NCBI GenBank assembly: GCA_024278765.1
Contig: JAJRSM010000007.1
Span: forward strand, 1 to 60,701
Direction: 5' to 3'
Length of the DNA: 60,701 nucleotides
Source: Deltaproteobacteria bacterium
Lineage (GTDB): Bacteria; Desulfobacterota; GWC2-55-46; DRQE01
Position numbers and translations under genes: made by a program. Under the pieces are notes generated by a model. The model saw only the letters and a list, made by a program, of their open reading frames with translations, was not told where the DNA came from and did no database searches. Positions 1-60,701 of this stretch are shown one piece after another. Position 1 is the first letter of the stretch; every line of letters starts with the position of its first letter.

Positions 1-71
1 ACCATAATAAGACTTATTGCCTCGCGCTTGAACTCACGGTCAAAACTCTTACGACCTCGTTTCTCTTCCAT
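1..71 (-). CDS. IS3-family transposase OrfA, N-terminal fragment
   Basis: The first 23 codons read leftwards from an ATG at 69-71. An AGGAGG ribosome binding site lies at 79-84. The peptide begins MEEKRGRKSFDREFK and goes on to REAISL, the usual start of the helix-turn-helix OrfA protein of IS3-family elements. OrfA binds the IS ends and is normally fused to OrfB by frameshifting to make active transposase. The rest lies outside the window. Confidence 0.7.
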   Translation of the reverse strand, partial: MEEKRGRKSFDREFKREAISLIM

Positions 72-129
72 CTGAACACCTCCTATGGTAGCTTTTTATC
101 ACTAACCTTTCGATGTGTCCACTAAACAG
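1..129 (-). mobile_element. IS3-family insertion sequence, left-end fragment
   Basis: This is the terminal part of an insertion sequence that runs off the window. It holds the start of a transposase OrfA and ends at an inverted repeat at 116-129. That repeat matches 12 of 14 bases of the one at 60573-60586 at the other end of the window. Both elements are in the same orientation, so they may be two copies of one IS. That identity is inferred, because the visible parts do not overlap. Confidence 0.75.
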
Positions 130-139
130 GGGCAATAGC

Positions 140-174
140 AACTCGTGGGGGTTCGAATCCCCCCTTCGGCACCA
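140..174 (+). pseudogene. tRNA-Leu 3' remnant
   Basis: The sequence has a T-arm (GGGGGTTCGAATCCCCC), a 3' acceptor strand CTTCGGC, a discriminator A and an encoded CCA at 172-174. The acceptor strand is that of many bacterial tRNA-Leu genes (GCCGAAG/CTTCGGC). The acceptor 5' strand, D-arm and anticodon are missing because IS sequence begins about ten bases upstream. The anticodon cannot be read. The gene was either cut by the IS or is the 3' copy left by an integration event. Confidence 0.65.
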
Positions 175-179
175 AATTA

Positions 180-215
180 AGAAAGGGCGGTCTGTGTAAA
201 CAGATCGCCCTTTCT
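180..215 (+). terminator. hairpin terminator after the tRNA remnant
   Basis: Two 16-base arms (180-195 and 200-215) pair with a single G-T wobble around a four-base loop. The base of the stem is A/T rich and AATTT follows. It probably ended the original tRNA transcript. Confidence 0.55.
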
Positions 216-451
216 AATTTCGTATTGTGGAGGATTCGTTTGTCCCACTAGTCTCAACTCGTGGGGGGTTCGACAAATACGCAGGATAGCGGATTTGACT
301 TGCCGAAGGGTCGCAGACCCGGAGGCAAGCCTGTAAGGAGTCAACGCCCGAAGAGTCGAGGGCAGGATGGCCGAGGGTAATCCCCCCAAAGGCCACAAAA
401 TATAAAACAACTTAATAAGTGTCTACTTTCTCTTTCCAGCTATCCAACCAA
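216..451. other. gene-free segment with a tRNA-like repeat and an imperfect hairpin
   Basis: No convincing gene is visible. CTCGTGGGGGGTTCGA at 258-273 repeats the tRNA-Leu T-arm stretch at 142-156 with one extra G, and could be a degraded attachment site. An imperfect hairpin lies at 299-329 (CTTGCC...GGCAAG outside, GGGTC/GACCC inside). Confidence 0.4.
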
Positions 452-2476
452 TCATTTTAGTGCTTTATTTATATGTTCAATCAGTGTTTTCCACTGATCA
501 CACTCATCAGACGATAAATCCGCTGCTTCGTGTGTACGAGTCCAGCGAAGGAAAGCCTTGGCCAACCTATATTTAGAAAAATCGCTAACTTTACCAGATA
601 ATATATCGACTATGCGCCGAGTTGGTTGAGCAGATGCAACAGTGCTAACATCCCATCCAAGATCGTCTTTAGCTACTTTGATTAGAGTGTCTCTTAGCAT
701 ATCCTCCACCTCTGGTCTAGCTACATCACCAGTGTATGCGTCTTTAGTACGCAGTATAGCCTTATTCCCAAGAGTATGAACCAAGTTATCTTGTTGAGCC
801 GCAAGATCACCTGCAGCATCAGAGTCTAACAATGCGGCCACTTTTAGTTTTTGGGAGTGAAGGATAGTCGCATAATAAACAACCTTACTAGCACTATTGG
901 AAGGCACTAACGCAATTTTATCATTTAAACTAACTACTTCACCATCTCTCAAGAGTTGAGACGTTGCATCTAAATACCAGTAATCTGTTAAACCCTCAAG
1001 CACAAGGTTCCTCTTTTGAGCAAACAGACTCTGAGCTAGATCGTAGCCAAGTGCTTCCTGAAGCGGAAGAAGAGCTGCAATATCATCTGCGATGACCTTA
1101 GTATGGACTTTAGTACCAACCTTCCGATCAGTCATCTCTACAACTCGAACAAGGTCAAGTTCATCGGGACCTACCAAAAAAGGCGAATGAGTCGTATATA
1201 GTGTTTGGTTAGTCTCTGCCAGCCGAGAGATGGTTATCCGAAAATCACGTTGCTTGAGCCCATGTAGACTGAGTCCCGGCTCATCGAGCAATAAAATGGC
1301 GTTTTCGTGCCCATCCACAGCCTCTGCAAAGAACACAACAAAGAATGAGACCAACCACTGAAACCCTTCAGACCTTTGATCCAACTCAATCTCAACACCA
1401 AGGGAGTCTTCAACAACAACCTTGAGGTACTGTGCATCTGCCTGAACTCGCAAACGATCAGCTTCAGATCTAGTTGGATCCGGCAACCACACTTTGTTAA
1501 TTTCGTCGGTAAGACGAACACTCGCAGCATTGAGTTGAAATCTACGCTTGTCAAGCTGGTCCCTGTATTGCTTAAGAGCTTCAGGGTTATCAGCTAATGG
1601 CTCTGAAACTTTTCCAAGATTGGATAGCTCCCTAGCACTAAACCCAAGGAGCTTCATAAGACACTCGTTTCCATAGTCATACTGAGTGTCGTCCAGAACC
1701 CCAGTCTCAATTCTACTGGCTAAGTGTTCAAGATGTATAAGAGGCCTAACTCGAAAATAATTATTAAACAGCACAAATACTGGCAGTCGCTCTCTTAGTA
1801 TTTTAACTGCTTTACTGCGCTTACTTGCAACGCCAACAGCTTCTTTAAGACTATCAAAACGTTGTTCTTCTTTGGTATTTGTCTCATCGATATAAGTAAA
1901 TATATTGTCAAGCCACGTACTCAGTGTCTCCGCCTTACCTATATTAATCTTCGTCAGCTCGCTCCACCCTTCAGTGATAGCTTTTAACTGATCGCCAGAC
2001 GTCTCAGGCTCCGTAGAACCTTCTTCGGCTGAAGGAATACGAGGATCAACGTGTGAACACAGTCGTATAAGGTTCTTTTTAATATCGTTATAGGTAATTA
2101 ATTCAGGGGCTCCTTCCAATCTTTGCCAGAAGCTGTTGTCAAGCCTACGTCCAAATACATAGACACAGTCCTCAAATCCTTTAGGCATTTCCTTTTGATC
2201 TTCAGGCTCAAGAGTGAAGCGAGCTTCGACCACAGTAACTTCAGCCGGGTCGACCTTTCCTGTGGTAATATCGTTAAACTTAGAGCGAGGGTAGTCCCGC
2301 AATGAATCGAACCCATCAATATCATCAGGCGCATTAATCTGCTGGAGAGCTTTAAACACCGCAGTTTTTCCAGCCTCATTAGGGCCAACCAGAATAGTCT
2401 TTGCCTCTTCAACCTCGAACCAACCAGTATCTATTATACTGCGATAGTTTTGTACTCGTACCTTACTTAACCACAT
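452..2476 (-). CDS. OLD-family ATPase/TOPRIM nuclease
   Basis: This is a 674-residue protein with an ABC/SMC-like ATPase followed by a TOPRIM domain, the arrangement of OLD nucleases. The Walker A motif GPNEAGKT lies at about residues 31-38. The Walker B motif is ILLLDEPGLSLHG, followed by TTHSPFLV. The TOPRIM acidic motifs are LVLEGLTDYWYL and LLDSDAAGD. I take ATG 2476 as the start because AGAAGGAG lies just upstream and the N-terminus then begins directly with the ATPase (MWLSKVRVQNYRSI). An upstream in-frame start at 2575 has no such support. OLD proteins act in anti-phage defence or DNA metabolism. No UvrD-like GajB partner is next to it, so this is not a Gabija pair as seen. It sits at the contig edge beside an IS and a tRNA remnant, which suggests horizontal acquisition. 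Confidence 0.85.
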   Translation of the reverse strand: MWLSKVRVQNYRSIIDTGWFEVEEAKTILVGPNEAGKTAVFKALQQINAPDDIDGFDSLRDYPRSKFNDITTGKVDPAEVTVVEARFTLEPEDQKEMPKGFEDCVYVFGRRLDNSFWQRLEGAPELITYNDIKKNLIRLCSHVDPRIPSAEEGSTEPETSGDQLKAITEGWSELTKINIGKAETLSTWLDNIFTYIDETNTKEEQRFDSLKEAVGVASKRSKAVKILRERLPVFVLFNNYFRVRPLIHLEHLASRIETGVLDDTQYDYGNECLMKLLGFSARELSNLGKVSEPLADNPEALKQYRDQLDKRRFQLNAASVRLTDEINKVWLPDPTRSEADRLRVQADAQYLKVVVEDSLGVEIELDQRSEGFQWLVSFFVVFFAEAVDGHENAILLLDEPGLSLHGLKQRDFRITISRLAETNQTLYTTHSPFLVGPDELDLVRVVEMTDRKVGTKVHTKVIADDIAALLPLQEALGYDLAQSLFAQKRNLVLEGLTDYWYLDATSQLLRDGEVVSLNDKIALVPSNSASKVVYYATILHSQKLKVAALLDSDAAGDLAAQQDNLVHTLGNKAILRTKDAYTGDVARPEVEDMLRDTLIKVAKDDLGWDVSTVASAQPTRRIVDILSGKVSDFSKYRLAKAFLRWTRTHEAADLSSDECDQWKTLIEHINKALK

Positions 2477-2669
2477 GTCTGCTCCTTCTGCTAAACTCTT
2501 TAAGTTGTAAGTACCTCTTGAAAACAAAACCTCTAGTGTCTGCTGCAGTATATAATATTTTAACAAAACATACAAACTCTCTCCCTACCTCTCTCACCAA
2601 GGGAGGGGTAGCACCCCCCTACAAAAAGACCAAATAAAGAAGGCAACCCTAAAGGGTCGCCCTATGAAA

Positions 2670-2783
2670 AAGACAGATGCTGAAATAAATTCGGTATGAC
2701 AAAAAAGATAAATCCTCCTCTATCCCCCTTTTTCAAAGGGGGATGTAAAGACAGATGCTGAATCTAGTTCAGCATGACAAATA
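2670..2783. repeat. dispersed double-hairpin repeat, copies 1 (partial) and 2
   Basis: The full unit (2710-2783) has two palindromes. CCCCCTTTTTCAAAGGGGG is followed by GACAGATGCTGAA...TTCAGCATGACA. The second palindrome alone also occurs at 2670-2705. Another full copy is at 3129-3203. It looks like a small non-coding palindromic element. Confidence 0.7.
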
Positions 2784-3128
2784 GGTGATTTTGCATTCGG
2801 GGCGAGGACGCACCGAATGATCCAAAAAACCAGATTGCTTCGTCGCTACTCTCCTCGCAATGACACCTGTTTTTGCCTTACCTTTAAAAACCCCTCGGGG
2901 GTATGTGGTCGTATGCAGGGCTAAGGAAGCTCATTCGAGGGGTGGGTAAAATGCCGAGGAAGGGAGCATCCAGCCGCAGGCTGGTGCGAGATAGGGCAGG
3001 CATTTTACGAGGTGTCCGAATGACGAGGTTGCCCGCCCTGTAGAGGCCTTTGCTCTCACGCAGTGAGCCGCCCCGGCAGGAACAAACCATGAACTAGAAA
3101 AAATATCCATGAGCATAGCTCACAAAAC

Positions 3129-3203
3129 AAATCCCCCTCAGTCCCCCTTTTTCAAAGGGGGCGGTAAAGACAGATGCTGAACTAAATTCAGCATGACAAA
3201 TTA
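3129..3203. repeat. dispersed double-hairpin repeat, copy 3
   Basis: This has the same order as 2710-2783: a C-run/G-run palindrome, then GTAAAGACAGATGCTGAA, five variable bases, and TTCAGCATGACAAAT. The two full copies are about 420 bases apart in the same orientation. Confidence 0.7.
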
Positions 3204-3239
3204 AAAAAATATCTTCCTGCCGAAGGCAGTCTGCTGTCC

Positions 3240-3485
3240 GCAGGTGCTCGCCGCACGGGCAGATATATTAATATAGCTCCTTGCTACTACGCTCGGCACG
3301 AGAACCAGCTACTTTACTATGCCCCGAAGGGGCTATGCCTGCGGTGCAACCGGTGCCACACCGCAGGGTGCTCGCCGCACGGGCAGATACATTAATATAA
3401 TCCTTTACTACGCTCGGCACGAGAACTAGCTACTTTACTATGCCCCGAAGGGGCTATGCCTCCGGTGCAACCGGTGCCCCACCAC
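3240..3485. repeat. 121-base imperfect tandem duplication covering the hemG stop
   Basis: Two adjacent copies (about 3240-3362 and 3363-3485) share GTGCTCGCCGCACGGGCAGA, GCTCGGCACGAGAAC, GCCCCGAAGGGGCTATGCC and GGTGCAACCGGTGCC. The right copy contains the last codons and TAG stop of hemG (3454-3456). The left copy repeats those codons and the stop outside the gene, so the duplication copied the gene end. Confidence 0.8.
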
Positions 3486-4958
3486 AGGTGGCAACCACCT
3501 TCTTTGCCGTTGCCTCGGCCTCTCTGGTGGTATCGCTTATGCCGATGCCGTAATAGGCAGAGCCGGTAAGGTAAAGGCCGGGATGTTTTTCGGTAAGGGC
3601 CTTTATATCAGCAACACGTTCGGCATGACCGATTATGTACTGGGGCATGGCTTTGCGCCAGCGGAAGATCTTAAATAGTACAGGCTCTGCGTCTATTCCC
3701 ATCATGGCCTTTAGTTCGGCCTTTACCATACCCTTCATCTCGGTATCGTCTAGCTCTACGAGATGGCCCTGCGCGCGCCACCTACAAAGCAGCGCATAAG
3801 GATCTTATCGTCCGGGGCGCGGCCCGCCCACTTAATTGAGCTCCACGACGCAGCCATTATCCCGCGCTCTTCAGAGCCCGGGACGACAAAACCAAAACCG
3901 TCCATTGGGTGCTTAATGTCTTTTTTGTTATATCCGATCGAAATCGTAGCAGTTGACGCATACGGGATGGTCAAGAGCTTTTTTGATAACTCCAGATCAA
4001 TCTTACGTACCAGCTGCGCTGAAATATAAGCGGGAGTTGCTACAACGACCACAGCGGCATCTATCACACGTCCGGTATCAGTCGTTACCTGATAACCACC
4101 GTTGGTCTCGGTCATATCCGAGACCGAGGTCTCCCGTAATAACTCGACATCTTTTATCTCTGCAAGCAGCTTATCGACTAATTCGCCAAGGCCGTTTTTA
4201 AGGGTGACGAACATCGTCATACGTGGTTTTGTCGAGGGCGTGCCGGATGATGCGCCCTTAGGGGTCGCGCTTTTAGCTGCGTCCTTGACGCTTTTGGCTT
4301 CGCCGGCGGCAGTTTTTTTCTTCATCGAGGCCATACGCGCTACCATGCCCTTGACGAGGCTGCCGTACTGTTCTTCGAGCTCGACGAACTTCGGGAAGCT
4401 ACTCCTGATACTCATCGTATCGGGGTCTCCGGCATGTACGCCTGCAACCAGCGGCTCTGCGATCTTATCCAGAGCCTCTTTACCGAGACGACGCGTAACG
4501 AACTCTCCGAGGCTTTCATCGGCGTTGCCCTTTTTCTTCGGGATAAACGGCTCGATAGCCATACGCAGTTTACCACGCAGGGTCAGGAGAGAACTCGTAA
4601 GCAGCGGAATCATCTTGGTCGGAACCATTAGGATGACGCCCTCGGGCAAGAGGTGCAGCTTACCACGCGAGAAGACGTAGGTCTTACCGCGCGGCTTTGA
4701 GGTCGGCAGAATACTGGAGTCCAGACCGAGCCTGCGGCAGAGTTGTAAGGCCCAGGGCTTCTCGGACAAAAAACAATCAGGGCCTCCTTCAATAAGGAAG
4801 CCCTGTATATGCTCGGTACGGATGTTACCACCCGGACGCTCGCCTTTGTCGATCAGTGTTACATCTATATTCTTACCGGCCTCTCTGGCCTCTTGCAGGA
4901 TATGGTAACAGGTCGTAAGCCCTGCGATACCGCCCCCTATAACGACTACTCGGCTCAT
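3454..4958 (-). pseudogene. hemG: protoporphyrinogen oxidase (HemY-type), frameshifted
   Basis: The FAD enzyme oxidises protoporphyrinogen IX to protoporphyrin IX, the penultimate step of haem synthesis. The N-terminal part (3756-4958, 400 codons) starts with the dinucleotide-binding motif VVVIGGGIAGL, and carries TLIDKGERPGGN. It ends ...GGARRAIS and a stop. The rest (MKGMVKAELKAM ... GHAERVADI ... GLYLTGSAYYGIGI) is in another frame down to 3454. Adding one base in the alternating GC run at 3771-3778 restores GGAR-QGHLVELDD and one full-length protein of about 500 residues. This is either a sequencing or assembly error or a recent loss. The start overlaps the hemH stop by 4 bases, so the genes are co-transcribed. 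A middle segment rich in K/A/S (about residues 212-245) is unusual. Confidence 0.85.
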
Positions 4959-5905
4959 ACAGGCTGTACTTCGCTCTGGTTCGCCTCTGTAGGCTTATTG
5001 CATACGATATGCGCAAGCATCTCGATGAACTTCGGGCTGGCATTAAGCCCGCGTGTACGCCCGTATCTGAGCCCCATCCCCTCTGCCATCTTCTTTACAC
5101 TCGTATCGAGGTCAAAGAGCGTCTCGACGTTATCAGCGACAAAGCTTAAGGGGACGACGATCAGACCTTCTTTACCGTAGGCACTCGCCTCAATGACGAT
5201 CGACTCAACATCAGGACCGAGCCATTCTCCGCTCGGGCCCTGGCTCTGATAGGCTACCCGGAACTCAAAGTTGACATAATGATTAATGGCAAAGGTCGTC
5301 TCACGCACAAGCCTCTGATAACTATCACCCTTAAGGGCTGCGACCGGCAGGCTATGCGCAGTATAGATCAAGTGCGCGTGCTTTGGCTCGGTAAAGGCCT
5401 TTAGTTCTTCATCAAGGTTCTCAACGATTGCCTCAATAAAGAGCGGATGACAATGCCAATTTTCTATATACTCGACCGAAAGCGGCTTACCGCTGTCTTC
5501 AATCGCTGCGGCAACGGCCTTTTTATAGCCACCCATCGTAACAGGGACCGCAAAGGGCGTCATTACGATAGCCTGAACCTCACGAAGCCCGGCGGCCTGA
5601 ATCTCTGCAATGGCCTCTGTGATGAATGGCACCCAGTTAAGCATCCCGAGAAAGACCTTATAGACCTCGCCGTCGTTCTGTGCGTTAAGTTTTTCTTCCA
5701 GAGCAGCGGCCTGCCCCTGGCTTATCTCCAGCATAGGAGACTTACCGCCGATGACCTCATACCGCTCCTCTATCTCTTCAATAAGGTTCTGCGATACCTC
5801 TCTACCCTTTAGGATATTTTTAACAAATGGTCCGACACTCTCTATACTATCAGCCCCTCCGAATGCGAGCAGCAAGACACCTTTAGTAGGCTTTACCTCT
5901 GACAT
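4955..5905 (-). CDS. hemH: ferrochelatase
   Basis: It inserts ferrous iron into protoporphyrin IX, the last step of protohaem synthesis. It has 316 residues, the usual bacterial length. The fold begins KGVLLLAFGGADSIESVGPF, the active-site histidine lies in YTAHSLP, and YIENWHCHPLFIEA is a family stretch. It lies between hemE (32 bases upstream) and hemG (4-base overlap) in a hemE-hemH-hemG operon, the pathway order from uroporphyrinogen decarboxylation apart from coproporphyrinogen oxidase, which is not in this window. Confidence 0.95.
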   Translation of the reverse strand: MSEVKPTKGVLLLAFGGADSIESVGPFVKNILKGREVSQNLIEEIEERYEVIGGKSPMLEISQGQAAALEEKLNAQNDGEVYKVFLGMLNWVPFITEAIAEIQAAGLREVQAIVMTPFAVPVTMGGYKKAVAAAIEDSGKPLSVEYIENWHCHPLFIEAIVENLDEELKAFTEPKHAHLIYTAHSLPVAALKGDSYQRLVRETTFAINHYVNFEFRVAYQSQGPSGEWLGPDVESIVIEASAYGKEGLIVVPLSFVADNVETLFDLDTSVKKMAEGMGLRYGRTRGLNASPKFIEMLAHIVCNKPTEANQSEVQPV

Positions 5906-5937
5906 AACAATCTCCTTATATTTCCTATTTTATTACG

Positions 5938-6978
5938 TTACTTTACTTCTGTGGTCGTCTGCGTGAACTCATGTACGCAGTCTATTAGAGCCCTTACGTG
6001 ATCGACCGGCGTCTCAACGATTATTCCGTGGCCTAGATTAAATATATGCCCCGGACGTCCGCCTGCCCTTTCTATAATCTCTTTTGCGCGTTTTCTAATC
6101 TCTGGGATGGAAGAGAAAAGGACAACAGGGTCGATATTACCCTGAATACCTACGTCATATCCGATAGTACTCCAGGCCTTATCAAGAGGGATACGCCAGT
6201 CTACGCTTATCACATCACCACCGGCTGCGCGAATGGTATCAAGATACGAACTGGTATTGGTCGAAAAGTTAATCACCGGCACATCGGTTACCGAGTCGAT
6301 AACACGCTTTGTATAGGGCAGAACAAATTCTTTATACTCATCAGGGCCAAGACACCCTACCCAAGAATCAAAGATCTGAACAGCCTGTACGCCTGCCTTT
6401 ATCTGAGCGGCGAGGTAACGCTTTATTATCTCGGTTATCTTATCCATCAGGATATGCCAGAGCTTTGGCTCACGGTACATAAGCCCCTTTGCATGGACAT
6501 AGTTGCGTGACCCACCACCCTCGATTATATAGCTGGCGAGCGTAAAGGGCGCACCAGAGAAACCAATCAGCGGAACCTTGCCGTTCAGTTCACCCTGGAC
6601 CATCTTTATGGCATCAAGCAGATACGGGACGTCTTCCTCTGGCTCGATGATACGGATATCCTCGATATCCTTAGCGCTCCTGACGGGGTTGCTGATAACA
6701 GGCCCCATATCCTTTGCGAACTCAAGGTTGATCCCCATACCCTCGAGCGGCAGGAGAATATCGGCAAAGATAATCGCTGCATCCAGATCAAAGGCCTTGA
6801 TAGGCTGGAGCGTTACCTCGCAGGCAAGCTCCGGGGTACGACACATCTCAAGAAAGGTATGCTTTTCCTTGAGGTCTCTGTATTCCTTCATATAGCGTCC
6901 GGCCTGACGCATTAGCCACACCGGGGTGTGAGAAACCGGCTCTCTCCTACAGGCCTTTAAAAACGTATCATTCGACAT
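5938..6978 (-). CDS. hemE: uroporphyrinogen III decarboxylase
   Basis: It converts uroporphyrinogen III to coproporphyrinogen III by four decarboxylations in the cytoplasm. It has 346 residues, full length. The signature PVWLMRQAGRYMKEYR is near the N-terminus (residues about 19-34), FADILLPLEGMG holds the conserved Asp, and GFSGAPFTLASYIIEGGGSR and FNLGHGI follow. It is the first gene of the hemE-hemH-hemG operon. AAAGGACGG precedes the ATG. Confidence 0.96.
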   Translation of the reverse strand: MSNDTFLKACRREPVSHTPVWLMRQAGRYMKEYRDLKEKHTFLEMCRTPELACEVTLQPIKAFDLDAAIIFADILLPLEGMGINLEFAKDMGPVISNPVRSAKDIEDIRIIEPEEDVPYLLDAIKMVQGELNGKVPLIGFSGAPFTLASYIIEGGGSRNYVHAKGLMYREPKLWHILMDKITEIIKRYLAAQIKAGVQAVQIFDSWVGCLGPDEYKEFVLPYTKRVIDSVTDVPVINFSTNTSSYLDTIRAAGGDVISVDWRIPLDKAWSTIGYDVGIQGNIDPVVLFSSIPEIRKRAKEIIERAGGRPGHIFNLGHGIIVETPVDHVRALIDCVHEFTQTTTEVK

Positions 6979-7135
6979 AAGTAGTAACCGTCCTTTGCTG
7001 TTATATTTAACTAAATTGACTATTTATTATATTGAAAAAAACCCTTTATTACAAGGTTTTATCTGAAAGTCCGCCAAGGCTTGCTCATTAATGCTAATAT
7101 TGTACTTTATCAGGCCTTATTAAGCTAAAAGCACC

Positions 7136-7975
7136 TCAAACAAGCTGTTTTTCGTCTTTTTGGGCCTTGGTTTTGGCATTGGTTTTCTCTTCTGTAGAGC
7201 CCGCTTCATTATCAGCCGGCAGTGCAGCACCACGCCCAAAGGCCTGATCAATACTGGTGAGGATACCACGTATCATATTGGCCTCCTTCTCCATCAAAGA
7301 CGTACGGCCAAAGAGCCTCTTAAAGTTGCGCATAATAGTCTCGAGTAGATAATCTCCGTGCTTTCTGTGGTCTCCGTAACCAAGCTTTCTGAGCGTATCC
7401 TCCAGATGCGCATACATATTAAGGACGACCTCGCGCTCTGCGAGCTCAAAGGGCGGCTCAACTGGATCAACCGAGGTAAATAGGCAATGACAGACCGCAA
7501 AGACCGCATGAGAAAGATTAAGTGAGGGCTGGTCCTTATGGGTCGGTATCTCTAGGAGGAGATCACAGAGGTCTATCTCTTCGTTTTTAAGACCTTTGTC
7601 TTCTCTGCCAAAAAGAATCGCTACCTTATTGGCAGGACCAAGACTTATTATCTTCTCAGTTGCTTCGACAAGCGAGAAGATAGGAAATCTCAACTTACCT
7701 GTGCGCCGGGTCGTCCCGACGACCATCTTTGCGTCTTTTAGGGCCGCCTCGATTGTAGGAAAAAACCTTGCCTTACCAAGCACATCCATCGCGTTACAGG
7801 CCAGATAAAGGGCCTCTTCGGTCTGATGATCCACCGGGTCGTCAGCTGGCGTAACTATACGCAGATCGCTCAGACCGGTATTCTTCATCACCCTTGCCGT
7901 ACTGCCGATATTACCCGGGGTTCTGGGTTCTACCAATATAATACTTATATTTTTAAGGGCTTTTTTTGTCTGCAT
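7136..7975 (-). CDS. trmJ: tRNA (cytidine/uridine-2'-O-)-methyltransferase, TrmJ type
   Basis: This SPOUT-family methyltransferase probably methylates the ribose at position 32 of tRNAs using S-adenosylmethionine. It has 279 residues. Motif 1 is LVEPRTPGNIGSTARVMKN, motif 2 includes ILFGREDKGLKNEE, and motif 3 LEIPTHKDQPSLNLSHAV forms the trefoil-knot cofactor site. The C-terminus is a Lys/Gln/Glu-rich tail. It is preceded by about 110 bases with a terminator belonging to htpX, so it is transcribed separately from the upstream genes. Confidence 0.9.
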   Translation of the reverse strand: MQTKKALKNISIILVEPRTPGNIGSTARVMKNTGLSDLRIVTPADDPVDHQTEEALYLACNAMDVLGKARFFPTIEAALKDAKMVVGTTRRTGKLRFPIFSLVEATEKIISLGPANKVAILFGREDKGLKNEEIDLCDLLLEIPTHKDQPSLNLSHAVFAVCHCLFTSVDPVEPPFELAEREVVLNMYAHLEDTLRKLGYGDHRKHGDYLLETIMRNFKRLFGRTSLMEKEANMIRGILTSIDQAFGRGAALPADNEAGSTEEKTNAKTKAQKDEKQLV

Positions 7976-8020
7976 TAGAGATAATTTATACCGGGTGAGC
8001 TAATTTTTTAAAAAATTTAA

Positions 8021-8056
8021 AAAAGGTCGGGCTGCAAGTTTTTTGCAGCCCGACCT
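8021..8056 (-). terminator. intrinsic terminator after htpX
   Basis: A perfect 14-bp stem (8024-8037 with 8043-8056) is followed on the minus strand by a T run. It ends the htpX transcript and separates it from trmJ. Confidence 0.9.
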
Positions 8057-8084
8057 CTCAAGGTTAATGTTTTCTATAAAGACC

Positions 8085-8939
8085 TTACGCCTCTGCCATG
8101 GCCTTTAGCCTCTTTATGCGCTCTGCCATCGGCGGATGGGTCGAAAACAATTTACGCATACCGCCCTTACCAGATAGCGGACTTACGATAAACATATGGG
8201 CCGTTGCGTCATTTACCTTTGGCATAGGGATCTTCTTATTATAGTATTCGAGCTTTTCCAGAGCCTTTGCCAGATATAGCGGATGGCCCGTGATATCTGC
8301 CCCACCTTTATCTGCGGCGTATTCCCTTGAACGGGAAATCGCCATCTGAATAATCATCGCTGCAAGCGGGCCGACTATCATCATTACAATAAGGACAGCA
8401 GGGTGACCGCCACCGCCTTCTCTGTTGTTTCTGCCGCCACTAAACAGCGAAGCCCACATCGCCATCTGAGCCATATAACTTATAGCTCCGGCAACGGTCG
8501 CCGCTACGGTTGATATCAGAATGTCGCGGTTTTTAATATGGCTTAACTCGTGGCCTATTACCCCGCCAAGCTCCTCTCTGGACAGAAGCTTCATAAGTCC
8601 GCTTGTAACAGCAACGGCAGAATGAGACGGATTGCGCCCGGTGGCAAATGCATTTGGCGTATCCTTATCCATCATATAGACCTTTGGCATCGGTAGTTCG
8701 GCATTCTCGGCGAGCACCCTAACGGTAGCGTAAAGATCTGGCTGATCTTCTTCGGTTACCTGCTTTGCCCTATACATCTTAAGAACAATCTTATCGCTGA
8801 ACCAATAGGTACCGAAATTCATAACGCCTGCGAAGACCAGTCCGATTATAGCACCGGAACGCCCACCCAGAGCAGCACCGGAGAATATCAACAGGGCCGC
8901 AAGGCCTGCCAAAAGTATAGTTGTCTTTACATAACTCAT
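8085..8939 (-). CDS. htpX: HtpX-family membrane zinc metalloprotease
   Basis: This inner-membrane M48 protease takes part in quality control of membrane proteins. It has 284 residues. Two hydrophobic segments lie at about 7-25 and 28-46. The zinc site HELSH is at 130-134, with the third ligand Glu in SREYAADKGG near residue 209. Two further membrane segments lie at about 145-165 and 180-205. It is monocistronic or the last gene after the DUF116 gene; a perfect terminator follows. Confidence 0.95.
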   Translation of the reverse strand: MSYVKTTILLAGLAALLIFSGAALGGRSGAIIGLVFAGVMNFGTYWFSDKIVLKMYRAKQVTEEDQPDLYATVRVLAENAELPMPKVYMMDKDTPNAFATGRNPSHSAVAVTSGLMKLLSREELGGVIGHELSHIKNRDILISTVAATVAGAISYMAQMAMWASLFSGGRNNREGGGGHPAVLIVMMIVGPLAAMIIQMAISRSREYAADKGGADITGHPLYLAKALEKLEYYNKKIPMPKVNDATAHMFIVSPLSGKGGMRKLFSTHPPMAERIKRLKAMAEA

Positions 8940-8995
8940 ATAATAAAACCTCCCTCAGATATCTAGATATAATATAGGCACACAGCCTCAGAACG

Positions 8996-9877
8996 TCAAG
9001 AGCTCACCTCTATTGTAGGCCTGCCGGATCTACCTAAAAGCTCCTCAATAGCCCCTTTGATCGCTGCGATATCAACGCCCGTATTCATGCAATAGCCATG
9101 CGGCCTTTTATTGATAACAGCCAGAACAGGCAGTGGGTACGCATCCTGCACCCCGCTTGTAAGGTCTCGCTCACAGGCAACAGCAACTACTGCGTCAGGA
9201 CGAAACTCCTTAAGTTTACGACGAGCAATCGTGCCGCCTGTTAAAACAAATAATTTTATACCGTATTCATTGGAAAGCGTCAAGAGCTCGGCTATCTCAC
9301 AACGGCCACACCTAACGCAGTTTGCAACGTCCTTTGTGACCTTTACCTTGCAGTCCTCCCACTGGATACAATGCGGCATCAAGATAATTATCTTCTCAGG
9401 ATTAAAACGCCGCCCGCCTGCGACCATCGAGCGGACCATACGGTTATTTATCTCTACAAAGGCACGCTCTATCTTGATCCTCGGTATCTTGAATAGGCCG
9501 CCAAAGAGAACCATCGCGGGAAGAAATAACTTAACCAGAAATCCCCTGTATCTGGACGACGGCGTAACGCTGCGCCCACCTATAAGAGAGAGTGCTATCC
9601 CTATCGCACCCCAGAAGACAATACCGCAGACGACGATAATAATAGCCGCCAGCACATACGGAAGTACGGGATGGATATTACCGAGCCCGACCGTCGGTAC
9701 GTACCAGAAAAAGAAACCCACAACAAGCAAGCCAACGGCGCAGAGCCCGAGAAGAAGCAGGAAGACCCCCTTCTCAAACTTATACTCTACGCTTCCCGTC
9801 ACCTCTGGTGCGTCACCACCTGCCTCAGGCAGGCCCGGACCTGTCTGAGACGAAGCATCTTCACGCCCTTTATCCAA
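8996..9877 (-). CDS. DUF116 membrane protein with Cys motifs
   Basis: This 293-residue protein has two membrane helices (about 33-60 and 72-100), then a cytoplasmic domain with CIQWEDC and CVRCGRC, a possible metal or Fe-S site, and an alpha/beta part (LFVLTGGTIARR, VVAVACERDLTSG). This is the DUF116 family; its biochemical role is not known. It overlaps the end of fmt by 8 bases. The def-fmt-DUF116 order is common in Deltaproteobacteria, hinting at a link to translation start or membrane proteins, but that is only context. Confidence 0.85.
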   Translation of the reverse strand: MDKGREDASSQTGPGLPEAGGDAPEVTGSVEYKFEKGVFLLLLGLCAVGLLVVGFFFWYVPTVGLGNIHPVLPYVLAAIIIVVCGIVFWGAIGIALSLIGGRSVTPSSRYRGFLVKLFLPAMVLFGGLFKIPRIKIERAFVEINNRMVRSMVAGGRRFNPEKIIILMPHCIQWEDCKVKVTKDVANCVRCGRCEIAELLTLSNEYGIKLFVLTGGTIARRKLKEFRPDAVVAVACERDLTSGVQDAYPLPVLAVINKRPHGYCMNTGVDIAAIKGAIEELLGRSGRPTIEVSS

Positions 9878-10823
9878 GCCTCTCTCCCCCTGCCAACTTA
9901 TAACCCATCAAAAATTCCTTTGCGGTCATACGCCTCTTACCCTCAAGCTGAAGCTCTTCGATTATATACTCGCCGCCTAAGCAACCAACCGATATTTCAT
10001 TGCTACTAATATTCGTTATTACGCCGAGGCCTGAATCTACTCCTGCTTCCATTGCCACGCGCCCCTTGTGAATCTTCAATGTTTTACCATTGATTGTCGT
10101 ATATGCTCCAGGCCACGGACTGAGCCCTCGCAGCCGGTTATTAATCTCAGTAGGAGTCAAGGTCCAATCGATCAGACCATCGGCCTTTTTAAGCATCGGG
10201 GCGTAACTGGCCTTTGCACTATCCTGCGCAGTAGCCTTTAGATCGCCTTTTAGAAGTCGCCTTAAGGTCTCTACCAGAAGCGGCGCACCGTCACTTGCCA
10301 TACGCTCGCTCAGCTCTCCTGCCGTCTCGCCCGTGCCTATCTCCAGAGTGCTCGTAAGCAGCATATCGCCGGTATCCATACCCTCGTCCATAAACATAGT
10401 GGTCGTCCCTGTGACCTTATCGCCGTTTATTATCGCACGATTTATCGGCCCAGCCCCTCTATATGCCGGCAAAAGAGATGCATGCAGATTAATCGCACCG
10501 AGCCTTGGCACCTCCAAGACGGCCTTTGGCAGGATCTTACCGTAGGCAACGACAACAATAAAATCAGGTGCAAGTGACGTGATCTCCTCTAAAAATGCAT
10601 CACCTAGCCGCTCCGGTTCGATTACTTTAATACTGCTTTCCTGCGCTCGTACCTTAACAGGGGTCGGCGCGGCTTTGCGCCCGCGCCCCTTTGGCCGCTC
10701 CGGACGAGTCACAACCCCGACCAGATCAAAGCCCGCCTCTATAAGTGCCGCAAGGCTTGGCACAGCAAACTCTGGCGTACCCATAAAAAGCACCTTAATA
10801 CCCCGCACCTCAACACTACTCAA
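9870..10823 (-). CDS. fmt: methionyl-tRNA formyltransferase
   Basis: It formylates initiator Met-tRNA with 10-formyl-tetrahydrofolate. It has 317 residues. The N-terminal domain is KVLFMGTPEFAVPSL, the folate/catalytic motif is NLHASLLPAYRGAGPINRAI, and the C-terminal tRNA-binding domain holds GLSPWPGAYT. The farthest start is a TTG at 10823 with GAGAG upstream; a GTG five codons later is also possible. It lies 27 bases after def, its functional partner, because deformylase removes the formyl group. Confidence 0.95.
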   Translation of the reverse strand: MSSVEVRGIKVLFMGTPEFAVPSLAALIEAGFDLVGVVTRPERPKGRGRKAAPTPVKVRAQESSIKVIEPERLGDAFLEEITSLAPDFIVVVAYGKILPKAVLEVPRLGAINLHASLLPAYRGAGPINRAIINGDKVTGTTTMFMDEGMDTGDMLLTSTLEIGTGETAGELSERMASDGAPLLVETLRRLLKGDLKATAQDSAKASYAPMLKKADGLIDWTLTPTEINNRLRGLSPWPGAYTTINGKTLKIHKGRVAMEAGVDSGLGVITNISSNEISVGCLGGEYIIEELQLEGKRRMTAKEFLMGYKLAGGERLG

Positions 10824-10850
10824 GCTCGCTACTCTCGGCCTTTACCATCA

Positions 10851-11462
10851 CTAGTCTTCACCCTCACTGGCCATAAACCTCTTATACTTCCTGATCAAGA
10901 GACTTCGCTTAAGCCTGCTGACCCTATCTATAAAGACCACGCCATCGAGGTGATCTATCTCATGCTGCAATGCTATCGCAATAAGGCCCGCAGCCTTTAT
11001 TACGACAGGCAGACCATTTTCGTCAAGGGCCTTCAACTGGATACACGCATGCCTTCTAACATCTGCTACGATGCCGGGTAGGCTCAGACATCCTTCTTCA
11101 AAGACGACCTCACCATCAGCACTTATTATCTCCGGATTTACTAGCTTTAGCAAATACCGGGCATGTCCTGGCTGACCATCTTCGCCCTCATTAGCCAGCT
11201 CCTCAACGGCTCGCTCTGCCTTTATCTCTGATACACTCTTTATCTCTGCATCCGCTCCGACCTCTTTATCCGGAACATCTAAAACGATAACACGGCGAGC
11301 AACACCAATCTGAGTTGCGGCGAGGCCAAGGCCGGCCTCTTTATACATCGTCTCGATTAAATCTGCTATAAGTGCACGGACGTCGTCATCTACCTCGTCA
11401 ACAACAGCCGCCTTGACCTTAAGTGCCGGATCAGGATATTTCAAAACCTCTCTCAAAGCCAC
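10851..11462 (-). CDS. def: peptide deformylase with an internal insertion
   Basis: It removes N-formyl groups from nascent proteins using a bound metal. All three motifs are present: GLAATQIG, EGCLSLPG and QHEIDHLDG, the last two giving the Cys and two His ligands. At 203 residues it is longer than the usual ~170. A charged insertion of about 35-40 residues (around residues 70-110) sits between the first motif and the EGCLS strand. The start is GTG with AGGAGA eight bases upstream. The stop is TAG, so amber is an ordinary stop in this genome. Confidence 0.95.
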   Translation of the reverse strand: MALREVLKYPDPALKVKAAVVDEVDDDVRALIADLIETMYKEAGLGLAATQIGVARRVIVLDVPDKEVGADAEIKSVSEIKAERAVEELANEGEDGQPGHARYLLKLVNPEIISADGEVVFEEGCLSLPGIVADVRRHACIQLKALDENGLPVVIKAAGLIAIALQHEIDHLDGVVFIDRVSRLKRSLLIRKYKRFMASEGED

Positions 11463-11533
11463 TGAAAATATCTCCTTAAATAAAAACTTAATATTATATT
11501 ATACCCTAAAGAGAGCTCTTTTAATAGCAGAAG

Positions 11534-13984
11534 CTAGACCGTCATTAACGGGTCTATATCGACCACAAGTCCTATACCCGACGGCGGCTTACCAAGGCCC
11601 GACAATAATAACCGCAGAAAGCGATTCATAAGCTTTGCATCCCCAGCCTTTACAAGCATCTGCAAGCGATACCGCCCCTTTATCCTCGCAATCAGCATAG
11701 GGGCCGGGCCAAGCACCATGACCTCGCCCCTTACCTGTTGCTCACTTGCCCGTGCTGCCCTCTGTAAAGTCTTAGAAAACCGCAGGACCGCAACCTCACT
11801 AGGGCCCTCTATCCGAATGGCAGTAAGCCTCTTCTTCGGCGGATAGCCAAGCTCGTCTCTAAGGGCTAGCTCGGCCTCGAAAAACCCCTCGTAGTCATGG
11901 CCGGCGGCACTCTTTAAGCAATCATTATGAGGGCTAAGGGTCTGAACAACAACACGGGCCGGTTTTTCTCCTCTACCGGCCCTACCAGAGGCCTGCGAGA
12001 TAAGCTGAAAGGTCCGCTCGGCACTTCTGAAATCCGGCATATTCAGAGACGTATCTGCTGATATCACACCAACTAGCGTTACTTCTGGGAAATGATGCCC
12101 CTTTGAGACCATCTGCGTACCGATCAAGACATCAATACGACCAGCCTCAACGTCACCGAGAATCCGCATAAGAGAGCCCTTACGACGCGTCGTGTCTCTA
12201 TCGAGTCGCGCTACGCGCGCCTCGGGAAAGAGCCTGCGCACCTCTTCTTCGACCTTTTCCGTACCAAGGCCCGGGCTTGCAAGCTCGCCGCTCTTGCAAG
12301 AAGGACAGGCCGCAGGCGTCGCCATCGTCATATCGCAGTAATGGCACTTAAGCAGGTTATCACCCTTATGGCGCGTCAGGCTAACCTCGCAGTTGGTGCA
12401 TCTGATGACCTCACCGCAGTCCCTACATATAAAAAAATTAGAAAACCCCCGTCTATTAAGAAAAAGAATTACCTGCTCTTTTTTGTCCAGAGCTTCCTGC
12501 ATTAAATGCTCCAGCCGCTCGGAGATGACATCCTTTATCCCTCTCATATCAAGCAACTCTATCTCCGGCAAAGTCCCGCCACCGACCCGCCCACTTAGGC
12601 GCAACGGCGTTATACGCCCTTCCCTTGCATTGGTAAAACTCTCAAGCGAAGGCGTTGCAGAACCCAGCACAACCGTAGCCCCCAAGATCTTACCGAGCAT
12701 CAAGGCAGCGTCCCGTGCATTATAGCGAGGACTCTCAGACTGCTTATACGACGGGTCATGCTCTTCGTCAACAATAATAACGCCGATATTTTTTAAAGGC
12801 GCAAACAAGGCCGAACGAGCTCCGATTACAATATCGGCCTGACCGGAACGAATCTTTTGCCACTGATCATATCGTTCGCCTTCAGACAAAGAGCTATGAA
12901 CAACAGCGACCCTACCCGGAAAGAGCCCCGTCAGATAAGAAAACAACGTACCTGTTAGGGCTATCTCAGGAACCAGGACCAGAGCGTGCCGCCCGCTCTT
13001 TACGACCTCTTCTATTACCTTAAGATATACAAGCGTCTTTCCGCTCCCTGTTATGCCGTACAAAAGATAAGGCGCAAAACCCTTGCCAAGCCCTGAAAAG
13101 ATCTTCTCTATTGCAACCGTCTGCTCCTGCGTCGGAACGAAATCAGAGGGACGCGCCGCTAGCCCTGCAAAGGGATCTCGCTCTACCGCGACCTCACCAA
13201 CCACGGCGACGCCTTTTTCTTTCAGGCCCTTTACCGCAGAATCTACCGAGCCGAAATTATCTCTTAACACCTTAAAAGTAGTCTTGCCGTGCTCAGCCAA
13301 AAACTCAGCGACCTTCATCTGGAGCGGAGACCTTTTTAAATCACCTAACGCAGTTTCAATATCAACGGCCAACTCAACCGTTCTCTCTGTCTTGGCCTTT
13401 GCTCCGCCCTTTATCTTTAGTTCTTCTTTTATCAGGCCGTCACGTTTGAGCCGCCCTACAAAGCCATAAAAACCCGCCTGTTTTATTTTTTTCTGAAGCG
13501 TGGCCACGGCCACGCCCGTGCCTACGGCGTTAAGCAGCGAAGCTGCCTTTCCTGCGTTGCCTTCAGCAAGCATCTGCTCGCCCTCTTTAGTCAGGCTCAG
13601 ATGCCTGCAACTCTTCAGGTTCAGCATCGGCGGATGGATCAGCGGGAAGACCTCGCCCGGAGCTGCCATATAATAAGTAGATATCCAACGGAGGAATTTA
13701 AGATGTTTTGCGTCAAAGAGCGGGGCGGTATCGAGAATATCCTGAATACGCTTTGTCTTTACCTCGGCATCCAGATTAGCTTCTTTTTTAAGGACCACGA
13801 CGTAGGCCGTAATAACACGGCCTGCGAAAGGGACCAAGACCCTTTGACCGACCTTTATATGAGGGCGCAGCTGCTCGGGCACCTCATAGGTGAAGAAGCC
13901 GTCGAGCGGCAAAGGTACTGCTAGATCAGCGTAGATAGTCAAAATAATATACTTTTTTATTGGTTTTTTTAGACTATGGGTCAA
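11534..13984 (-). CDS. priA: primosomal replication helicase PriA
   Basis: PriA reloads the replisome at collapsed forks. It has about 816 residues. The order is an N-terminal DNA-binding domain (LPLDGFFTYEVPE), Walker A GITGSGKT, the DEEH box, a zinc region with four CxxC pairs (CRDC, CTNC, CHYC, CPSC), and a C-terminal helicase domain (GTQMVSKGHHFP, QASGRAGRG). The first in-frame start is TTG at 13984 without a clear ribosome binding site, so the true start may be a little downstream. It lies just downstream of dnaB, another replication helicase. Confidence 0.95.
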   Translation of the reverse strand: MTHSLKKPIKKYIILTIYADLAVPLPLDGFFTYEVPEQLRPHIKVGQRVLVPFAGRVITAYVVVLKKEANLDAEVKTKRIQDILDTAPLFDAKHLKFLRWISTYYMAAPGEVFPLIHPPMLNLKSCRHLSLTKEGEQMLAEGNAGKAASLLNAVGTGVAVATLQKKIKQAGFYGFVGRLKRDGLIKEELKIKGGAKAKTERTVELAVDIETALGDLKRSPLQMKVAEFLAEHGKTTFKVLRDNFGSVDSAVKGLKEKGVAVVGEVAVERDPFAGLAARPSDFVPTQEQTVAIEKIFSGLGKGFAPYLLYGITGSGKTLVYLKVIEEVVKSGRHALVLVPEIALTGTLFSYLTGLFPGRVAVVHSSLSEGERYDQWQKIRSGQADIVIGARSALFAPLKNIGVIIVDEEHDPSYKQSESPRYNARDAALMLGKILGATVVLGSATPSLESFTNAREGRITPLRLSGRVGGGTLPEIELLDMRGIKDVISERLEHLMQEALDKKEQVILFLNRRGFSNFFICRDCGEVIRCTNCEVSLTRHKGDNLLKCHYCDMTMATPAACPSCKSGELASPGLGTEKVEEEVRRLFPEARVARLDRDTTRRKGSLMRILGDVEAGRIDVLIGTQMVSKGHHFPEVTLVGVISADTSLNMPDFRSAERTFQLISQASGRAGRGEKPARVVVQTLSPHNDCLKSAAGHDYEGFFEAELALRDELGYPPKKRLTAIRIEGPSEVAVLRFSKTLQRAARASEQQVRGEVMVLGPAPMLIARIKGRYRLQMLVKAGDAKLMNRFLRLLLSGLGKPPSGIGLVVDIDPLMTV

Positions 13985-14005
13985 GGGTATCTAAAACAAG
14001 CAAGA

Positions 14006-15418
14006 CTACTCGACCCACTCGTCTTGGATATCACCGTAATCTACCTGGGTCTGGTCCTCAAACCTTGCATGCTCGTGCATAAAGGTCAGATGCACATCGC
14101 CGGTCGGGCCGTTACGCTGCTTCCTTACAAGTATCTCGGCCTTGCGCCTAACGCCGCAGGTACAGAGATCAGCCGGGCAATCGCAGGGCTTATATACCGA
14201 TTCCCTGTAGACGAACATAACTACGTCTGCATCTTGCTCGATAGCTCCGGACTCTCTCAGGTCAGACAAGACCGGTTTGCTATCCTCGCGCTGCTCGGTA
14301 CGCCGGGATAACTGCGACAGAGCTATGACCGGGATTTTAAGATCCTTTGCAAGGGCCTTTAAAGACCTTGATATCTCACTAATCTCTTGCTCGCGACTAT
14401 CGACACGCCCCTTGCCGCGCATAAGCTGCAAGTAATCTATAACTATAAGCTTTAGGCCAAGCTCATTTTTCCACCTGCGACACTTTGCACGCAACTCCAG
14501 AGAGCTCTGCGCCGGAGTGTCGTCTATATAGATCGGAGCTTCTGATAGAGTCCCGGCGGCTGTCGCGAGCCTTGACCAGTCCTCGTCATTTAAGCGGCCA
14601 TTGCGAAGCCTTTGCAGATCGACCTTTGCACGAGAAGCGAGCATCCTCTGGGTAAGCTGTTCTTTACTCATCTCTAGCGAGAAAAATGCCACCGGATCGC
14701 CTTGATCTATCGCTGCATTCTCGGCGATATTAAGGGCAAAGGCCGTCTTTCCCATACTCGGCCTTCCGGCAAGTATAATAAGGTCCGAGGGCTGCAAGCC
14801 CGAGGTTATCTTATCCAGATCCTTATACCCACTGGCAACACCAGTTATATGATTCTTATTAGCGTAGAGCTTTTCTACGGTCTCAAAGGTATCTTTAATT
14901 ATGTCTTTAAGGGCGTAATAAGATTTCTTCGCGCGATCCTGCGAGACACGAAAGATTATAGTCTCGGCCTCGTCGATAAAATCCTCGATAGAGTCGCCGC
15001 CCTCATAGCCGCGCGTCACAATCTGGGTAGCCGCTCCGATAAGCTCACGCAAAAGACAACGCTCTTTAACGATCCTTGCATAATAATTTATATTAGCTGC
15101 CGTAGGGGTAGCCTCGACAATAGACGCTATATACGATATACCGCCGACAGAGTCGAGCACATCAGAGTCGGAGAAAAGATCTGATAAGGTGATAATATCT
15201 ACAGGGGTATTACGCTCAAAGAGCGTCGCCATCCCCTTAAACAGGGCGGCATGTACAGGGCTATAAAAATCAGTCCCATCCGGGCGGAGGAGTTCAAGGA
15301 CCTTGTTTATGCCGTCTGTATCCAGAAGCACCCCGCCAAGGACTGCCTTCTCGGCCTCCAGATTATGAGGCAAGACCTTATAACGCTTGTCTTTCTCTTC
15401 CTGTAAACTTACCGCCAT
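14006..15418 (-). CDS. dnaB: replicative DNA helicase DnaB with a Cys-rich insertion
   Basis: This is the hexameric helicase that unwinds DNA at the fork. It has 470 residues from ATG 15418; a TTG two codons upstream is less likely. The N-terminal domain (LPHNLEAEKAVLGG) is followed by the RecA-like domain with Walker A GRPSMGKTA, Walker B LIVIDYLQLM and LSQLSRRTEQREDSKP. Near the C-terminus, between MFVYRESVYK and RRKAEILVRKQRNGPTG, lies a short insertion with four cysteines (CDCPADLCTC) that could bind metal. It follows rplI behind a terminator. Confidence 0.96.
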   Translation of the reverse strand: MAVSLQEEKDKRYKVLPHNLEAEKAVLGGVLLDTDGINKVLELLRPDGTDFYSPVHAALFKGMATLFERNTPVDIITLSDLFSDSDVLDSVGGISYIASIVEATPTAANINYYARIVKERCLLRELIGAATQIVTRGYEGGDSIEDFIDEAETIIFRVSQDRAKKSYYALKDIIKDTFETVEKLYANKNHITGVASGYKDLDKITSGLQPSDLIILAGRPSMGKTAFALNIAENAAIDQGDPVAFFSLEMSKEQLTQRMLASRAKVDLQRLRNGRLNDEDWSRLATAAGTLSEAPIYIDDTPAQSSLELRAKCRRWKNELGLKLIVIDYLQLMRGKGRVDSREQEISEISRSLKALAKDLKIPVIALSQLSRRTEQREDSKPVLSDLRESGAIEQDADVVMFVYRESVYKPCDCPADLCTCGVRRKAEILVRKQRNGPTGDVHLTFMHEHARFEDQTQVDYGDIQDEWVE

Positions 15419-15440
15419 AACCAAACCCCGTAACTCTCAA

Positions 15441-15507
15441 ATAAAAAAACCGTCTGAGACTCTTTACCTAAGCCATCCAAGATGGCCAGTAGCAGTCCCA
15501 GACGGTT
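15441..15507 (-). terminator. terminator between rplI and dnaB
   Basis: The outer stem pairs 15448-15461 with 15494-15507, and a smaller inner hairpin (GCCATC/GATGGC) lies at 15472-15486. A run of seven T follows on the minus strand. It should end or attenuate transcription from the rpsF operon before dnaB. Confidence 0.8.
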
Positions 15508-15535
15508 CTGTTTTGTTCTATATTATTCTATAACT

Positions 15536-16108
15536 CTATGCTTTTTCTGTTGACTCAGCGGAAGCTGCCTCTGTTGCTGCAGCTTCATCAGTAGAAGCTG
15601 CACCTGCTTCCGGGGCTACATCTGCTTCTGGCTCAGCTACTTCCTCTACAGGGGCTTTCTTCGGTGCCTCGTCCTCGACAGAGACATTAAGCACTGCCTT
15701 AATTCCGGGATGAAGCTTAAAAGGAACCTTATAAGAACCAAGGGATTTGATAGGATCGCCAAGGACGATCTTCTTTCTATCTATCTCAAAGTTCTGTGCC
15801 TTGAGCTCGGCCTCTATATCCATAGATGTAACCGAACCAAAGAGCTTACCTTCCTCGCCGACCTTTCTCTTAAATACTAGCTGCAGGGCCTCAAGCGCGT
15901 CTTTCTGAGAATTAGCATCGCCTCTGAGCTTCTCGGCCTTCTTTTCCCAGCCCTCACGCTCGCTCTCAAACTGCTTTCTATTTCCCTTGGTAGCCACAAT
16001 GGCTATACCTCTGGGAATAAGATAGTTCCTTGCGTAACCAGGAGCGACATTTACTATCTCTCCTGTATTACCAAGCTTTTCCATATCGTTTTTAAGTATT
16101 ATCTGCAT
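15536..16108 (-). CDS. rplI: 50S ribosomal protein L9 with acidic tail
   Basis: L9 binds 23S rRNA and projects from the large subunit. It has 190 residues; the typical L9 is about 150. The N-terminal signature is MQIILKNDMEKLGNTGEIV, with VAPGYARNYLIPRG next. The extra part is an Ala/Glu-rich C-terminal tail from about residue 148 with no recognisable domain. It is co-oriented with rpsF and rpsR (about 100 bases apart) and ends at a strong terminator. Confidence 0.97.
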   Translation of the reverse strand: MQIILKNDMEKLGNTGEIVNVAPGYARNYLIPRGIAIVATKGNRKQFESEREGWEKKAEKLRGDANSQKDALEALQLVFKRKVGEEGKLFGSVTSMDIEAELKAQNFEIDRKKIVLGDPIKSLGSYKVPFKLHPGIKAVLNVSVEDEAPKKAPVEEVAEPEADVAPEAGAASTDEAAATEAASAESTEKA

Positions 16109-16210
16109 CTCGTTAAAACTCCTTTAACCGTCACAGGCCAACTCTAATAAAGCTACAGACACGACCATTACAAAAGATCATAAAGTAACCCAGGTCGGAC
16201 AGGCGGATTA

Positions 16211-16549
16211 TCAGTCTAGTGATACTGTTGAAAAAGGTATTATAGCCAGTACGCGAGCACGCTTTACGGCGGTGCTGATTTGTCTCTGATGTTTGGCACA
16301 TGCCCCGCTTAACCTGCGAGGTACGATCTTGCCTCTCTCTGAGAGAAAAGGCCTTAAGGCCTTTGCGTCTTTATAATCTATAGAAAGCTTAGGCTCTGCA
16401 CAATAACGACAGACACGCCTTCTGCTAAAGTTTCTTCTTCCTGCAAAACGCCCTGCCGGTCTCTGTGGCCTACCGCCGGGTCCTGATGGCCTGCGTGCCG
16501 GTCCGCCTGACGGCGCACCTCCTGATGGTCTTCCGCTTCCGTTAGGCAT
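16211..16549 (-). CDS. rpsR: 30S ribosomal protein S18
   Basis: S18 pairs with S6 on the small-subunit platform. It has 112 residues when started at ATG 16549, chosen because AGGGAGGT lies just upstream and the first residues [11 protein letters not shown] begin a Gly/Pro/Arg-rich extension. The conserved body is [19 protein letters not shown] and [15 protein letters not shown]. The gene overlaps the end of rpsF by 8 bases, so the two are translationally linked. Confidence 0.95.
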
Positions 16550-16952
16550 TGTCGGCACCTCCCTCTGGCTTAGCAGCCTCTGCTGCTTCTGCTGGTTTAG
16601 CAGCCTCGGCTGGCTTAACAACCTCGGCCTCAACCGGTTTGACTGCTCTCTTCTTAAGTACAACTGTCTGAAAACGCATTACATTTTCGTTGTGCTTAAA
16701 CATAAGCTCCAACTCTTCTACGAGCGGGCCTGCACCGGCGGCCTCACCCCTGCTGAAACTAAGAACGACATAATGCCCGTCATTCCTCTTTGCGATTGGG
16801 TAAGCCAACCTGCGCCTTCCCCATTCATCTACTTCCACGTCCTCTGCGCCATGCTTACCAACCAGTTCCAGTGCCTTGGCTGTAATACCCTTAATAGCCT
16901 CTTCACCGATCTCTGGATTGATAATATAGACGGTCTCGAAATGTCTATCCAT
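16542..16952 (-). CDS. rpsF: 30S ribosomal protein S6 with Ala/Pro/Lys tail
   Basis: S6 forms a dimer with S18 in the small subunit. It has 136 residues. The N-terminal strand is [16 protein letters not shown], followed by [20 protein letters not shown]. After about residue 107 comes a low-complexity tail of repeated KPAEA-type units, longer than in most S6 proteins and not conserved. It is the first gene of rpsF-rpsR-rplI. Confidence 0.95.
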
Positions 16953-17070
16953 CTTTTCTCCTTTTGGATCCCCGCTCTTTAATAGAGTCGGGTTCGCCCT
17001 TATCAGGCAAGGTTTTTTCTACTACATAGTACTTTTCAGCCCCTTGTAGAGCCAAAGAGTATTTATACTA

Positions 17071-17098
17071 CAAAGAAAGTCCTAAATCAAGGACTTTC
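17071..17098 (-). terminator. hairpin after ychF
   Basis: A 9-bp stem (17075-17083 with 17090-17098) is followed on the minus strand by TTTGTAG. This is a moderate intrinsic terminator between ychF and rpsF. Confidence 0.6.
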
Positions 17099-17113
17099 CT
17101 CTCTCTATCGTGG

Positions 17114-18202
17114 TCAAACATTAAAGCGGAAGTGCATTACATCGCCGTCACAGACGAGATAGTCCTTACCTTCTACCTTTAAGAGGCCTTTTTCCTTACA
17201 TCCGGCCTCGCCTTTATTGGCAACGAAGTCCGCACAGGCCATAACCTCTGCGCGAATAAAGCCCTTTTCAAAATCTGTGTGTATAACGCCTGCTGCCTGC
17301 GGGGCCTTTGCACCCTTTGGCACGGTCCACGCGCGTACTTCTTTCTCGCCTGCGGTAAAGAATGTTATCAAGCCGAGCGTATCATGGGCGCGTGCCGCGA
17401 GCAGGTCTAGCCCTGATTCTTCGATACCTAAGTCTTCCAGAAACTCCGCACGCTCATCGCCGGCCATCTCCGCAAGCTCCGACTCAATCTTACCGGATAG
17501 TGAGACAAAGCCTGCGCCTTCTTTATCTGCTATGGCCTTTACTTTAAGGGCCTCAGGGCAGAGCCCTCCGATATCGTCTTCGCTCATATTGGCTATATAT
17601 ATTATAGGCTTAGCTGTCAAAAGATTGAGGTCTGCGACCCCCTCCAGGACGCCTTCGGGAAGCGTCCTTACGGGCTGGCCGGCTTCTAGCTGCACCTTAA
17701 CCTTCTGGCAGGCATCCAGTGCCTTTACGCTATCTTTATCGCCGGATTTAACGAGCTTTGGGAGTTTAAGCAGGCGTTTCTCGACTGCGTCCAGGTCTGC
17801 GAGCATAAGCTCGGTACTTATCGTATCTATATCGCTATCAGGGTCTACTTTACCATCGACATGCACGACATCGGGATCTTCAAAACACCTGACGACATGA
17901 GCCAGCATATCGACTGCACGAATATGGCCGAGGAACTGATTGCCAAGGCCCTCGCCCTTGCTCGCACCCTTTACAAGCCCTGCTATATCCACAAACTCAA
18001 CGGTCGTTGGCATAATTCGCTCAGGACTTACTATCGCAGCGAGTGCATCCATGCGCTTATCACGCAGAGGTACCATCCCTACATTTGGCTCAATCGTACA
18101 GAAGGGGTAGTTCGATGCCGCTGCCCCTGCACTTGTCATAGCATTAAAGATCGTTGATTTACCGACGTTGGGTAGTCCTACTATTCCACAATTAAATCCC
18201 AT
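17114..18202 (-). CDS. ychF: ribosome-associated ATPase YchF
   Basis: This is an OBG-type P-loop protein that hydrolyses ATP, binds ribosomes and is linked to stress response. It has 362 residues. Motifs are GLPNVGKST (residues about 9-17), FVDIAGLVKGASKGEGLGN (G3), NMSE in place of the GTPase NKxD (the basis of its ATP preference), and a C-terminal TGS domain (ITFFTAGEKEVRAW). It sits between the pyrophosphatase gene and rpsF; the usual pth-ychF neighbourhood is split here by hppA. Confidence 0.96.
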   Translation of the reverse strand: MGFNCGIVGLPNVGKSTIFNAMTSAGAAASNYPFCTIEPNVGMVPLRDKRMDALAAIVSPERIMPTTVEFVDIAGLVKGASKGEGLGNQFLGHIRAVDMLAHVVRCFEDPDVVHVDGKVDPDSDIDTISTELMLADLDAVEKRLLKLPKLVKSGDKDSVKALDACQKVKVQLEAGQPVRTLPEGVLEGVADLNLLTAKPIIYIANMSEDDIGGLCPEALKVKAIADKEGAGFVSLSGKIESELAEMAGDERAEFLEDLGIEESGLDLLAARAHDTLGLITFFTAGEKEVRAWTVPKGAKAPQAAGVIHTDFEKGFIRAEVMACADFVANKGEAGCKEKGLLKVEGKDYLVCDGDVMHFRFNV

Positions 18203-18275
18203 TTCCAGTTCACCTTTCAGGCCTTGTTTTTTATTTAAGAAGGCGGGCCTTTAAAACCCTCTTAAAAAGCTACAC

Positions 18276-20294
18276 CTAAAGAAGCGGAGCTATAACCAAC
18301 GAGACTATCGCTATTAATTTTATCAAAATATTCATCGCAGGGCCGGAGGTATCTTTAAACGGATCGCCGACGGTATCGCCGACGACCGAGGCCTTATGCG
18401 TATCACTACCCTTACCGCCGTAAGCACCCTTTTCTATATATTTTTTTGCATTATCCCATGCACCACCGGCATTAGACATAAAGAGTGCCAAGAGCACCCC
18501 TACGACCGTCACCCCACCAAGCATTCCGCCAAGTGCTTCCGGGCCTAGCAAAAAACCCGTTAATACAGGCACCAGTATTGCGATCAGCCCCGGAGCTATC
18601 ATCTCACGAAGTGCTGCGTCTGTACTTATATTAATGCACCTCTGGATATCGGGCTTTACACCAGGACGACCTTCCAGAAGCCCTGGAATACTGCGAAACT
18701 GACCACGTATCTCCTCTACCATCTTAACAGCAGCACGCCCCACGCTTGTCATCGTAAGGGCCGCTATAAGAAACGGCAGGGCCGCGCCCAAAAAAAGCCC
18801 TATAACAACCAGCGACTCTGTAATATCTATTATAAATGGCTCGCCACGGACCTTACTGATCGCCAGCGTATAGGCCGAAAAGAGAGCCAAGGCAGTAAGT
18901 GCCGCCGACCCTATCGCAAAGCCCTTACCTATAGCAGCCGTTGTATTCCCTATCTCATCGAGGCCATCGGTAACCGCCCTTACCTCCTCGCCAAGCCCGC
19001 TCATCTCGCTAATGCCACCTGCGTTATCGGCTATAGGGCCGTAAGCATCGACGCTCATAACCATACCGGTCGTCGCCAGCATCCCCACAGCAGCGATCCC
19101 TATCCCGTAGATACCGCCGTGATAATGCGCGATAAAAATCGCAATCACAATAGCAATAATCGGTAAGACAACACTCTCAAAACCCGTGGCAAGGCCGGTT
19201 ATCAGGTTCGTCCCAGCCCCTGTACGGCTGGAGCTTGCGATACGCTGCACGGGCATGCCCCCGGTATAGTACTCAGCTGTAAGCCCAATAGCAACGCCTG
19301 CCAAGCACCCCGTCAAAACCGCATAATAAAGGCTAACAGATACGCCCGCAAGCCCAATCATAAACCACGCGCCGATAAGAAATAAAATAGCCGCACTCAA
19401 GGTCGCCAGCCGCAAAGCCATCGCAGGACGCAAAGCGTCCATAAAACGCATTCCGCCGATACCTACGACAGAGGCCAAAAGTCCGACGACGGCCAGCATT
19501 ATCGGCAGAGATATCAATGCGCTGGCAGTCCCCAGAGCCTCTACCCTGGAACCGGCCAGTGCCGTAGCTCCGATTGCTATAGTAGCGATAATCGAGCCGA
19601 CATAAGACTCGAACAGGTCTGCGCCAAGCCCTGCGACGTCCCCTACATTATCCCCGACATTATCGGCGATAACGCCCGGGTTGCGAGGATCGTCCTCAGG
19701 GATACCGGCCTCTATCTTACCGGCCAGATCCGCTCCGACATCAGCGGACTTTGTAAAGATCCCGCCGCCAAGCCTGGCAAAAAGTGCTGTGGTCGAAGCA
19801 CCCATTGCAAAGCCGTTTATTATATAGGCCGACTCGGGAGTACCAAAATAAATAAAAAAGACGCCTAACCCAAGCAAACCAAGGGCCGATACAGAGAGCC
19901 CCATAACAGAGCCGCCCATAAAAGCGACAAAGAGGGCCTTTCTCGGACTCGGTGCTGAACTTCGAGCCGCCTCGGCGGTACGCAGATTAGCTCGCGTCGC
20001 GGCCTTCATACCGAAAAAAACCGCCAGCATCGCCAGCACAGATCCGGCAAAATAGGCAAGTCCAGATTCAAAACCTATAAAATAAGCGATAATAATCGCA
20101 ATAACAACAATTACACAGACAAGTATAGAGTACTGACGTTTAAGGTAGATCATAGCCCCGTCATGAATCATCGAGGCTACCTCGACCATCTTTTCATTAC
20201 CGACAGGCTGGCTCTTTACATAGAGATATATAAGAAAGGTCAATACAAGGACGCCTAACGCCACAAAGGGCGATGCTGCTACTATCCCTTCCAT
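18276..20294 (-). CDS. hppA: membrane-bound ion-pumping pyrophosphatase, K+-dependent type
   Basis: It couples pyrophosphate hydrolysis to ion export across the inner membrane. It has 672 residues with about 16 hydrophobic helices. The catalytic loop holds DVGADLAGKIEAG, DDPRNPGVIADNVGDNVGD and AGLGADLFESY. GNTTAAIGKG has Ala at the position where K+-independent pumps have Lys, which predicts the potassium-dependent class. That class includes both Na+ and H+ pumps, so the pumped ion is open. A second acidic motif, DTVGDPFKDTSGP, is near the C-terminus. Confidence 0.96.
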   Translation of the reverse strand: MEGIVAASPFVALGVLVLTFLIYLYVKSQPVGNEKMVEVASMIHDGAMIYLKRQYSILVCVIVVIAIIIAYFIGFESGLAYFAGSVLAMLAVFFGMKAATRANLRTAEAARSSAPSPRKALFVAFMGGSVMGLSVSALGLLGLGVFFIYFGTPESAYIINGFAMGASTTALFARLGGGIFTKSADVGADLAGKIEAGIPEDDPRNPGVIADNVGDNVGDVAGLGADLFESYVGSIIATIAIGATALAGSRVEALGTASALISLPIMLAVVGLLASVVGIGGMRFMDALRPAMALRLATLSAAILFLIGAWFMIGLAGVSVSLYYAVLTGCLAGVAIGLTAEYYTGGMPVQRIASSSRTGAGTNLITGLATGFESVVLPIIAIVIAIFIAHYHGGIYGIGIAAVGMLATTGMVMSVDAYGPIADNAGGISEMSGLGEEVRAVTDGLDEIGNTTAAIGKGFAIGSAALTALALFSAYTLAISKVRGEPFIIDITESLVVIGLFLGAALPFLIAALTMTSVGRAAVKMVEEIRGQFRSIPGLLEGRPGVKPDIQRCINISTDAALREMIAPGLIAILVPVLTGFLLGPEALGGMLGGVTVVGVLLALFMSNAGGAWDNAKKYIEKGAYGGKGSDTHKASVVGDTVGDPFKDTSGPAMNILIKLIAIVSLVIAPLL

Positions 20295-20361
20295 TACTGC
20301 CCCCTACTCAATAACAATACCAGCCTCCCTGCGACCACGCGGCGCAAGAAGCAACTCTACA

Positions 20362-20958
20362 TCATAGCTTATCAGGATCTACGGGTTTCTCTTCAACCGG
20401 TCTTCTATTGTACTCGTTCATCGCCTCTTTAAAACCTCTCCTAACTGCCATCTCTATCGCACCGGCTCCGCGCCGTATCTCGTGGTCGATAACCTCTAAC
20501 TCAGAATCGTCAAAAGGACTTAGTACATAATCAACCAGTACGCCCTGGCCCCTGCCGCCAACCCCCATACGCAACCGCTTAAACTCGGCACCGCCAAGCT
20601 CTGCCATAATCGACTCAATACCGTTATGCCCACCGCTGCCGCCGCCTTGCCTTAGCTGAATCCTGCCCGGGGCCAGATCCACATCATCATATACGACAAA
20701 AAGAGAATCCATCTGAAGATTATTGCTGGCAAGGACCTCCCTGACTGCCTCGCCGCTCAGGTTCATAAATGTCAGGGGCTTAACAAGCAAGACCTCTTCT
20801 TGCCCCATACGCATACGTCCCCAGAGATAACTCCCTGCGTTCTTATCGACCTTGACCCCGCGCAGATCCGCAAGCTTATCAATAGTCATAAAGCCGATAT
20901 TGTGCCTAGTATATAGATATGACGGCCCGGGATTACCAAGCCCAACTACAACGTACAT
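20362..20958 (-). CDS. pth: peptidyl-tRNA hydrolase
   Basis: It recycles peptidyl-tRNAs dropped from stalled ribosomes. It has 198 residues. MYVVVGLGNPGPSYLYTRHN contains the catalytic His; KPLTFMNLSGEAV and VVYDDVDLAPG hold the conserved Asn and Asp; GSGGHNGIESI follows. It is downstream of rplY as in many bacteria, but 638 bases of hairpin repeats separate them, so the pair may not be simply co-transcribed. Confidence 0.97.
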   Translation of the reverse strand: MYVVVGLGNPGPSYLYTRHNIGFMTIDKLADLRGVKVDKNAGSYLWGRMRMGQEEVLLVKPLTFMNLSGEAVREVLASNNLQMDSLFVVYDDVDLAPGRIQLRQGGGSGGHNGIESIMAELGGAEFKRLRMGVGGRGQGVLVDYVLSPFDDSELEVIDHEIRRGAGAIEMAVRRGFKEAMNEYNRRPVEEKPVDPDKL

Positions 20959-21040
20959 TTAAAACCACACAAGGAGATCACCCGATAATTTAGACTAAAC
21001 AGTCCCTACTAAACAGTATAGACCTGTTATCTCGCTACTG

Positions 21041-21535
21041 ACAAGAATAAAAAAGGGGCGGATGCCCCTCTAAGGGGGGCATCCGCCCCTCCAAAGTCCA
21101 AAGCAGAAAGCAGTACCCCAAAAAAACAGAACCCTATGCTTATACCTACCCACAACGCAAAAAGGGGGCATCCGCCCCTCCAAAGTCCAAAGCAGAAAAT
21201 AATGCCAAAAAGATGAATCTTAGGTTAGTTATTTACAATCCTACAACGTAGAAAGGGGGGCTTCGCCCCTCTAAAATCCAAATCCAAAATCAATGCCCAA
21301 AAGATTGATCCTAGATTTGCTATTTACAACCCCACAACGTAGAAAAGGGGGCATTCGCCCCTATAAGGGGGCATCCGCCCCTATAAAGTCCAAAGCAGAG
21401 ATCAGAACCAAAAGAGCACCATAACTCTTGCTACTCCTTCCTACAACGTAGAAAGAGGGGCATCCGCCCCTATAAAATCCAAATCGAAGATCAGCACCAA
21501 TAAACAACACCTTGCCCTAGACTACATTCCTTACT
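21041..21535. repeat. array of five ~91-base hairpin repeats
   Basis: Units start near 21041, 21152, 21243, 21334 and 21443 (spacings 111, 91, 91, 109 and 93 to the next). Each has ACAACG(C/T)A, a GC-rich hairpin (GGGGGCATCCGCCCC type), then AAA(G/A)TCCAAA and a variable A-rich part. Units 1 and 4 carry a second copy of the ~19-base hairpin, explaining their greater length. The next position in phase (21536) is the rplY terminator itself, with the same ACAACGCA lead. Confidence 0.85.
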
Positions 21536-21542
21536 ACAACGC

Positions 21543-21570
21543 AAAAAAGGAGGCAAATGCCTCCCTTTTT
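21543..21570 (-). terminator. rplY terminator
   Basis: The stem pairs GGAGGCA (21549-21555) with TGCCTCC (21558-21564), and a run of six T follows on the minus strand. It is in phase with the repeat array and is probably the ancestor or a member of it. Confidence 0.8.
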
Positions 21571-21596
21571 GTTATATAAAATAAAAACTAATAAGA

Positions 21597-22262
21597 TCAG
21601 TCCTTCTTCTCTTCGCCCTCAGTGCCCTCTGCCTTATCGTCTTTAAGGCTCTCGGCAAGCTCTGCCTCGGCCTCTTCAGAGGTCTTCTCAACAACTGTTC
21701 TTGGTATAGCGATAAGCACGACCGTAAGCTCAGGGTCTTCCATAAGCTTTACGCCCTCAGGCATACTCAAGTCCTTCAAGTGATAGGACTGACCATTTTC
21801 GAGAGAAGTAACATCGACCTCTATTGACTCAGGAAGTACGGATGGCAAACACTCAACCTTTACTGAGCGATGCTCCTGCTGAAGGATACCGCCCTGCTGC
21901 GCGACACCGAATGATTTACCTGTTAAGACAATCGGCACCTCGGCGTGAATCTCATGATCCATCAGAACATTTATCAGATCAATATGCACTAGGGTTTCTT
22001 TTGCAGGATGCCTATCAAGCTTCTTGATCAGGACCGTTCTGTTTTCTTTATCCCCGTCGATTGCGAGATTAATAAACATATTACCGCTACTATGCGTACT
22101 AAGTGCCTTGGAGACATCACGCGTACTCATCTTTAAGCTCACTGTATTTTTAATGCCCGGCCCGTATAGGACCGCTGGTACAAAACCTTCTTTACGAAGC
22201 CTGCCATTCTTTTCTTTTCCGAGTTCTGGGCGTGGCCATGCCGTTAAATTAACCTGTTCCAT
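21597..22262 (-). CDS. rplY: 50S ribosomal protein L25/general stress protein Ctc
   Basis: This 5S rRNA-binding protein has 221 residues, the long TL5/CTC form with a second beta domain. It starts with VNLTAWPRPELGKEKNGRLR, RKEGFVPAVLYGPG is the typical RNA-binding region, and it ends in an acidic tail. It follows prs by about 50 bases, the common prs-ctc pair. Confidence 0.95.
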   Translation of the reverse strand: MEQVNLTAWPRPELGKEKNGRLRKEGFVPAVLYGPGIKNTVSLKMSTRDVSKALSTHSSGNMFINLAIDGDKENRTVLIKKLDRHPAKETLVHIDLINVLMDHEIHAEVPIVLTGKSFGVAQQGGILQQEHRSVKVECLPSVLPESIEVDVTSLENGQSYHLKDLSMPEGVKLMEDPELTVVLIAIPRTVVEKTSEEAEAELAESLKDDKAEGTEGEEKKD

Positions 22263-22312
22263 TTCCTTTCTACTCCTCCCTTACAGTTAAACCCTTTTAC
22301 GGGAAATATATT

Positions 22313-23254
22313 CTATACAAAAAGAGAGCTCACAGACTCTCCGCAGTGTATCCTCTTTATCGCCTCTGCCAGCAGACGTCCTGCTGAAAGGTACTTTACC
22401 TTACTCGAGTTATTACCGTTGCGCCGTGGCACGGTATTTGTAACGACTAACTCTTCAAGGTCTGACTTATCTATTCTTTCAATGGCAGGCCCCGATAAGA
22501 CACCGTGGCTACAGCAGGCATAAACGACCTTCGCACCGTGCTCCTTAAGTGCCGTTGCTGCCTGCGTCAGTGTTCCAGCCGTATCTACCATATCATCGAG
22601 AAGTATCGCGGTCTTACCCTTAACGTCGCCTATAACATGCATAACCTTAGAAACATTTGCCTCAGGACGTCTTTTATCTACTATAGCAAGCCCTGCGTGA
22701 ATCCGCTTTGCAAAAGCCCTGGCTCGTTCAACACCACCGGCATCCGGCGAGACTATAACTACGTCATCATTGCTAAACTTCTCATTCATATAATCAAGCA
22801 AAACGGGAGTCGCGTAAATATTATCGACCGGAATATTGAAAAATCCCTGGATCTGACCAGCATGAAGATCCATACATACCACTCGTGTAGCTCCGGCCAC
22901 CTGAATAAGATCTGCCACGAGCTTTGCCGAGATCGGAGTGCGCGGAGCGACCTTCCTGTCTTGACGTGAATAACCGTAATAAGGTATTACCGCTGTGATC
23001 GAACGGGCCGAGGCCCTCTTAAAGGCATCGAGCATAAGCAGCAGTTCCATAAGATGGTCATTGGTAGGAGGCGAAGTCGACTGGATAACATAGGTATCCT
23101 GCCCCCTGACGCTCTCTTTAATATTTACATTGACCTCGCCGTCACTAAACTTCTTTATCTCAGAAGAACTAAGCTCCATGCCTAACCCTTCGCATATCTC
23201 AGCTGCAAGCTCTTTATTAGAATTTCCACTAAATATCTTGACTCTCTCCAGCAC
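22313..23254 (-). CDS. prs: ribose-phosphate pyrophosphokinase
   Basis: It makes PRPP from ribose 5-phosphate and ATP for nucleotide, histidine and tryptophan synthesis. It has 313 residues. Motifs are [18 protein letters not shown], the flexible loop [32 protein letters not shown], and the PRPP site [12 protein letters not shown]. It is upstream of rplY and downstream of tRNA-Gln and ispE, a classical deltaproteobacterial order. Confidence 0.97.
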
Positions 23255-23377
23255 CTCTTACTCCTCGGTAAATATTTATCTAAAAGACCAATAACAGCAC
23301 TGATAATTATACAGACAAATTACAGAAATATTTAAAACTATAAAAAACTCTAAGACCCGAAAAATATTTAGATTAAA

Positions 23378-23452
23378 TGGCTGGGGCGGCAGGATTCGAA
23401 CCTACGCATGCGGGGATCAAAACCCCGTGCCTTGCCGCTTGGCTACGCCCCA
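23378..23452 (-). tRNA. tRNA-Gln (anticodon UUG)
   Basis: This is a 75-base gene with encoded CCA. The acceptor arm is TGGGGCG/CGCCCCA. The anticodon loop TTTTGAT gives UUG, and the T-arm is GTAGG...TTCGAATCC. It closely matches bacterial tRNA-Gln. It lies between prs and ispE. Confidence 0.97.
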
Positions 23453-23547
23453 ATAAAAGATCTTATAAAAGGGATCGCCCCTAACAACCACTTAAGTCCA
23501 TGCCCCTTGGCAACAAACCGTCTTTGATAAAAAAACCGGCTGCCAGA

Positions 23548-24435
23548 CTAAATCCCATGCACAGCTATAATTCTAAAATTACGTCCTGCAAGGCCTTTCT
23601 TTAATACCGCTAATGCCTGATCAACTCGCGCCCTAGTCAGGTAAAGACCAAATACAGTCGGCCCGCTTCCGCTCATCAATACGCCATCTGCGCCACTTTT
23701 GCGTAACGCCAAAAGAAGCTCGGCAATCTCCGGGTGCTCGGCAACGACTGCCAAGGCCAGATCATTCTCTAATAAATCCAGAACATTAGAGGGACGCTCT
23801 AAAAGGAGACCACCAATGTAGCATAGCCTTTCAGCAGACTCCTCATAATCTTTGATCTTAATATTATGTGGCGTTTCTGTCAAGGTTAAATTACTATAGG
23901 CCCAGCCGGCACTGACACCAAAACCCGGATTTATAAGGATATAAGAGTATTCAGGTAGCTTAACGGCCCGAAGCAGCTCGCCGCGTCCACTTGCGACGGC
24001 TGCGCTTTGCATAAGAAAAAAAGGCAGGTCTGAGCCCAGATCAGCAGCGATTTCAAAGAGTTTCGCACGACCGAGCAGCCCGCCTAACGCCTCGTTCAGC
24101 CCCATTAAGGTCGAGGCACCGTCGCTACTGCCCCCGCCAAGCCCGGCTGCGACAGGAATATTCTTTTCTATATGAATATGGATCTTTCTCTCGATTCCGG
24201 CCACGTCCAGATAGGCCCGCGCTGCCTTATGCACAAGGTTGCGCCCGTCAATGGGAATATCAGGGTCGTCGCAGGTAATGGTAATCCCCGCCCCGTCATC
24301 AATTGTTATTGTGATCAAATCCGATAGCGTGAGCGGCTGCATAAGAGAGGATATCTCATGAAAGCCGTCCTCGCGTCTTGAGATTACTCTGAGCGAGAGG
24401 TTTAACTTTGCAGGGGCAAGGACTTTTATCTTCAT
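23548..24435 (-). CDS. ispE: 4-diphosphocytidyl-2-C-methyl-D-erythritol kinase
   Basis: This GHMP kinase of the non-mevalonate isoprenoid pathway phosphorylates CDP-methylerythritol. It has 295 residues when started at ATG 24435 (MKIKVLAPAKLNLSLRVI), the usual IspE N-terminus; the open frame extends 21 codons further upstream without support. The ATP-binding motif is PVAAGLGGGSSDGAS and SGSGPTVFGLY is the C-terminal GHMP motif. It is next to tRNA-Gln and prs. Confidence 0.95.
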   Translation of the reverse strand: MKIKVLAPAKLNLSLRVISRREDGFHEISSLMQPLTLSDLITITIDDGAGITITCDDPDIPIDGRNLVHKAARAYLDVAGIERKIHIHIEKNIPVAAGLGGGSSDGASTLMGLNEALGGLLGRAKLFEIAADLGSDLPFFLMQSAAVASGRGELLRAVKLPEYSYILINPGFGVSAGWAYSNLTLTETPHNIKIKDYEESAERLCYIGGLLLERPSNVLDLLENDLALAVVAEHPEIAELLLALRKSGADGVLMSGSGPTVFGLYLTRARVDQALAVLKKGLAGRNFRIIAVHGI

Positions 24436-24587
24436 AGGAATATTAGCTGAAAAAATGGCATATAACAGGGTTAAGAACTTGATCTTCAGAGCGATCACCG
24501 CAGCGCAAGAAACACCTACTTTGTGCTTCTTGCCCCTCTAGCCCCATCGCCACACTATACACTATAGGTTAAACCCATCTGCCCGGC

Positions 24588-26465
24588 TTACTTTATTACA
24601 ACAAAAAAGAAAATATTTACCAATACAACCAGCCCGATAATTACGGCAAAGGCATAGTCGCGGACCATTCCTGTCTGGAAACGCCTGAGCACCCCGGCAA
24701 GACCGGTCATAAAGCCAGCCACCCCATTGACCAAGCCGTCTACGATACGCTGGTCAAACCTAAGGCTCTGCTTCGACGACCAGATCGAATAGGACGATGC
24801 ACTACGGGCGACCCACCTGACAACGCCGTCGATTACGTCATAGTCAAAGACAAAACATTTATTGGCTATCCACTGCCCGGGCCTGACAAAGAGCGGCATA
24901 TAGATCGTACTCACAACCGTATCAACAGGGGTAACAATGGTCTTTGCAACAAGCTGATAAAAGACCTTTGCGCCCTTACGGTAGATCCAGTCAAAGTCAA
25001 GGTTAATCATATGCTTACCCTTGATCATTTTAAGCAGCAGATAAAAGCCGAACCAGGTAAAGAGCATCAACTGTACGGTCCAGACGACATGGTCGATGGT
25101 ATACGGGCTATAATTACCACCGTATGGAAGCAAGCTGTAAAGCCCCTGCGGCCAGACACCGACGACAATACAGGCGATTGCAGCAAGCGTCATACCGATC
25201 ATCATATTGCGCGGCGGCTCCTGCTTTGGCACATCCAGATTCTTTGTCTTATCTTTACCGAAAAAGACAAGATAAGGCATCTTAAGCGTCGTCGAGAGGA
25301 ATGTACCGGCGGCAGCTATCATCAGTAAGATCCAGGGGATCGTCAGTTGCTGCTCGGCAGCAGCCGAGAGGATCATCGGTTTACTGGCAAAACCAGCAAA
25401 GAGCGGCGCACCGGAGAGGGCAAAGCCGCCTATCATAAAGAATATAAGGGTTATCGGCATCTTCTTATAGAGATTACCGGTATCTTTCAGGTTTCTCTTA
25501 CCTGTGACATATATAACCGAGCCAGAGGCCATAAAAAGCAGCCCCATATAGAGGATATGCGTAAAGCCCAGAGCCACGGCACCGTCTACGGCAAGCTTTG
25601 TGCCGATCCCTATACCGACGACCATGTATCCGATCTGACTCATAATATGATGGGCAAAGAGTTTACGCATATCCGATTCAACCGTAGCGTAGGCAACGGC
25701 GTATAGTGCCATAATAGCACCTATCCAGATAAGGATATCGGCCCCGGCAAAGCCCCTGACCAGCGCATAGACCGCTGTCTTTGTCGTAAAGGTAGCCATA
25801 AGAACACCACCAGGTATGGTTGACTCAGGGTAGGCATCAGGCAGCCAGCCGCCAAGCAGCGGGAAGCCAGCATTGATGGCAAAGCCCAGCAGTATCAGGC
25901 CTGTCGGCAGGGTCGGCCACCCTGAAAACTCCATAAGGTTAAAGGCAAGCGTGTGGTTCTCAAAGTAGTAAAGCAGTATCCCACCCATCAGTATCACGCC
26001 ACCGGTAGCATGGACGAGTATATATCTATAAGCGGCCTTATAAGAACGCTTGTTTTTATTAAATGTTACGAGGTAGACCGATGCAAAGGCCATTATCTCC
26101 CAGAAACACAAGAAAGATAAAAGGTCTCCTGCAAAGACCGCACCCAGAGCACTACCTGCGTAGAAGAAACCCGCGATATGATGGCCGTTCTCCTTCTGCC
26201 GCATGCCGTAGATCATGGCTATAAAGAGCATAAGCGTGAAGATAAAGGCAAAGCACTTGGCAAGCTTATCAACTCGCCCGAAGACGACCTGTTCATTTAA
26301 GAACGTATAGACCCCATACGTGCCTTCCGGCGTAAGCACTACGCTTATAAAGGCCAGCAGCGGCAAAAGCAGCAGATAGCCCTGCTTGATCTTTCCCTTT
26401 GGCATAAAAGGAATCAAAAGCGAGCCGATAATAACTATAAGTCCCGGGTGTACCCAGTTAATCAT
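24588..26465 (-). CDS. MrpD/NuoL-like antiporter subunit with a NuoL-type tail
   Basis: This 625-residue membrane protein has the proton-antiporter core (LLSFLCFWEIMAFASVYLV, HATGGVILMGG, LPDAYPESTIPGG) more like MrpD than NuoL. Its C-terminus has the features of the NuoL lateral helix and last membrane helix (RIVDGLVNGVAGFMTG, RRFQTGMVRDYA). It probably stands in for NuoL as the distal pumping subunit of complex I, since no nuoL lies between nuoK and nuoM. It overlaps the upstream 70-residue gene by 8 bases and is the last gene of the operon. Confidence 0.8.
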   Translation of the reverse strand: MINWVHPGLIVIIGSLLIPFMPKGKIKQGYLLLLPLLAFISVVLTPEGTYGVYTFLNEQVVFGRVDKLAKCFAFIFTLMLFIAMIYGMRQKENGHHIAGFFYAGSALGAVFAGDLLSFLCFWEIMAFASVYLVTFNKNKRSYKAAYRYILVHATGGVILMGGILLYYFENHTLAFNLMEFSGWPTLPTGLILLGFAINAGFPLLGGWLPDAYPESTIPGGVLMATFTTKTAVYALVRGFAGADILIWIGAIMALYAVAYATVESDMRKLFAHHIMSQIGYMVVGIGIGTKLAVDGAVALGFTHILYMGLLFMASGSVIYVTGKRNLKDTGNLYKKMPITLIFFMIGGFALSGAPLFAGFASKPMILSAAAEQQLTIPWILLMIAAAGTFLSTTLKMPYLVFFGKDKTKNLDVPKQEPPRNMMIGMTLAAIACIVVGVWPQGLYSLLPYGGNYSPYTIDHVVWTVQLMLFTWFGFYLLLKMIKGKHMINLDFDWIYRKGAKVFYQLVAKTIVTPVDTVVSTIYMPLFVRPGQWIANKCFVFDYDVIDGVVRWVARSASSYSIWSSKQSLRFDQRIVDGLVNGVAGFMTGLAGVLRRFQTGMVRDYAFAVIIGLVVLVNIFFFVVIK

Positions 26466-26670
26466 AGTAGTCCTCCTTACGTCTGAGGAAGAGATCGGCT
26501 ATCTTATTGGAAACGACTAAAAGCAATATAGTCGATGCAAAAGCAAAGAGCGCGTAAAAGGCAGGGATATTATCCCACCAATAATAGACGTGAGCTCTCG
26601 GCATAAAGACATCGATGACCAGCGATAGTCCCATTAGAAAGAACAAAACATATTTTATTTTATTAAACAT
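26458..26670 (-). CDS. small two-helix membrane protein
   Basis: This 70-residue protein has two hydrophobic helices (about 7-24 and 37-58) and a charged C-terminus (LRRKEDYYD). I do not recognise a family. Its overlap with the following antiporter-like gene and its place in the nuo operon suggest an accessory subunit of that antiporter module. MrpF/MrpC-like small subunits are an alternative, but no motif confirms it. Confidence 0.65.
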   Translation of the reverse strand: MFNKIKYVLFFLMGLSLVIDVFMPRAHVYYWWDNIPAFYALFAFASTILLLVVSNKIADLFLRRKEDYYD

Positions 26671-26714
26671 ACCTGTTACCTCACCACATCAGCTACTAAA
26701 GACCGCCCGACTTT

Positions 26715-26780
26715 CAGGGCTTATACCCTCTTCAGGGCTTATACCCTCTTGAGGGCTTATACCCTCTCTTGAGGGCTTTT
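26715..26780. repeat. 18-base tandem repeats inside the nuo operon
   Basis: About three and a half copies of CAGGGCTTATACCCTCTT begin at 26715, 26733, 26751 (20 bases) and 26771 (partial). Each unit is itself a small palindrome (AGGG...CCCT). They fill the 108-base gap between the 492-residue antiporter gene and the 70-residue gene and could act as RNA hairpins. Confidence 0.85.
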
Positions 26781-28257
26781 AAACCACACCCACCAGGAAG
26801 GCCTCTATTATAGATATAAAGAAATGCGGATATATCCCAAAAAATACCGTTAGTACGGCCGTAATCGTAAGCGGAACGACGACAAAGGGCGGTGCCTCTT
26901 TGATCTTATCAAAATGAGGATCGCCGACAGGTGCTGGTTTAAAGTACGCCCTATAAATAATCGGCAGAAAATACGCTGCATTCAAGACAGTACTTGCAAG
27001 AAGCACCATCAGAAGCCCGACCGATTCGACCTCCATCGTACCCATAGTCCAAAACCATTTACTGGTAAAGCCTGCGACTCCAGGCACGCCTATCATCGAT
27101 AAAGAGCCGATAGTAAAGGCCGCCATAGTAAAGGGCATCTTCGTGGCTATGCCGTCGAGCTGATCGATTTTCTTGATATGCGAGGCGACATAGATAGAGC
27201 CCGCGCAGAAAAAGAGCGTAATCTTAGAGACCGCATGGTTACCGATATGCAAAATACCGCCAAGCGCACCGCTTGAAGACATAAGGGCTACGCCAAATAT
27301 TATATAGGCCAGCTGGCTTATAGTAGAATAGGCGAGCCTGGCCTTAAGGTCGTTTTTAGTAAGCGCAATAATAGAGGCAAGCGTAATAGTGATCGAAGCA
27401 AATATCGCCGTCGGTATCCCGAGGTTAAAGAAGTCCATGACCTCGTAACCATATACGCAGGTAAGAACTCTAACGACCGAGAAGACACCGACCTTAACAA
27501 CAGCCACGGCATGCAAAAGCGCACTGACCGGCGTCGGCGCGACCATGGCCCCGGGCAACCAGTTATGAAACGGCATAAGCCCTGATTTAGCAAACCCTGC
27601 AATAAAGCAGATATAGCTTATTGTTACCAGGAATGCCGGCATCCCGGTGTTATATATTCCGCCGACCTTAAAGTCCAGCGTACCTGTTGTCATATAAGTT
27701 ATGACAATGGCCGCAAGCAACGCGGTCTTTGCGAGCCCTACCAGATAGACTACATACTTGTGGCCGCCTGCAAATGCCGCATCGTCCTCATGATGGGCGA
27801 CCAGCGGATAGGTCGTAACACTTAATACCTCATAGAAGATATAGAGTACAAATAAGTTAGCACCAAAGGCAACACCAATGGCCGAGCAGATCGCTATGGC
27901 AAAGCAGCTAAAGTAACGGGTCTGACTTTTTTCCTTCTCGGCCCGCATATATCCGATGGAATAGGCCGTCGCTATTATCCACAAAAACGAGGCGATCAAG
28001 GCAAAGAAGACACCAAGGCCATCTACGCGCAGCTTAAACTCTATCCCCGGTAAGATGGTAAAGGCCGTATACTCTATTATCCCGCCCGACATTACAAACG
28101 GCAGCATGGAGACGACTATCAAGAAGGTAGTAATCGCTGCGATAAAGCTCCATGCCTCGCGCAGGTTCGGGCTCTTACTCGATAGCAAGATGAGTATTAC
28201 CGAGATAGCAGGTATAAGGGTCGCCAGTAGCGGCTTTATAGATACAATTGTTTCCAT
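26779..28257 (-). CDS. MrpD-like monovalent cation/proton antiporter subunit
   Basis: This 492-residue membrane protein has the core shared with NuoM/NuoN/MrpD: LFVLYIFYEVLSVTTYPLVAH, FAKSGLMPFHNWLPGAM, PTPVSALLHAVAVVKVG and RLAYSTISQLAYI. These hold the Lys, Glu and His residues of the ion path. It looks closest to MrpD. It is 12 bases downstream of nuoN, so it belongs to the same transcript as complex I. It is an extra antiporter-like subunit beyond NuoM and NuoN. Confidence 0.85.
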   Translation of the reverse strand: METIVSIKPLLATLIPAISVILILLSSKSPNLREAWSFIAAITTFLIVVSMLPFVMSGGIIEYTAFTILPGIEFKLRVDGLGVFFALIASFLWIIATAYSIGYMRAEKEKSQTRYFSCFAIAICSAIGVAFGANLFVLYIFYEVLSVTTYPLVAHHEDDAAFAGGHKYVVYLVGLAKTALLAAIVITYMTTGTLDFKVGGIYNTGMPAFLVTISYICFIAGFAKSGLMPFHNWLPGAMVAPTPVSALLHAVAVVKVGVFSVVRVLTCVYGYEVMDFFNLGIPTAIFASITITLASIIALTKNDLKARLAYSTISQLAYIIFGVALMSSSGALGGILHIGNHAVSKITLFFCAGSIYVASHIKKIDQLDGIATKMPFTMAAFTIGSLSMIGVPGVAGFTSKWFWTMGTMEVESVGLLMVLLASTVLNAAYFLPIIYRAYFKPAPVGDPHFDKIKEAPPFVVVPLTITAVLTVFFGIYPHFFISIIEAFLVGVV

Positions 28258-28269
28258 AATTTCCTTTTG

Positions 28270-29712
28270 CTAAATTATACTGGATGCAAGTCTTGCCAGA
28301 TCAATCAATAAAGTCGGATAGACGCCGTGCCATATAGTAACAACTACCGTCAGTAATATTACAAAATACAGGCACGCCGGCTTGAACATCTTAAACTCGC
28401 CGTCGGGCTCTTTCATATACATAACCATTATGACTCTGATATAGAAGTAGGCCGCGACAGAACTCATCAAAACGGCAAAGATCGCAAGCGGGACCATCCC
28501 CTGACTTAAGAGTGCCTTAAAGACATAGAACTTACCCATAAAGCCTGCCATCGGCGGTATCCCCGCAAGCGAAAAGAGTAAGATCATCATCAGGAGTGCG
28601 ACCAGTTTATTGGTCTTGCCAAGCCCCCTGTAACTATCTAACTGATCGATCCGACCATTTACCGATAACAATATTATTATGGCAAAGGCCCCGATATTCA
28701 TCACGGCATAGACGGCCATATAAAAGAGCACGCTTGAGACGCCCTCTGCCGTACCGGCGATAAGGCCAAGCAGCGCGTAGCCCGCATGCGCGATACTGGA
28801 GTAAGCAAGCATCCTCTTTATGCTCTTCTGACTTATAGCAACGAGGTTTCCGTAACCCATGCTAAGGACGGAGATGACGATCAGGATAATGACCCACTGG
28901 TCATATAAAGGTTCAAGACCGACCATAAAGACCCTAACCATTACGGCAAACGACGCGGCCTTGACTCCTACCGACATAAAGGCCGTGATAGGAGTCGGTG
29001 CGCCTTCGTATGCATCCGGGGCCCACATATGGAACGGCACTCCGGCGATCTTAAAGGCAAAACCGGCAACCAACATAACAATCGCGATACTCAGGGCCGG
29101 AACACTCGTTACCGGGTCTTTCAAGGCCACGGCGATTCCGGCCAGATCCGTAGTGCCGGTCAAGCCATAAATAAACGATATTCCATAAAGCAATATTCCC
29201 GAGGAGAATGCACCTAGGATGATGTACTTCATCGCACCCTCGTTGGACTTGCGACTGCTTTGCTTGAAGCCCGCCAGGACATAAACAGGTATACTCATAA
29301 GCTCAAGGCCGACATAAATAGTCAAGAGATCGACCGCCGAAGCAAGTATCATCATCCCGGTGAGCGAGAAGAGCATCAGGATATAATACTCGCTCATATT
29401 TATATCTTTAGTCTTAACATACTGGAAGGACATTAACATAACCAGCACGGTCGCAACGTAGAAGATCATCTTAAAAAATACCGAGTAGAGATCTATCTTA
29501 TGCATATCTGCAAAGAAGCTCCCGCCGGCCAGATCCCCGGAGGCAATACAATACGTAGCAATAGCAGCGGCGATAATAGTAACAACCGAGATAACGCCTG
29601 CCAGCCCGCTACACTTCTTGATTAGCGGATCCAGGACCAACAATATGCAGGCCACGGCAACGAGTATAAGCTCCGGCAAAAGTGCCAGAACATCTAAAAG
29701 ACTAAAGATCAT
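28270..29712 (-). CDS. nuoN: NADH-quinone oxidoreductase subunit N
   Basis: This is a membrane pumping subunit of complex I. It has 480 residues with about 14 helices. VDLLTIYVGLELMSIPVYVLAG and KIAGVPFHMWAPDAYEGAP are NuoN-type motifs carrying the essential Glu and Lys. Its start overlaps the nuoM stop by 4 bases (ATGA). The stop codon is TAG. Confidence 0.95.
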   Translation of the reverse strand: MIFSLLDVLALLPELILVAVACILLVLDPLIKKCSGLAGVISVVTIIAAAIATYCIASGDLAGGSFFADMHKIDLYSVFFKMIFYVATVLVMLMSFQYVKTKDINMSEYYILMLFSLTGMMILASAVDLLTIYVGLELMSIPVYVLAGFKQSSRKSNEGAMKYIILGAFSSGILLYGISFIYGLTGTTDLAGIAVALKDPVTSVPALSIAIVMLVAGFAFKIAGVPFHMWAPDAYEGAPTPITAFMSVGVKAASFAVMVRVFMVGLEPLYDQWVIILIVISVLSMGYGNLVAISQKSIKRMLAYSSIAHAGYALLGLIAGTAEGVSSVLFYMAVYAVMNIGAFAIIILLSVNGRIDQLDSYRGLGKTNKLVALLMMILLFSLAGIPPMAGFMGKFYVFKALLSQGMVPLAIFAVLMSSVAAYFYIRVIMVMYMKEPDGEFKMFKPACLYFVILLTVVVTIWHGVYPTLLIDLARLASSII

Positions 29713-31280
29713 TTAATGGCTCCGCTTGCTGCTACCGCGCCTACCTGCTCAACCAGGTTGTCGACCGAGACATGCAGCAGATTCAAAAAGTCCATTGGAT
29801 GAAGCCCTACCCAGAAGACAAAGACCAGGAATGCAAGGATAGGGATTAACTCTCTGATATTAATATCCTTGATAGTACCTTTCTTTGGTGCCGGGTACTT
29901 CGGTGGTGTCGTTACCCCGCCGTGCCCAAAACCCTCGACAGGTGTGCCAAAGGCGATCCTCTTATACATCCAGAGCATGTATGCCGCACCCAGTGCTATA
30001 CCAAGGATCATAAAGACGATGTAAATCTTGTGTGTCTCGTAAGCACCGATCAGGATCATCAGCTCTCCGATAAAGCCGTTTGTCCCTGGAAAGCCCATCG
30101 CAGCTATCGAGAACAAGAATAAGAAGAAGGCATAAACAGGTACGAGCTTAGATGCCCATCCGTAACGGTCCAGCATCCTCGTATGCGTCCTCTCGTAGAT
30201 CATACCGACGCAGAGGAAAAGTGCGCTAGTCGTTATACCGTGGTTAAACATCTGTAAGATACCACCCTCGATTCCGTTCTTATTCAGCAGGAAGATACCG
30301 AGCGTAACAAAACCCATATGACTGACGCTGGAGTAGGCGATAAGTTTCTTCATATCGGTCTGCGCCAGAGCCAGGAAGGCACCGTAAATTATCGCGATTA
30401 TAGAGAGTATACAGAGCGGGACGCTAAAGTACTGCGAAGCATCCGGGAACATCGGCAACGAGAACCGCAGAAAACCGTATGCGCCCATCTTAAGCAAGAC
30501 TCCGGCAAGTATAATACTACCTGCCGTAGGGGCCTGCACGTGAGCGTCCGGCAGCCACGTATGGAACGGGAAGGTCGGAACCTTTACGGCAAATGCTACA
30601 AAGAACAAAATAAAGATAAATACCTGGAACTCAAAGCCGTAACTAACTGCGGCCATCGCCTGAATATCAAAGGTCTGCCCTGCATGATAATACAGGATGA
30701 TAATACCAACGAGCATAAGGGTACTGCCGGCGAGCATGTATATAAAGAGCTTAATGGCGGCGTAAAGTTTATTAACCCCGCCCCAGATACCGATTATCAG
30801 GTACATCGGAATAAGCATCGCCTCCCAGAAGATAAAGAAGAGAATAATATCCATTGAGCAGAAGACACCTATCATAGCCGTCTGCATGATAAGGATAAGG
30901 ATCATAAACTCTTTGACCTTGGTAGTAATCGCCTTCCATGATGCCAGAATACAGACCCAGCCAATAAAGGCCGCTAAGAAGACCATCAGCACACTAATAC
31001 CATCGATACCCAAACTATAGTTAATGTTCAGGGCAGGAATCCACGAGACCTTTTCCACAAATTGCATACTGTGGGTCGTTGTATCGAATCGCAGGACTAT
31101 AAAGATACCTAAGAACAACTCCACCAGCGTAGTAATAAGTGCAACCCACTTAACCACATTATCGTTCATCCCATTTTTGTTCTTAATTAGCAACAACAGG
31201 GCGACGCCTATAAGCGGTACAAAGATTATGGTGGTCAGCAAATGTGAGCCGACAAACGGTATGTCTAGTATCCAGTTCAT
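29709..31280 (-). CDS. nuoM: NADH-quinone oxidoreductase subunit M
   Basis: This is a membrane pumping subunit. It has 523 residues. DIILFFIFWEAMLIPMYLIIG has the key Glu, KVPTFPFHTWLPDAHVQAPT the key Lys, and KKLIAYSSVSHMGFV the conserved region. It follows nuoK directly (11 bases); the nuoL normally found between K and M is missing. It is translationally coupled to nuoN. Confidence 0.96.
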   Translation of the reverse strand: MNWILDIPFVGSHLLTTIIFVPLIGVALLLLIKNKNGMNDNVVKWVALITTLVELFLGIFIVLRFDTTTHSMQFVEKVSWIPALNINYSLGIDGISVLMVFLAAFIGWVCILASWKAITTKVKEFMILILIMQTAMIGVFCSMDIILFFIFWEAMLIPMYLIIGIWGGVNKLYAAIKLFIYMLAGSTLMLVGIIILYYHAGQTFDIQAMAAVSYGFEFQVFIFILFFVAFAVKVPTFPFHTWLPDAHVQAPTAGSIILAGVLLKMGAYGFLRFSLPMFPDASQYFSVPLCILSIIAIIYGAFLALAQTDMKKLIAYSSVSHMGFVTLGIFLLNKNGIEGGILQMFNHGITTSALFLCVGMIYERTHTRMLDRYGWASKLVPVYAFFLFLFSIAAMGFPGTNGFIGELMILIGAYETHKIYIVFMILGIALGAAYMLWMYKRIAFGTPVEGFGHGGVTTPPKYPAPKKGTIKDINIRELIPILAFLVFVFWVGLHPMDFLNLLHVSVDNLVEQVGAVAASGAIK

Positions 31281-31291
31281 TACATTAGCTC

Positions 31292-31594
31292 CTATCCTTT
31301 AAGCGAGTCCATATCATCTGAGTTCAATACACGCCTGTTCCTTACAAGCGCGATCAAAATACCAAGGGCAACGGCTACTTCTGCTGCCGCTACCGTTATC
31401 GTGAATATCGCAAATATCTGCCCTCGTATGTCGTCCAAATAGTACGAGAAGGCAACAAGATTAATATTAACCGAGTTAAGCATCAACTCAATCGACATAA
31501 GTACAATAATAATATTTTTCCTGAGCAGCACGCCGGCCACCCCTATCATAAAGAGGATTAGGCCGAGCCCTATAAACCAGGTAAGCGGTATCAT
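31292..31594 (-). CDS. nuoK: NADH-quinone oxidoreductase subunit K
   Basis: This 100-residue, three-helix membrane subunit of complex I has [18 protein letters not shown] with the conserved Glu of the central axis. It is one base downstream of nuoJ. The stop is TAG. Confidence 0.95.
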
Positions 31595-31595
31595 A

Positions 31596-32099
31596 TTAGT
31601 TCCACCTCTTTTTAGCCATGATAATAGCCCCTACCATCGCAGCCAAGAGCAATACAGAGATAATCTCAAAGGGCAAGAGGTAATGAGTAAAGAGTGCCAA
31701 GCCTATTACCTCGACCGTTGTCTCTGCTCCTGCCTCTGCCATCTGCATATGCGCAAAGCTTTTACCAAAGATCACAATCAAGAATTCTATAGCCATCACA
31801 GGCAGTATCACGTAGACGGGCCACCGCTTAAGTCCGGGAAAGGTCTCAAGACTCGCCTTCTTAATATCCAGCACCAGAACCACAAAGAGGAACAAAACCA
31901 TGACAGCACCGACATAAATAAATATCTGCACCACCGCCAGAAAAGGCGAGCGCAAGAGAACAAAGATGGCTGCCACCTGCAAAAGGCAGACGATCAATGA
32001 AAAGGCACTGTGCACAGGGTTTTTAAAGCAGACGACCCCGCCTGCCGCAGCAATGGCTACGACCGCAAATAATATAAAAAATAATCTTTCTAAGATCAT
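31596..32099 (-). CDS. nuoJ: NADH-quinone oxidoreductase subunit J
   Basis: This 167-residue membrane subunit has helices including [20 protein letters not shown] and the helix-3 pi-bulge type segment [19 protein letters not shown], typical of NuoJ. It lies between nuoI and nuoK with only 9 bases and 1 base of spacing. Confidence 0.95.
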
Positions 32100-32108
32100 A
32101 CCTTGTCC

Positions 32109-32774
32109 CTACTTGTCTTTATCCGGGTTGCCGTCACCGTTGTTATCACATTTGTCGTCACATTTTTTCGGTATCGGCCACCAGTAACTATCGCTCTTCT
32201 CAAAAAGATTACCCTTGACCTTAGGCCCGCTCTTGTTGCGCTCGTAACGTGCCTTAACGACCATCCCACCCTTAAAGTTCTCTGGGATCTGCTGGGGCTT
32301 CAAGAGCTGCTCTTTATTCCTGACAGAATCTTCAAGCTTTATGCAGGCAAGTTCATAGTCCCTACCGAGCCGTACCGCAGTGGTCGGGCAGGCATCTTCA
32401 CAATAACCGCAGAAGAAACACCTGGCCAGGTCAACGCGCCAGACCTTCGCGACTCTATCGGCTATGCCACGCCCCGTATCATCTTCCATCGGAACGACCG
32501 TGATGCAATCAGTCGGACAGACCTTTACGCAGAGCTCGCAGGCCACACAGAGCTCGCGCCCCTGCTCGTCTCTGTTGAGCGTATGCGCCCCCCTGAACCT
32601 CTGGTACGGTATCCATTTTTCTTTATCCGGATACTGCATGGAGATAGTACGCGTAAAGTTATAGCGAATAGTAAGCGACATCCCCTTAATAAAATCCACA
32701 AAGAGGGTCTTCTTAATGATATCCACCACACCCGGCGTATCGCGCTCGACAACTTTTATATAGTCTTTCTTCAT
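32109..32774 (-). CDS. nuoI: NADH-quinone oxidoreductase subunit I (two 4Fe-4S) with Asp-rich tail
   Basis: This peripheral-arm subunit carries clusters N6a and N6b. It has 221 residues from ATG 32774, whose ATGA overlaps the nuoH stop (the frame opens 20 codons earlier). Cluster motifs are CVACELCVKVCP and CFFCGYCEDACP. The last ~19 residues (KKCDDKCDNNGDGNPDKDK) are not part of normal NuoI; the D/N/G spacing resembles a calcium-binding loop and there are two extra cysteines. The tail may be a low-complexity addition. Confidence 0.94.
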   Translation of the reverse strand: MKKDYIKVVERDTPGVVDIIKKTLFVDFIKGMSLTIRYNFTRTISMQYPDKEKWIPYQRFRGAHTLNRDEQGRELCVACELCVKVCPTDCITVVPMEDDTGRGIADRVAKVWRVDLARCFFCGYCEDACPTTAVRLGRDYELACIKLEDSVRNKEQLLKPQQIPENFKGGMVVKARYERNKSGPKVKGNLFEKSDSYWWPIPKKCDDKCDNNGDGNPDKDK

Positions 32775-33799
32775 ATTTTCATAAACCCTGTAACAAGGAC
32801 ATTTACCAGAGAGATCGGTATAAGTATCTTCCAACCAATCGACATTAGCTGATCAAAACGATAACGAGGTAACGTAAATCGTATCCACATAAAGACGTAT
32901 ATCAAAAACCCTGTCTTACCTAAGAACCACAAGATCGGCGGCAACCCTATATTTAAGGGATCATCCCAGCCGCCAAGGAAGAAGACAACGGTAAGCATTG
33001 CTATGGCGACCATCGCGACGTACTCGCCAAGGGCGAAGTACGCAAATCTCATTCCACTGTACTCGACGTGATAACCGGCAGCGAGCGAGCCCTCGTCCTC
33101 GGGCAGATCAAACGGTATCCTGTTCATCTCGGCGATACCGGCGATGATAAAGATAAAGAACCAGATCGGGCCAACCGGAAGATAGAATATATTCCAGTTC
33201 CAGAAACCGCCTGTCTGACTCTATACTATAGTAACCAGGCTCATTGAGCCCGACATCATCACAACACCAACGGCTGCGAAGGTCATCGCGATCTCGTAGC
33301 TGATCATCTGAGCTGCGGCACGCATCCCGCCCATAAGCGCGTACTTACTATTCGAGGCCCATCCGCCAAAGATTATTCCGTAGACGGCAAGCCCTGATAC
33401 CGCTAGCACATAGACCACGCCGACATTCATATCCGAGATCCAGAAGGTCAACTCATAGTCAATAATCGGAATCGTAATCGATGGGGCAATCGGGATGGTA
33501 ACAAAGATAGCGAAGATCGGAACCATCATAATGATAGGCGCGATCTTAAAGAGCCACTTATCTGCCTTATCAGGAACGATATCTTCTTTGAAGATCATCT
33601 TTATCATATCAGCCATTGCCTGCATAAGCCCGTGCGGGCCGACCCGCATAGGGCCAAGCCTTACCTGCATATGGCCGGCGACCTTACGCTCAACCCAGGT
33701 CAGAATAACTGGCGCACCAAATAGCAGCATGCCGACTACTCCTACCTTTATGCAAATAACCACTACCTGAAATAACAAATCCATATCTATAATATTCAA
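32771..33799 (-). pseudogene. nuoH: NADH-quinone oxidoreductase subunit H with an in-frame TAG
   Basis: NuoH forms the quinone-binding site of complex I at the membrane junction. The reading frame is continuous for 342 codons apart from a TAG at 33221-33223 (codon 193). Before it come WVERKVAGHMQVRLGP and MRAAAQMISYEIAMT; after it come SQTGGFWNWN, then AGIAEMNRIPFDLPEDEGS, all canonical. TAG is the stop of def, nuoN and nuoK here, so general recoding is unlikely. Either the base is wrong or complex I is disabled or needs readthrough. A CAG, GAG or AAG codon one base away would restore the protein. Confidence 0.9.
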
Positions 33800-33836
33800 A
33801 CTCAGATCCCTCTTACATTAACTAAGATCAAAAGAC

Positions 33837-34313
33837 TTAATAACCGCGTTTTCTGCCCCACATATAATTAAGCATATCCATATAACGGGTATTCATACTA
33901 CGAACAATAGCGTGTACTGTATAGACGATATTCTTTAAGAGCTTATATACGACCCAAGGATGATTATCAACAAGCCCCTCGAAATCATTACGGTCAAGCG
34001 TTAAGACCTCGATATCCGAGATCGCAACAAGTGTCGCCGAATGCGGACGGTCATCAAGGAAACCCATCTCACCAAAGATATCCCCGTCCTTCATCACGAC
34101 CAGCGTAAAGAGCTCGCCGTCCGGGGCGATCCGGCAGGCCTTGACCTCGCCTTTTTTAAGGACATAAAGCTTAGAGCCCTTCTCGCTCTCAGCGCAGACC
34201 GTATCGCCACGCTTGAACTCCTTCTTATGCAGAATCTCGGCGATAACAGCAAGCTCAGCGTCATCAAGCTCAGCAAAAAAAGGTATTGTTCTAATAATCT
34301 TTGGATCTACCAT
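33837..34313 (-). CDS. cyclic-nucleotide-binding-domain protein within the nuo operon
   Basis: This 158-residue protein consists of one CAP/Crp-type effector domain: a beta-barrel with GEVKACRIAPDGELFTL and the phosphate cassette GDIFGEMGFLDDRPHSATL, followed by helices. No DNA-binding domain follows. I start it at ATG 34313 because GGGGAGG lies 8 bases upstream; an ATG-like start 27 bases earlier is weaker. It sits between nuoG and nuoH, so it may tune complex I by sensing a nucleotide, but no such role is established. Confidence 0.85.
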   Translation of the reverse strand: MVDPKIIRTIPFFAELDDAELAVIAEILHKKEFKRGDTVCAESEKGSKLYVLKKGEVKACRIAPDGELFTLVVMKDGDIFGEMGFLDDRPHSATLVAISDIEVLTLDRNDFEGLVDNHPWVVYKLLKNIVYTVHAIVRSMNTRYMDMLNYMWGRKRGY

Positions 34314-34358
34314 GCTACTAACCTCCCCGACACCCCTCATTGGGCTCGGCTAATGGTT

Positions 34359-36875
34359 TTAAGACGTTATCTTAACCAGTGGTATTGTCTCGCCACGCTT
34401 GAAAAATCTATTTATCGGTTTATCCTCATAATTTTCTGCTATAAATACCACCCCAGCAGGAGTGCCCTTGCTAATCTTCAGGCGGAAACTATCGAGATAA
34501 CCCTCACTGGCGACATTAATATTCTGCCCGTCTTCTAGGCCCAAGGCCTTGGCAGTCTCAGGCCCTACCTCTGCCACTGGCTCTTTTAAAAGGCTACCAA
34601 GTATATCAGAATAAGAAGACAGATTGCCGGAATAAAAAAGATGATTTCCTGTTATAAGCCGCAGCGGATACTCCTCGGTTGGCACTGCCCCCGGGCTCTC
34701 TGCCACGTTAAAAAAGGCCTCAAGGCTAACGTCTGTAGAGATAACGCTGCCGCAGTCCTTACCTGTTGATTTATTATCGATATTCAGGTAGCTAGGCACT
34801 ACCTTCTGAATACAACCAAAGATATCCGTACAGCCGTCGTCCATAAAGCCCTTGGATACCGTTGATGCGATATCCCCCATAATATCAAGGTCAATACGCG
34901 CCCCGCCCGGAGGTGACTGAATCGGAGCAAGGTTCTGTACCCTTCCCACCTGATTGGTAAATGTCCCGGTCTTCTCACCGGCAAGAGCACCGGGAAGGAT
35001 CAGGTCGGCCTTTAGAGCCGTATCCGTCATAAAGGTCTCCTGAACAATCAGGAAGCCGACTTTGGACAAAGCATCTTCGGCAAAGGCCCTATCCGGATAC
35101 ATCCCTGCGATATCCTCACCAATTACATACATAAGATCCATCTCGCCGGCTGCCGCGGCCTCTAACATACCGTAGCAATCAAGACCTTTTTCATCATCAG
35201 AAAGAGGACTGAAGCCCGGACCAAGACTTGGATGAACGCCCATGCCCCACGCGCCACGCTGATTGGCCCTGTCGAGGATCGGCAGGATGCGAAGCCTCTT
35301 ACCCATCGCCTCCAGAGCGAGCTTTAAGAGCCTGAGCCCTCTAGCCCCTTGGTCGAGCTTTAGAATATCGGTTCCGGCCAAAATACTTATCGTCTCGGAA
35401 CGCTTTAACCTCATTGAGAGTTGGCGAAGTTCGTCTACGGTAACACCGGCAAGCTTCGCCAGTTCAGCGATAGAGACCTTACTGCTTAGTCCCACTTCCT
35501 CAAGACTTGCCAACCCGCCCGCATCACCTTCATAAAGACACAGAATAAGGGCGTTAAGAAACTTTGCCAGCTCACCGGGGGTATGCCTAAGAGACTGATG
35601 CGCCGTTGCGTCAAGCTTCATGGCACGAGGTGATACGATAACAAGGTTAGACCTTCCGCTATCGGTAACGTGCCTTACTATATAATCAATAACAGGGTTT
35701 TCTTCCGAAAGCTGCGTGCCCAGAACAAAGACGGTATCAGAGTTTACTGCCTTATAGATAGTCCGCCCACCTTCATTAATAGCCGTGGCAGCCATATAAG
35801 CCCCTGCCGTATCCCCAGACCAGCGTGAAGTGGAATCTAGGTTTGGCGTACCCATCGCCTCGCGCATCAGCTTTTGAAAAAAGAATAGCTCTTCATTAGG
35901 CAAAGACGCCGTGGCAACACCACCACGCTTCTCTGGCGAGGTCTTTGCGAACTCGGCACTTATCATGCCCATGGCCTCGGACCAGCTAATCTCCTCAAAA
36001 CCGTCGCCCTTTTTTCTAAGCGGCTTGGTAAGTCTCTTATCACTATTTAAAATATCATATCCAAAACGTCCTCTGGCGCACATCAGCCAGTCATTAAAAC
36101 CAAGGCCCTTAAAGGCAATAGAACGCACGACCTCGCCGTCACGTTCCTGCAAAGTAGTCTTACAGCCTGTAGCGCAGTACGGGCATACAGATATAGCACT
36201 CTTCAGATCCCAAGGCCTTGCCTTATACCTGTAAGGCAACCTCATAAAGCAACCAACAGGACAGACCTCTATACACATGCCACAGCTATCGCAATCAAGC
36301 TCGCCCTTTCTAAAGCTCGTCTCCTCCTGATAAGCCCCTCGCCCTACCGAGCCCAGAACGCCCCTGCCAACGACCTCTCGACAGACCCTGACGCATCTAA
36401 CACATTGCACGCACCTATTGGAGTTCTTAATAATAACAGGGCTTATTATATAGTCCTTCACGTGAAGGCTAATCTTTTTCTCTTCAAATTTACTCTTTCT
36501 CTGCCCGTGCGAATAGACCATATCCTGCAACTCACACTCACCGGCCTTATCGCAGACAGGGCAATCCTTAGCGTGGTTACTGAGGAGAAACTCAAGCATA
36601 GATCTTCTGGCCGATACAACAGTCTCGCTATTGGTAGCGATCTTCATCCCGTCCATAACAGGGGTTATGCAGGCAGGCTGAAGCTTTTTCTGCCCCTCAA
36701 TCTCTACTATACACATCCTGCAAGAGCCGATCCCGGAAAGACGCGCCTGATAGCAGAAAGTAGGTATAGTAACATCTACCTCTTTGGCCGCGTCAAGAAT
36801 AAGCGTGCCAAAAGGTACGCGGACCTCTTTACCGTCTATCTCAAGGATTAATTTATCGTCTACTGCTTCAACCAT
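34359..36875 (-). CDS. nuoG: NADH-quinone oxidoreductase subunit G
   Basis: This is the large Fe-S subunit of complex I, 838 residues. The N-terminal 2Fe-2S ligands lie in CYQARLSGIGSCRMC and a later Cys; then CPVCDKAGEC, 4Fe-4S ligands CVQCVRCVRVC and CDSCGMCIEVCPVGC, and the fourth set CPYCATGC. A molybdopterin-type domain follows (ETFMTDTALKADLILPG). It is 20 bases downstream of nuoF. Confidence 0.96.
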   Translation of the reverse strand: MVEAVDDKLILEIDGKEVRVPFGTLILDAAKEVDVTIPTFCYQARLSGIGSCRMCIVEIEGQKKLQPACITPVMDGMKIATNSETVVSARRSMLEFLLSNHAKDCPVCDKAGECELQDMVYSHGQRKSKFEEKKISLHVKDYIISPVIIKNSNRCVQCVRCVRVCREVVGRGVLGSVGRGAYQEETSFRKGELDCDSCGMCIEVCPVGCFMRLPYRYKARPWDLKSAISVCPYCATGCKTTLQERDGEVVRSIAFKGLGFNDWLMCARGRFGYDILNSDKRLTKPLRKKGDGFEEISWSEAMGMISAEFAKTSPEKRGGVATASLPNEELFFFQKLMREAMGTPNLDSTSRWSGDTAGAYMAATAINEGGRTIYKAVNSDTVFVLGTQLSEENPVIDYIVRHVTDSGRSNLVIVSPRAMKLDATAHQSLRHTPGELAKFLNALILCLYEGDAGGLASLEEVGLSSKVSIAELAKLAGVTVDELRQLSMRLKRSETISILAGTDILKLDQGARGLRLLKLALEAMGKRLRILPILDRANQRGAWGMGVHPSLGPGFSPLSDDEKGLDCYGMLEAAAAGEMDLMYVIGEDIAGMYPDRAFAEDALSKVGFLIVQETFMTDTALKADLILPGALAGEKTGTFTNQVGRVQNLAPIQSPPGGARIDLDIMGDIASTVSKGFMDDGCTDIFGCIQKVVPSYLNIDNKSTGKDCGSVISTDVSLEAFFNVAESPGAVPTEEYPLRLITGNHLFYSGNLSSYSDILGSLLKEPVAEVGPETAKALGLEDGQNINVASEGYLDSFRLKISKGTPAGVVFIAENYEDKPINRFFKRGETIPLVKITS

Positions 36876-36895
36876 AACTTATTAAAAATACCTCT

Positions 36896-38170
36896 TTAAA
36901 AGCCGCCCTTAACCATGCACCGGCCATTTTCAACGTGATAGACAAACTCTTCTCTGAAGTGCTTCAAGCAACCCCGCAAGGCCATCACAGCACCGTCACC
37001 AAGCGGACAGAAGGTACGGCCAAAGATATTGTCGCAGAGCCTTTCAAGCTCTTCAACATCCCCGGGACGCCCCTCGCCGTTCTCCATGCGTTCAAGTATC
37101 TGCGTCATCCAGATAGTACCCTCACGACACGGTGTGCATTTACCGCAGGACTCATGGCTGAAAAACCTATTGATTATATAAGATGTCCTTACCATACAGG
37201 TAGTATCATCCATAACAATAACAGCACCAGAGCCGAGCATGCTACCAGCCTGCGCCATAGTATCAAAGTCCATGGAAAGGTCCAGATCCTTTTCAACAAG
37301 CATCGGTGCCGTAACACCACCCGGGATCACGGCCTTGAACTTCCGACCAGCCTTTATGCCACCACAGACCTCATAGATTATCTCTCTGCCCGTTGTACCC
37401 ATCGGCAACTCATAGACGCCGGGCTTTTCAATATGACCGCTTACACAAAAAAGCTTTGGCCCCGGGCTCTTCTCAGGCCCCATATTCGCGAACCACTTAG
37501 AGCCCTTCCTGATAATCCCCGGAATACACGCCAAGCTCTCAACATTATTGATGACCGTAGGCTTACCGTTCAAGCCAGCAAGTGCCGGAAACGGAGGCTT
37601 CTTACGAGGCTGGCCCCGGTAACCCTCAATAGATTCCAGGAGTGCCGTCTCCTCACCACATATATATGCCCCGTAACCCCTGTGTACATACATATCAAGC
37701 GAGAAATCCGTGCCCATTATATTCTTACCGAGATAACCTTTTTCGTAGGCCTCTTCTATTGCCTGCTCCAGGATCTGCGCACCGTACTCAAACTCACCCC
37801 TAATATAGATATATGATTTATCCGAATTTATCGCATGGCAGGTTATAGCCATCCCTTCTATAAGTAGATGCGGATCTTTCTCAATGATAATCCTATCCTT
37901 AAACGTCCCGGGCTCACCCTCATCGGCGTTACAGCAGAGGTACTTCTGGAGTGACGGATCCTTCGGAATAAAGCTCCACTTAAGGCCAGCCGGAAAACCC
38001 GCACCGCCTCTACCACGAAGCCCCGAGTCCTTTACCAGCTGAACGAGATCATCTCGTCCCATAGCAAGGGCCTTACGAAGGTCTTCGTAACCACCACCGG
38101 CCAGATAGGTATCTAGCTTATGGGAGTTCGGTTTATCGACATTATGTAGGAGTATCTTTTCCACAGCCAT
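36896..38170 (-). CDS. nuoF: NADH-quinone oxidoreductase subunit F
   Basis: This NADH- and FMN-binding subunit has 424 residues. The NADH site GLRGRGGAGFPAGLKW is near the N-terminus, the FMN-binding region has CNADEGEPGTFKDR and YICGEETALLESIEG, and cluster N3 ligands lie in SCGKCTPCREG. The start codon overlaps the nuoE stop as TAATG. Confidence 0.97.
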   Translation of the reverse strand: MAVEKILLHNVDKPNSHKLDTYLAGGGYEDLRKALAMGRDDLVQLVKDSGLRGRGGAGFPAGLKWSFIPKDPSLQKYLCCNADEGEPGTFKDRIIIEKDPHLLIEGMAITCHAINSDKSYIYIRGEFEYGAQILEQAIEEAYEKGYLGKNIMGTDFSLDMYVHRGYGAYICGEETALLESIEGYRGQPRKKPPFPALAGLNGKPTVINNVESLACIPGIIRKGSKWFANMGPEKSPGPKLFCVSGHIEKPGVYELPMGTTGREIIYEVCGGIKAGRKFKAVIPGGVTAPMLVEKDLDLSMDFDTMAQAGSMLGSGAVIVMDDTTCMVRTSYIINRFFSHESCGKCTPCREGTIWMTQILERMENGEGRPGDVEELERLCDNIFGRTFCPLGDGAVMALRGCLKHFREEFVYHVENGRCMVKGGF

Positions 38171-38637
38171 TACTCAAAACCATCCAGTATCTCTATTACG
38201 TTACGCTCGGTGAGATCCTCATAGAACTCTTCATTTACCTGCATCATCGGGGCTGTGCCGCAACTGCCAAGACACTGCACCCGAGAAAGCGTATACCGCT
38301 TATCCGCCGTGGTCTCACCGACCTTTATCTTAAGATGCCTCTCTATAACCGTTATGATATGCTCGGCCCCTACCAGAGCGCACGGCAGATTTTCACAGAC
38401 CTGTACGTGGTACTTACCAACAGGACGCTCGACATTATACATAGTATAAAAACCGCCGATCTCATCAAGCTCTATAGGCTTCATATCCAGCATCTCGGCG
38501 ATCTCAATAAGGTCTTCCTTAGTAAGATGACCGATCTCACGCTGAACTATCTGCATAGCCGTCATCGAGACCGAGTGCAGGTCAGAGTAATTGCCGTATA
38601 TCTTCTTTATTTTTTCTTTTGCGCAATCCGAGAGCAT
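38170..38637 (-). CDS. nuoE: NADH-quinone oxidoreductase subunit E
   Basis: This 155-residue 24-kDa-type subunit carries the 2Fe-2S cluster N1a. Ligand motifs are CENLPCALVG and CLGSCGTAPMM, together with VNEEFYEDLT. It is coupled to nuoF by TAATG and sits 37 bases downstream of nuoD. Confidence 0.96.
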   Translation of the reverse strand: MLSDCAKEKIKKIYGNYSDLHSVSMTAMQIVQREIGHLTKEDLIEIAEMLDMKPIELDEIGGFYTMYNVERPVGKYHVQVCENLPCALVGAEHIITVIERHLKIKVGETTADKRYTLSRVQCLGSCGTAPMMQVNEEFYEDLTERNVIEILDGFE

Positions 38638-38674
38638 TTTTCAACATCCATAAAACTATTTTTCTGCAAATCAG

Positions 38675-39895
38675 CTACTTATCACATTCCCCAAATACAG
38701 GATCCAGACTCGATATGATAGCAACGACATCTGCCATATACTCGCCCTTTGCCAAGTGGTGCGTTGACTGAAGATTAACAAATGTCGGAGACCTGATCTT
38801 AAGCCTCTCGGGCTTTTCTCCGCCGTTACTCTTAATATAAAAACCAAGCTCGCCTTTAGGTGCTTCTATCGCGTGATAGGCCTCGCCTTCAGAAACCTTA
38901 AAGCCGTGCGAGACATATTTAAAGTGATGGATAAGTTCTTCCATATTGTTATAGACCTCGTCTTTTGGCGGAGGTACTATCTCCGGCATATCCACGACAA
39001 CAGGGCCTTCCGGGAGCTTTTCAAGGCACTGGCTTATTATACGTATGGTCTGGCGCATCTCGGCGATCCTTACCAGATAGCGGTCAAAACAATCACCTAC
39101 CGAGCCGACCGGGACCTCAAAGTCAAGCTTGTCGTAGATAAGATACGGCTCATCTTTACGAATATCCCAAGGAACACCGCTTGCTCGCAGATTAGGGCCA
39201 GTAAGCCCCAGATCAATCGCATCATTGGCAGAGACTATCCCGACATTCTTATTCCTCTTTATCCAAACCCTGTTGCCTGTTATAAGCCTCTCGTACTCAT
39301 CGATACGCTCGGGCATATACTCCATAAGTTCTTTGCATTTTGTAAGAAACTCTTCGTTTGCATCCCACCGCACGCCGCCGATCCTCATATAACTGAGCGT
39401 CATACGCGCCCCGCAGATCATCTCAAAGAGATCCATTATCATCTCTCTTTCTCTGAAGGCATACAGAAGCACCGTCATAGCCCCGAGATCAACGCCCCAC
39501 GCGCCGATACAGACCAGATGCCCGGCAAGCCTAGAGAGCTCGGCGCAAAGCACACGCAAGTACTGTGCACGCTCAGGGACCTCCAGATCCATTACCTTCT
39601 CTACTGCCAGCACATAGCCCAGATTATTGCTCATCGAGCTCATATAATCGAGTCTATCGGTATAAGGGACAAACTGATGATAGAGCAGGTTCTCGGCAAT
39701 CTTTTCGGTCCCTCTATGCAGATAACCAATATCAGGATCAGCCCACGTAACCTTCTCGCCCTGAAGACCCAGAAGCAGATGCAACACGCCATGCGCAGAA
39801 GGATGCTGAGGACCGAAACTAAGGGTCATCTCCTTAGTACTTACGGCCTCTTCGTCATCAAATTCATCTCGAATATTTTTTTTATCGTCTATCAT
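38675..39895 (-). CDS. nuoD: NADH-quinone oxidoreductase subunit D
   Basis: This 49-kDa-type subunit forms part of the quinone site. It has 406 residues. SFGPQHPSAHGVL near the N-terminus holds the quinone-site His, and LDYMSSMSNNLGY and RIGGVRWD are conserved. It is nuoD alone, not a nuoCD fusion. Confidence 0.97.
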   Translation of the reverse strand: MIDDKKNIRDEFDDEEAVSTKEMTLSFGPQHPSAHGVLHLLLGLQGEKVTWADPDIGYLHRGTEKIAENLLYHQFVPYTDRLDYMSSMSNNLGYVLAVEKVMDLEVPERAQYLRVLCAELSRLAGHLVCIGAWGVDLGAMTVLLYAFREREMIMDLFEMICGARMTLSYMRIGGVRWDANEEFLTKCKELMEYMPERIDEYERLITGNRVWIKRNKNVGIVSANDAIDLGLTGPNLRASGVPWDIRKDEPYLIYDKLDFEVPVGSVGDCFDRYLVRIAEMRQTIRIISQCLEKLPEGPVVVDMPEIVPPPKDEVYNNMEELIHHFKYVSHGFKVSEGEAYHAIEAPKGELGFYIKSNGGEKPERLKIRSPTFVNLQSTHHLAKGEYMADVVAIISSLDPVFGECDK

Positions 39896-39915
39896 AATAT
39901 ACTGTTCAAGCTGCC

Positions 39916-40428
39916 TTATCTTTCTTCGCCATTAGGGTTATATTTGTCTTTATATCCTCTAAGCGGAAAATCTTTCCTTAGCGGAAAACCATCAAAGTCC
40001 TCCGGCAAATAAATCCGCCTAAGATCCGGATGACCTTTAAATACAATCCCAAACATATCGTATGCCTCTCGCTCCGCCCAACCGGCACTGCGCCAGACCT
40101 TGGTCACGGAATCAATCTCTTCATTCTCTTTAACCCGTACCCTCAAGCGAAGCCTCAACCTACTTTCCATCGCCAGTAACTGATATATAACCTCAAAGCG
40201 CGGGCAGCTCTCGCCACTTTCCGCACCTATCAGATCACTCAAAGCATTCATCTTAAAGTCTGGCTCACTCTTAAGTGAATGGCAGACGCCGAGGATTGCT
40301 TCCTTTTTTATCGTATACGTCACCTCGGCCCTGACGCGGTCTACGACTGTACCGAGGATATCGGCAGCGAACCTCTTTTTAAAGGTTACGATCAGTGTAT
40401 TCTCTTCTAATTCCGTAAGCTCTCTCAC
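39916..40428 (-). CDS. nuoC: NADH-quinone oxidoreductase subunit C
   Basis: This 30-kDa-type subunit has 170 residues. The signature is [20 protein letters not shown] followed by [17 protein letters not shown]. The start is GTG, overlapping the nuoB stop as GTGA. It lies 20 bases before nuoD. Confidence 0.96.
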
Positions 40429-40964
40429 GCGCCGCCACCTCCTCGCCTTCTAAGGAGTTCGGGGTTTTCCTTCCTGATCTTCTCCTGCAACTGCAAAAAA
40501 GCATAGAGTAGAGCGTCAGGGCGCGGAGGACAACCCGGGACAAATACATCAACAGGGATGACAAGCTCTGTACCCTGAACGACTGAATATGTATTATAAG
40601 GGCCACCTGCCGAGGCACAGCCGCCCATTGCGATCACCCAGCGAGGCTCTGACATCTGATCATAAAGACGCTTAACAGCCGGTGCTATCTTCTTGGTCAT
40701 AGTCCCGGCGACGACCATCACATCGGACTGGCGTGGAGAGGGCCTGAAGATTATACCCATCCTATCAAGGTCGTAACGCGAACAGGCCGTTGCCATCATC
40801 TCGATAGCGCAACAGGCCAGACCAAAGGTCAAGGGCCATAGCGAAGACTGACGCCCCCAACTGGAGACGGCATTCGTGACCGGATTCTCTCTAATCATCT
40901 GAGAGATTTGATCTAAGGTTGTAAACTGCGCTACACCTTCAACTGGATTACCTTTAACTAGCAT
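40425..40964 (-). CDS. nuoB: NADH-quinone oxidoreductase subunit B
   Basis: This subunit carries cluster N2, the last Fe-S cluster before quinone. It has 179 residues. The ligands are in [19 protein letters not shown] and [18 protein letters not shown] precedes the ATG. The C-terminus is Arg/Gly rich. It is coupled to nuoC. Confidence 0.97.
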
Positions 40965-41012
40965 AGACTCCTTCCAATAAATTCCTAACGTCTTTACAGC
41001 ACCCGGATCAAA

Positions 41013-41378
41013 CTACAGCCAATCAAGAGCGCCCTTGCCCCACGCATATACAAGTCCCACAGAGAGTATCCCGATAAAGACGAACATCTCTATGAAGGCT
41101 AGCGTTGCGATGGTCGGATCCCCAAGGATCACGGCCCACGGAAATAGAAACAAGGTCTCGACATCAAATAATATAAATAGGATTGCGATAACAAAGAAGT
41201 GGACTTTATAATGACCGGTATTGGACTCACCTTTACTCTCAATACCACACTCCCATGACGTAAGCTTCTCAGCATAGGGGTTCTTTGGTCTTACAAGTGA
41301 GCTGACAAACAGTACTCCAATCGCCACAACGGTGATGAAGCCTGTCATAAAAAGTACTGGCACGTAAGTAAGAAGCAT
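41013..41378 (-). CDS. nuoA: NADH-quinone oxidoreductase subunit A
   Basis: This is the first gene of the complex I operon. The 121-residue protein has three membrane helices; KLTSWECGIESKGESN and FVIAILFILFDVETLFLFPW are the NuoA signatures. The promoter should lie in the 282-base gap upstream, but no clear -35/-10 pair stands out. Confidence 0.96.
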   Translation of the reverse strand: MLLTYVPVLFMTGFITVVAIGVLFVSSLVRPKNPYAEKLTSWECGIESKGESNTGHYKVHFFVIAILFILFDVETLFLFPWAVILGDPTIATLAFIEMFVFIGILSVGLVYAWGKGALDWL

Positions 41379-41582
41379 ATTCTCTTTCCCTTAGTAAGTT
41401 TAGTAAACCAGTATAAGCGGTGTTATTAAGGTATTCAAGTTACTGGGGCATACTACAGGCTACTTTCCCCATAATACTCATTATGCAAGGGGATACTAAA
41501 ACACAGGGCTAGGATTGTCAAGGATAAAAATGTATACAGTATACGGACAAATAAATACTAAACGCGCCTTCCCTATTAGGCT

Positions 41583-41613
41583 TTAGCAATTTTCTGTGAT
41601 AGAGAATTGCTAA
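41583..41613. other. inverted repeat upstream of nuoA
   Basis: TTAGCAATT (41583-41591) and AATTGCTAA (41605-41613) form a stem with further pairing inside. It lies between the hydrolase stop and the nuoA start. It could be a terminator for the hydrolase gene or an operator for nuoA; no strong U tract follows. Confidence 0.45.
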
Positions 41614-41660
41614 GACTAGCCATAAAAAACAAAGTTAAAATAAAAAAATCAGTTAAGCGC

Positions 41661-42464
41661 CTAAAAAATATCCTGCCGCATATCTCTAAATATATGATTT
41701 TTAGGGGTTATTTTCTTATCCCTAGCATCTGCAACATTAATATTGGCCATTGCAAAAGCCGTGCGCCTACTCGCGGCCCGCAAAAGAACCTCGCCTCGCG
41801 GCGTTACTATCTGACTCTTTCCTATAAAGGTCAGGGCATCACCAGCGCCTCTATCTTCCGTACCTACTCTATTGGCTGTAATTGCAAAAACCCTGTTTTC
41901 CAGACAGCGGGTAATCATTGCCTGCGGACAATTTGGCAAGACCAGATTAGACGGATGACATAATATATCAACCCCTTTAAGGGCCAGAGCCCGTGCTACC
42001 TCAGGGTAGATCCAGTCATAACAGATCATCATTCCGATTCGCGCCTTACCGATATTTACGACCTCAAGCGGGATATCCCCTGGGTTAAAGATTGACTTTT
42101 CATTCCAGAATAGATGGGCCTTACGGTAGACCGATATAAGGCCCTTAGGGCCGATCAAGACAGGCGAATTATAGAGTTTTTTGCCACAACGCTCGGCCAG
42201 GCCGGCAACGATATGCAGATTACGCTCTTTTGCCAGAGCAGAGAGCCTCTGTACGCTATAGCCACTTTTCAAATCTTCTGCCAACGTACGCAACTCTTTT
42301 TTAGAGGTAAATTGATAGCCAGTCGAGAAGAGCTCTGGCAAGACCAAAAGCTCAAGACCTGCTGTATCACTACGCCCGAGCCTTTTGATAACCCTATCCA
42401 GATTACCACACAGATCACCAAAGACAGGTTTGGTCTGCAAAAACCCTACCTTTATAACAGCCAT
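41661..42464 (-). CDS. carbon-nitrogen hydrolase (nitrilase superfamily)
   Basis: It hydrolyses an amide or nitrile; the substrate cannot be told from sequence. It has 267 residues from ATG 42464, chosen because GAGAGG lies just upstream (a GTG two codons earlier is possible). The Glu-Lys-Cys triad lies in LVLPELFSTG, VYRKAHLF and MMICYDWIYPE. Length and motifs fit a stand-alone amidase (YafV/beta-alanine synthase-like range). It is upstream of nuoA and downstream of the metal ABC cluster, with no obvious link to either. Confidence 0.88.
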   Translation of the reverse strand: MAVIKVGFLQTKPVFGDLCGNLDRVIKRLGRSDTAGLELLVLPELFSTGYQFTSKKELRTLAEDLKSGYSVQRLSALAKERNLHIVAGLAERCGKKLYNSPVLIGPKGLISVYRKAHLFWNEKSIFNPGDIPLEVVNIGKARIGMMICYDWIYPEVARALALKGVDILCHPSNLVLPNCPQAMITRCLENRVFAITANRVGTEDRGAGDALTFIGKSQIVTPRGEVLLRAASRRTAFAMANINVADARDKKITPKNHIFRDMRQDIF

Positions 42465-42594
42465 AGCCACGACCTCTCAATATGTTTTGCTTTACTTTGC
42501 TAGAGTATACATGACAAAAAGGCAAGCTGCAAAGACAAAGTAATAGAACTTTAAAAGACGCCCCCTCCTTTAAAGATTAAAAGATAGGGGCTCT

Positions 42595-43410
42595 TCAAAC
42601 AACCACCTGCTTACTGCCTTTACAACGTCCCTTAAGGCCCTTTACTGCCAGCAAAACAAAGAATATCAGACTTAACAATAATATAATAAGTGGAGAGGTA
42701 GGCAGGTCGTATAAATATGACAGGATTATCCCAAAAACACTCACCACAACGCCGACGCACCAGCCGCCGAGCAAGACCACGCCCGGCCTTCTGGTATAAA
42801 GCCTACCGATAAGGGCTGGGATAACAAGCATGGCAAAGACAAGAAGTATGCCACCAAGCTTTACCGAGCTTACCAGTACAAAAGCAAAACTCAGGAAGAA
42901 TATAAACTCCCATATATAGCCCCCCTTGCCCTCTCGTGTCAGCTCAAAGAACCTGCGCCTAAAGACAAGATGGATCACCCCAATAATGAAGTAGAGGATA
43001 AAGGAATAGAGAATATCACGCGGAGCGAGCCAGAGGATATTCCCGCTTAAGATGGCCTTGAACTCTTCCAGCCCATGAGGAGAACTACTCAAGACCAGAA
43101 TACTGGCCGAGAGCGAGAAGATATACAGCACCCCGATAAAGGCCTCTATATTGGTAATGCGCGCTATATACCGGGACAAAGAAAGTATTGCGGCACCGAT
43201 AACGGCAAAGCCAACTGAGAAGAGATAGCTTCCATTATCACCAAGCCCAATCAAAAACGATACGGCTATACCAAGCCCAATGAACTGAGCAAGTGATAGA
43301 TCTACAAAGATAATCCCTCGCTCCAGCATATGCACACCAAAATAGGTATGTATCGCGATAAGCATTACACATGCCAAAAACGGGTATGTTAAAAAACCAA
43401 TTGTCTCCAC
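42595..43410 (-). CDS. ABC-3 family metal transporter permease (ZnuB-like)
   Basis: This inner-membrane permease imports Zn2+ (or Mn2+/Fe2+). It has 271 residues with about 8 helices. I start it at GTG 43410 because a perfect AGGAGG lies four bases upstream; the frame extends 22 codons further. LERGIIFVDLSLAQFIGLG and GGILLVFAMLVIPALIGRL are typical of the family. The periplasmic binding protein is directly upstream. No ATPase gene (znuC) lies in the window, so the energising subunit must be elsewhere. Confidence 0.88.
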   Translation of the reverse strand: METIGFLTYPFLACVMLIAIHTYFGVHMLERGIIFVDLSLAQFIGLGIAVSFLIGLGDNGSYLFSVGFAVIGAAILSLSRYIARITNIEAFIGVLYIFSLSASILVLSSSPHGLEEFKAILSGNILWLAPRDILYSFILYFIIGVIHLVFRRRFFELTREGKGGYIWEFIFFLSFAFVLVSSVKLGGILLVFAMLVIPALIGRLYTRRPGVVLLGGWCVGVVVSVFGIILSYLYDLPTSPLIILLLSLIFFVLLAVKGLKGRCKGSKQVVV

Positions 43411-43550
43411 GATTCCTCCTATTTTAAAGACCCGAATGACATTTAAGCCCGAAGGGCCTTTAAATATCGAAAACACAGACCATCTACTTGCTGGACGTTA
43501 AGCCCAAAGGGCCTTGAAGCCCGAAGGGCCGTCTAATTTTCAACAGACTA

Positions 43551-44480
43551 TTATCTACCTAAAGAACTTAAAGGCCGAATGGCCCGGATGGCCCGGATGA
43601 CCCGGTCCATAAACTCAAACCAGTCTTCATCTGTATTGGTAAGACCAGCCCCCACGTCATGGGGCAGGTCAATTATATTAGTACCGGTCTCTCTAGCCAA
43701 CCAGCGAGCCTGGCGACGACCATAGTAGCTAGCGGTCAAGATCGCTGCCACGTGATTATCCTTTGTTAGCCCGACCAACCTTTGGATATAACCGCTAGAG
43801 GGCGGTACGCCCGGGCGGGGCTCTATATAACCTATTATTTCAAAACTAAAATCACGGGCCAGATACTCAAAGAGCTTATGAAAGGCGATAAAGTTATTGC
43901 CTTTAAGGCTAGCACCACTCCATTCTTTACGTTTTTCCACCATCTTTGCTTTAAAAGCCTCTAGGTTATCTTTAAAAAAAGCAGCGTTTTCAGGGTCAGC
44001 GACGGCGAATGCCGCTGCAAGCCCCCCTGCCACACGCAGGACATTGCCGGGCGAGAAGTGATAATGCGGGTTGCCTTCGGAGTGGACATCTCCCATGCTG
44101 CGATCTACCAGAGCACCAGCGCCTATTATCTCTGCAATATCAAGAAACCTTGACGCATCTATATTACCTGCCCGTCCCGTGGCTATCGCCCGGTTGCGCG
44201 AAGACTCTATCAAGATCGGTAGATATCCGGCCTCTAACCCAAGGCCATTATAAATAAGGATATCGGCGCGACGCACCGCCAACAACATACTAGGCTTTGG
44301 CTGAATAAAATGCGGATCAAGCGAGGGCCTAACCAGCACTTTGACCTCTACCCTGCCACCTCCGATATCACGCGCAACGCTCCCTATCCGCGGCAGCGTT
44401 GCAACTACATTCAGAGCCGCCATGGCCGGGGTGGCCGTAAAGAATAACAACAGACTTAACATAAATATTATTCGTTTCAT
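43551..44480 (-). CDS. periplasmic metal-binding protein (ZnuA/TroA-like)
   Basis: This 309-residue protein has a signal peptide (MKRIIFMLSLLLFFTATPAMA), then the cluster A-I fold. Likely metal ligands are the His in LDPHFIQPKPS, NPHYHFSPGN, FIAFHKLFEY and an acidic residue near the end. The long His-rich loop of many ZnuA proteins is short here. A 9-base repeat near the 3' end gives RAIRAIR. AGGAGA precedes the start. It delivers metal, most likely zinc, to the permease downstream. Confidence 0.9.
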   Translation of the reverse strand: MKRIIFMLSLLLFFTATPAMAALNVVATLPRIGSVARDIGGGRVEVKVLVRPSLDPHFIQPKPSMLLAVRRADILIYNGLGLEAGYLPILIESSRNRAIATGRAGNIDASRFLDIAEIIGAGALVDRSMGDVHSEGNPHYHFSPGNVLRVAGGLAAAFAVADPENAAFFKDNLEAFKAKMVEKRKEWSGASLKGNNFIAFHKLFEYLARDFSFEIIGYIEPRPGVPPSSGYIQRLVGLTKDNHVAAILTASYYGRRQARWLARETGTNIIDLPHDVGAGLTNTDEDWFEFMDRVIRAIRAIRPLSSLGR

Positions 44481-44550
44481 TGATTACTCTCCTATATTCA
44501 ACACAACCACAGACGACATATAAGCCGCCTGCGGTTAGAAATGGTAGTGA

Positions 44551-46005
44551 TTAGAATGAATGCGCTCCGTGCGCGCCTATCCCGAGGATTAGCTGCAAAT
44601 ACAACTCATGGTTGGTCTCACCGGTCCTTGCCATCTCGTCGTAGTTGTACTGCAACCTGAGCCTCGTAAATTCGGTCGGGTTGAACTCAAGGCTGCCTGT
44701 CATACGCTCAGGGCTTGCGCCAAAGTCCTGATTTACGCCGTCCTTTATAAAGTCATCTTCAAAAAGGTCTAGGGCCTCGTACCTCGCACCTACTCTCCAC
44801 CGACCGAACTGATAGAAACCCTGCACGTAAAGGCCGTCCTGGCTACGCACAAGCCGCTCTACGCCGCTCGGATCAGTAGCGTCCGCGTAGTACCTGCCCG
44901 CTTGCCTACGAAGCAGATACTCCGTCTGCAGCGTCAGGGCCTTATCCTTAGACGGCCTCCACTTGTAGGTTAGCTCAGCGCCATATATCGTCGAGTCTGC
45001 TTTAAACTCACTATCACGCGCGATTGATCCGGTCTTTGTCTCTCCGCCCGCGACGGAAAATCCGGCAAGGACGGTACTGTTAACCCCTAAGTCCTTTGAG
45101 ACCTTCGCGAATGCCGCGTAGGCATGGGCGCCGTCTTCTGCGCCGTCGCCAAAGAGGACCTCATTGCTACCCTGCAAGAGCTCAAAGCCAAGCAGGGTAT
45201 AAATTGGCAGGGCCGGCATATACGTAAACTGTGCACCCTTTTCAACGAGTCCTTCCTCTCCAAAGAAGGCCAGGTAAGGCAACGGGGAATCAACAAAGTT
45301 CCACGCGTGCTGATGAAAGGCGTTGAAGCGGCCAAAGCCGCTCTTGAACTTACCTCCCTTGAGTTGCATGCCTCTTGGCAGAGCGGTCGTGACAAAATAC
45401 GCCTCTTCGACCTCAAGACCCGTCTCATTTATAGGGATCTTCGTATAGAGTTTCAGGTAAGGGTCGACCGGGGCAAATATAGCAAGCTCGACGCTCCTCA
45501 GGTTAAAGCCCTCTTTTCGGGCAGAGCCTGCCTCTTCGTTAAGGATACGGTAGCCGGGTATCTCGCGCGCATCGAGCTCGGCATCCGAGAGATTAGTACT
45601 ATAAAAGAAGGTATCCATATTAAGGCTTATTGACGGGTTCATCGAACTTTGAGAGCGGGGGGGACTTTGGAAACCGGAGGAACCGGGGACGTTCCTGGAA
45701 TTATTACCCAAGACCCCCCTGGACGCAGAGGCGACTATACGACTTACTAACCGGCCCTTATCTTCATCTTCCGGTAAGAGCCTGCCGTTAATAAGTTGCC
45801 GACGCGCGGCCTTGCCGTCTTTGAATTCCGGCTTAAGCCCTTGCCGAAGGCTCTGAATCACCGCCTCCTGGTTCTTTATTAACTTCCCTTGAGCCGCAAT
45901 GGCCCGCTCCAGTTTATTGACCCTCTCTTCTAAACTAATATTGCCTGCAAAAGCAGTTGTAGTAATTAAAAGCACCGCTACCAGTGCCGAAAAAAATATC
46001 TTCAT
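44551..46005 (-). CDS. outer-membrane porin next to the metal transporter
   Basis: This 484-residue protein from ATG 46005 has a clean signal peptide (MKIFFSALVAVLLITTTAFA). A coiled coil follows (SLEERVNKLERAIAAQGKLI), then a Ser/Pro/Gly-rich linker and a beta-rich barrel ending LYLQLILGIGAHGAHSF. An upstream in-frame start lacks the signal peptide. The layout is that of zinc-regulated or phosphate-selective-type porins. Position suggests it lets metal cross the outer membrane for the ZnuA-like protein. Confidence 0.8.
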   Translation of the reverse strand: MKIFFSALVAVLLITTTAFAGNISLEERVNKLERAIAAQGKLIKNQEAVIQSLRQGLKPEFKDGKAARRQLINGRLLPEDEDKGRLVSRIVASASRGVLGNNSRNVPGSSGFQSPPRSQSSMNPSISLNMDTFFYSTNLSDAELDAREIPGYRILNEEAGSARKEGFNLRSVELAIFAPVDPYLKLYTKIPINETGLEVEEAYFVTTALPRGMQLKGGKFKSGFGRFNAFHQHAWNFVDSPLPYLAFFGEEGLVEKGAQFTYMPALPIYTLLGFELLQGSNEVLFGDGAEDGAHAYAAFAKVSKDLGVNSTVLAGFSVAGGETKTGSIARDSEFKADSTIYGAELTYKWRPSKDKALTLQTEYLLRRQAGRYYADATDPSGVERLVRSQDGLYVQGFYQFGRWRVGARYEALDLFEDDFIKDGVNQDFGASPERMTGSLEFNPTEFTRLRLQYNYDEMARTGETNHELYLQLILGIGAHGAHSF

Positions 46006-46198
46006 AAATTCCTCCTGTTGGAGATTAAACTGCACAAAGGCAGATATCAAACACAGCCATAGGCTCGCTGTCGTACCCTGATAAGACTCAGGGGCAACCG
46101 CAGGCTGGGCGTAAATATGCCAGAATTAAACGCAGCAATAGACGCAGAAAGACTCACGCCTTACCACTCTCATTTTTCTTTTTTCAGGGTAATCCGTC

Positions 46199-46522
46199 TT
46201 AGACGGCAGGAGGTGCTCTTGGTGCGGAACTTCTTGATACGAGTCTATATACAACTCTCTCACCTTCAAGCTCAAGCGTGGCGAGATAATCAGCATATAC
46301 CGCTAGATCAACACCCGCTTCAGTGGTAAGAGCAGGGCTATGGGCAACGGTGGCGCAGGTTACGCAATCCATATTATGCGAGCGGGCATCATCATGGTGA
46401 TGAACAGCACCCACCATAAAGGTAAAGAGCATCGCTAAAACAACTACGCTGTGCAACGCCTTAGATCGCATATTGATTCGTCTAAACATAAGGTAAAAGA
46501 TCATACCAAAAAGACCCTTCAT
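46199..46522 (-). CDS. small exported His/Cys protein
   Basis: This is about 107 residues with a hydrophobic leader (HSVVVLAMLFTFMVGA), then HHHDDARSHNMDCVTCATVAH, a likely metal-binding stretch, and an acidic then basic tail. Such proteins occur in metal-resistance clusters, but I do not recognise a named family (DUF2946-like is possible). Start choice is uncertain: ATG at 46522, 46504 or 46471 are all in frame. It is the nearest gene to the porin and the TlpA-like gene. Confidence 0.65.
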   Translation of the reverse strand: MKGLFGMIFYLMFRRINMRSKALHSVVVLAMLFTFMVGAVHHHDDARSHNMDCVTCATVAHSPALTTEAGVDLAVYADYLATLELEGERVVYRLVSRSSAPRAPPAV

Positions 46523-46566
46523 ATTCAAGAACAGGAATAAGAAACAAGGGCACTCTTTTGCTCAGG

Positions 46567-47214
46567 CTACTTCAGCATAGCCCTAAAGAGCTCGTGAGAC
46601 TCTGCGCTATTCCACTTGCGAGCACCGGTTATTTTGCCAACAAACCGCCCGTCCCGCCCGATCACATAGGTCATTGGAAGTACAGTTACAAGATAAAGCC
46701 TACGCACGTGATTGTCATGGTCAAGAACAATATCCATTTTGATATTAGACTTTCTGATAAATTTGCCGACTATCTTCTTTGTCCACGCATATGACCCTCT
46801 ATCGACAGCTACGCCGATCACACGAAGCCCCTTGCCTTCCATATCAGCACGCAGTTCACCGAGCATCGGCATTTCTTTGCGGCACACCTTGCACCAAGTA
46901 GCCCAAAAATGCAGCAATACAAGATCGCCTTTGAGATCGCCCATAACCAACGGCTTGCCGTCCATATCCTTGGGTGTAAACTCAGGGGCGAGCTTACGGA
47001 GCGTAAAATCAGGGGCGAGCTTACGCTCGCTGGGCATAACCATTCCAAAGGCCTTTGCCTGCACCTTATAGCTCTCTATCTTGTGATTCGCTACTAAGAC
47101 CTCTCCAGCCAAGACCGCAGTCGGGATAAATGCCCTAATAAATATAAAAAGACATAAAATAAAAGCTACTATATATTTTCTAAAGAAGTTATCCTTCCCC
47201 GCCTGACAAACCAT
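46567..47214 (-). CDS. TlpA/ResA-like thioredoxin with signal anchor
   Basis: This 215-residue protein from ATG 47214 (GAGG upstream) has a hydrophobic segment at about 14-34, then a thioredoxin domain with FWATWCKVCRKEMP (the CxxC is CKVC). It probably reduces disulphides in the periplasm, possibly for haem attachment to the one-haem lipoprotein encoded 2 bases upstream. A 27-base duplication (46982-46998 and 47009-47025) gives two adjacent nine-residue units, RKLAPDFTL and RKLAPEFTP, at about 64-81. Confidence 0.85.
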   Translation of the reverse strand: MVCQAGKDNFFRKYIVAFILCLFIFIRAFIPTAVLAGEVLVANHKIESYKVQAKAFGMVMPSERKLAPDFTLRKLAPEFTPKDMDGKPLVMGDLKGDLVLLHFWATWCKVCRKEMPMLGELRADMEGKGLRVIGVAVDRGSYAWTKKIVGKFIRKSNIKMDIVLDHDNHVRRLYLVTVLPMTYVIGRDGRFVGKITGARKWNSAESHELFRAMLK

Positions 47215-47216
47215 AA

Positions 47217-47495
47217 CTACCTCGCGTTGTTTATTAAATATTTTCCTATAAGCTTCCATTCTTCTTCACTCATGGAAGGCACTCCTCGCTCCTTCATTAC
47301 CTGGCGCATCCGGGGTAGCCAGCTCTCCCACTGAGTGGCCGTAAAACGTTTTGGATGCGCCAGCGCATGGCACGTAGCACACCTATTACGGTAAAGGCTC
47401 GCCGCCTCTGAGCCATCATTAGGGATAGGGGTTGGCAAGGCTACGCAGCCTAAGAGTCCTACCATTAAAACAACCACCCAAAAAAACCTTGCCAT
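47217..47495 (-). CDS. small single-haem c-type cytochrome lipoprotein
   Basis: This 92-residue protein has a lipobox (LLGC at about 14-17), so it is likely anchored to a membrane by lipid. CATCH is the haem-binding motif, and Met residues further on (RMRQVM, VPSM) may be the second axial ligand. It is 2 bases from the TlpA-like gene, which supports a redox role for the pair. The stop is TAG. Confidence 0.85.
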   Translation of the reverse strand: MARFFWVVVLMVGLLGCVALPTPIPNDGSEAASLYRNRCATCHALAHPKRFTATQWESWLPRMRQVMKERGVPSMSEEEWKLIGKYLINNAR

Positions 47496-47528
47496 GCCCC
47501 ACCTCCTTAAAACCGATCTTAATTTCGA

Positions 47529-48707
47529 CTAAAAACCAAGCCTATTCTTACCATTCCTCTCGCTACCCACATACCTCTTGCTTTTTTTCGTAGGTATCTC
47601 GATATACCAAGTTAGCATCACCGAATAATCCTCTTCAAGCTGACGTCCATACATGTCCTGATATATTGGTGTGCTCACGCCGAGTGCAATTATGTGTAGC
47701 GGCTTTGGCTGCCACTGAAGCTCTGCCGTAACCGCAACGGTCTTACCCCCGTAGTTATCAGGGTCCCATGCAGGCGACATATAACCACTGCTCGCATCAA
47801 AGCGAGTCTTTCTACCTGACTCACCGGTTAGGGCCTGATCTGCCTCTCCGTCGATACGGCCTTTGTACCTGGCGTTTAACTGAAGCCCGGCGACCAGATT
47901 ATAGGTAAGCTGGCGCATACCGTAGAGATCCAACCTGAACTCATCACCATATTGCCAGCCCTGCGAATTGTCATATAATCTGGCCGTATAGATGGCATTA
48001 ACGCCCCACCACCACGGTGAAAGCGAGCCCTCATATAACAGCCCAATACTCGGGTCAAATGTCCCCGTACCAAGCTGCATGGCATAAGGCAGCAGCTCGC
48101 CTCGGCGTTCCGCCAAAGGATGATTGGTATTATTCTCACTGATCGAACCTGCCGGCAGGCTAAGCCCCATAACGAGCGATACCTGACTCTTTGGAATATC
48201 AGGGTCATCGGTATAGAGTCTGTACTTTCCCATCAGCATAACGTCGCCGATACCGCCGGACTCCATCGTATAACTTTCTTTTCCGGTCATGTTCCGCATC
48301 GGCTGGTTAAACTTCATACCCATGCTATTTTCCTTCCACATAAGCATCGCACCGAGAAAGATATCGTCGCTATAGCTATAGCCAACGGTCATATTCACCA
48401 TGCTCATATCCATATACGACGGGGCCGCCATAAACTCCGAGCCCATACCGCCGCTAACCAGTGACTTTTCACTTAGAGAATCAGTCCCGTCTCGCATCCC
48501 CTCCATACGCATAAACATAGGGCTAAGCTTCACACGCAGTTCATAGGTGGCGGGCACGCCGCCGCCCGGTATATTAAGCGGCATATTACCACCGCACTTT
48601 GCGCAGCACAGCCCAACGTAGGCCTCTGCAACAACCGGCATAACCAGTAACAAAATAATAACTAAAAACACAGACGATATTCGCCTAAGGTGTTTACTAA
48701 GATACAT
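47529..48707 (-). CDS. Met-rich outer-membrane beta-barrel protein
   Basis: This 392-residue protein from ATG 48707 (GGGAGGT upstream; the earlier start is unsupported) has a signal peptide ending VVAEA, then CCAKCGGNMP. A stretch unusually rich in Met follows (MRMEGMRDG, SYMDMSMVNM, MLMWKENSMGM), then a beta-rich barrel. It is close to the 'transporter/phenol MetA degradation' type outer-membrane proteins found in metal clusters. The Met and Cys suggest copper or other soft-metal contact, which is inference. Confidence 0.75.
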   Translation of the reverse strand: MYLSKHLRRISSVFLVIILLLVMPVVAEAYVGLCCAKCGGNMPLNIPGGGVPATYELRVKLSPMFMRMEGMRDGTDSLSEKSLVSGGMGSEFMAAPSYMDMSMVNMTVGYSYSDDIFLGAMLMWKENSMGMKFNQPMRNMTGKESYTMESGGIGDVMLMGKYRLYTDDPDIPKSQVSLVMGLSLPAGSISENNTNHPLAERRGELLPYAMQLGTGTFDPSIGLLYEGSLSPWWWGVNAIYTARLYDNSQGWQYGDEFRLDLYGMRQLTYNLVAGLQLNARYKGRIDGEADQALTGESGRKTRFDASSGYMSPAWDPDNYGGKTVAVTAELQWQPKPLHIIALGVSTPIYQDMYGRQLEEDYSVMLTWYIEIPTKKSKRYVGSERNGKNRLGF

Positions 48708-48871
48708 ATTTAAAGACCTCCCGAAAAGGCAGCTAAACCACGGGCAGCTCTGGCAACAAACGCTTGTGCACAATCAAATACGCACAAAAAAACGCATCTA
48801 TACCCAGCCGCAGCCGCAGCGGTAATTAATAAAATATTTTTAAAATTTACTAGAATTACTAAAGAAAGGCT

Positions 48872-49540
48872 TTAGTGCTTGGGAGGTTTCTGAGGTGTAT
48901 CACCATATAATTCATCATAGATAAAGGCCAACGCAACTGAAAGATACTCAGTCGCAAAGGTCCTGACAGGGGGCATATACTGCGCCGGCACGTAGCTCTC
49001 GGCGACCGAGAGGAAGGCGGCAACCGCGCCATCGCTCTTTTGACAACCAACACAGCCACAATCAAGAAGGACCTTGCAATTGCCCTTTTTATCAAGCTCA
49101 ATGTCAGCATCGCCTTTAATATGGGCATGGCCTGTATCATGCGCCCCTTTTGCGTCATACAGATCCGATAGATGAACGCCCGTGCCGGTATGCGTATCTT
49201 TATCCAGATGAACGCCCGTGCCAGTATGCGTATCTTTATCCAGATGAACGCCCGTGCCAGTATGCGTATCTTTATCCAGATGAACGCCCGTGCCAGTATG
49301 CGTATCTTTATCCAAATGAACGCCCGTGCCAGTATGCGTATCTTTATCCAGATGAACACCCGTGTCTGCGCCTTTCTCATGCTTAGAATGAGACTCTGAC
49401 GTTAGATGAGCACCCTCGGAAGCGTCATCTTCTACATGCACACCCTCACCAAGACCCGAGACTATCCCGGCCTCAGAGACAGAGACAACAGCAAGAGCAG
49501 CAAAGACCGCAAAGAAGGCTATCAAAAAGAGTTTTTTCAT
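48872..49540 (-). CDS. secreted His-repeat protein (likely metal binding)
   Basis: This 222-residue protein has a signal peptide (MKKLFLIAFFAVF at the start), then a His/Glu/Ser stretch. Five tandem copies of a 12-residue unit GVHLDKDTHTGT follow (residues 61-120), then HDTGHAHIKG, and a Cys motif CKVLLDCGCVGC. The start is ATG 49540, not the earlier in-frame one that lacks a signal peptide. No known family is evident to me. Each unit offers two His and two Asp, so the repeat region could bind several zinc, nickel or copper ions. It closes the metal cluster, pointing to a periplasmic metal sink or chaperone. Confidence 0.75.
   Translation of the reverse strand: MKKLFLIAFFAVFAALAVVSVSEAGIVSGLGEGVHVEDDASEGAHLTSESHSKHEKGADTGVHLDKDTHTGTGVHLDKDTHTGTGVHLDKDTHTGTGVHLDKDTHTGTGVHLDKDTHTGTGVHLSDLYDAKGAHDTGHAHIKGDADIELDKKGNCKVLLDCGCVGCQKSDGAVAAFLSVAESYVPAQYMPPVRTFATEYLSVALAFIYDELYGDTPQKPPKH
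49171..49380. repeat. 36-base tandem repeats in the His-repeat gene
   Basis: Units begin at 49171, 49207, 49243, 49279, 49315 and (diverged) 49351. They are nearly identical at DNA level, with single-base differences, so expansion is recent. There are no spacers, so it is not a CRISPR. Confidence 0.95.
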
Positions 49541-50304
49541 GATTTTAATCTTAACACACAACAAAACCACAAACAAGACACTCGCTATCTTGTTTGTAAA
49601 TTAAAAAACTATCTCTCGTTTCCACATAGATCGACAAATATTTACATAACTAAAGATGATTGAGATTTTTGTATGATATGTCATATAAAACAAAAGGCCA
49701 CAAAGTTTATCGCAAACGTCCACGAGACGCCCATAAATATCCAGCCATTAATAGTTATCTAACGCCTCCTTCCGTCTCAGCCGAATTACAAAAATACAAA
49801 TAACAAAACAAATTAAATCTCCCTTTAGATTCCCCCATAAAAAAAAAGAGATCAAAATCAGATTGCCGCGTCGGCTTACGCCTCCTCGCAACGACATAGT
49901 AAGTGGCGCAACCCACCCATAAACTACCGAGCTAACGTAGGGCGAGGCTTTAGCCTTGCCGGTGCTCTTCTGTCTCTATACTAAAAAGACGCAACCCTAA
50001 AGGGTGCTGCGCACAGCAAATGTATTAACTTCGTACTACGCGCTGCATCAACCATCCTAATGTACTTTACCGCCCCGTAGTCGCTTTGCCCCCACGCATG
50101 TGGGCTGCCCTACGATAAAACAAAAGCAAAAAAGTTAAGAGCCACATTCACCTTGACCGCATTAATCAAAAATTATATATTGTTAAATATTTATACAAAC
50201 CAAGGCTAAACACACTGCGACCTCCGTAACATCCATCACCCCTAATGCGCATCAAGGCCTTGCTAAATTACTTTAAAGATACCCGCAAACCCGAGAGGCA
50301 GTGA
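49541..50304. other. 764-base gene-poor region
   Basis: This holds the upstream region of the His-repeat gene, a remnant of a MetS-like peptide gene (49681-49758) and dispersed extragenic repeats near 49858-49902 and 49987-50010 that resemble stretches at 2828-2873 and 2641-2663. No intact gene is visible. Confidence 0.6.
49681..49758 (-). pseudogene. remnant of an NSS small-subunit gene
   Basis: The plus-strand stretch 49716-49780 is nearly identical to 52329-52391. Read on the minus strand it encodes TINGWIFMGVSWTF and a hydrophobic end. The start codon is ATA instead of ATG, and the peptide (25 residues) ends early. No transporter gene lies next to it. It is a decayed second copy of the gene at 52272. 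Confidence 0.65.
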
Positions 50305-51117
50305 ATGAAAAATAACTTTGGCCCGCCCATAGAAGGAATCGAAGAAGCAAAGACCGTTGTATATACAGGGGTGGTCTTGCTGATAGTGCTCGCTATTATA
50401 TACCTTGTACTTCACAGCGCGTATAAGGGACACTCTTACAACAAAGACGACGCAGGAGAGTTCTTCAACAAGCTCGGAGCTGCCAAGGCATCCGTTATGA
50501 CGGCCTCGCCGGCCTCAGCCGATATAAAAAAATCACTCAAAGAGCTGCAAGAATTAAAGAGCACGGTACTATCTCAGGAATTCACAGAAAAAATCAACTA
50601 CCTCTACGGCTTCACCCAGACCTTTAAAAGCGCCACCACGCTCAATGCCAATGACCTGCGCCTGACAAAGATAAAGACCGAGCTTGACAGTATCGAAAAG
50701 ATGGCCCTGTCGCTATCGCGTAACGATGGTTTTTTCTGGGTCGTAGGGCCGCTGCGCTGGCTGGAGGTCATCTTCTGGGGAGAGTTCGGGGTGATCGTCG
50801 GAATACTCGTCTGGGTCTGCACGCAGCTTAAGGCCAACAGCTATTCAAAGGCAACCTATATGCGTGAGAAGTTCTGGTACCTTACCGAGATAGCCATAGG
50901 TCCGGTAGTCGTCATATCGGTCTTCTTCATATTAAAAGTACTGCTAGAGAGCCTGTCCGGCAGCCCGTATTCTCAAGACGATATAAGAGGCTCGATACAT
51001 ATAACGCTCGGAGTATCCTTCGCACTCGGGCTATACATCAGAAGAAGCCTCGGCATCTTTAACTTTATAAAGGATAAACTGCCGAACCCGGATAAGAAAG
51101 AAGCAAGAAAGGTCTAA
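50305..51117 (+). CDS. membrane protein of unknown function
   Basis: This 270-residue protein has a first helix at about 19-38, a soluble helical segment with Lys/Ser/Leu (about 50-145, coiled-coil-like), then three helices at about 157-175, 192-214 and 231-247 and a basic tail. GAGAGG precedes the ATG. I do not recognise a family. It is one of only two plus-strand genes between the metal cluster and the NSS gene. Confidence 0.75.
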   Translation: MKNNFGPPIEGIEEAKTVVYTGVVLLIVLAIIYLVLHSAYKGHSYNKDDAGEFFNKLGAAKASVMTASPASADIKKSLKELQELKSTVLSQEFTEKINYLYGFTQTFKSATTLNANDLRLTKIKTELDSIEKMALSLSRNDGFFWVVGPLRWLEVIFWGEFGVIVGILVWVCTQLKANSYSKATYMREKFWYLTEIAIGPVVVISVFFILKVLLESLSGSPYSQDDIRGSIHITLGVSFALGLYIRRSLGIFNFIKDKLPNPDKKEARKV

Positions 51118-51201
51118 AAACAAGAGAAAAGAAAACACTTTCTTTTCTGCCAAAAGAACTGAAAAACATTTAAATAATCAATATTCTAATAAAGATTACG
51201 A

Positions 51202-51230
51202 TTGACATATTTTTACAAAATATATATCTT
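51202..51230 (+). promoter_or_regulatory. sigma-70-type promoter
   Basis: TTGACA (51202-51207) is a perfect -35 element. The best -10 is TATCTT at 51225-51230 with a 17-base spacer, in A/T-rich DNA. Transcription would start near 51237. Confidence 0.6.
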
Positions 51231-51236
51231 AAATAT

Positions 51237-51340
51237 AGAGTGATAAGACCATTGTGGGTTGTCTGTAGTGTTCCCTTCCGGAGGTTGATAAAGCTATGGC
51301 GCAACAAGCCTGCAGGGCACGCTCTTTTTTATTTTTCAGG
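51237..51340 (+). ncRNA. candidate small RNA or leader
   Basis: This lies between the promoter and a T-rich tail (CTCTTTTTTATTTTT at about 51322-51336). It has potential pairing (GTTGATA...CAAC, CCTTCCGGAGG). I checked it against SRP RNA, 6S RNA, tmRNA, RNase P RNA and common riboswitch consensus patterns without a match. It may be a leader for the downstream gene or a separate transcript. Confidence 0.3.
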
Positions 51341-51364
51341 TAAATAGTACAATAGGAGTTACTT

Positions 51365-52266
51365 TTGGACACTAATCAAATCAAAGATCTAAATAAATTA
51401 AATAAAAAATCTGGGAATGCAGAACCTGTGATTTTCATTCAGAAACTAATGGGCTATTCCCCTATAAACCCGATGCGCCTTTTTTCAACCCTGATGAATA
51501 TATAAACCCTAAACACCCAAAGGTAATAACCGTAGGTATAAATCCCGGCTGGAACAACAACTTTGAATTCGAAAAATGGGTAAAAATCTATGAAGAGACA
51601 GACTATGATAAGGTCTCCAGTAAATTTGTTAACCAAGTAGAAGAAGAAAATAAAAGCAACATACACAGAGACCCGTACAGAACTGGCATAACCAAGACCT
51701 TTAATATCGTCAATAAACATTTAAAAATATACACAGAAGAAGATATCAGAAAAGAAGATATAGCAGAAGAAGATATCAAACGAGAAGCTATATATAAATA
51801 TGCCCTCTGGAACAACCTCTCATACTGTGCATCACAAAGGCCAAACGAAAGGTCATTTGATAGCAAAAATATAACCTGCAACACATATACCGAGGAGATA
51901 CCTAACTGCCTTGAACACGGCTACTTAAGAGATATGATAGAAATAATCAAGCCAGAACTAGTACTTTTTTTTGGTTCAAATAACTATATTTACTACAAAG
52001 TCCTCATAAAAAAACTCTTCAAAAAACAACCCTTCAAAACAGACCCGTGCAGCAAACCTGAATCTTTCAAGTCAATAAGTAAAGAATATACAGCTCATAA
52101 AAGGGGCGATAAAGATATCAAGACTACTATTGCTGCTGGCATAATAGATACAAAGCCTTTTAAAACAAAGGCTATCTTTATTCCCCACCCTAACTATCCT
52201 ATTACCGATGAGAACAGAAAAAAAGCATTAAAAGAAATCTGTGAATGGATAAAGAATCCAGAATAA
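51365..52266 (+). pseudogene. UDG-superfamily-like protein, frameshifted
   Basis: Reading from TTG 51365 (AGGAG at 51354-51358) gives MDTNQIKDLNKLNKK, then a shift in the A6 run at 51404-51409. Adding one A leads into IWECRTCDFHSETNGLF and 285 further codons open to 52266, about 300 residues in all. VITVGINPGWNN resembles the uracil-DNA glycosylase motif 1 (GxNPG) and FIPHPNYP resembles the later His motif. A Cys pair (CRTC) lies near the N-terminus. Remote similarity only; substrate unknown. Codon use is A/T rich compared with neighbours, a sign of transfer. Confidence 0.6.
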
Positions 52267-52271
52267 CCCCC

Positions 52272-52370
52272 CTACCTCTTCTTCAAAAAAATATTATAAA
52301 AGCAAAAAATGACAAGACTCGTTACGAGCGTCCACGAGACGCCCATAAATATCCAGCCGTTAATAGTCAT
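52272..52370 (-). CDS. NSS symporter small accessory peptide (MetS-like)
   Basis: This 32-residue peptide begins MTINGWIFMGVSWTL, then is hydrophobic and ends in FLKKR, one membrane helix with a basic end. AGGAGG lies five bases before the ATG. It follows the NSS transporter gene by 33 bases. Tiny membrane partners of this kind are known for NSS amino-acid importers (MetS with MetP), so it is probably a subunit or stabiliser. The stop is TAG. Confidence 0.8.
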   Translation of the reverse strand: MTINGWIFMGVSWTLVTSLVIFCFYNIFLKKR

Positions 52371-52403
52371 CTAGATCCTCCTTCCGTCTCAAACAACCCA
52401 AAA

Positions 52404-53963
52404 CTAATCGCCGCAATTACCATTGGCCCTCCGTCTCGTCCATGCCGCCCTGACTATCAATATATGAGCTATAAAAAGAACTATTAAAAACCCGCGAGCC
52501 GCCCATACGCCAGCACCACTCTTACCTAGGATCTTTGGCAGGTCCTGATACCCCCAGGCAAAGAGGATAATAACCAGAAAGGCCGGAGTTACGTACTTCA
52601 TCAGGTAGAAAAAAAACCTCGGCACCTTTATATGCGCACCCCTGTTTATCTCATCCCACGCACGCTCGCCGCCAAGGACCCACATAAATATTACCATCTC
52701 AAAGAGCGCGAGAATAACCAAAGCGAATGTAGCGACCCAAAAATCCAGCTCATCGAGTGCTCCCTTGACAAACATAGGTAACGTTACCGTCACTAAAAAA
52801 AAGACGCCCAACCAGAAGACCGCCTTCTTTCGTTTCCAGTTGAATTCGTCTTCAAGGAAGGCAATCACCGGCTGAGATAGCGCAACGACCGAGGTGATTC
52901 CGGCAATAAATAAAAGCAGAAACCACAAAAACCCAAAAAACTGCCCTGCTGGCATATGCGTAAAGACCGCAGGCATACTGATAAAGCCCAGACCAAAGGC
53001 CCCGCCCTCGGCTATCTCTTTTGCCCCTGATGCGCCGAAAAATATTACGGCCGAGACAATCGCAATAGTAGATCCAAAGATAACCTCGGCAAATTGATTA
53101 AGGCTCGCCGCCGATAGGCCGTCCAGAGCGATATCGTCATTTTTATTAACGTAGCTCGCATAGGTAATTACCGCCCCCAGCCCCAGCGACAATGTGAAAA
53201 AGACCTGACCCGCCGCGGCCAACCAGACCTTGCTATTTAAGAGTCCGCTCAAGTCCGGCTCCCAAAGAAAGCTAAAACCCGTGGTGACGGTCAAAGCAGG
53301 ATCGGTCGGAGACTCAAGGGTTACAACCCGCACAAGGAGCACCAAGGCCATCAGGAACAAAGCCGGAATTGCAATCTTACTGAGTTTTTCGATACCGCCG
53401 CTGATCCCCTTACCCAGCACCCAGAGGCCAAGGCCGAGGGTAATGATAAAGAAGATATAGACCATCGGGTGCGGCGTCATAAAGACGCCGGTCGTATCAG
53501 ATCCTATAAGAGAGCCGAGATAGTTCTGGAAAGGTTTGAGGAATTCCGCCGGAGAGCCGGCGACAAGTGCCGTCTCTGCCGTCGGCAGATAATTAAACAA
53601 AGACGATAGGCTAAAGGCCAGAGTCCAGGAGCAGATATATATATAGTAGATTAAAACAACAAGCGGCAGGAAGATGCCAAGGATGCCGATATATTTTGCC
53701 AACCTGTGTTTCCAGATTGCATCAAAGATACCCGGGGTAGAACCGTGCCCCCTGATACCTCCGTAACGCCCCAGCCCCCACTCTACCCACATCAGCGGAA
53801 TACCGAGGACGATAAAACAGATAAAATATGGGATCATAAACGCGCCGCCGCCGTTCTCAGCGGCCTGCACAGGAAAGCGCAGAAAATTACCAAGCCCTAT
53901 GGCATTACCGGCCATCGCCAGTATCAACCCAATTCTAGAGCCCCATTGTTCACGTCTTGCCAT
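52404..53963 (-). CDS. sodium-dependent NSS-family symporter
   Basis: This inner-membrane Na+-coupled importer, probably of amino acids, has 519 residues with about 12 helices. The first helix has the unwound substrate/sodium motif GNAIGLGNFLRFP, followed by GGGAFMIPYFICF and PLMWVEWGLGRYGG. LSLGLGAVITYASYVNKNDD is the helix 6-7 region. The small peptide downstream suggests the MetP-type subfamily; the exact substrate is open. Confidence 0.93.
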   Translation of the reverse strand: MARREQWGSRIGLILAMAGNAIGLGNFLRFPVQAAENGGGAFMIPYFICFIVLGIPLMWVEWGLGRYGGIRGHGSTPGIFDAIWKHRLAKYIGILGIFLPLVVLIYYIYICSWTLAFSLSSLFNYLPTAETALVAGSPAEFLKPFQNYLGSLIGSDTTGVFMTPHPMVYIFFIITLGLGLWVLGKGISGGIEKLSKIAIPALFLMALVLLVRVVTLESPTDPALTVTTGFSFLWEPDLSGLLNSKVWLAAAGQVFFTLSLGLGAVITYASYVNKNDDIALDGLSAASLNQFAEVIFGSTIAIVSAVIFFGASGAKEIAEGGAFGLGFISMPAVFTHMPAGQFFGFLWFLLLFIAGITSVVALSQPVIAFLEDEFNWKRKKAVFWLGVFFLVTVTLPMFVKGALDELDFWVATFALVILALFEMVIFMWVLGGERAWDEINRGAHIKVPRFFFYLMKYVTPAFLVIILFAWGYQDLPKILGKSGAGVWAARGFLIVLFIAHILIVRAAWTRRRANGNCGD

Positions 53964-54047
53964 AGAAGATAAAACCCCGGTAAACGCCTTTGATGTCTAT
54001 TGCCCGAAAAACCGAAACCCATATAAAGACAATACTGAATTGTATAG

Positions 54048-54677
54048 TTACTTTTTACGCTGCGTAACCCTGTACATATCCATAACCTTACTAAGAGAAA
54101 ACTCGCGTGGCAGAAGTTTTATAATCTTCTTTTCATCTGCATTTATCTTAAGCTCCAGAAAACGGAAGTTTTGCAGCTTTTTAAACTCTTCCTCTACAAG
54201 CCTCTCTTCTATCCCAAAGAGACGCATGATGGTCTTTACGGTCGTATCATAGAGAATATCTGTATTGTGCTCTGAGACAAGGCCAAGCACCTCGCAGACC
54301 CCGGCAGTAAGCTCCGGCATCTCTATGACCTTCTCTGTCGTAAGCTTTAGCCGCTCGGCCATGGCGTTTAAGATATTAACGACGATCCCGGGAGAGCCGT
54401 CAAGGGTCTGCTTAAAGGTCTCTCTATCTACCTCAATGACCTCTGCGAATTCAACGGCCTTTATCGTAGCGGTCCTTTTATCATCAAGCAACAGAGCCAT
54501 CTCGCCAAAGACATGTACCGGCTCTATGACGGCAACGGTCGTATCCTCACCGTCGCGCCCGCCTACAAGGACCTGCACCTTACCCTTCTTAAGGATATAG
54601 GCCTTCTGCCCGATACTTCCCTGAAGGAATATCGTCTCGCCCTTATAAAACTCTCTTACGGTGTAATCTTTACTCAC
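54048..54677 (-). CDS. cyclic-nucleotide-binding-domain protein
   Basis: This 209-residue protein has an N-terminal cNMP-binding barrel (YILKKGKVQVLVGGRDGED, then VFGEMALLLDDKRTATIKA as the phosphate cassette), then a long helix and a C-terminal helical part of the kind found after CAP_ED domains (KTIMRLFGIEE, EFKKLQNFRFLEL). A helix-turn-helix is not clear, so it may sense rather than bind DNA. It stands alone upstream of the NSS gene. Confidence 0.85.
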   Translation of the reverse strand: MSKDYTVREFYKGETIFLQGSIGQKAYILKKGKVQVLVGGRDGEDTTVAVIEPVHVFGEMALLLDDKRTATIKAVEFAEVIEVDRETFKQTLDGSPGIVVNILNAMAERLKLTTEKVIEMPELTAGVCEVLGLVSEHNTDILYDTTVKTIMRLFGIEERLVEEEFKKLQNFRFLELKINADEKKIIKLLPREFSLSKVMDMYRVTQRKK

Positions 54678-54958
54678 TAGAAACCACCAAGGTTAAATAC
54701 AACCGGCAACCAAAACAAAGCCTTCAATAGGTTATGGCAAAACCGCCGCACCACTTAACTTTATACTGCAGATCCAAGGGGTTGTCAAACAAGGAACACA
54801 GCGCAACAACGGCTGAAGCAAAGGAAAAATAAAGTAAAGCAGGTAATCCTACAGATCGAGTTAGAAGTGAAAGAACAATAAGAAAACAGCTGGAATGGAA
54901 TTTTAAAGTCCTAACCTGTCAACCTTACAGACAACGTGGAAAAGACCATTTAAAAAAA

Positions 54959-55792
54959 CTACATCTCATCATACGGGAACTGACCACCCCATTTGCTGCA
55001 CCGTGCCTGCACCTGACACTCCCTGCAAAAGGGTATGGGAATGGCTACTCCGTCCTTTAAAACCCCCTCCAGCATATCGAGCGTATAGCCGTTAGCGTCA
55101 AAAGAGAGTTCACGCTCAAGCGTCGTGCAGCTCTTCATATTATCGACCTCATGCTGCGAGACCTCGGGGTGTATATTCTTGTGCCAGAACTTTTTTATCG
55201 AGGGTATACGAGGGTCATCGCCAAAGGCCATATAATCATCGCACCTACTGCTATCGAGCCAGTACGGTTCCTGCTCGTTATTAATAGCACCTACCGGACA
55301 GGCATCACGGCAATCCGAGCAACCATCACACATATCCCAAAACCCTGTGGTATTGGTAACGACCTCTGGATGCCCTGTGATCTCGCCGTCAAAACCAATG
55401 ACGCAGATCTTCATATCAAAGCCGAATTTATTACTGTATATAAGAGAGTTCTTGGCCCGCACCCCGAGCCCTGCGCTAACAGCGGCCTGTTTAAAGTTCG
55501 TATAGATCGGCAACCAGTCCTGTAAACCTGCTTTTTTAAATATCGCATCGGCCTCTTTATAAAGGGTATAGTCCCAGGAATCCGGCGAGCTCCTAACAAG
55601 CACGATTGAGTTGACGACCGCAAGAAAATGTATGTTGTTTGTATAGTCGGCACCGTACTCCTGCGCCTTGCCCTTTATAGGTGAATAGGCACAGAACTTG
55701 AGTTGTTCTTTGGTAAGAAAACCCACGTCCCACTTATCTTCTGGAAAAAGGCTACGTATATCCGAAAACTTTATCTTCTTTATCTCATCCAT
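54959..55792 (-). CDS. QueG-like 4Fe-4S protein
   Basis: This 277-residue protein has a domain resembling epoxyqueuosine reductase and reductive dehalogenase C-terminal parts (AVSAGLGVRAKNSLIYSNKFG). One classical cluster motif CDGCSDCRDACPVGAI follows, then a C-terminal CREC...C that could be part of a second cluster. True QueG usually has two complete cluster motifs, so this is a relative of uncertain substrate. It is isolated, with no partner gene beside it. Confidence 0.75.
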   Translation of the reverse strand: MDEIKKIKFSDIRSLFPEDKWDVGFLTKEQLKFCAYSPIKGKAQEYGADYTNNIHFLAVVNSIVLVRSSPDSWDYTLYKEADAIFKKAGLQDWLPIYTNFKQAAVSAGLGVRAKNSLIYSNKFGFDMKICVIGFDGEITGHPEVVTNTTGFWDMCDGCSDCRDACPVGAINNEQEPYWLDSSRCDDYMAFGDDPRIPSIKKFWHKNIHPEVSQHEVDNMKSCTTLERELSFDANGYTLDMLEGVLKDGVAIPIPFCRECQVQARCSKWGGQFPYDEM

Positions 55793-56090
55793 CTATCATC
55801 TCCAGCCGTCTGAGACGGGTCACTGCGTAATTCATAAAACCGAATTTATCATAACATTTCAACAGATTTACCTATAGATTTCAATAGTTTTATTTTAAAT
55901 ATTGATTATTACATAAGGCTCGCCCCTAAAAACCAGCGTCTTTTCAGAGCAATCAGAGTTACAAACTAGATTTCATATAATGAACTCTGTATAATAACTT
56001 ATTGATTTTACGGTAGAGGGCCGCCCGAGGCCCTTACTTTTGACGTAGAATGCTCAACAATCTAGATTAGGGCAAGATTAGGGCAAGAAT

Positions 56091-56131
56091 CGGGGCGTAG
56101 CGCAGTCCGGTAGCGCACCGCGTTCGGGACG
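56091..56131 (+). pseudogene. tRNA-Pro (CGG) 5' half
   Basis: The sequence runs from the acceptor 5' strand CGGGGCG through the D-arm to the anticodon loop TTCGGGA (anticodon CGG at 56125-56127). The 3' side of the anticodon stem does not continue, and no T-arm or acceptor 3' strand follows. The break at about 56131 is where site-specific integrases often cut. Confidence 0.75.
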
Positions 56132-56310
56132 GGCTATGAAGACCCTGATCCACCTTGACCGAAACCAGAGCAAAACCCTGAAGCCCTTTATTCAAGTGGC
56201 TTTGGACGAATCAACCTGAATCAAACCAAAACCGAAACAAAATCGGTTTTAATCGAAAAACAAATAACATTTATTCGAGTTTGCGGCAAAATTGCGGCGG
56301 TTATCCACAG

Positions 56311-56345
56311 AAAAGGGGAGGCATTGAGCCTCCCCTTTTTTATTT
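56311..56345 (+). terminator. strong intrinsic terminator
   Basis: A perfect 12-bp stem (56311-56322 with 56328-56339), loop ATTGA and a T run. It lies in the junction region, with no gene seen just upstream on the plus strand. Confidence 0.9.
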
Positions 56346-56520
56346 TCATTAACTTCAGCGCTAACGCCCATGCCATGCTTACAGCATGAACGCAATACGT
56401 CTTGTGAATTCGAATTAGTGGTTAATTTGCCCTAACCTTTAAAAAGCCAACTATATAAAAACTATACAATTTAAAAAAAGCGGTTAGCATAGAAAGATTC
56501 TACCCCTTGATTTAATTAAC

Positions 56521-56562
56521 CGCCCAAAGGGGAATCGAACCCGCGTTTTCGCCGTGAGAGGG
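56521..56562 (-). pseudogene. tRNA-Glu (CTC)-like 3' half
   Basis: On the minus strand CCCTCTCACGGCG (anticodon loop, CTC) is followed by a degenerate T-arm GCGGGTTCGATTCCCC and acceptor-like TTTGGGCG, without CCA. The 5' half is absent. It looks like an attachment-site core made of a tRNA 3' half, about 200 bases before ietA. Confidence 0.6.
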
Positions 56563-56759
56563 TGACGTTAATTCAATGAAATCGCCGGGGTAGGGGGGCT
56601 TGTCCAAAATTTGACCAAGATTTTTTGCTATGAGTATCAATATTTTTGTTACCCACGGCAATGTGCGAGAAATTAATTGTGTCCTTCCTGAAGTCCGCAA
56701 TGGACTGAGCTAATGCAATATGGTATATTTCTTTCTCATATAAAAATAGTAGGTAACTA

Positions 56760-57755
56760 ATGGCAAGAGCGGATTTATTAATTCAACTCATTCAAACTGG
56801 ACTCCATAACGATTGGACTCGCTTTCGGAAAGTTATAGAGTCGATTATTGCCGAGGAACGTTCAAAGCAACACAAGGTGCTCGCTGGGAATTTAGAGGAC
56901 TTACTGCATAACACATCATCGGAGCCACCGCGTACCAACGGACCTATTGTTACCAATCAACGAGTGGAGAATCTTGTTCAGGAGGTCACTCCGCAACGCA
57001 AAATAGATGACCTGATCCTACCTATCGAAGTTCGACAGATCAGTCATGAACTAATACAGGAACACCGCCGTTGCGATTTATTGCGGTCGTACAACTTGGA
57101 GCCGCGTAATCGCGTGCTTCTGATCGGACCGCCTGGCAACGGAAAGACATCTCTTGCGGAAGCTATCGCTGAAGCACTTTTATTGCCGATGTTTGTCGTT
57201 CGTTATGACAGCGTTGTTGGAACCTATCTTGGTGAGACGGCAAACCGGCTCAGGCGACTCATTGATTATGCATCTACACGCAACTGCGTGCTCTTTTTCG
57301 ACGAGTTTGAGACCCTCGGCAAGGAGCGGGGAGATACGCATGAAACGGGTGAGATCAAACGCGTAGTCAGCTCGCTGCTTATGCAAATTGACACGCTACC
57401 CAGCCATGTGGTTGTTATAGGTGCGACCAATCATCCTGAGTTATTGGATCGTGCGGTGTGGCGACGTTTTCAAGTTCGTATGACATTGCCAGAACCCACC
57501 CGCGCACATTTGGCAAAATGGTTTAAAAAATTTGAAGAAAGGATCAATATTCCGCTTGGCTATGCCCCGGAAACACTAGCCAAGAAACTTCACGGAGTCA
57601 ATTTTAGTGAAGCAGAAGTATTTGGAGCCACTGTTTTTCGACAGTATGTTTTAGAGCAACCGGATTCCAATATGAAATCGATTGTTGGACGCACGTTGAA
57701 ATTATGGAATGCCATGTCGGTCAAAACAAAACAGCAGAATGGAGATAATGACTAA
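56760..57755 (+). CDS. ietA: IetA-like AAA+ ATPase
   Basis: This 331-residue protein has an N-terminal helical part (about 1-100) and an AAA+ domain: Walker A GPPGNGKTS (about 123-131), Walker B VLFFDEFE (about 177-184), sensor 1 GATN (about 221-224) and arginine-finger region RAVWRRF. It resembles the FtsH/Cdc48-type subgroup. Its stop overlaps the start of the subtilase gene (TAATG), so the two are translated together. ATPase plus subtilase is the ietAS gene pair, reported as a plasmid-stabilising pair and as an anti-phage system. Confidence 0.85.
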   Translation: MARADLLIQLIQTGLHNDWTRFRKVIESIIAEERSKQHKVLAGNLEDLLHNTSSEPPRTNGPIVTNQRVENLVQEVTPQRKIDDLILPIEVRQISHELIQEHRRCDLLRSYNLEPRNRVLLIGPPGNGKTSLAEAIAEALLLPMFVVRYDSVVGTYLGETANRLRRLIDYASTRNCVLFFDEFETLGKERGDTHETGEIKRVVSSLLMQIDTLPSHVVVIGATNHPELLDRAVWRRFQVRMTLPEPTRAHLAKWFKKFEERINIPLGYAPETLAKKLHGVNFSEAEVFGATVFRQYVLEQPDSNMKSIVGRTLKLWNAMSVKTKQQNGDND

Positions 57756-60337
57756 TGCCCAATCGACCATTATTGTTGTTCCCTACGCCAGAGAGTGTAG
57801 AGCGCACCAAACGACGGTCAGGGGCAGGAGGAATTCATAGGCCAACACATACACGGCAAGGGGAACGTTTATCACCTCTCTTTGCGCAGCTTCAGACTGC
57901 TTTTGACGAAAGGCGTGTTGAAGTGCAGCCAACCACGGCTGGAATTGATCCCGAGCAGGCCGTGGTTATCGAAACGATTGGCAGCATCGAAAATTTTGCC
58001 AATGCGGTCAAGCGAATTAATGGGCTTGAGTGGATGGGTGAAATCGAGGTTGATGAAATTGCACCTGATACTGATTTCTATGATGAAGATAAACCAGAGA
58101 AAGAATTAACAGGTCGGCTATACCTGGTTATGACAAACCAGGAAGCTCTTAATCAGATGCTTTATTTGTGGTCTCGCTATCAAACCGATCCAGAGATGAA
58201 GTTTCAGCGTGGTCTCACAAAGTTTCGTGATGTATTCCTTTGCCTGAAGAATATTCGACGTTGGGGTGTGCAGGATCGCCTGAAAGAGACAGGCGTGTTG
58301 GATGTTTGGCGCGAGGATTTAGCATATGACAACAATCAGGTGGTTTGTGTCGAAGTAGAACTATGGTTTCGTGGTTCAGAAGACAAACGCCAAGCTACCC
58401 AACAGTATGTCACTGAACTCATTAGTCGATTAGGAGGACAGGTTACAGGCCAATGTATCATACATGAGATTACTTACCACTCTCTTTTGGCTGAAGTGCC
58501 CGCTAACGCCGCACAGCGTATAATTGAGCATCCCGACGTGGATTTGATCCAATGCGATAGCGTTATGTTTTTTAGGCCGGTTGGGCAAATGGCGACCGGT
58601 AAAAAACCTGTTGAGGGTAACTTGATGGATTCCGAGTACGAAGAGCGGCCGCTTCCTGTGGGTGCCCCGATCATTGCCATCCTCGACGGCTTGCCCCTGA
58701 CAAACCATAACCTGCTTGCTGATCGACTGATCATTGACGACCCGGATGACTATGCCTCGCAATATAGCGTGGCAGAACGAGTACATGGTAGTTCAATGAG
58801 TTCGCTTGTGGTACACGGGGATTTAAGTTGTGATGAGCAACCTCTTACCCGACCTGTATATGTTCGTCCGATCATGAAGCCCATACAATGGCTTAGTTCG
58901 CCACGCCCGGAAGGAATTCCTAAGGATGTGCTTGTTGTTGACCTTATTCATCGTGCTGTTCGTCGCATGTTTGATGGCGATGGCACCGGCGGAGCGGCAG
59001 CTCCTAGTATAAAAGTAATCAACCTGTCTATCGCTGATCCCTGCAGACAATTTTCTCAAGTCATGAGTCCACTTGCGCGTTTATTGGACTGGTTGAGCGT
59101 GAAGCACGAAACACTCTTTGTCATCAGTGTGGGTAATGCATCCCCCGACATTAAAACCGATATGTCGAAAAATGATTTGAGTAGTCTTTCTGATAACGAC
59201 CGTGAAAAAATGATAGTAAAAAAGCTGTATGAAAACATGCGGCATAGAAAACTGTTGTCTCCGGCCGAAAGTATCAATGGTATTACCGTTGGGGCAGTAC
59301 ATGCAGATAGTGCTACTGCACCTCATCCTGACCATTTATTGAACCTATATAAAAATGTTTTACCAAGTCCTATATCTTCATTTGGCAGCGGATACAGGCG
59401 CTCCGTGAAGCCAGACCTTGTTTTCCCCGGTGGCAGGTTACTCTATGAAAAACCTGTGGGAACAACTGAAAAAACTGTTTTAACGGCAAATTATTTTCTG
59501 GGAGCACCTGGAATTAAAGTTGCCTCGCCCAGTAACGTCGCTGGTGATCTAAACAAAACAGCATACTCTTGTGGAACCAGCAACTCCGCTGCTCTGATTA
59601 GTCGTTCGGCTGGTATCTGTTACGATTCCTTGATTAACATTTTTGAAGATCAAGCCCCTAATCTTGAATATGAACCATTCATGGTGCCATTACTCAAAGC
59701 AATGGTCGTACATGGATGTTCTTGGGATGAAATTGGTCCTCGTCTTCAAACAATCCTTGAAACTCCTGAAAACAGCCGGCAACTAAAAAAGTGGATTACC
59801 CAATGGTTAGGCTATGGCGTGCCGGATGTTACAAAAGTGTTAGATTGCACAGAACAACGGGCGTCGCTTTTGGGGTTTGGTCAGCTCGACGACGAACAGG
59901 CCCACGTATTTAGTCTGCCTCTTCCTATGTCGCTGGGTGCCCGTCGTGAATGGCGAAGATTAACCGTAACCTTGGCGTGGCTATCTCCGGTTGCGACAAA
60001 TACACAACGTTATCGAACTGCGAATTTATGGTTTGAGGTTAATGGCGAAGCATTAGCTTCACAGAGACAGGATGCAGACTGGAATGCTGTGCGACGGGGG
60101 ACTGTTCAGCACGAAGTCTTCGAGGGTGAACGTGCCGTTCCAATCTCAAATGGTGATGTCTTATCTATCAAAGTGAATTGCCGCAAAGACGCTGCTAAGA
60201 TCAATGAACCGGTGTCTTACGGCTTGGTTGTGTCATTAGAGGTTGCTGAAGGTGTCGACATTGCAATCTACGAAGAAGTGCGTACACAAATTGCCGTTCC
60301 GATTCAGATTCAGCAACCTACTGGAGATGGTACTTGA
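57755..60337 (+). CDS. ietS: IetS-like subtilase (S8 family) protease
   Basis: This 860-residue protein has an N-terminal ~300 residues without a recognised domain, then a subtilase domain. Catalytic residues by motif are Asp311 (IIAILDGLP), His344 (RVHGSSM), oxyanion Asn461 (VISVGN) and Ser609 (CGTSNSAA). A C-terminal beta-rich part (about 720-860) follows. There is no signal peptide, so it acts in the cytoplasm. It is coupled to the AAA ATPase. A likely scheme is that the ATPase controls the protease until infection; that is inference from the known pair. Confidence 0.88.
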   Translation: MPNRPLLLFPTPESVERTKRRSGAGGIHRPTHTRQGERLSPLFAQLQTAFDERRVEVQPTTAGIDPEQAVVIETIGSIENFANAVKRINGLEWMGEIEVDEIAPDTDFYDEDKPEKELTGRLYLVMTNQEALNQMLYLWSRYQTDPEMKFQRGLTKFRDVFLCLKNIRRWGVQDRLKETGVLDVWREDLAYDNNQVVCVEVELWFRGSEDKRQATQQYVTELISRLGGQVTGQCIIHEITYHSLLAEVPANAAQRIIEHPDVDLIQCDSVMFFRPVGQMATGKKPVEGNLMDSEYEERPLPVGAPIIAILDGLPLTNHNLLADRLIIDDPDDYASQYSVAERVHGSSMSSLVVHGDLSCDEQPLTRPVYVRPIMKPIQWLSSPRPEGIPKDVLVVDLIHRAVRRMFDGDGTGGAAAPSIKVINLSIADPCRQFSQVMSPLARLLDWLSVKHETLFVISVGNASPDIKTDMSKNDLSSLSDNDREKMIVKKLYENMRHRKLLSPAESINGITVGAVHADSATAPHPDHLLNLYKNVLPSPISSFGSGYRRSVKPDLVFPGGRLLYEKPVGTTEKTVLTANYFLGAPGIKVASPSNVAGDLNKTAYSCGTSNSAALISRSAGICYDSLINIFEDQAPNLEYEPFMVPLLKAMVVHGCSWDEIGPRLQTILETPENSRQLKKWITQWLGYGVPDVTKVLDCTEQRASLLGFGQLDDEQAHVFSLPLPMSLGARREWRRLTVTLAWLSPVATNTQRYRTANLWFEVNGEALASQRQDADWNAVRRGTVQHEVFEGERAVPISNGDVLSIKVNCRKDAAKINEPVSYGLVVSLEVAEGVDIAIYEEVRTQIAVPIQIQQPTGDGT

Positions 60338-60572
60338 AGATTAGCAGGTGTACTATGTACGCTGCACTCAGCCTCTTCATCAAATGATTTAATGGATTAT
60401 CTTAAGAAATTATCTCTATAGTTTCCGTAAGTGATGTTCTACCTAGGAATTAAGCCCGCTTCTTTTTTCCACTCATATAGTTCGTAAACTGACAAAAGAA
60501 AGTAAACCGCAAAGAGCGCACTTTGCGCAGTTTGTCATAGCGACCAAAGAATGACTGAGAATTGGACTTCCC
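60338..60572. other. short gene-free stretch after ietS
   Basis: Only a small hairpin (GCAAAG...CTTTGC near 60513-60530) stands out. No tRNA or gene is seen before the IS end. Confidence 0.5.
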
Positions 60573-60701
60573 TCAGTTTAGTAGACAACTACCCTTTACC
60601 TGATGAAGCCATTTCAAAGTCATGCGGGCTCAGCTGACCGAGGTAGCTGTGACGCCGGGTTTTGTTGTAAAAGACCTCGATGTAATCAAAGAGGTCAGCC
60701 T
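60573..60701 (-). mobile_element. IS3-family insertion sequence, right-end fragment
   Basis: The inverted repeat at 60573-60586 (CAGTTTAGTAGACA) matches 12 of 14 bases of the inverted repeat at 116-129. The end of the transposase OrfB gene lies just inside it. The element continues past the window. Confidence 0.8.
60589..60701 (-). CDS. IS3-family transposase OrfB, C-terminal fragment
   Basis: The last 36 codons read FDYIEVFYNKTRRHSYLG and then LSPHDFEMASSGKG with a TAG at 60589-60591. This is the typical end of the IS3 integrase (rve, DDE) protein. The upstream part, with the catalytic residues, is outside the window. Confidence 0.85.
   Translation of the reverse strand, partial: ADLFDYIEVFYNKTRRHSYLGQLSPHDFEMASSGKG

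Follow-up and report, generated by a model that had tools for sequence, protein, structure and literature searches.

What does a small secreted protein with a histidine-rich tandem array do at the head of a series of metal-related genes? The question is raised by an open reading frame (48872..49540, reverse (-) strand, ATG at 49540, stop codon 48872-48874) in a 60,701-nucleotide stretch of DNA from Deltaproteobacteria bacterium (contig JAJRSM010000007.1), referred to here as the window; the genes and gene features described below between 42595 and 49540 all lie on the same strand. The original prediction for its product was an undescribed periplasmic metal-buffer protein. The link to metals and the export of the protein are both supported by the present analysis, but buffering is not the best reading of its Pro-Pro tail, of the spacing of its cysteines and of the predicted pairing with the Shine-Dalgarno (SD) sequence of the next gene. 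It is argued here that the gene is quite probably a leader ORF that senses metal in the manner of CutF and CruR, and that its product has the look of a sensor switch, with metal storage not its main role.

The gene is single-copy and encodes 222 aa, of which 162 remain when the five repeats are taken out. Residues 1-24 (MKKLFLIAFFAVFAALAVVSVSEA; 49469..49540) were read by eye as a Sec signal peptide, in line with the original prediction, the N-terminus being hydrophobic with a SEA/G site, and AlphaFold places a helix at residues 2-25. Five 12-residue units, GVHLDKDTHTGT, occupy residues 61-120 (49181..49360). These had been described as near-identical; they are identical as protein, and the 36-nt DNA units vary at a few silent sites only (TRF: 5.4 copies, 97% match, score 369). 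Since the differences are silent, the array is the product of recent tandem duplication, and nothing about selection can be read from how alike its copies are. Degenerate GVH/GAH segments lie on both sides of the array; further His stretches had also been remarked upon. In total there are 19 His and four Cys (155, 161, 163 and 166), the latter forming a putative metal site, C155-x5-C161-x-C163-x2-C166 (49043..49078), proposed from the sequence and from the spacing test described below; the four-Cys motif had been predicted, with a first spacing of x6 that was off by one. The protein ends in DTPQKPPKH, and the codons for Pro219-Pro220, CCU CCC (48881..48886), constitute a putative pause site and anti-Shine-Dalgarno. 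The predicted structure is of low confidence (mean pLDDT 49).

No relative of the full-length protein was found in Pfam, NCBIfam, the PDB, plasmids, a GTDB genome scan or 62 class-mates. Weak matches, for example to LpxA-type acyltransferases, were chance matches in those cases that were inspected, and a match to NCBIfam TafF (E 0.002; 17 bits where the family requires 420) was rejected as compositional. There was no match to Pfam DUF2946 (PF11162) at E 0.1, and the tail sequence QKPPKH is neither RAPP nor RGPP.

The genes around it are more informative. Transcription runs leftward through the His-repeat gene, a Met/Cys-conserved outer-membrane beta-barrel of FapF/COG4313 fold (47529..48707), a small c-type cytochrome (CxxCH; 47217..47495), a TlpA/ResA-like thioredoxin (46567..47259), a second small His/Cys protein (46199..46528), a second outer-membrane protein (44551..46005), a ZnuA-type metal-binding protein (43551..44480; Pfam E 4e-48) and an ABC-3 permease (42595..43476; Pfam E 3.9e-24). 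The ZnuA protein, the permease, the two outer-membrane proteins and the small His/Cys protein had all been named as neighbours in the original prediction and all are there, but the His-repeat gene, which had been placed at the end of a metal cluster, stands in the transcribed direction at the start of the series. The original prediction mentioned neither the Pro-Pro tail nor the RNA pairing nor the corresponding slots in other genomes. Two modules are joined in the window, and module 1 (barrel-cytochrome-TlpA) is found elsewhere without module 2. The His-repeat gene is the first of a module of its own, probably linked to copper, and a separate ZnuA module with a RAPP-type leader comes after it.

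This second leader contains a CxxC, ends in RAPPAV and matches DUF2946 at E 2.7e-4, just short of the family cut-off; the only DUF2946 match in the genome (46208-46399) falls within it. Module 2, consisting of this DUF2946-like RAPP-tailed leader, the second outer-membrane protein, ZnuA and the permease, is found again in relatives, and at 8/8 class-mate loci read a small exported RAPP-tailed protein with a CxxC and a His-rich N-terminal part precedes the second outer-membrane protein. In the window the Pro codons of the RAPPAV tail are also predicted to pair with the next Shine-Dalgarno. Within the window no ATPase gene adjoins the ZnuA/permease pair (42595-44480), and of the many ABC ATPases that the genome encodes none reaches the AztA cut-off.

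Module 1 is widespread. Homologues of the barrel are present at 55-59% identity in five class-mates and in 80 named loci (a few of them on contigs already counted among the class-mates) from Gamma- and Zetaproteobacteria, Nitrospirota, Nitrospinota, Spirochaetes, Scalindua, Dadabacteria and others. Cytochrome c/TlpA partners were found in 74/84 barrel loci examined, several of whose contigs end early. Structure prediction gives a beta-barrel with good confidence (mean pLDDT 86.4), most similar to FapF and the COG4313 channel, and across 34 homologues Cys34, 35 and 38 and Met42, 66, 68, 99, 101, 103, 121, 129, 131, 148 and 210 are invariant. Genes for PCuAC, DUF326 or Fe2+-transport (P19-type) proteins adjoin the barrel in some loci. 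The PCuAC and DUF326 neighbours, taken with the invariant Met and Cys of the barrel, make copper the likeliest metal for module 1, and the barrel, accompanied in several phyla by a cytochrome c and TlpA, likely has a copper-related function. Zinc is disfavoured as the metal of the His-repeat gene, since those homologous modules that were read have no ZnuA, and some of them do have PCuAC or DUF326 genes. No description of the barrel module was found in the literature accessible without subscription.

In most of the named barrel loci outside Gammaproteobacteria a small exported His/Cys protein occupies the slot ahead of the barrel. At loci G006, G013 and G015 it lies directly ahead of the barrel gene, and an upstream sodium symporter is common to G006, G015 and the window. 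Alignment of slot proteins between lineages fails, and this is also the case for the His-repeat protein, for which HMM and hhalign comparison with the other slot proteins gave at best 10.9 bits, within the range of its own shuffles. As there is no significant similarity, its orthology rests on position and architecture, and these are what the slot proteins have in common across lineages. One element of this architecture is the tail. A blind rule that took the exported + strand ORF ending 20-400 nt ahead of the barrel alignment, ignoring composition and tail, picked ORFs with PP within the last 10 residues in 33/36 cases. The exceptions were a different Cys-rich protein (L112) and two overlapping ORFs (L127 and L131) at loci where the true slot ORFs do have PP. 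The figure for curated slot proteins is 39/39, a set that was partly hand-chosen, with which the blind rule agrees, and in which loci within a lineage are not independent. In comparison, 14/518 conserved background genes and 0/6 gamma loci have such a tail. The position of Cys relative to the tail is similarly constrained. A Cys lies 46-55 residues ahead of PP in 38/39 curated slot proteins, the His-repeat protein included (Cys166 and Pro219-Pro220); Cys density is 0.174 in this interval against 0.003-0.054 elsewhere, and Cys is rare nearer to PP.

These findings bear directly on the proposed buffer, in which the His/Asp repeats would hold Zn, Cu or Ni and the tail and RNA pairing would have no role. 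The presence of 19 His and four Cys in an exported protein that adjoins metal genes fits such a function, as does the His-rich character of other slot proteins. A buffer would have no need of a conserved PP tail or of the Cys spacing, however, and CutF was quickly degraded after export (PMC9973294). The original prediction had counted the absence of the His units from homologues against itself, and here the result is divided: a comparable tandem unit is absent from every other slot protein, but many have another His-rich stretch. What the slot conserves is the Cys-to-Pro-Pro distance and the predicted SD pairing, not a His repeat, and we consider the buffer unlikely. It has also to be considered whether the protein is a metal chaperone passing copper or zinc on to the barrel or its TlpA/cytochrome partners, in which case the PP tail would serve for binding or processing. 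Co-occurrence with the barrel, cytochrome c and TlpA would be expected of such a protein, but unlike chaperones the slot proteins have no alignable domain between lineages, and most gamma loci that have this barrel lack a gene in the slot, so that this explanation appears very improbable. The gamma loci (among L057-L113) have the same barrel mostly without an exported PP-tailed leader in front, from which it follows that control of the barrel must differ there.

A sensing role is suggested by two leaders that respond to copper. In Rhodobacter capsulatus the exported leader CutF carries a Cys copper motif, followed about 45 residues further on by a Pro-rich C-terminus, and a stem-loop covers the Shine-Dalgarno of the gene downstream (PMC9973294). 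The Pro tail of CutF did not stall by itself (PMC9973294), which counts against a pause in the His-repeat leader, as does its tail being neither RAPP nor RGPP. CruR of Bordetella pertussis, a DUF2946 protein, has a CXXC at 90-93 and RAPP at 139-142 and acts with Rho-dependent termination (PMC9426467). The layout of the His-repeat locus is the same as in CutF and CruR, and this argues for a metal-sensing nascent-chain leader. Since the slot in dozens of other bacteria holds a small exported leader that probably senses metal, most likely copper, during its own translation and turns on the adjacent outer-membrane protein, the His-repeat protein itself reads as a sensor switch.

Further support comes from the RNA at the junction of leader and barrel. 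The intergenic region (48708..48871, 164 nt) is structured, and the 236-nt junction folds better than its shuffles (z -3.1). In the window the Shine-Dalgarno of the barrel gene, GGGAGG (48717..48722), is predicted to pair with CCUCCC of the Pro219-Pro220 codons (p about 1), and 14/15 other synonymous Pro-Pro codon pairs are predicted to raise SD exposure. Pairing of the SD with the leader 3' end (last ~36 nt) at p>0.5 was predicted for 29/38 slot loci but only 4/46 control gene pairs (p 6e-12). Only 17/38 slot loci exceed 0.5 when the pairing has to fall on the Pro codons themselves (+-1 codon), and such pairing is weak or mostly missing in Nitrospinota. Native tail/SD duplexes were stronger than swapped ones (0/10000 permutations), also inside each lineage group, and CCT encodes the first Pro in 21/40 slot proteins compared with 20% in other genes (p 5e-6). 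Simulated ribosome occupancy freed the SD only partly, from 0.001 to 0.165. Pause codons that double as anti-Shine-Dalgarno were not found described for metal leaders in the same subscription-free literature.

The same region allows a mechanism of the CruR kind to be weighed, in which a pause at the Pro codons would block Rho-dependent termination before the barrel and metal would relieve the pause, so that abundant metal would shut the operon down. At 164 nt the intergenic region nearly matches that of cruR-bfrG (162 nt; PMC9426467), and the Pro-Pro tail and Cys spacing are like those of CruR. The tail is not RAPP, however, and the intergenic region has no C>G bubble, G exceeding C on the sense strand; at the 3' end of the leader gene itself C is slightly in excess. 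The greater G than C content favours unmasking of the Shine-Dalgarno over Rho, and the conserved pairing of SD and leader tail fits translational masking better. Rho-based control is judged improbable, a little more so than the buffer.

If the preferred reading, a leader controlling translation of the barrel, is correct, the metal, the stalling and the direction of the response we infer as follows. The His-repeat chain would be exported during translation. The ribosome would slow at Pro219-Pro220, at which point the Cys cluster would have just cleared the exit tunnel/translocon, with the His array by then in the periplasm. Metal, most likely copper, bound to the chain would alter the length of the pause, and a ribosome on the Pro codons would cover the anti-Shine-Dalgarno, allowing the barrel-cytochrome-TlpA genes to be translated. 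All these leaders vary in their His-rich segment, and the 12-residue array is such a segment recently expanded in tandem; it may let the sensor capture more metal but could also be a neutral expansion.

The DNA upstream of the leader has several features of its own. Two perfectly matched 10-bp arms around a 9-bp spacer (49569-49597) form an inverted repeat that occurs nowhere else in the genome; it lies 28 nt ahead of the start codon and is a candidate operator or 5' hairpin. The leader and the sodium symporter are adjacent in relatives; in the window they are separated by a 2.6-kb stretch, bracketed by 93-nt direct repeats that are 80% identical (49687-49779 and 52299-52391), which looks like an insertion. 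A DUF3800-V RNA (Rfam RF02964, 60.5 bits; 51231-51329) lies between leader and symporter, and the segments 49933-50005 and 50076-50114 have dozens of 75-97% matches genome-wide and are dispersed intergenic repeats.

A wider proposal, for which we would put the chances a little short of even, is that exported metal-sensing leader ORFs form a broad set, too far diverged for alignment, whose members are selected chiefly for their Cys-to-Pro-Pro distance and for complementarity of the leader 3' end to the next RBS. In some of these, the His-repeat leader among them, the pause codons would be the anti-Shine-Dalgarno, so that a paused ribosome unmasks the next gene, and the copy number of the His array may tune sensitivity. 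If the leader reading is right, a hypothetical protein that sequence searches leave unclassifiable gains a testable role, and a signature of Cys about 50 residues before a C-terminal Pro-Pro, with the leader 3' end complementary to the next RBS, could bring to light many metal-sensing leaders now overlooked by Pfam models and length filters. The reading would also provide a compact model of a switch whose pause codons are the anti-Shine-Dalgarno, testable by silent mutations alone, and would tie a conserved, apparently unstudied Met-rich outer-membrane module to control by metal, probably copper.

Among known systems the likeness to CutF extends to the Sec signal, the Cys motif, the Pro-rich C-terminal motif about 45-53 residues further on, the metal-related downstream gene and a predicted stem-loop shielding the Shine-Dalgarno of that gene (PMC9973294). 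When the filters used to find CutF-like proteins (PMC9973294) are applied, the locus has a signal peptide, C-terminal Pro219-Pro220, 164 nt to the barrel ATG and a putative Cys motif; its 222 aa exceed the <150 aa limit, which is a limit of the search and not a functional trait. It differs from CutF in the 5 x 12-residue His repeat and four-Cys cluster, in that two Pro codons of the leader are themselves the predicted anti-Shine-Dalgarno, and in having downstream a Met-rich FapF/COG4313-fold barrel where CutF has a multicopper oxidase. CopL of Xanthomonas/Stenotrophomonas, compared by description only, from the part of the CutF report that deals with it, is likewise a small exported leader, needed in cis for a downstream copper gene (PMC9973294). 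Arrest peptides of the SecM/RAPP type are also exported leaders on which a paused ribosome is thought to unmask the next Shine-Dalgarno, but they monitor protein export, have no metal motif and use another arrest sequence (PMC10987492, PMC12992588). With CruR the His-repeat leader shares its export, its place at the head of an outer-membrane transporter operon, the Cys-to-Pro-Pro spacing and a long intergenic region (PMC9426467), but not a Pfam DUF2946 match or a RAPP, and no Rho-type C>G bubble was seen in the intergenic region; the CruR-like protein of the window is the second small protein (46199-46528).
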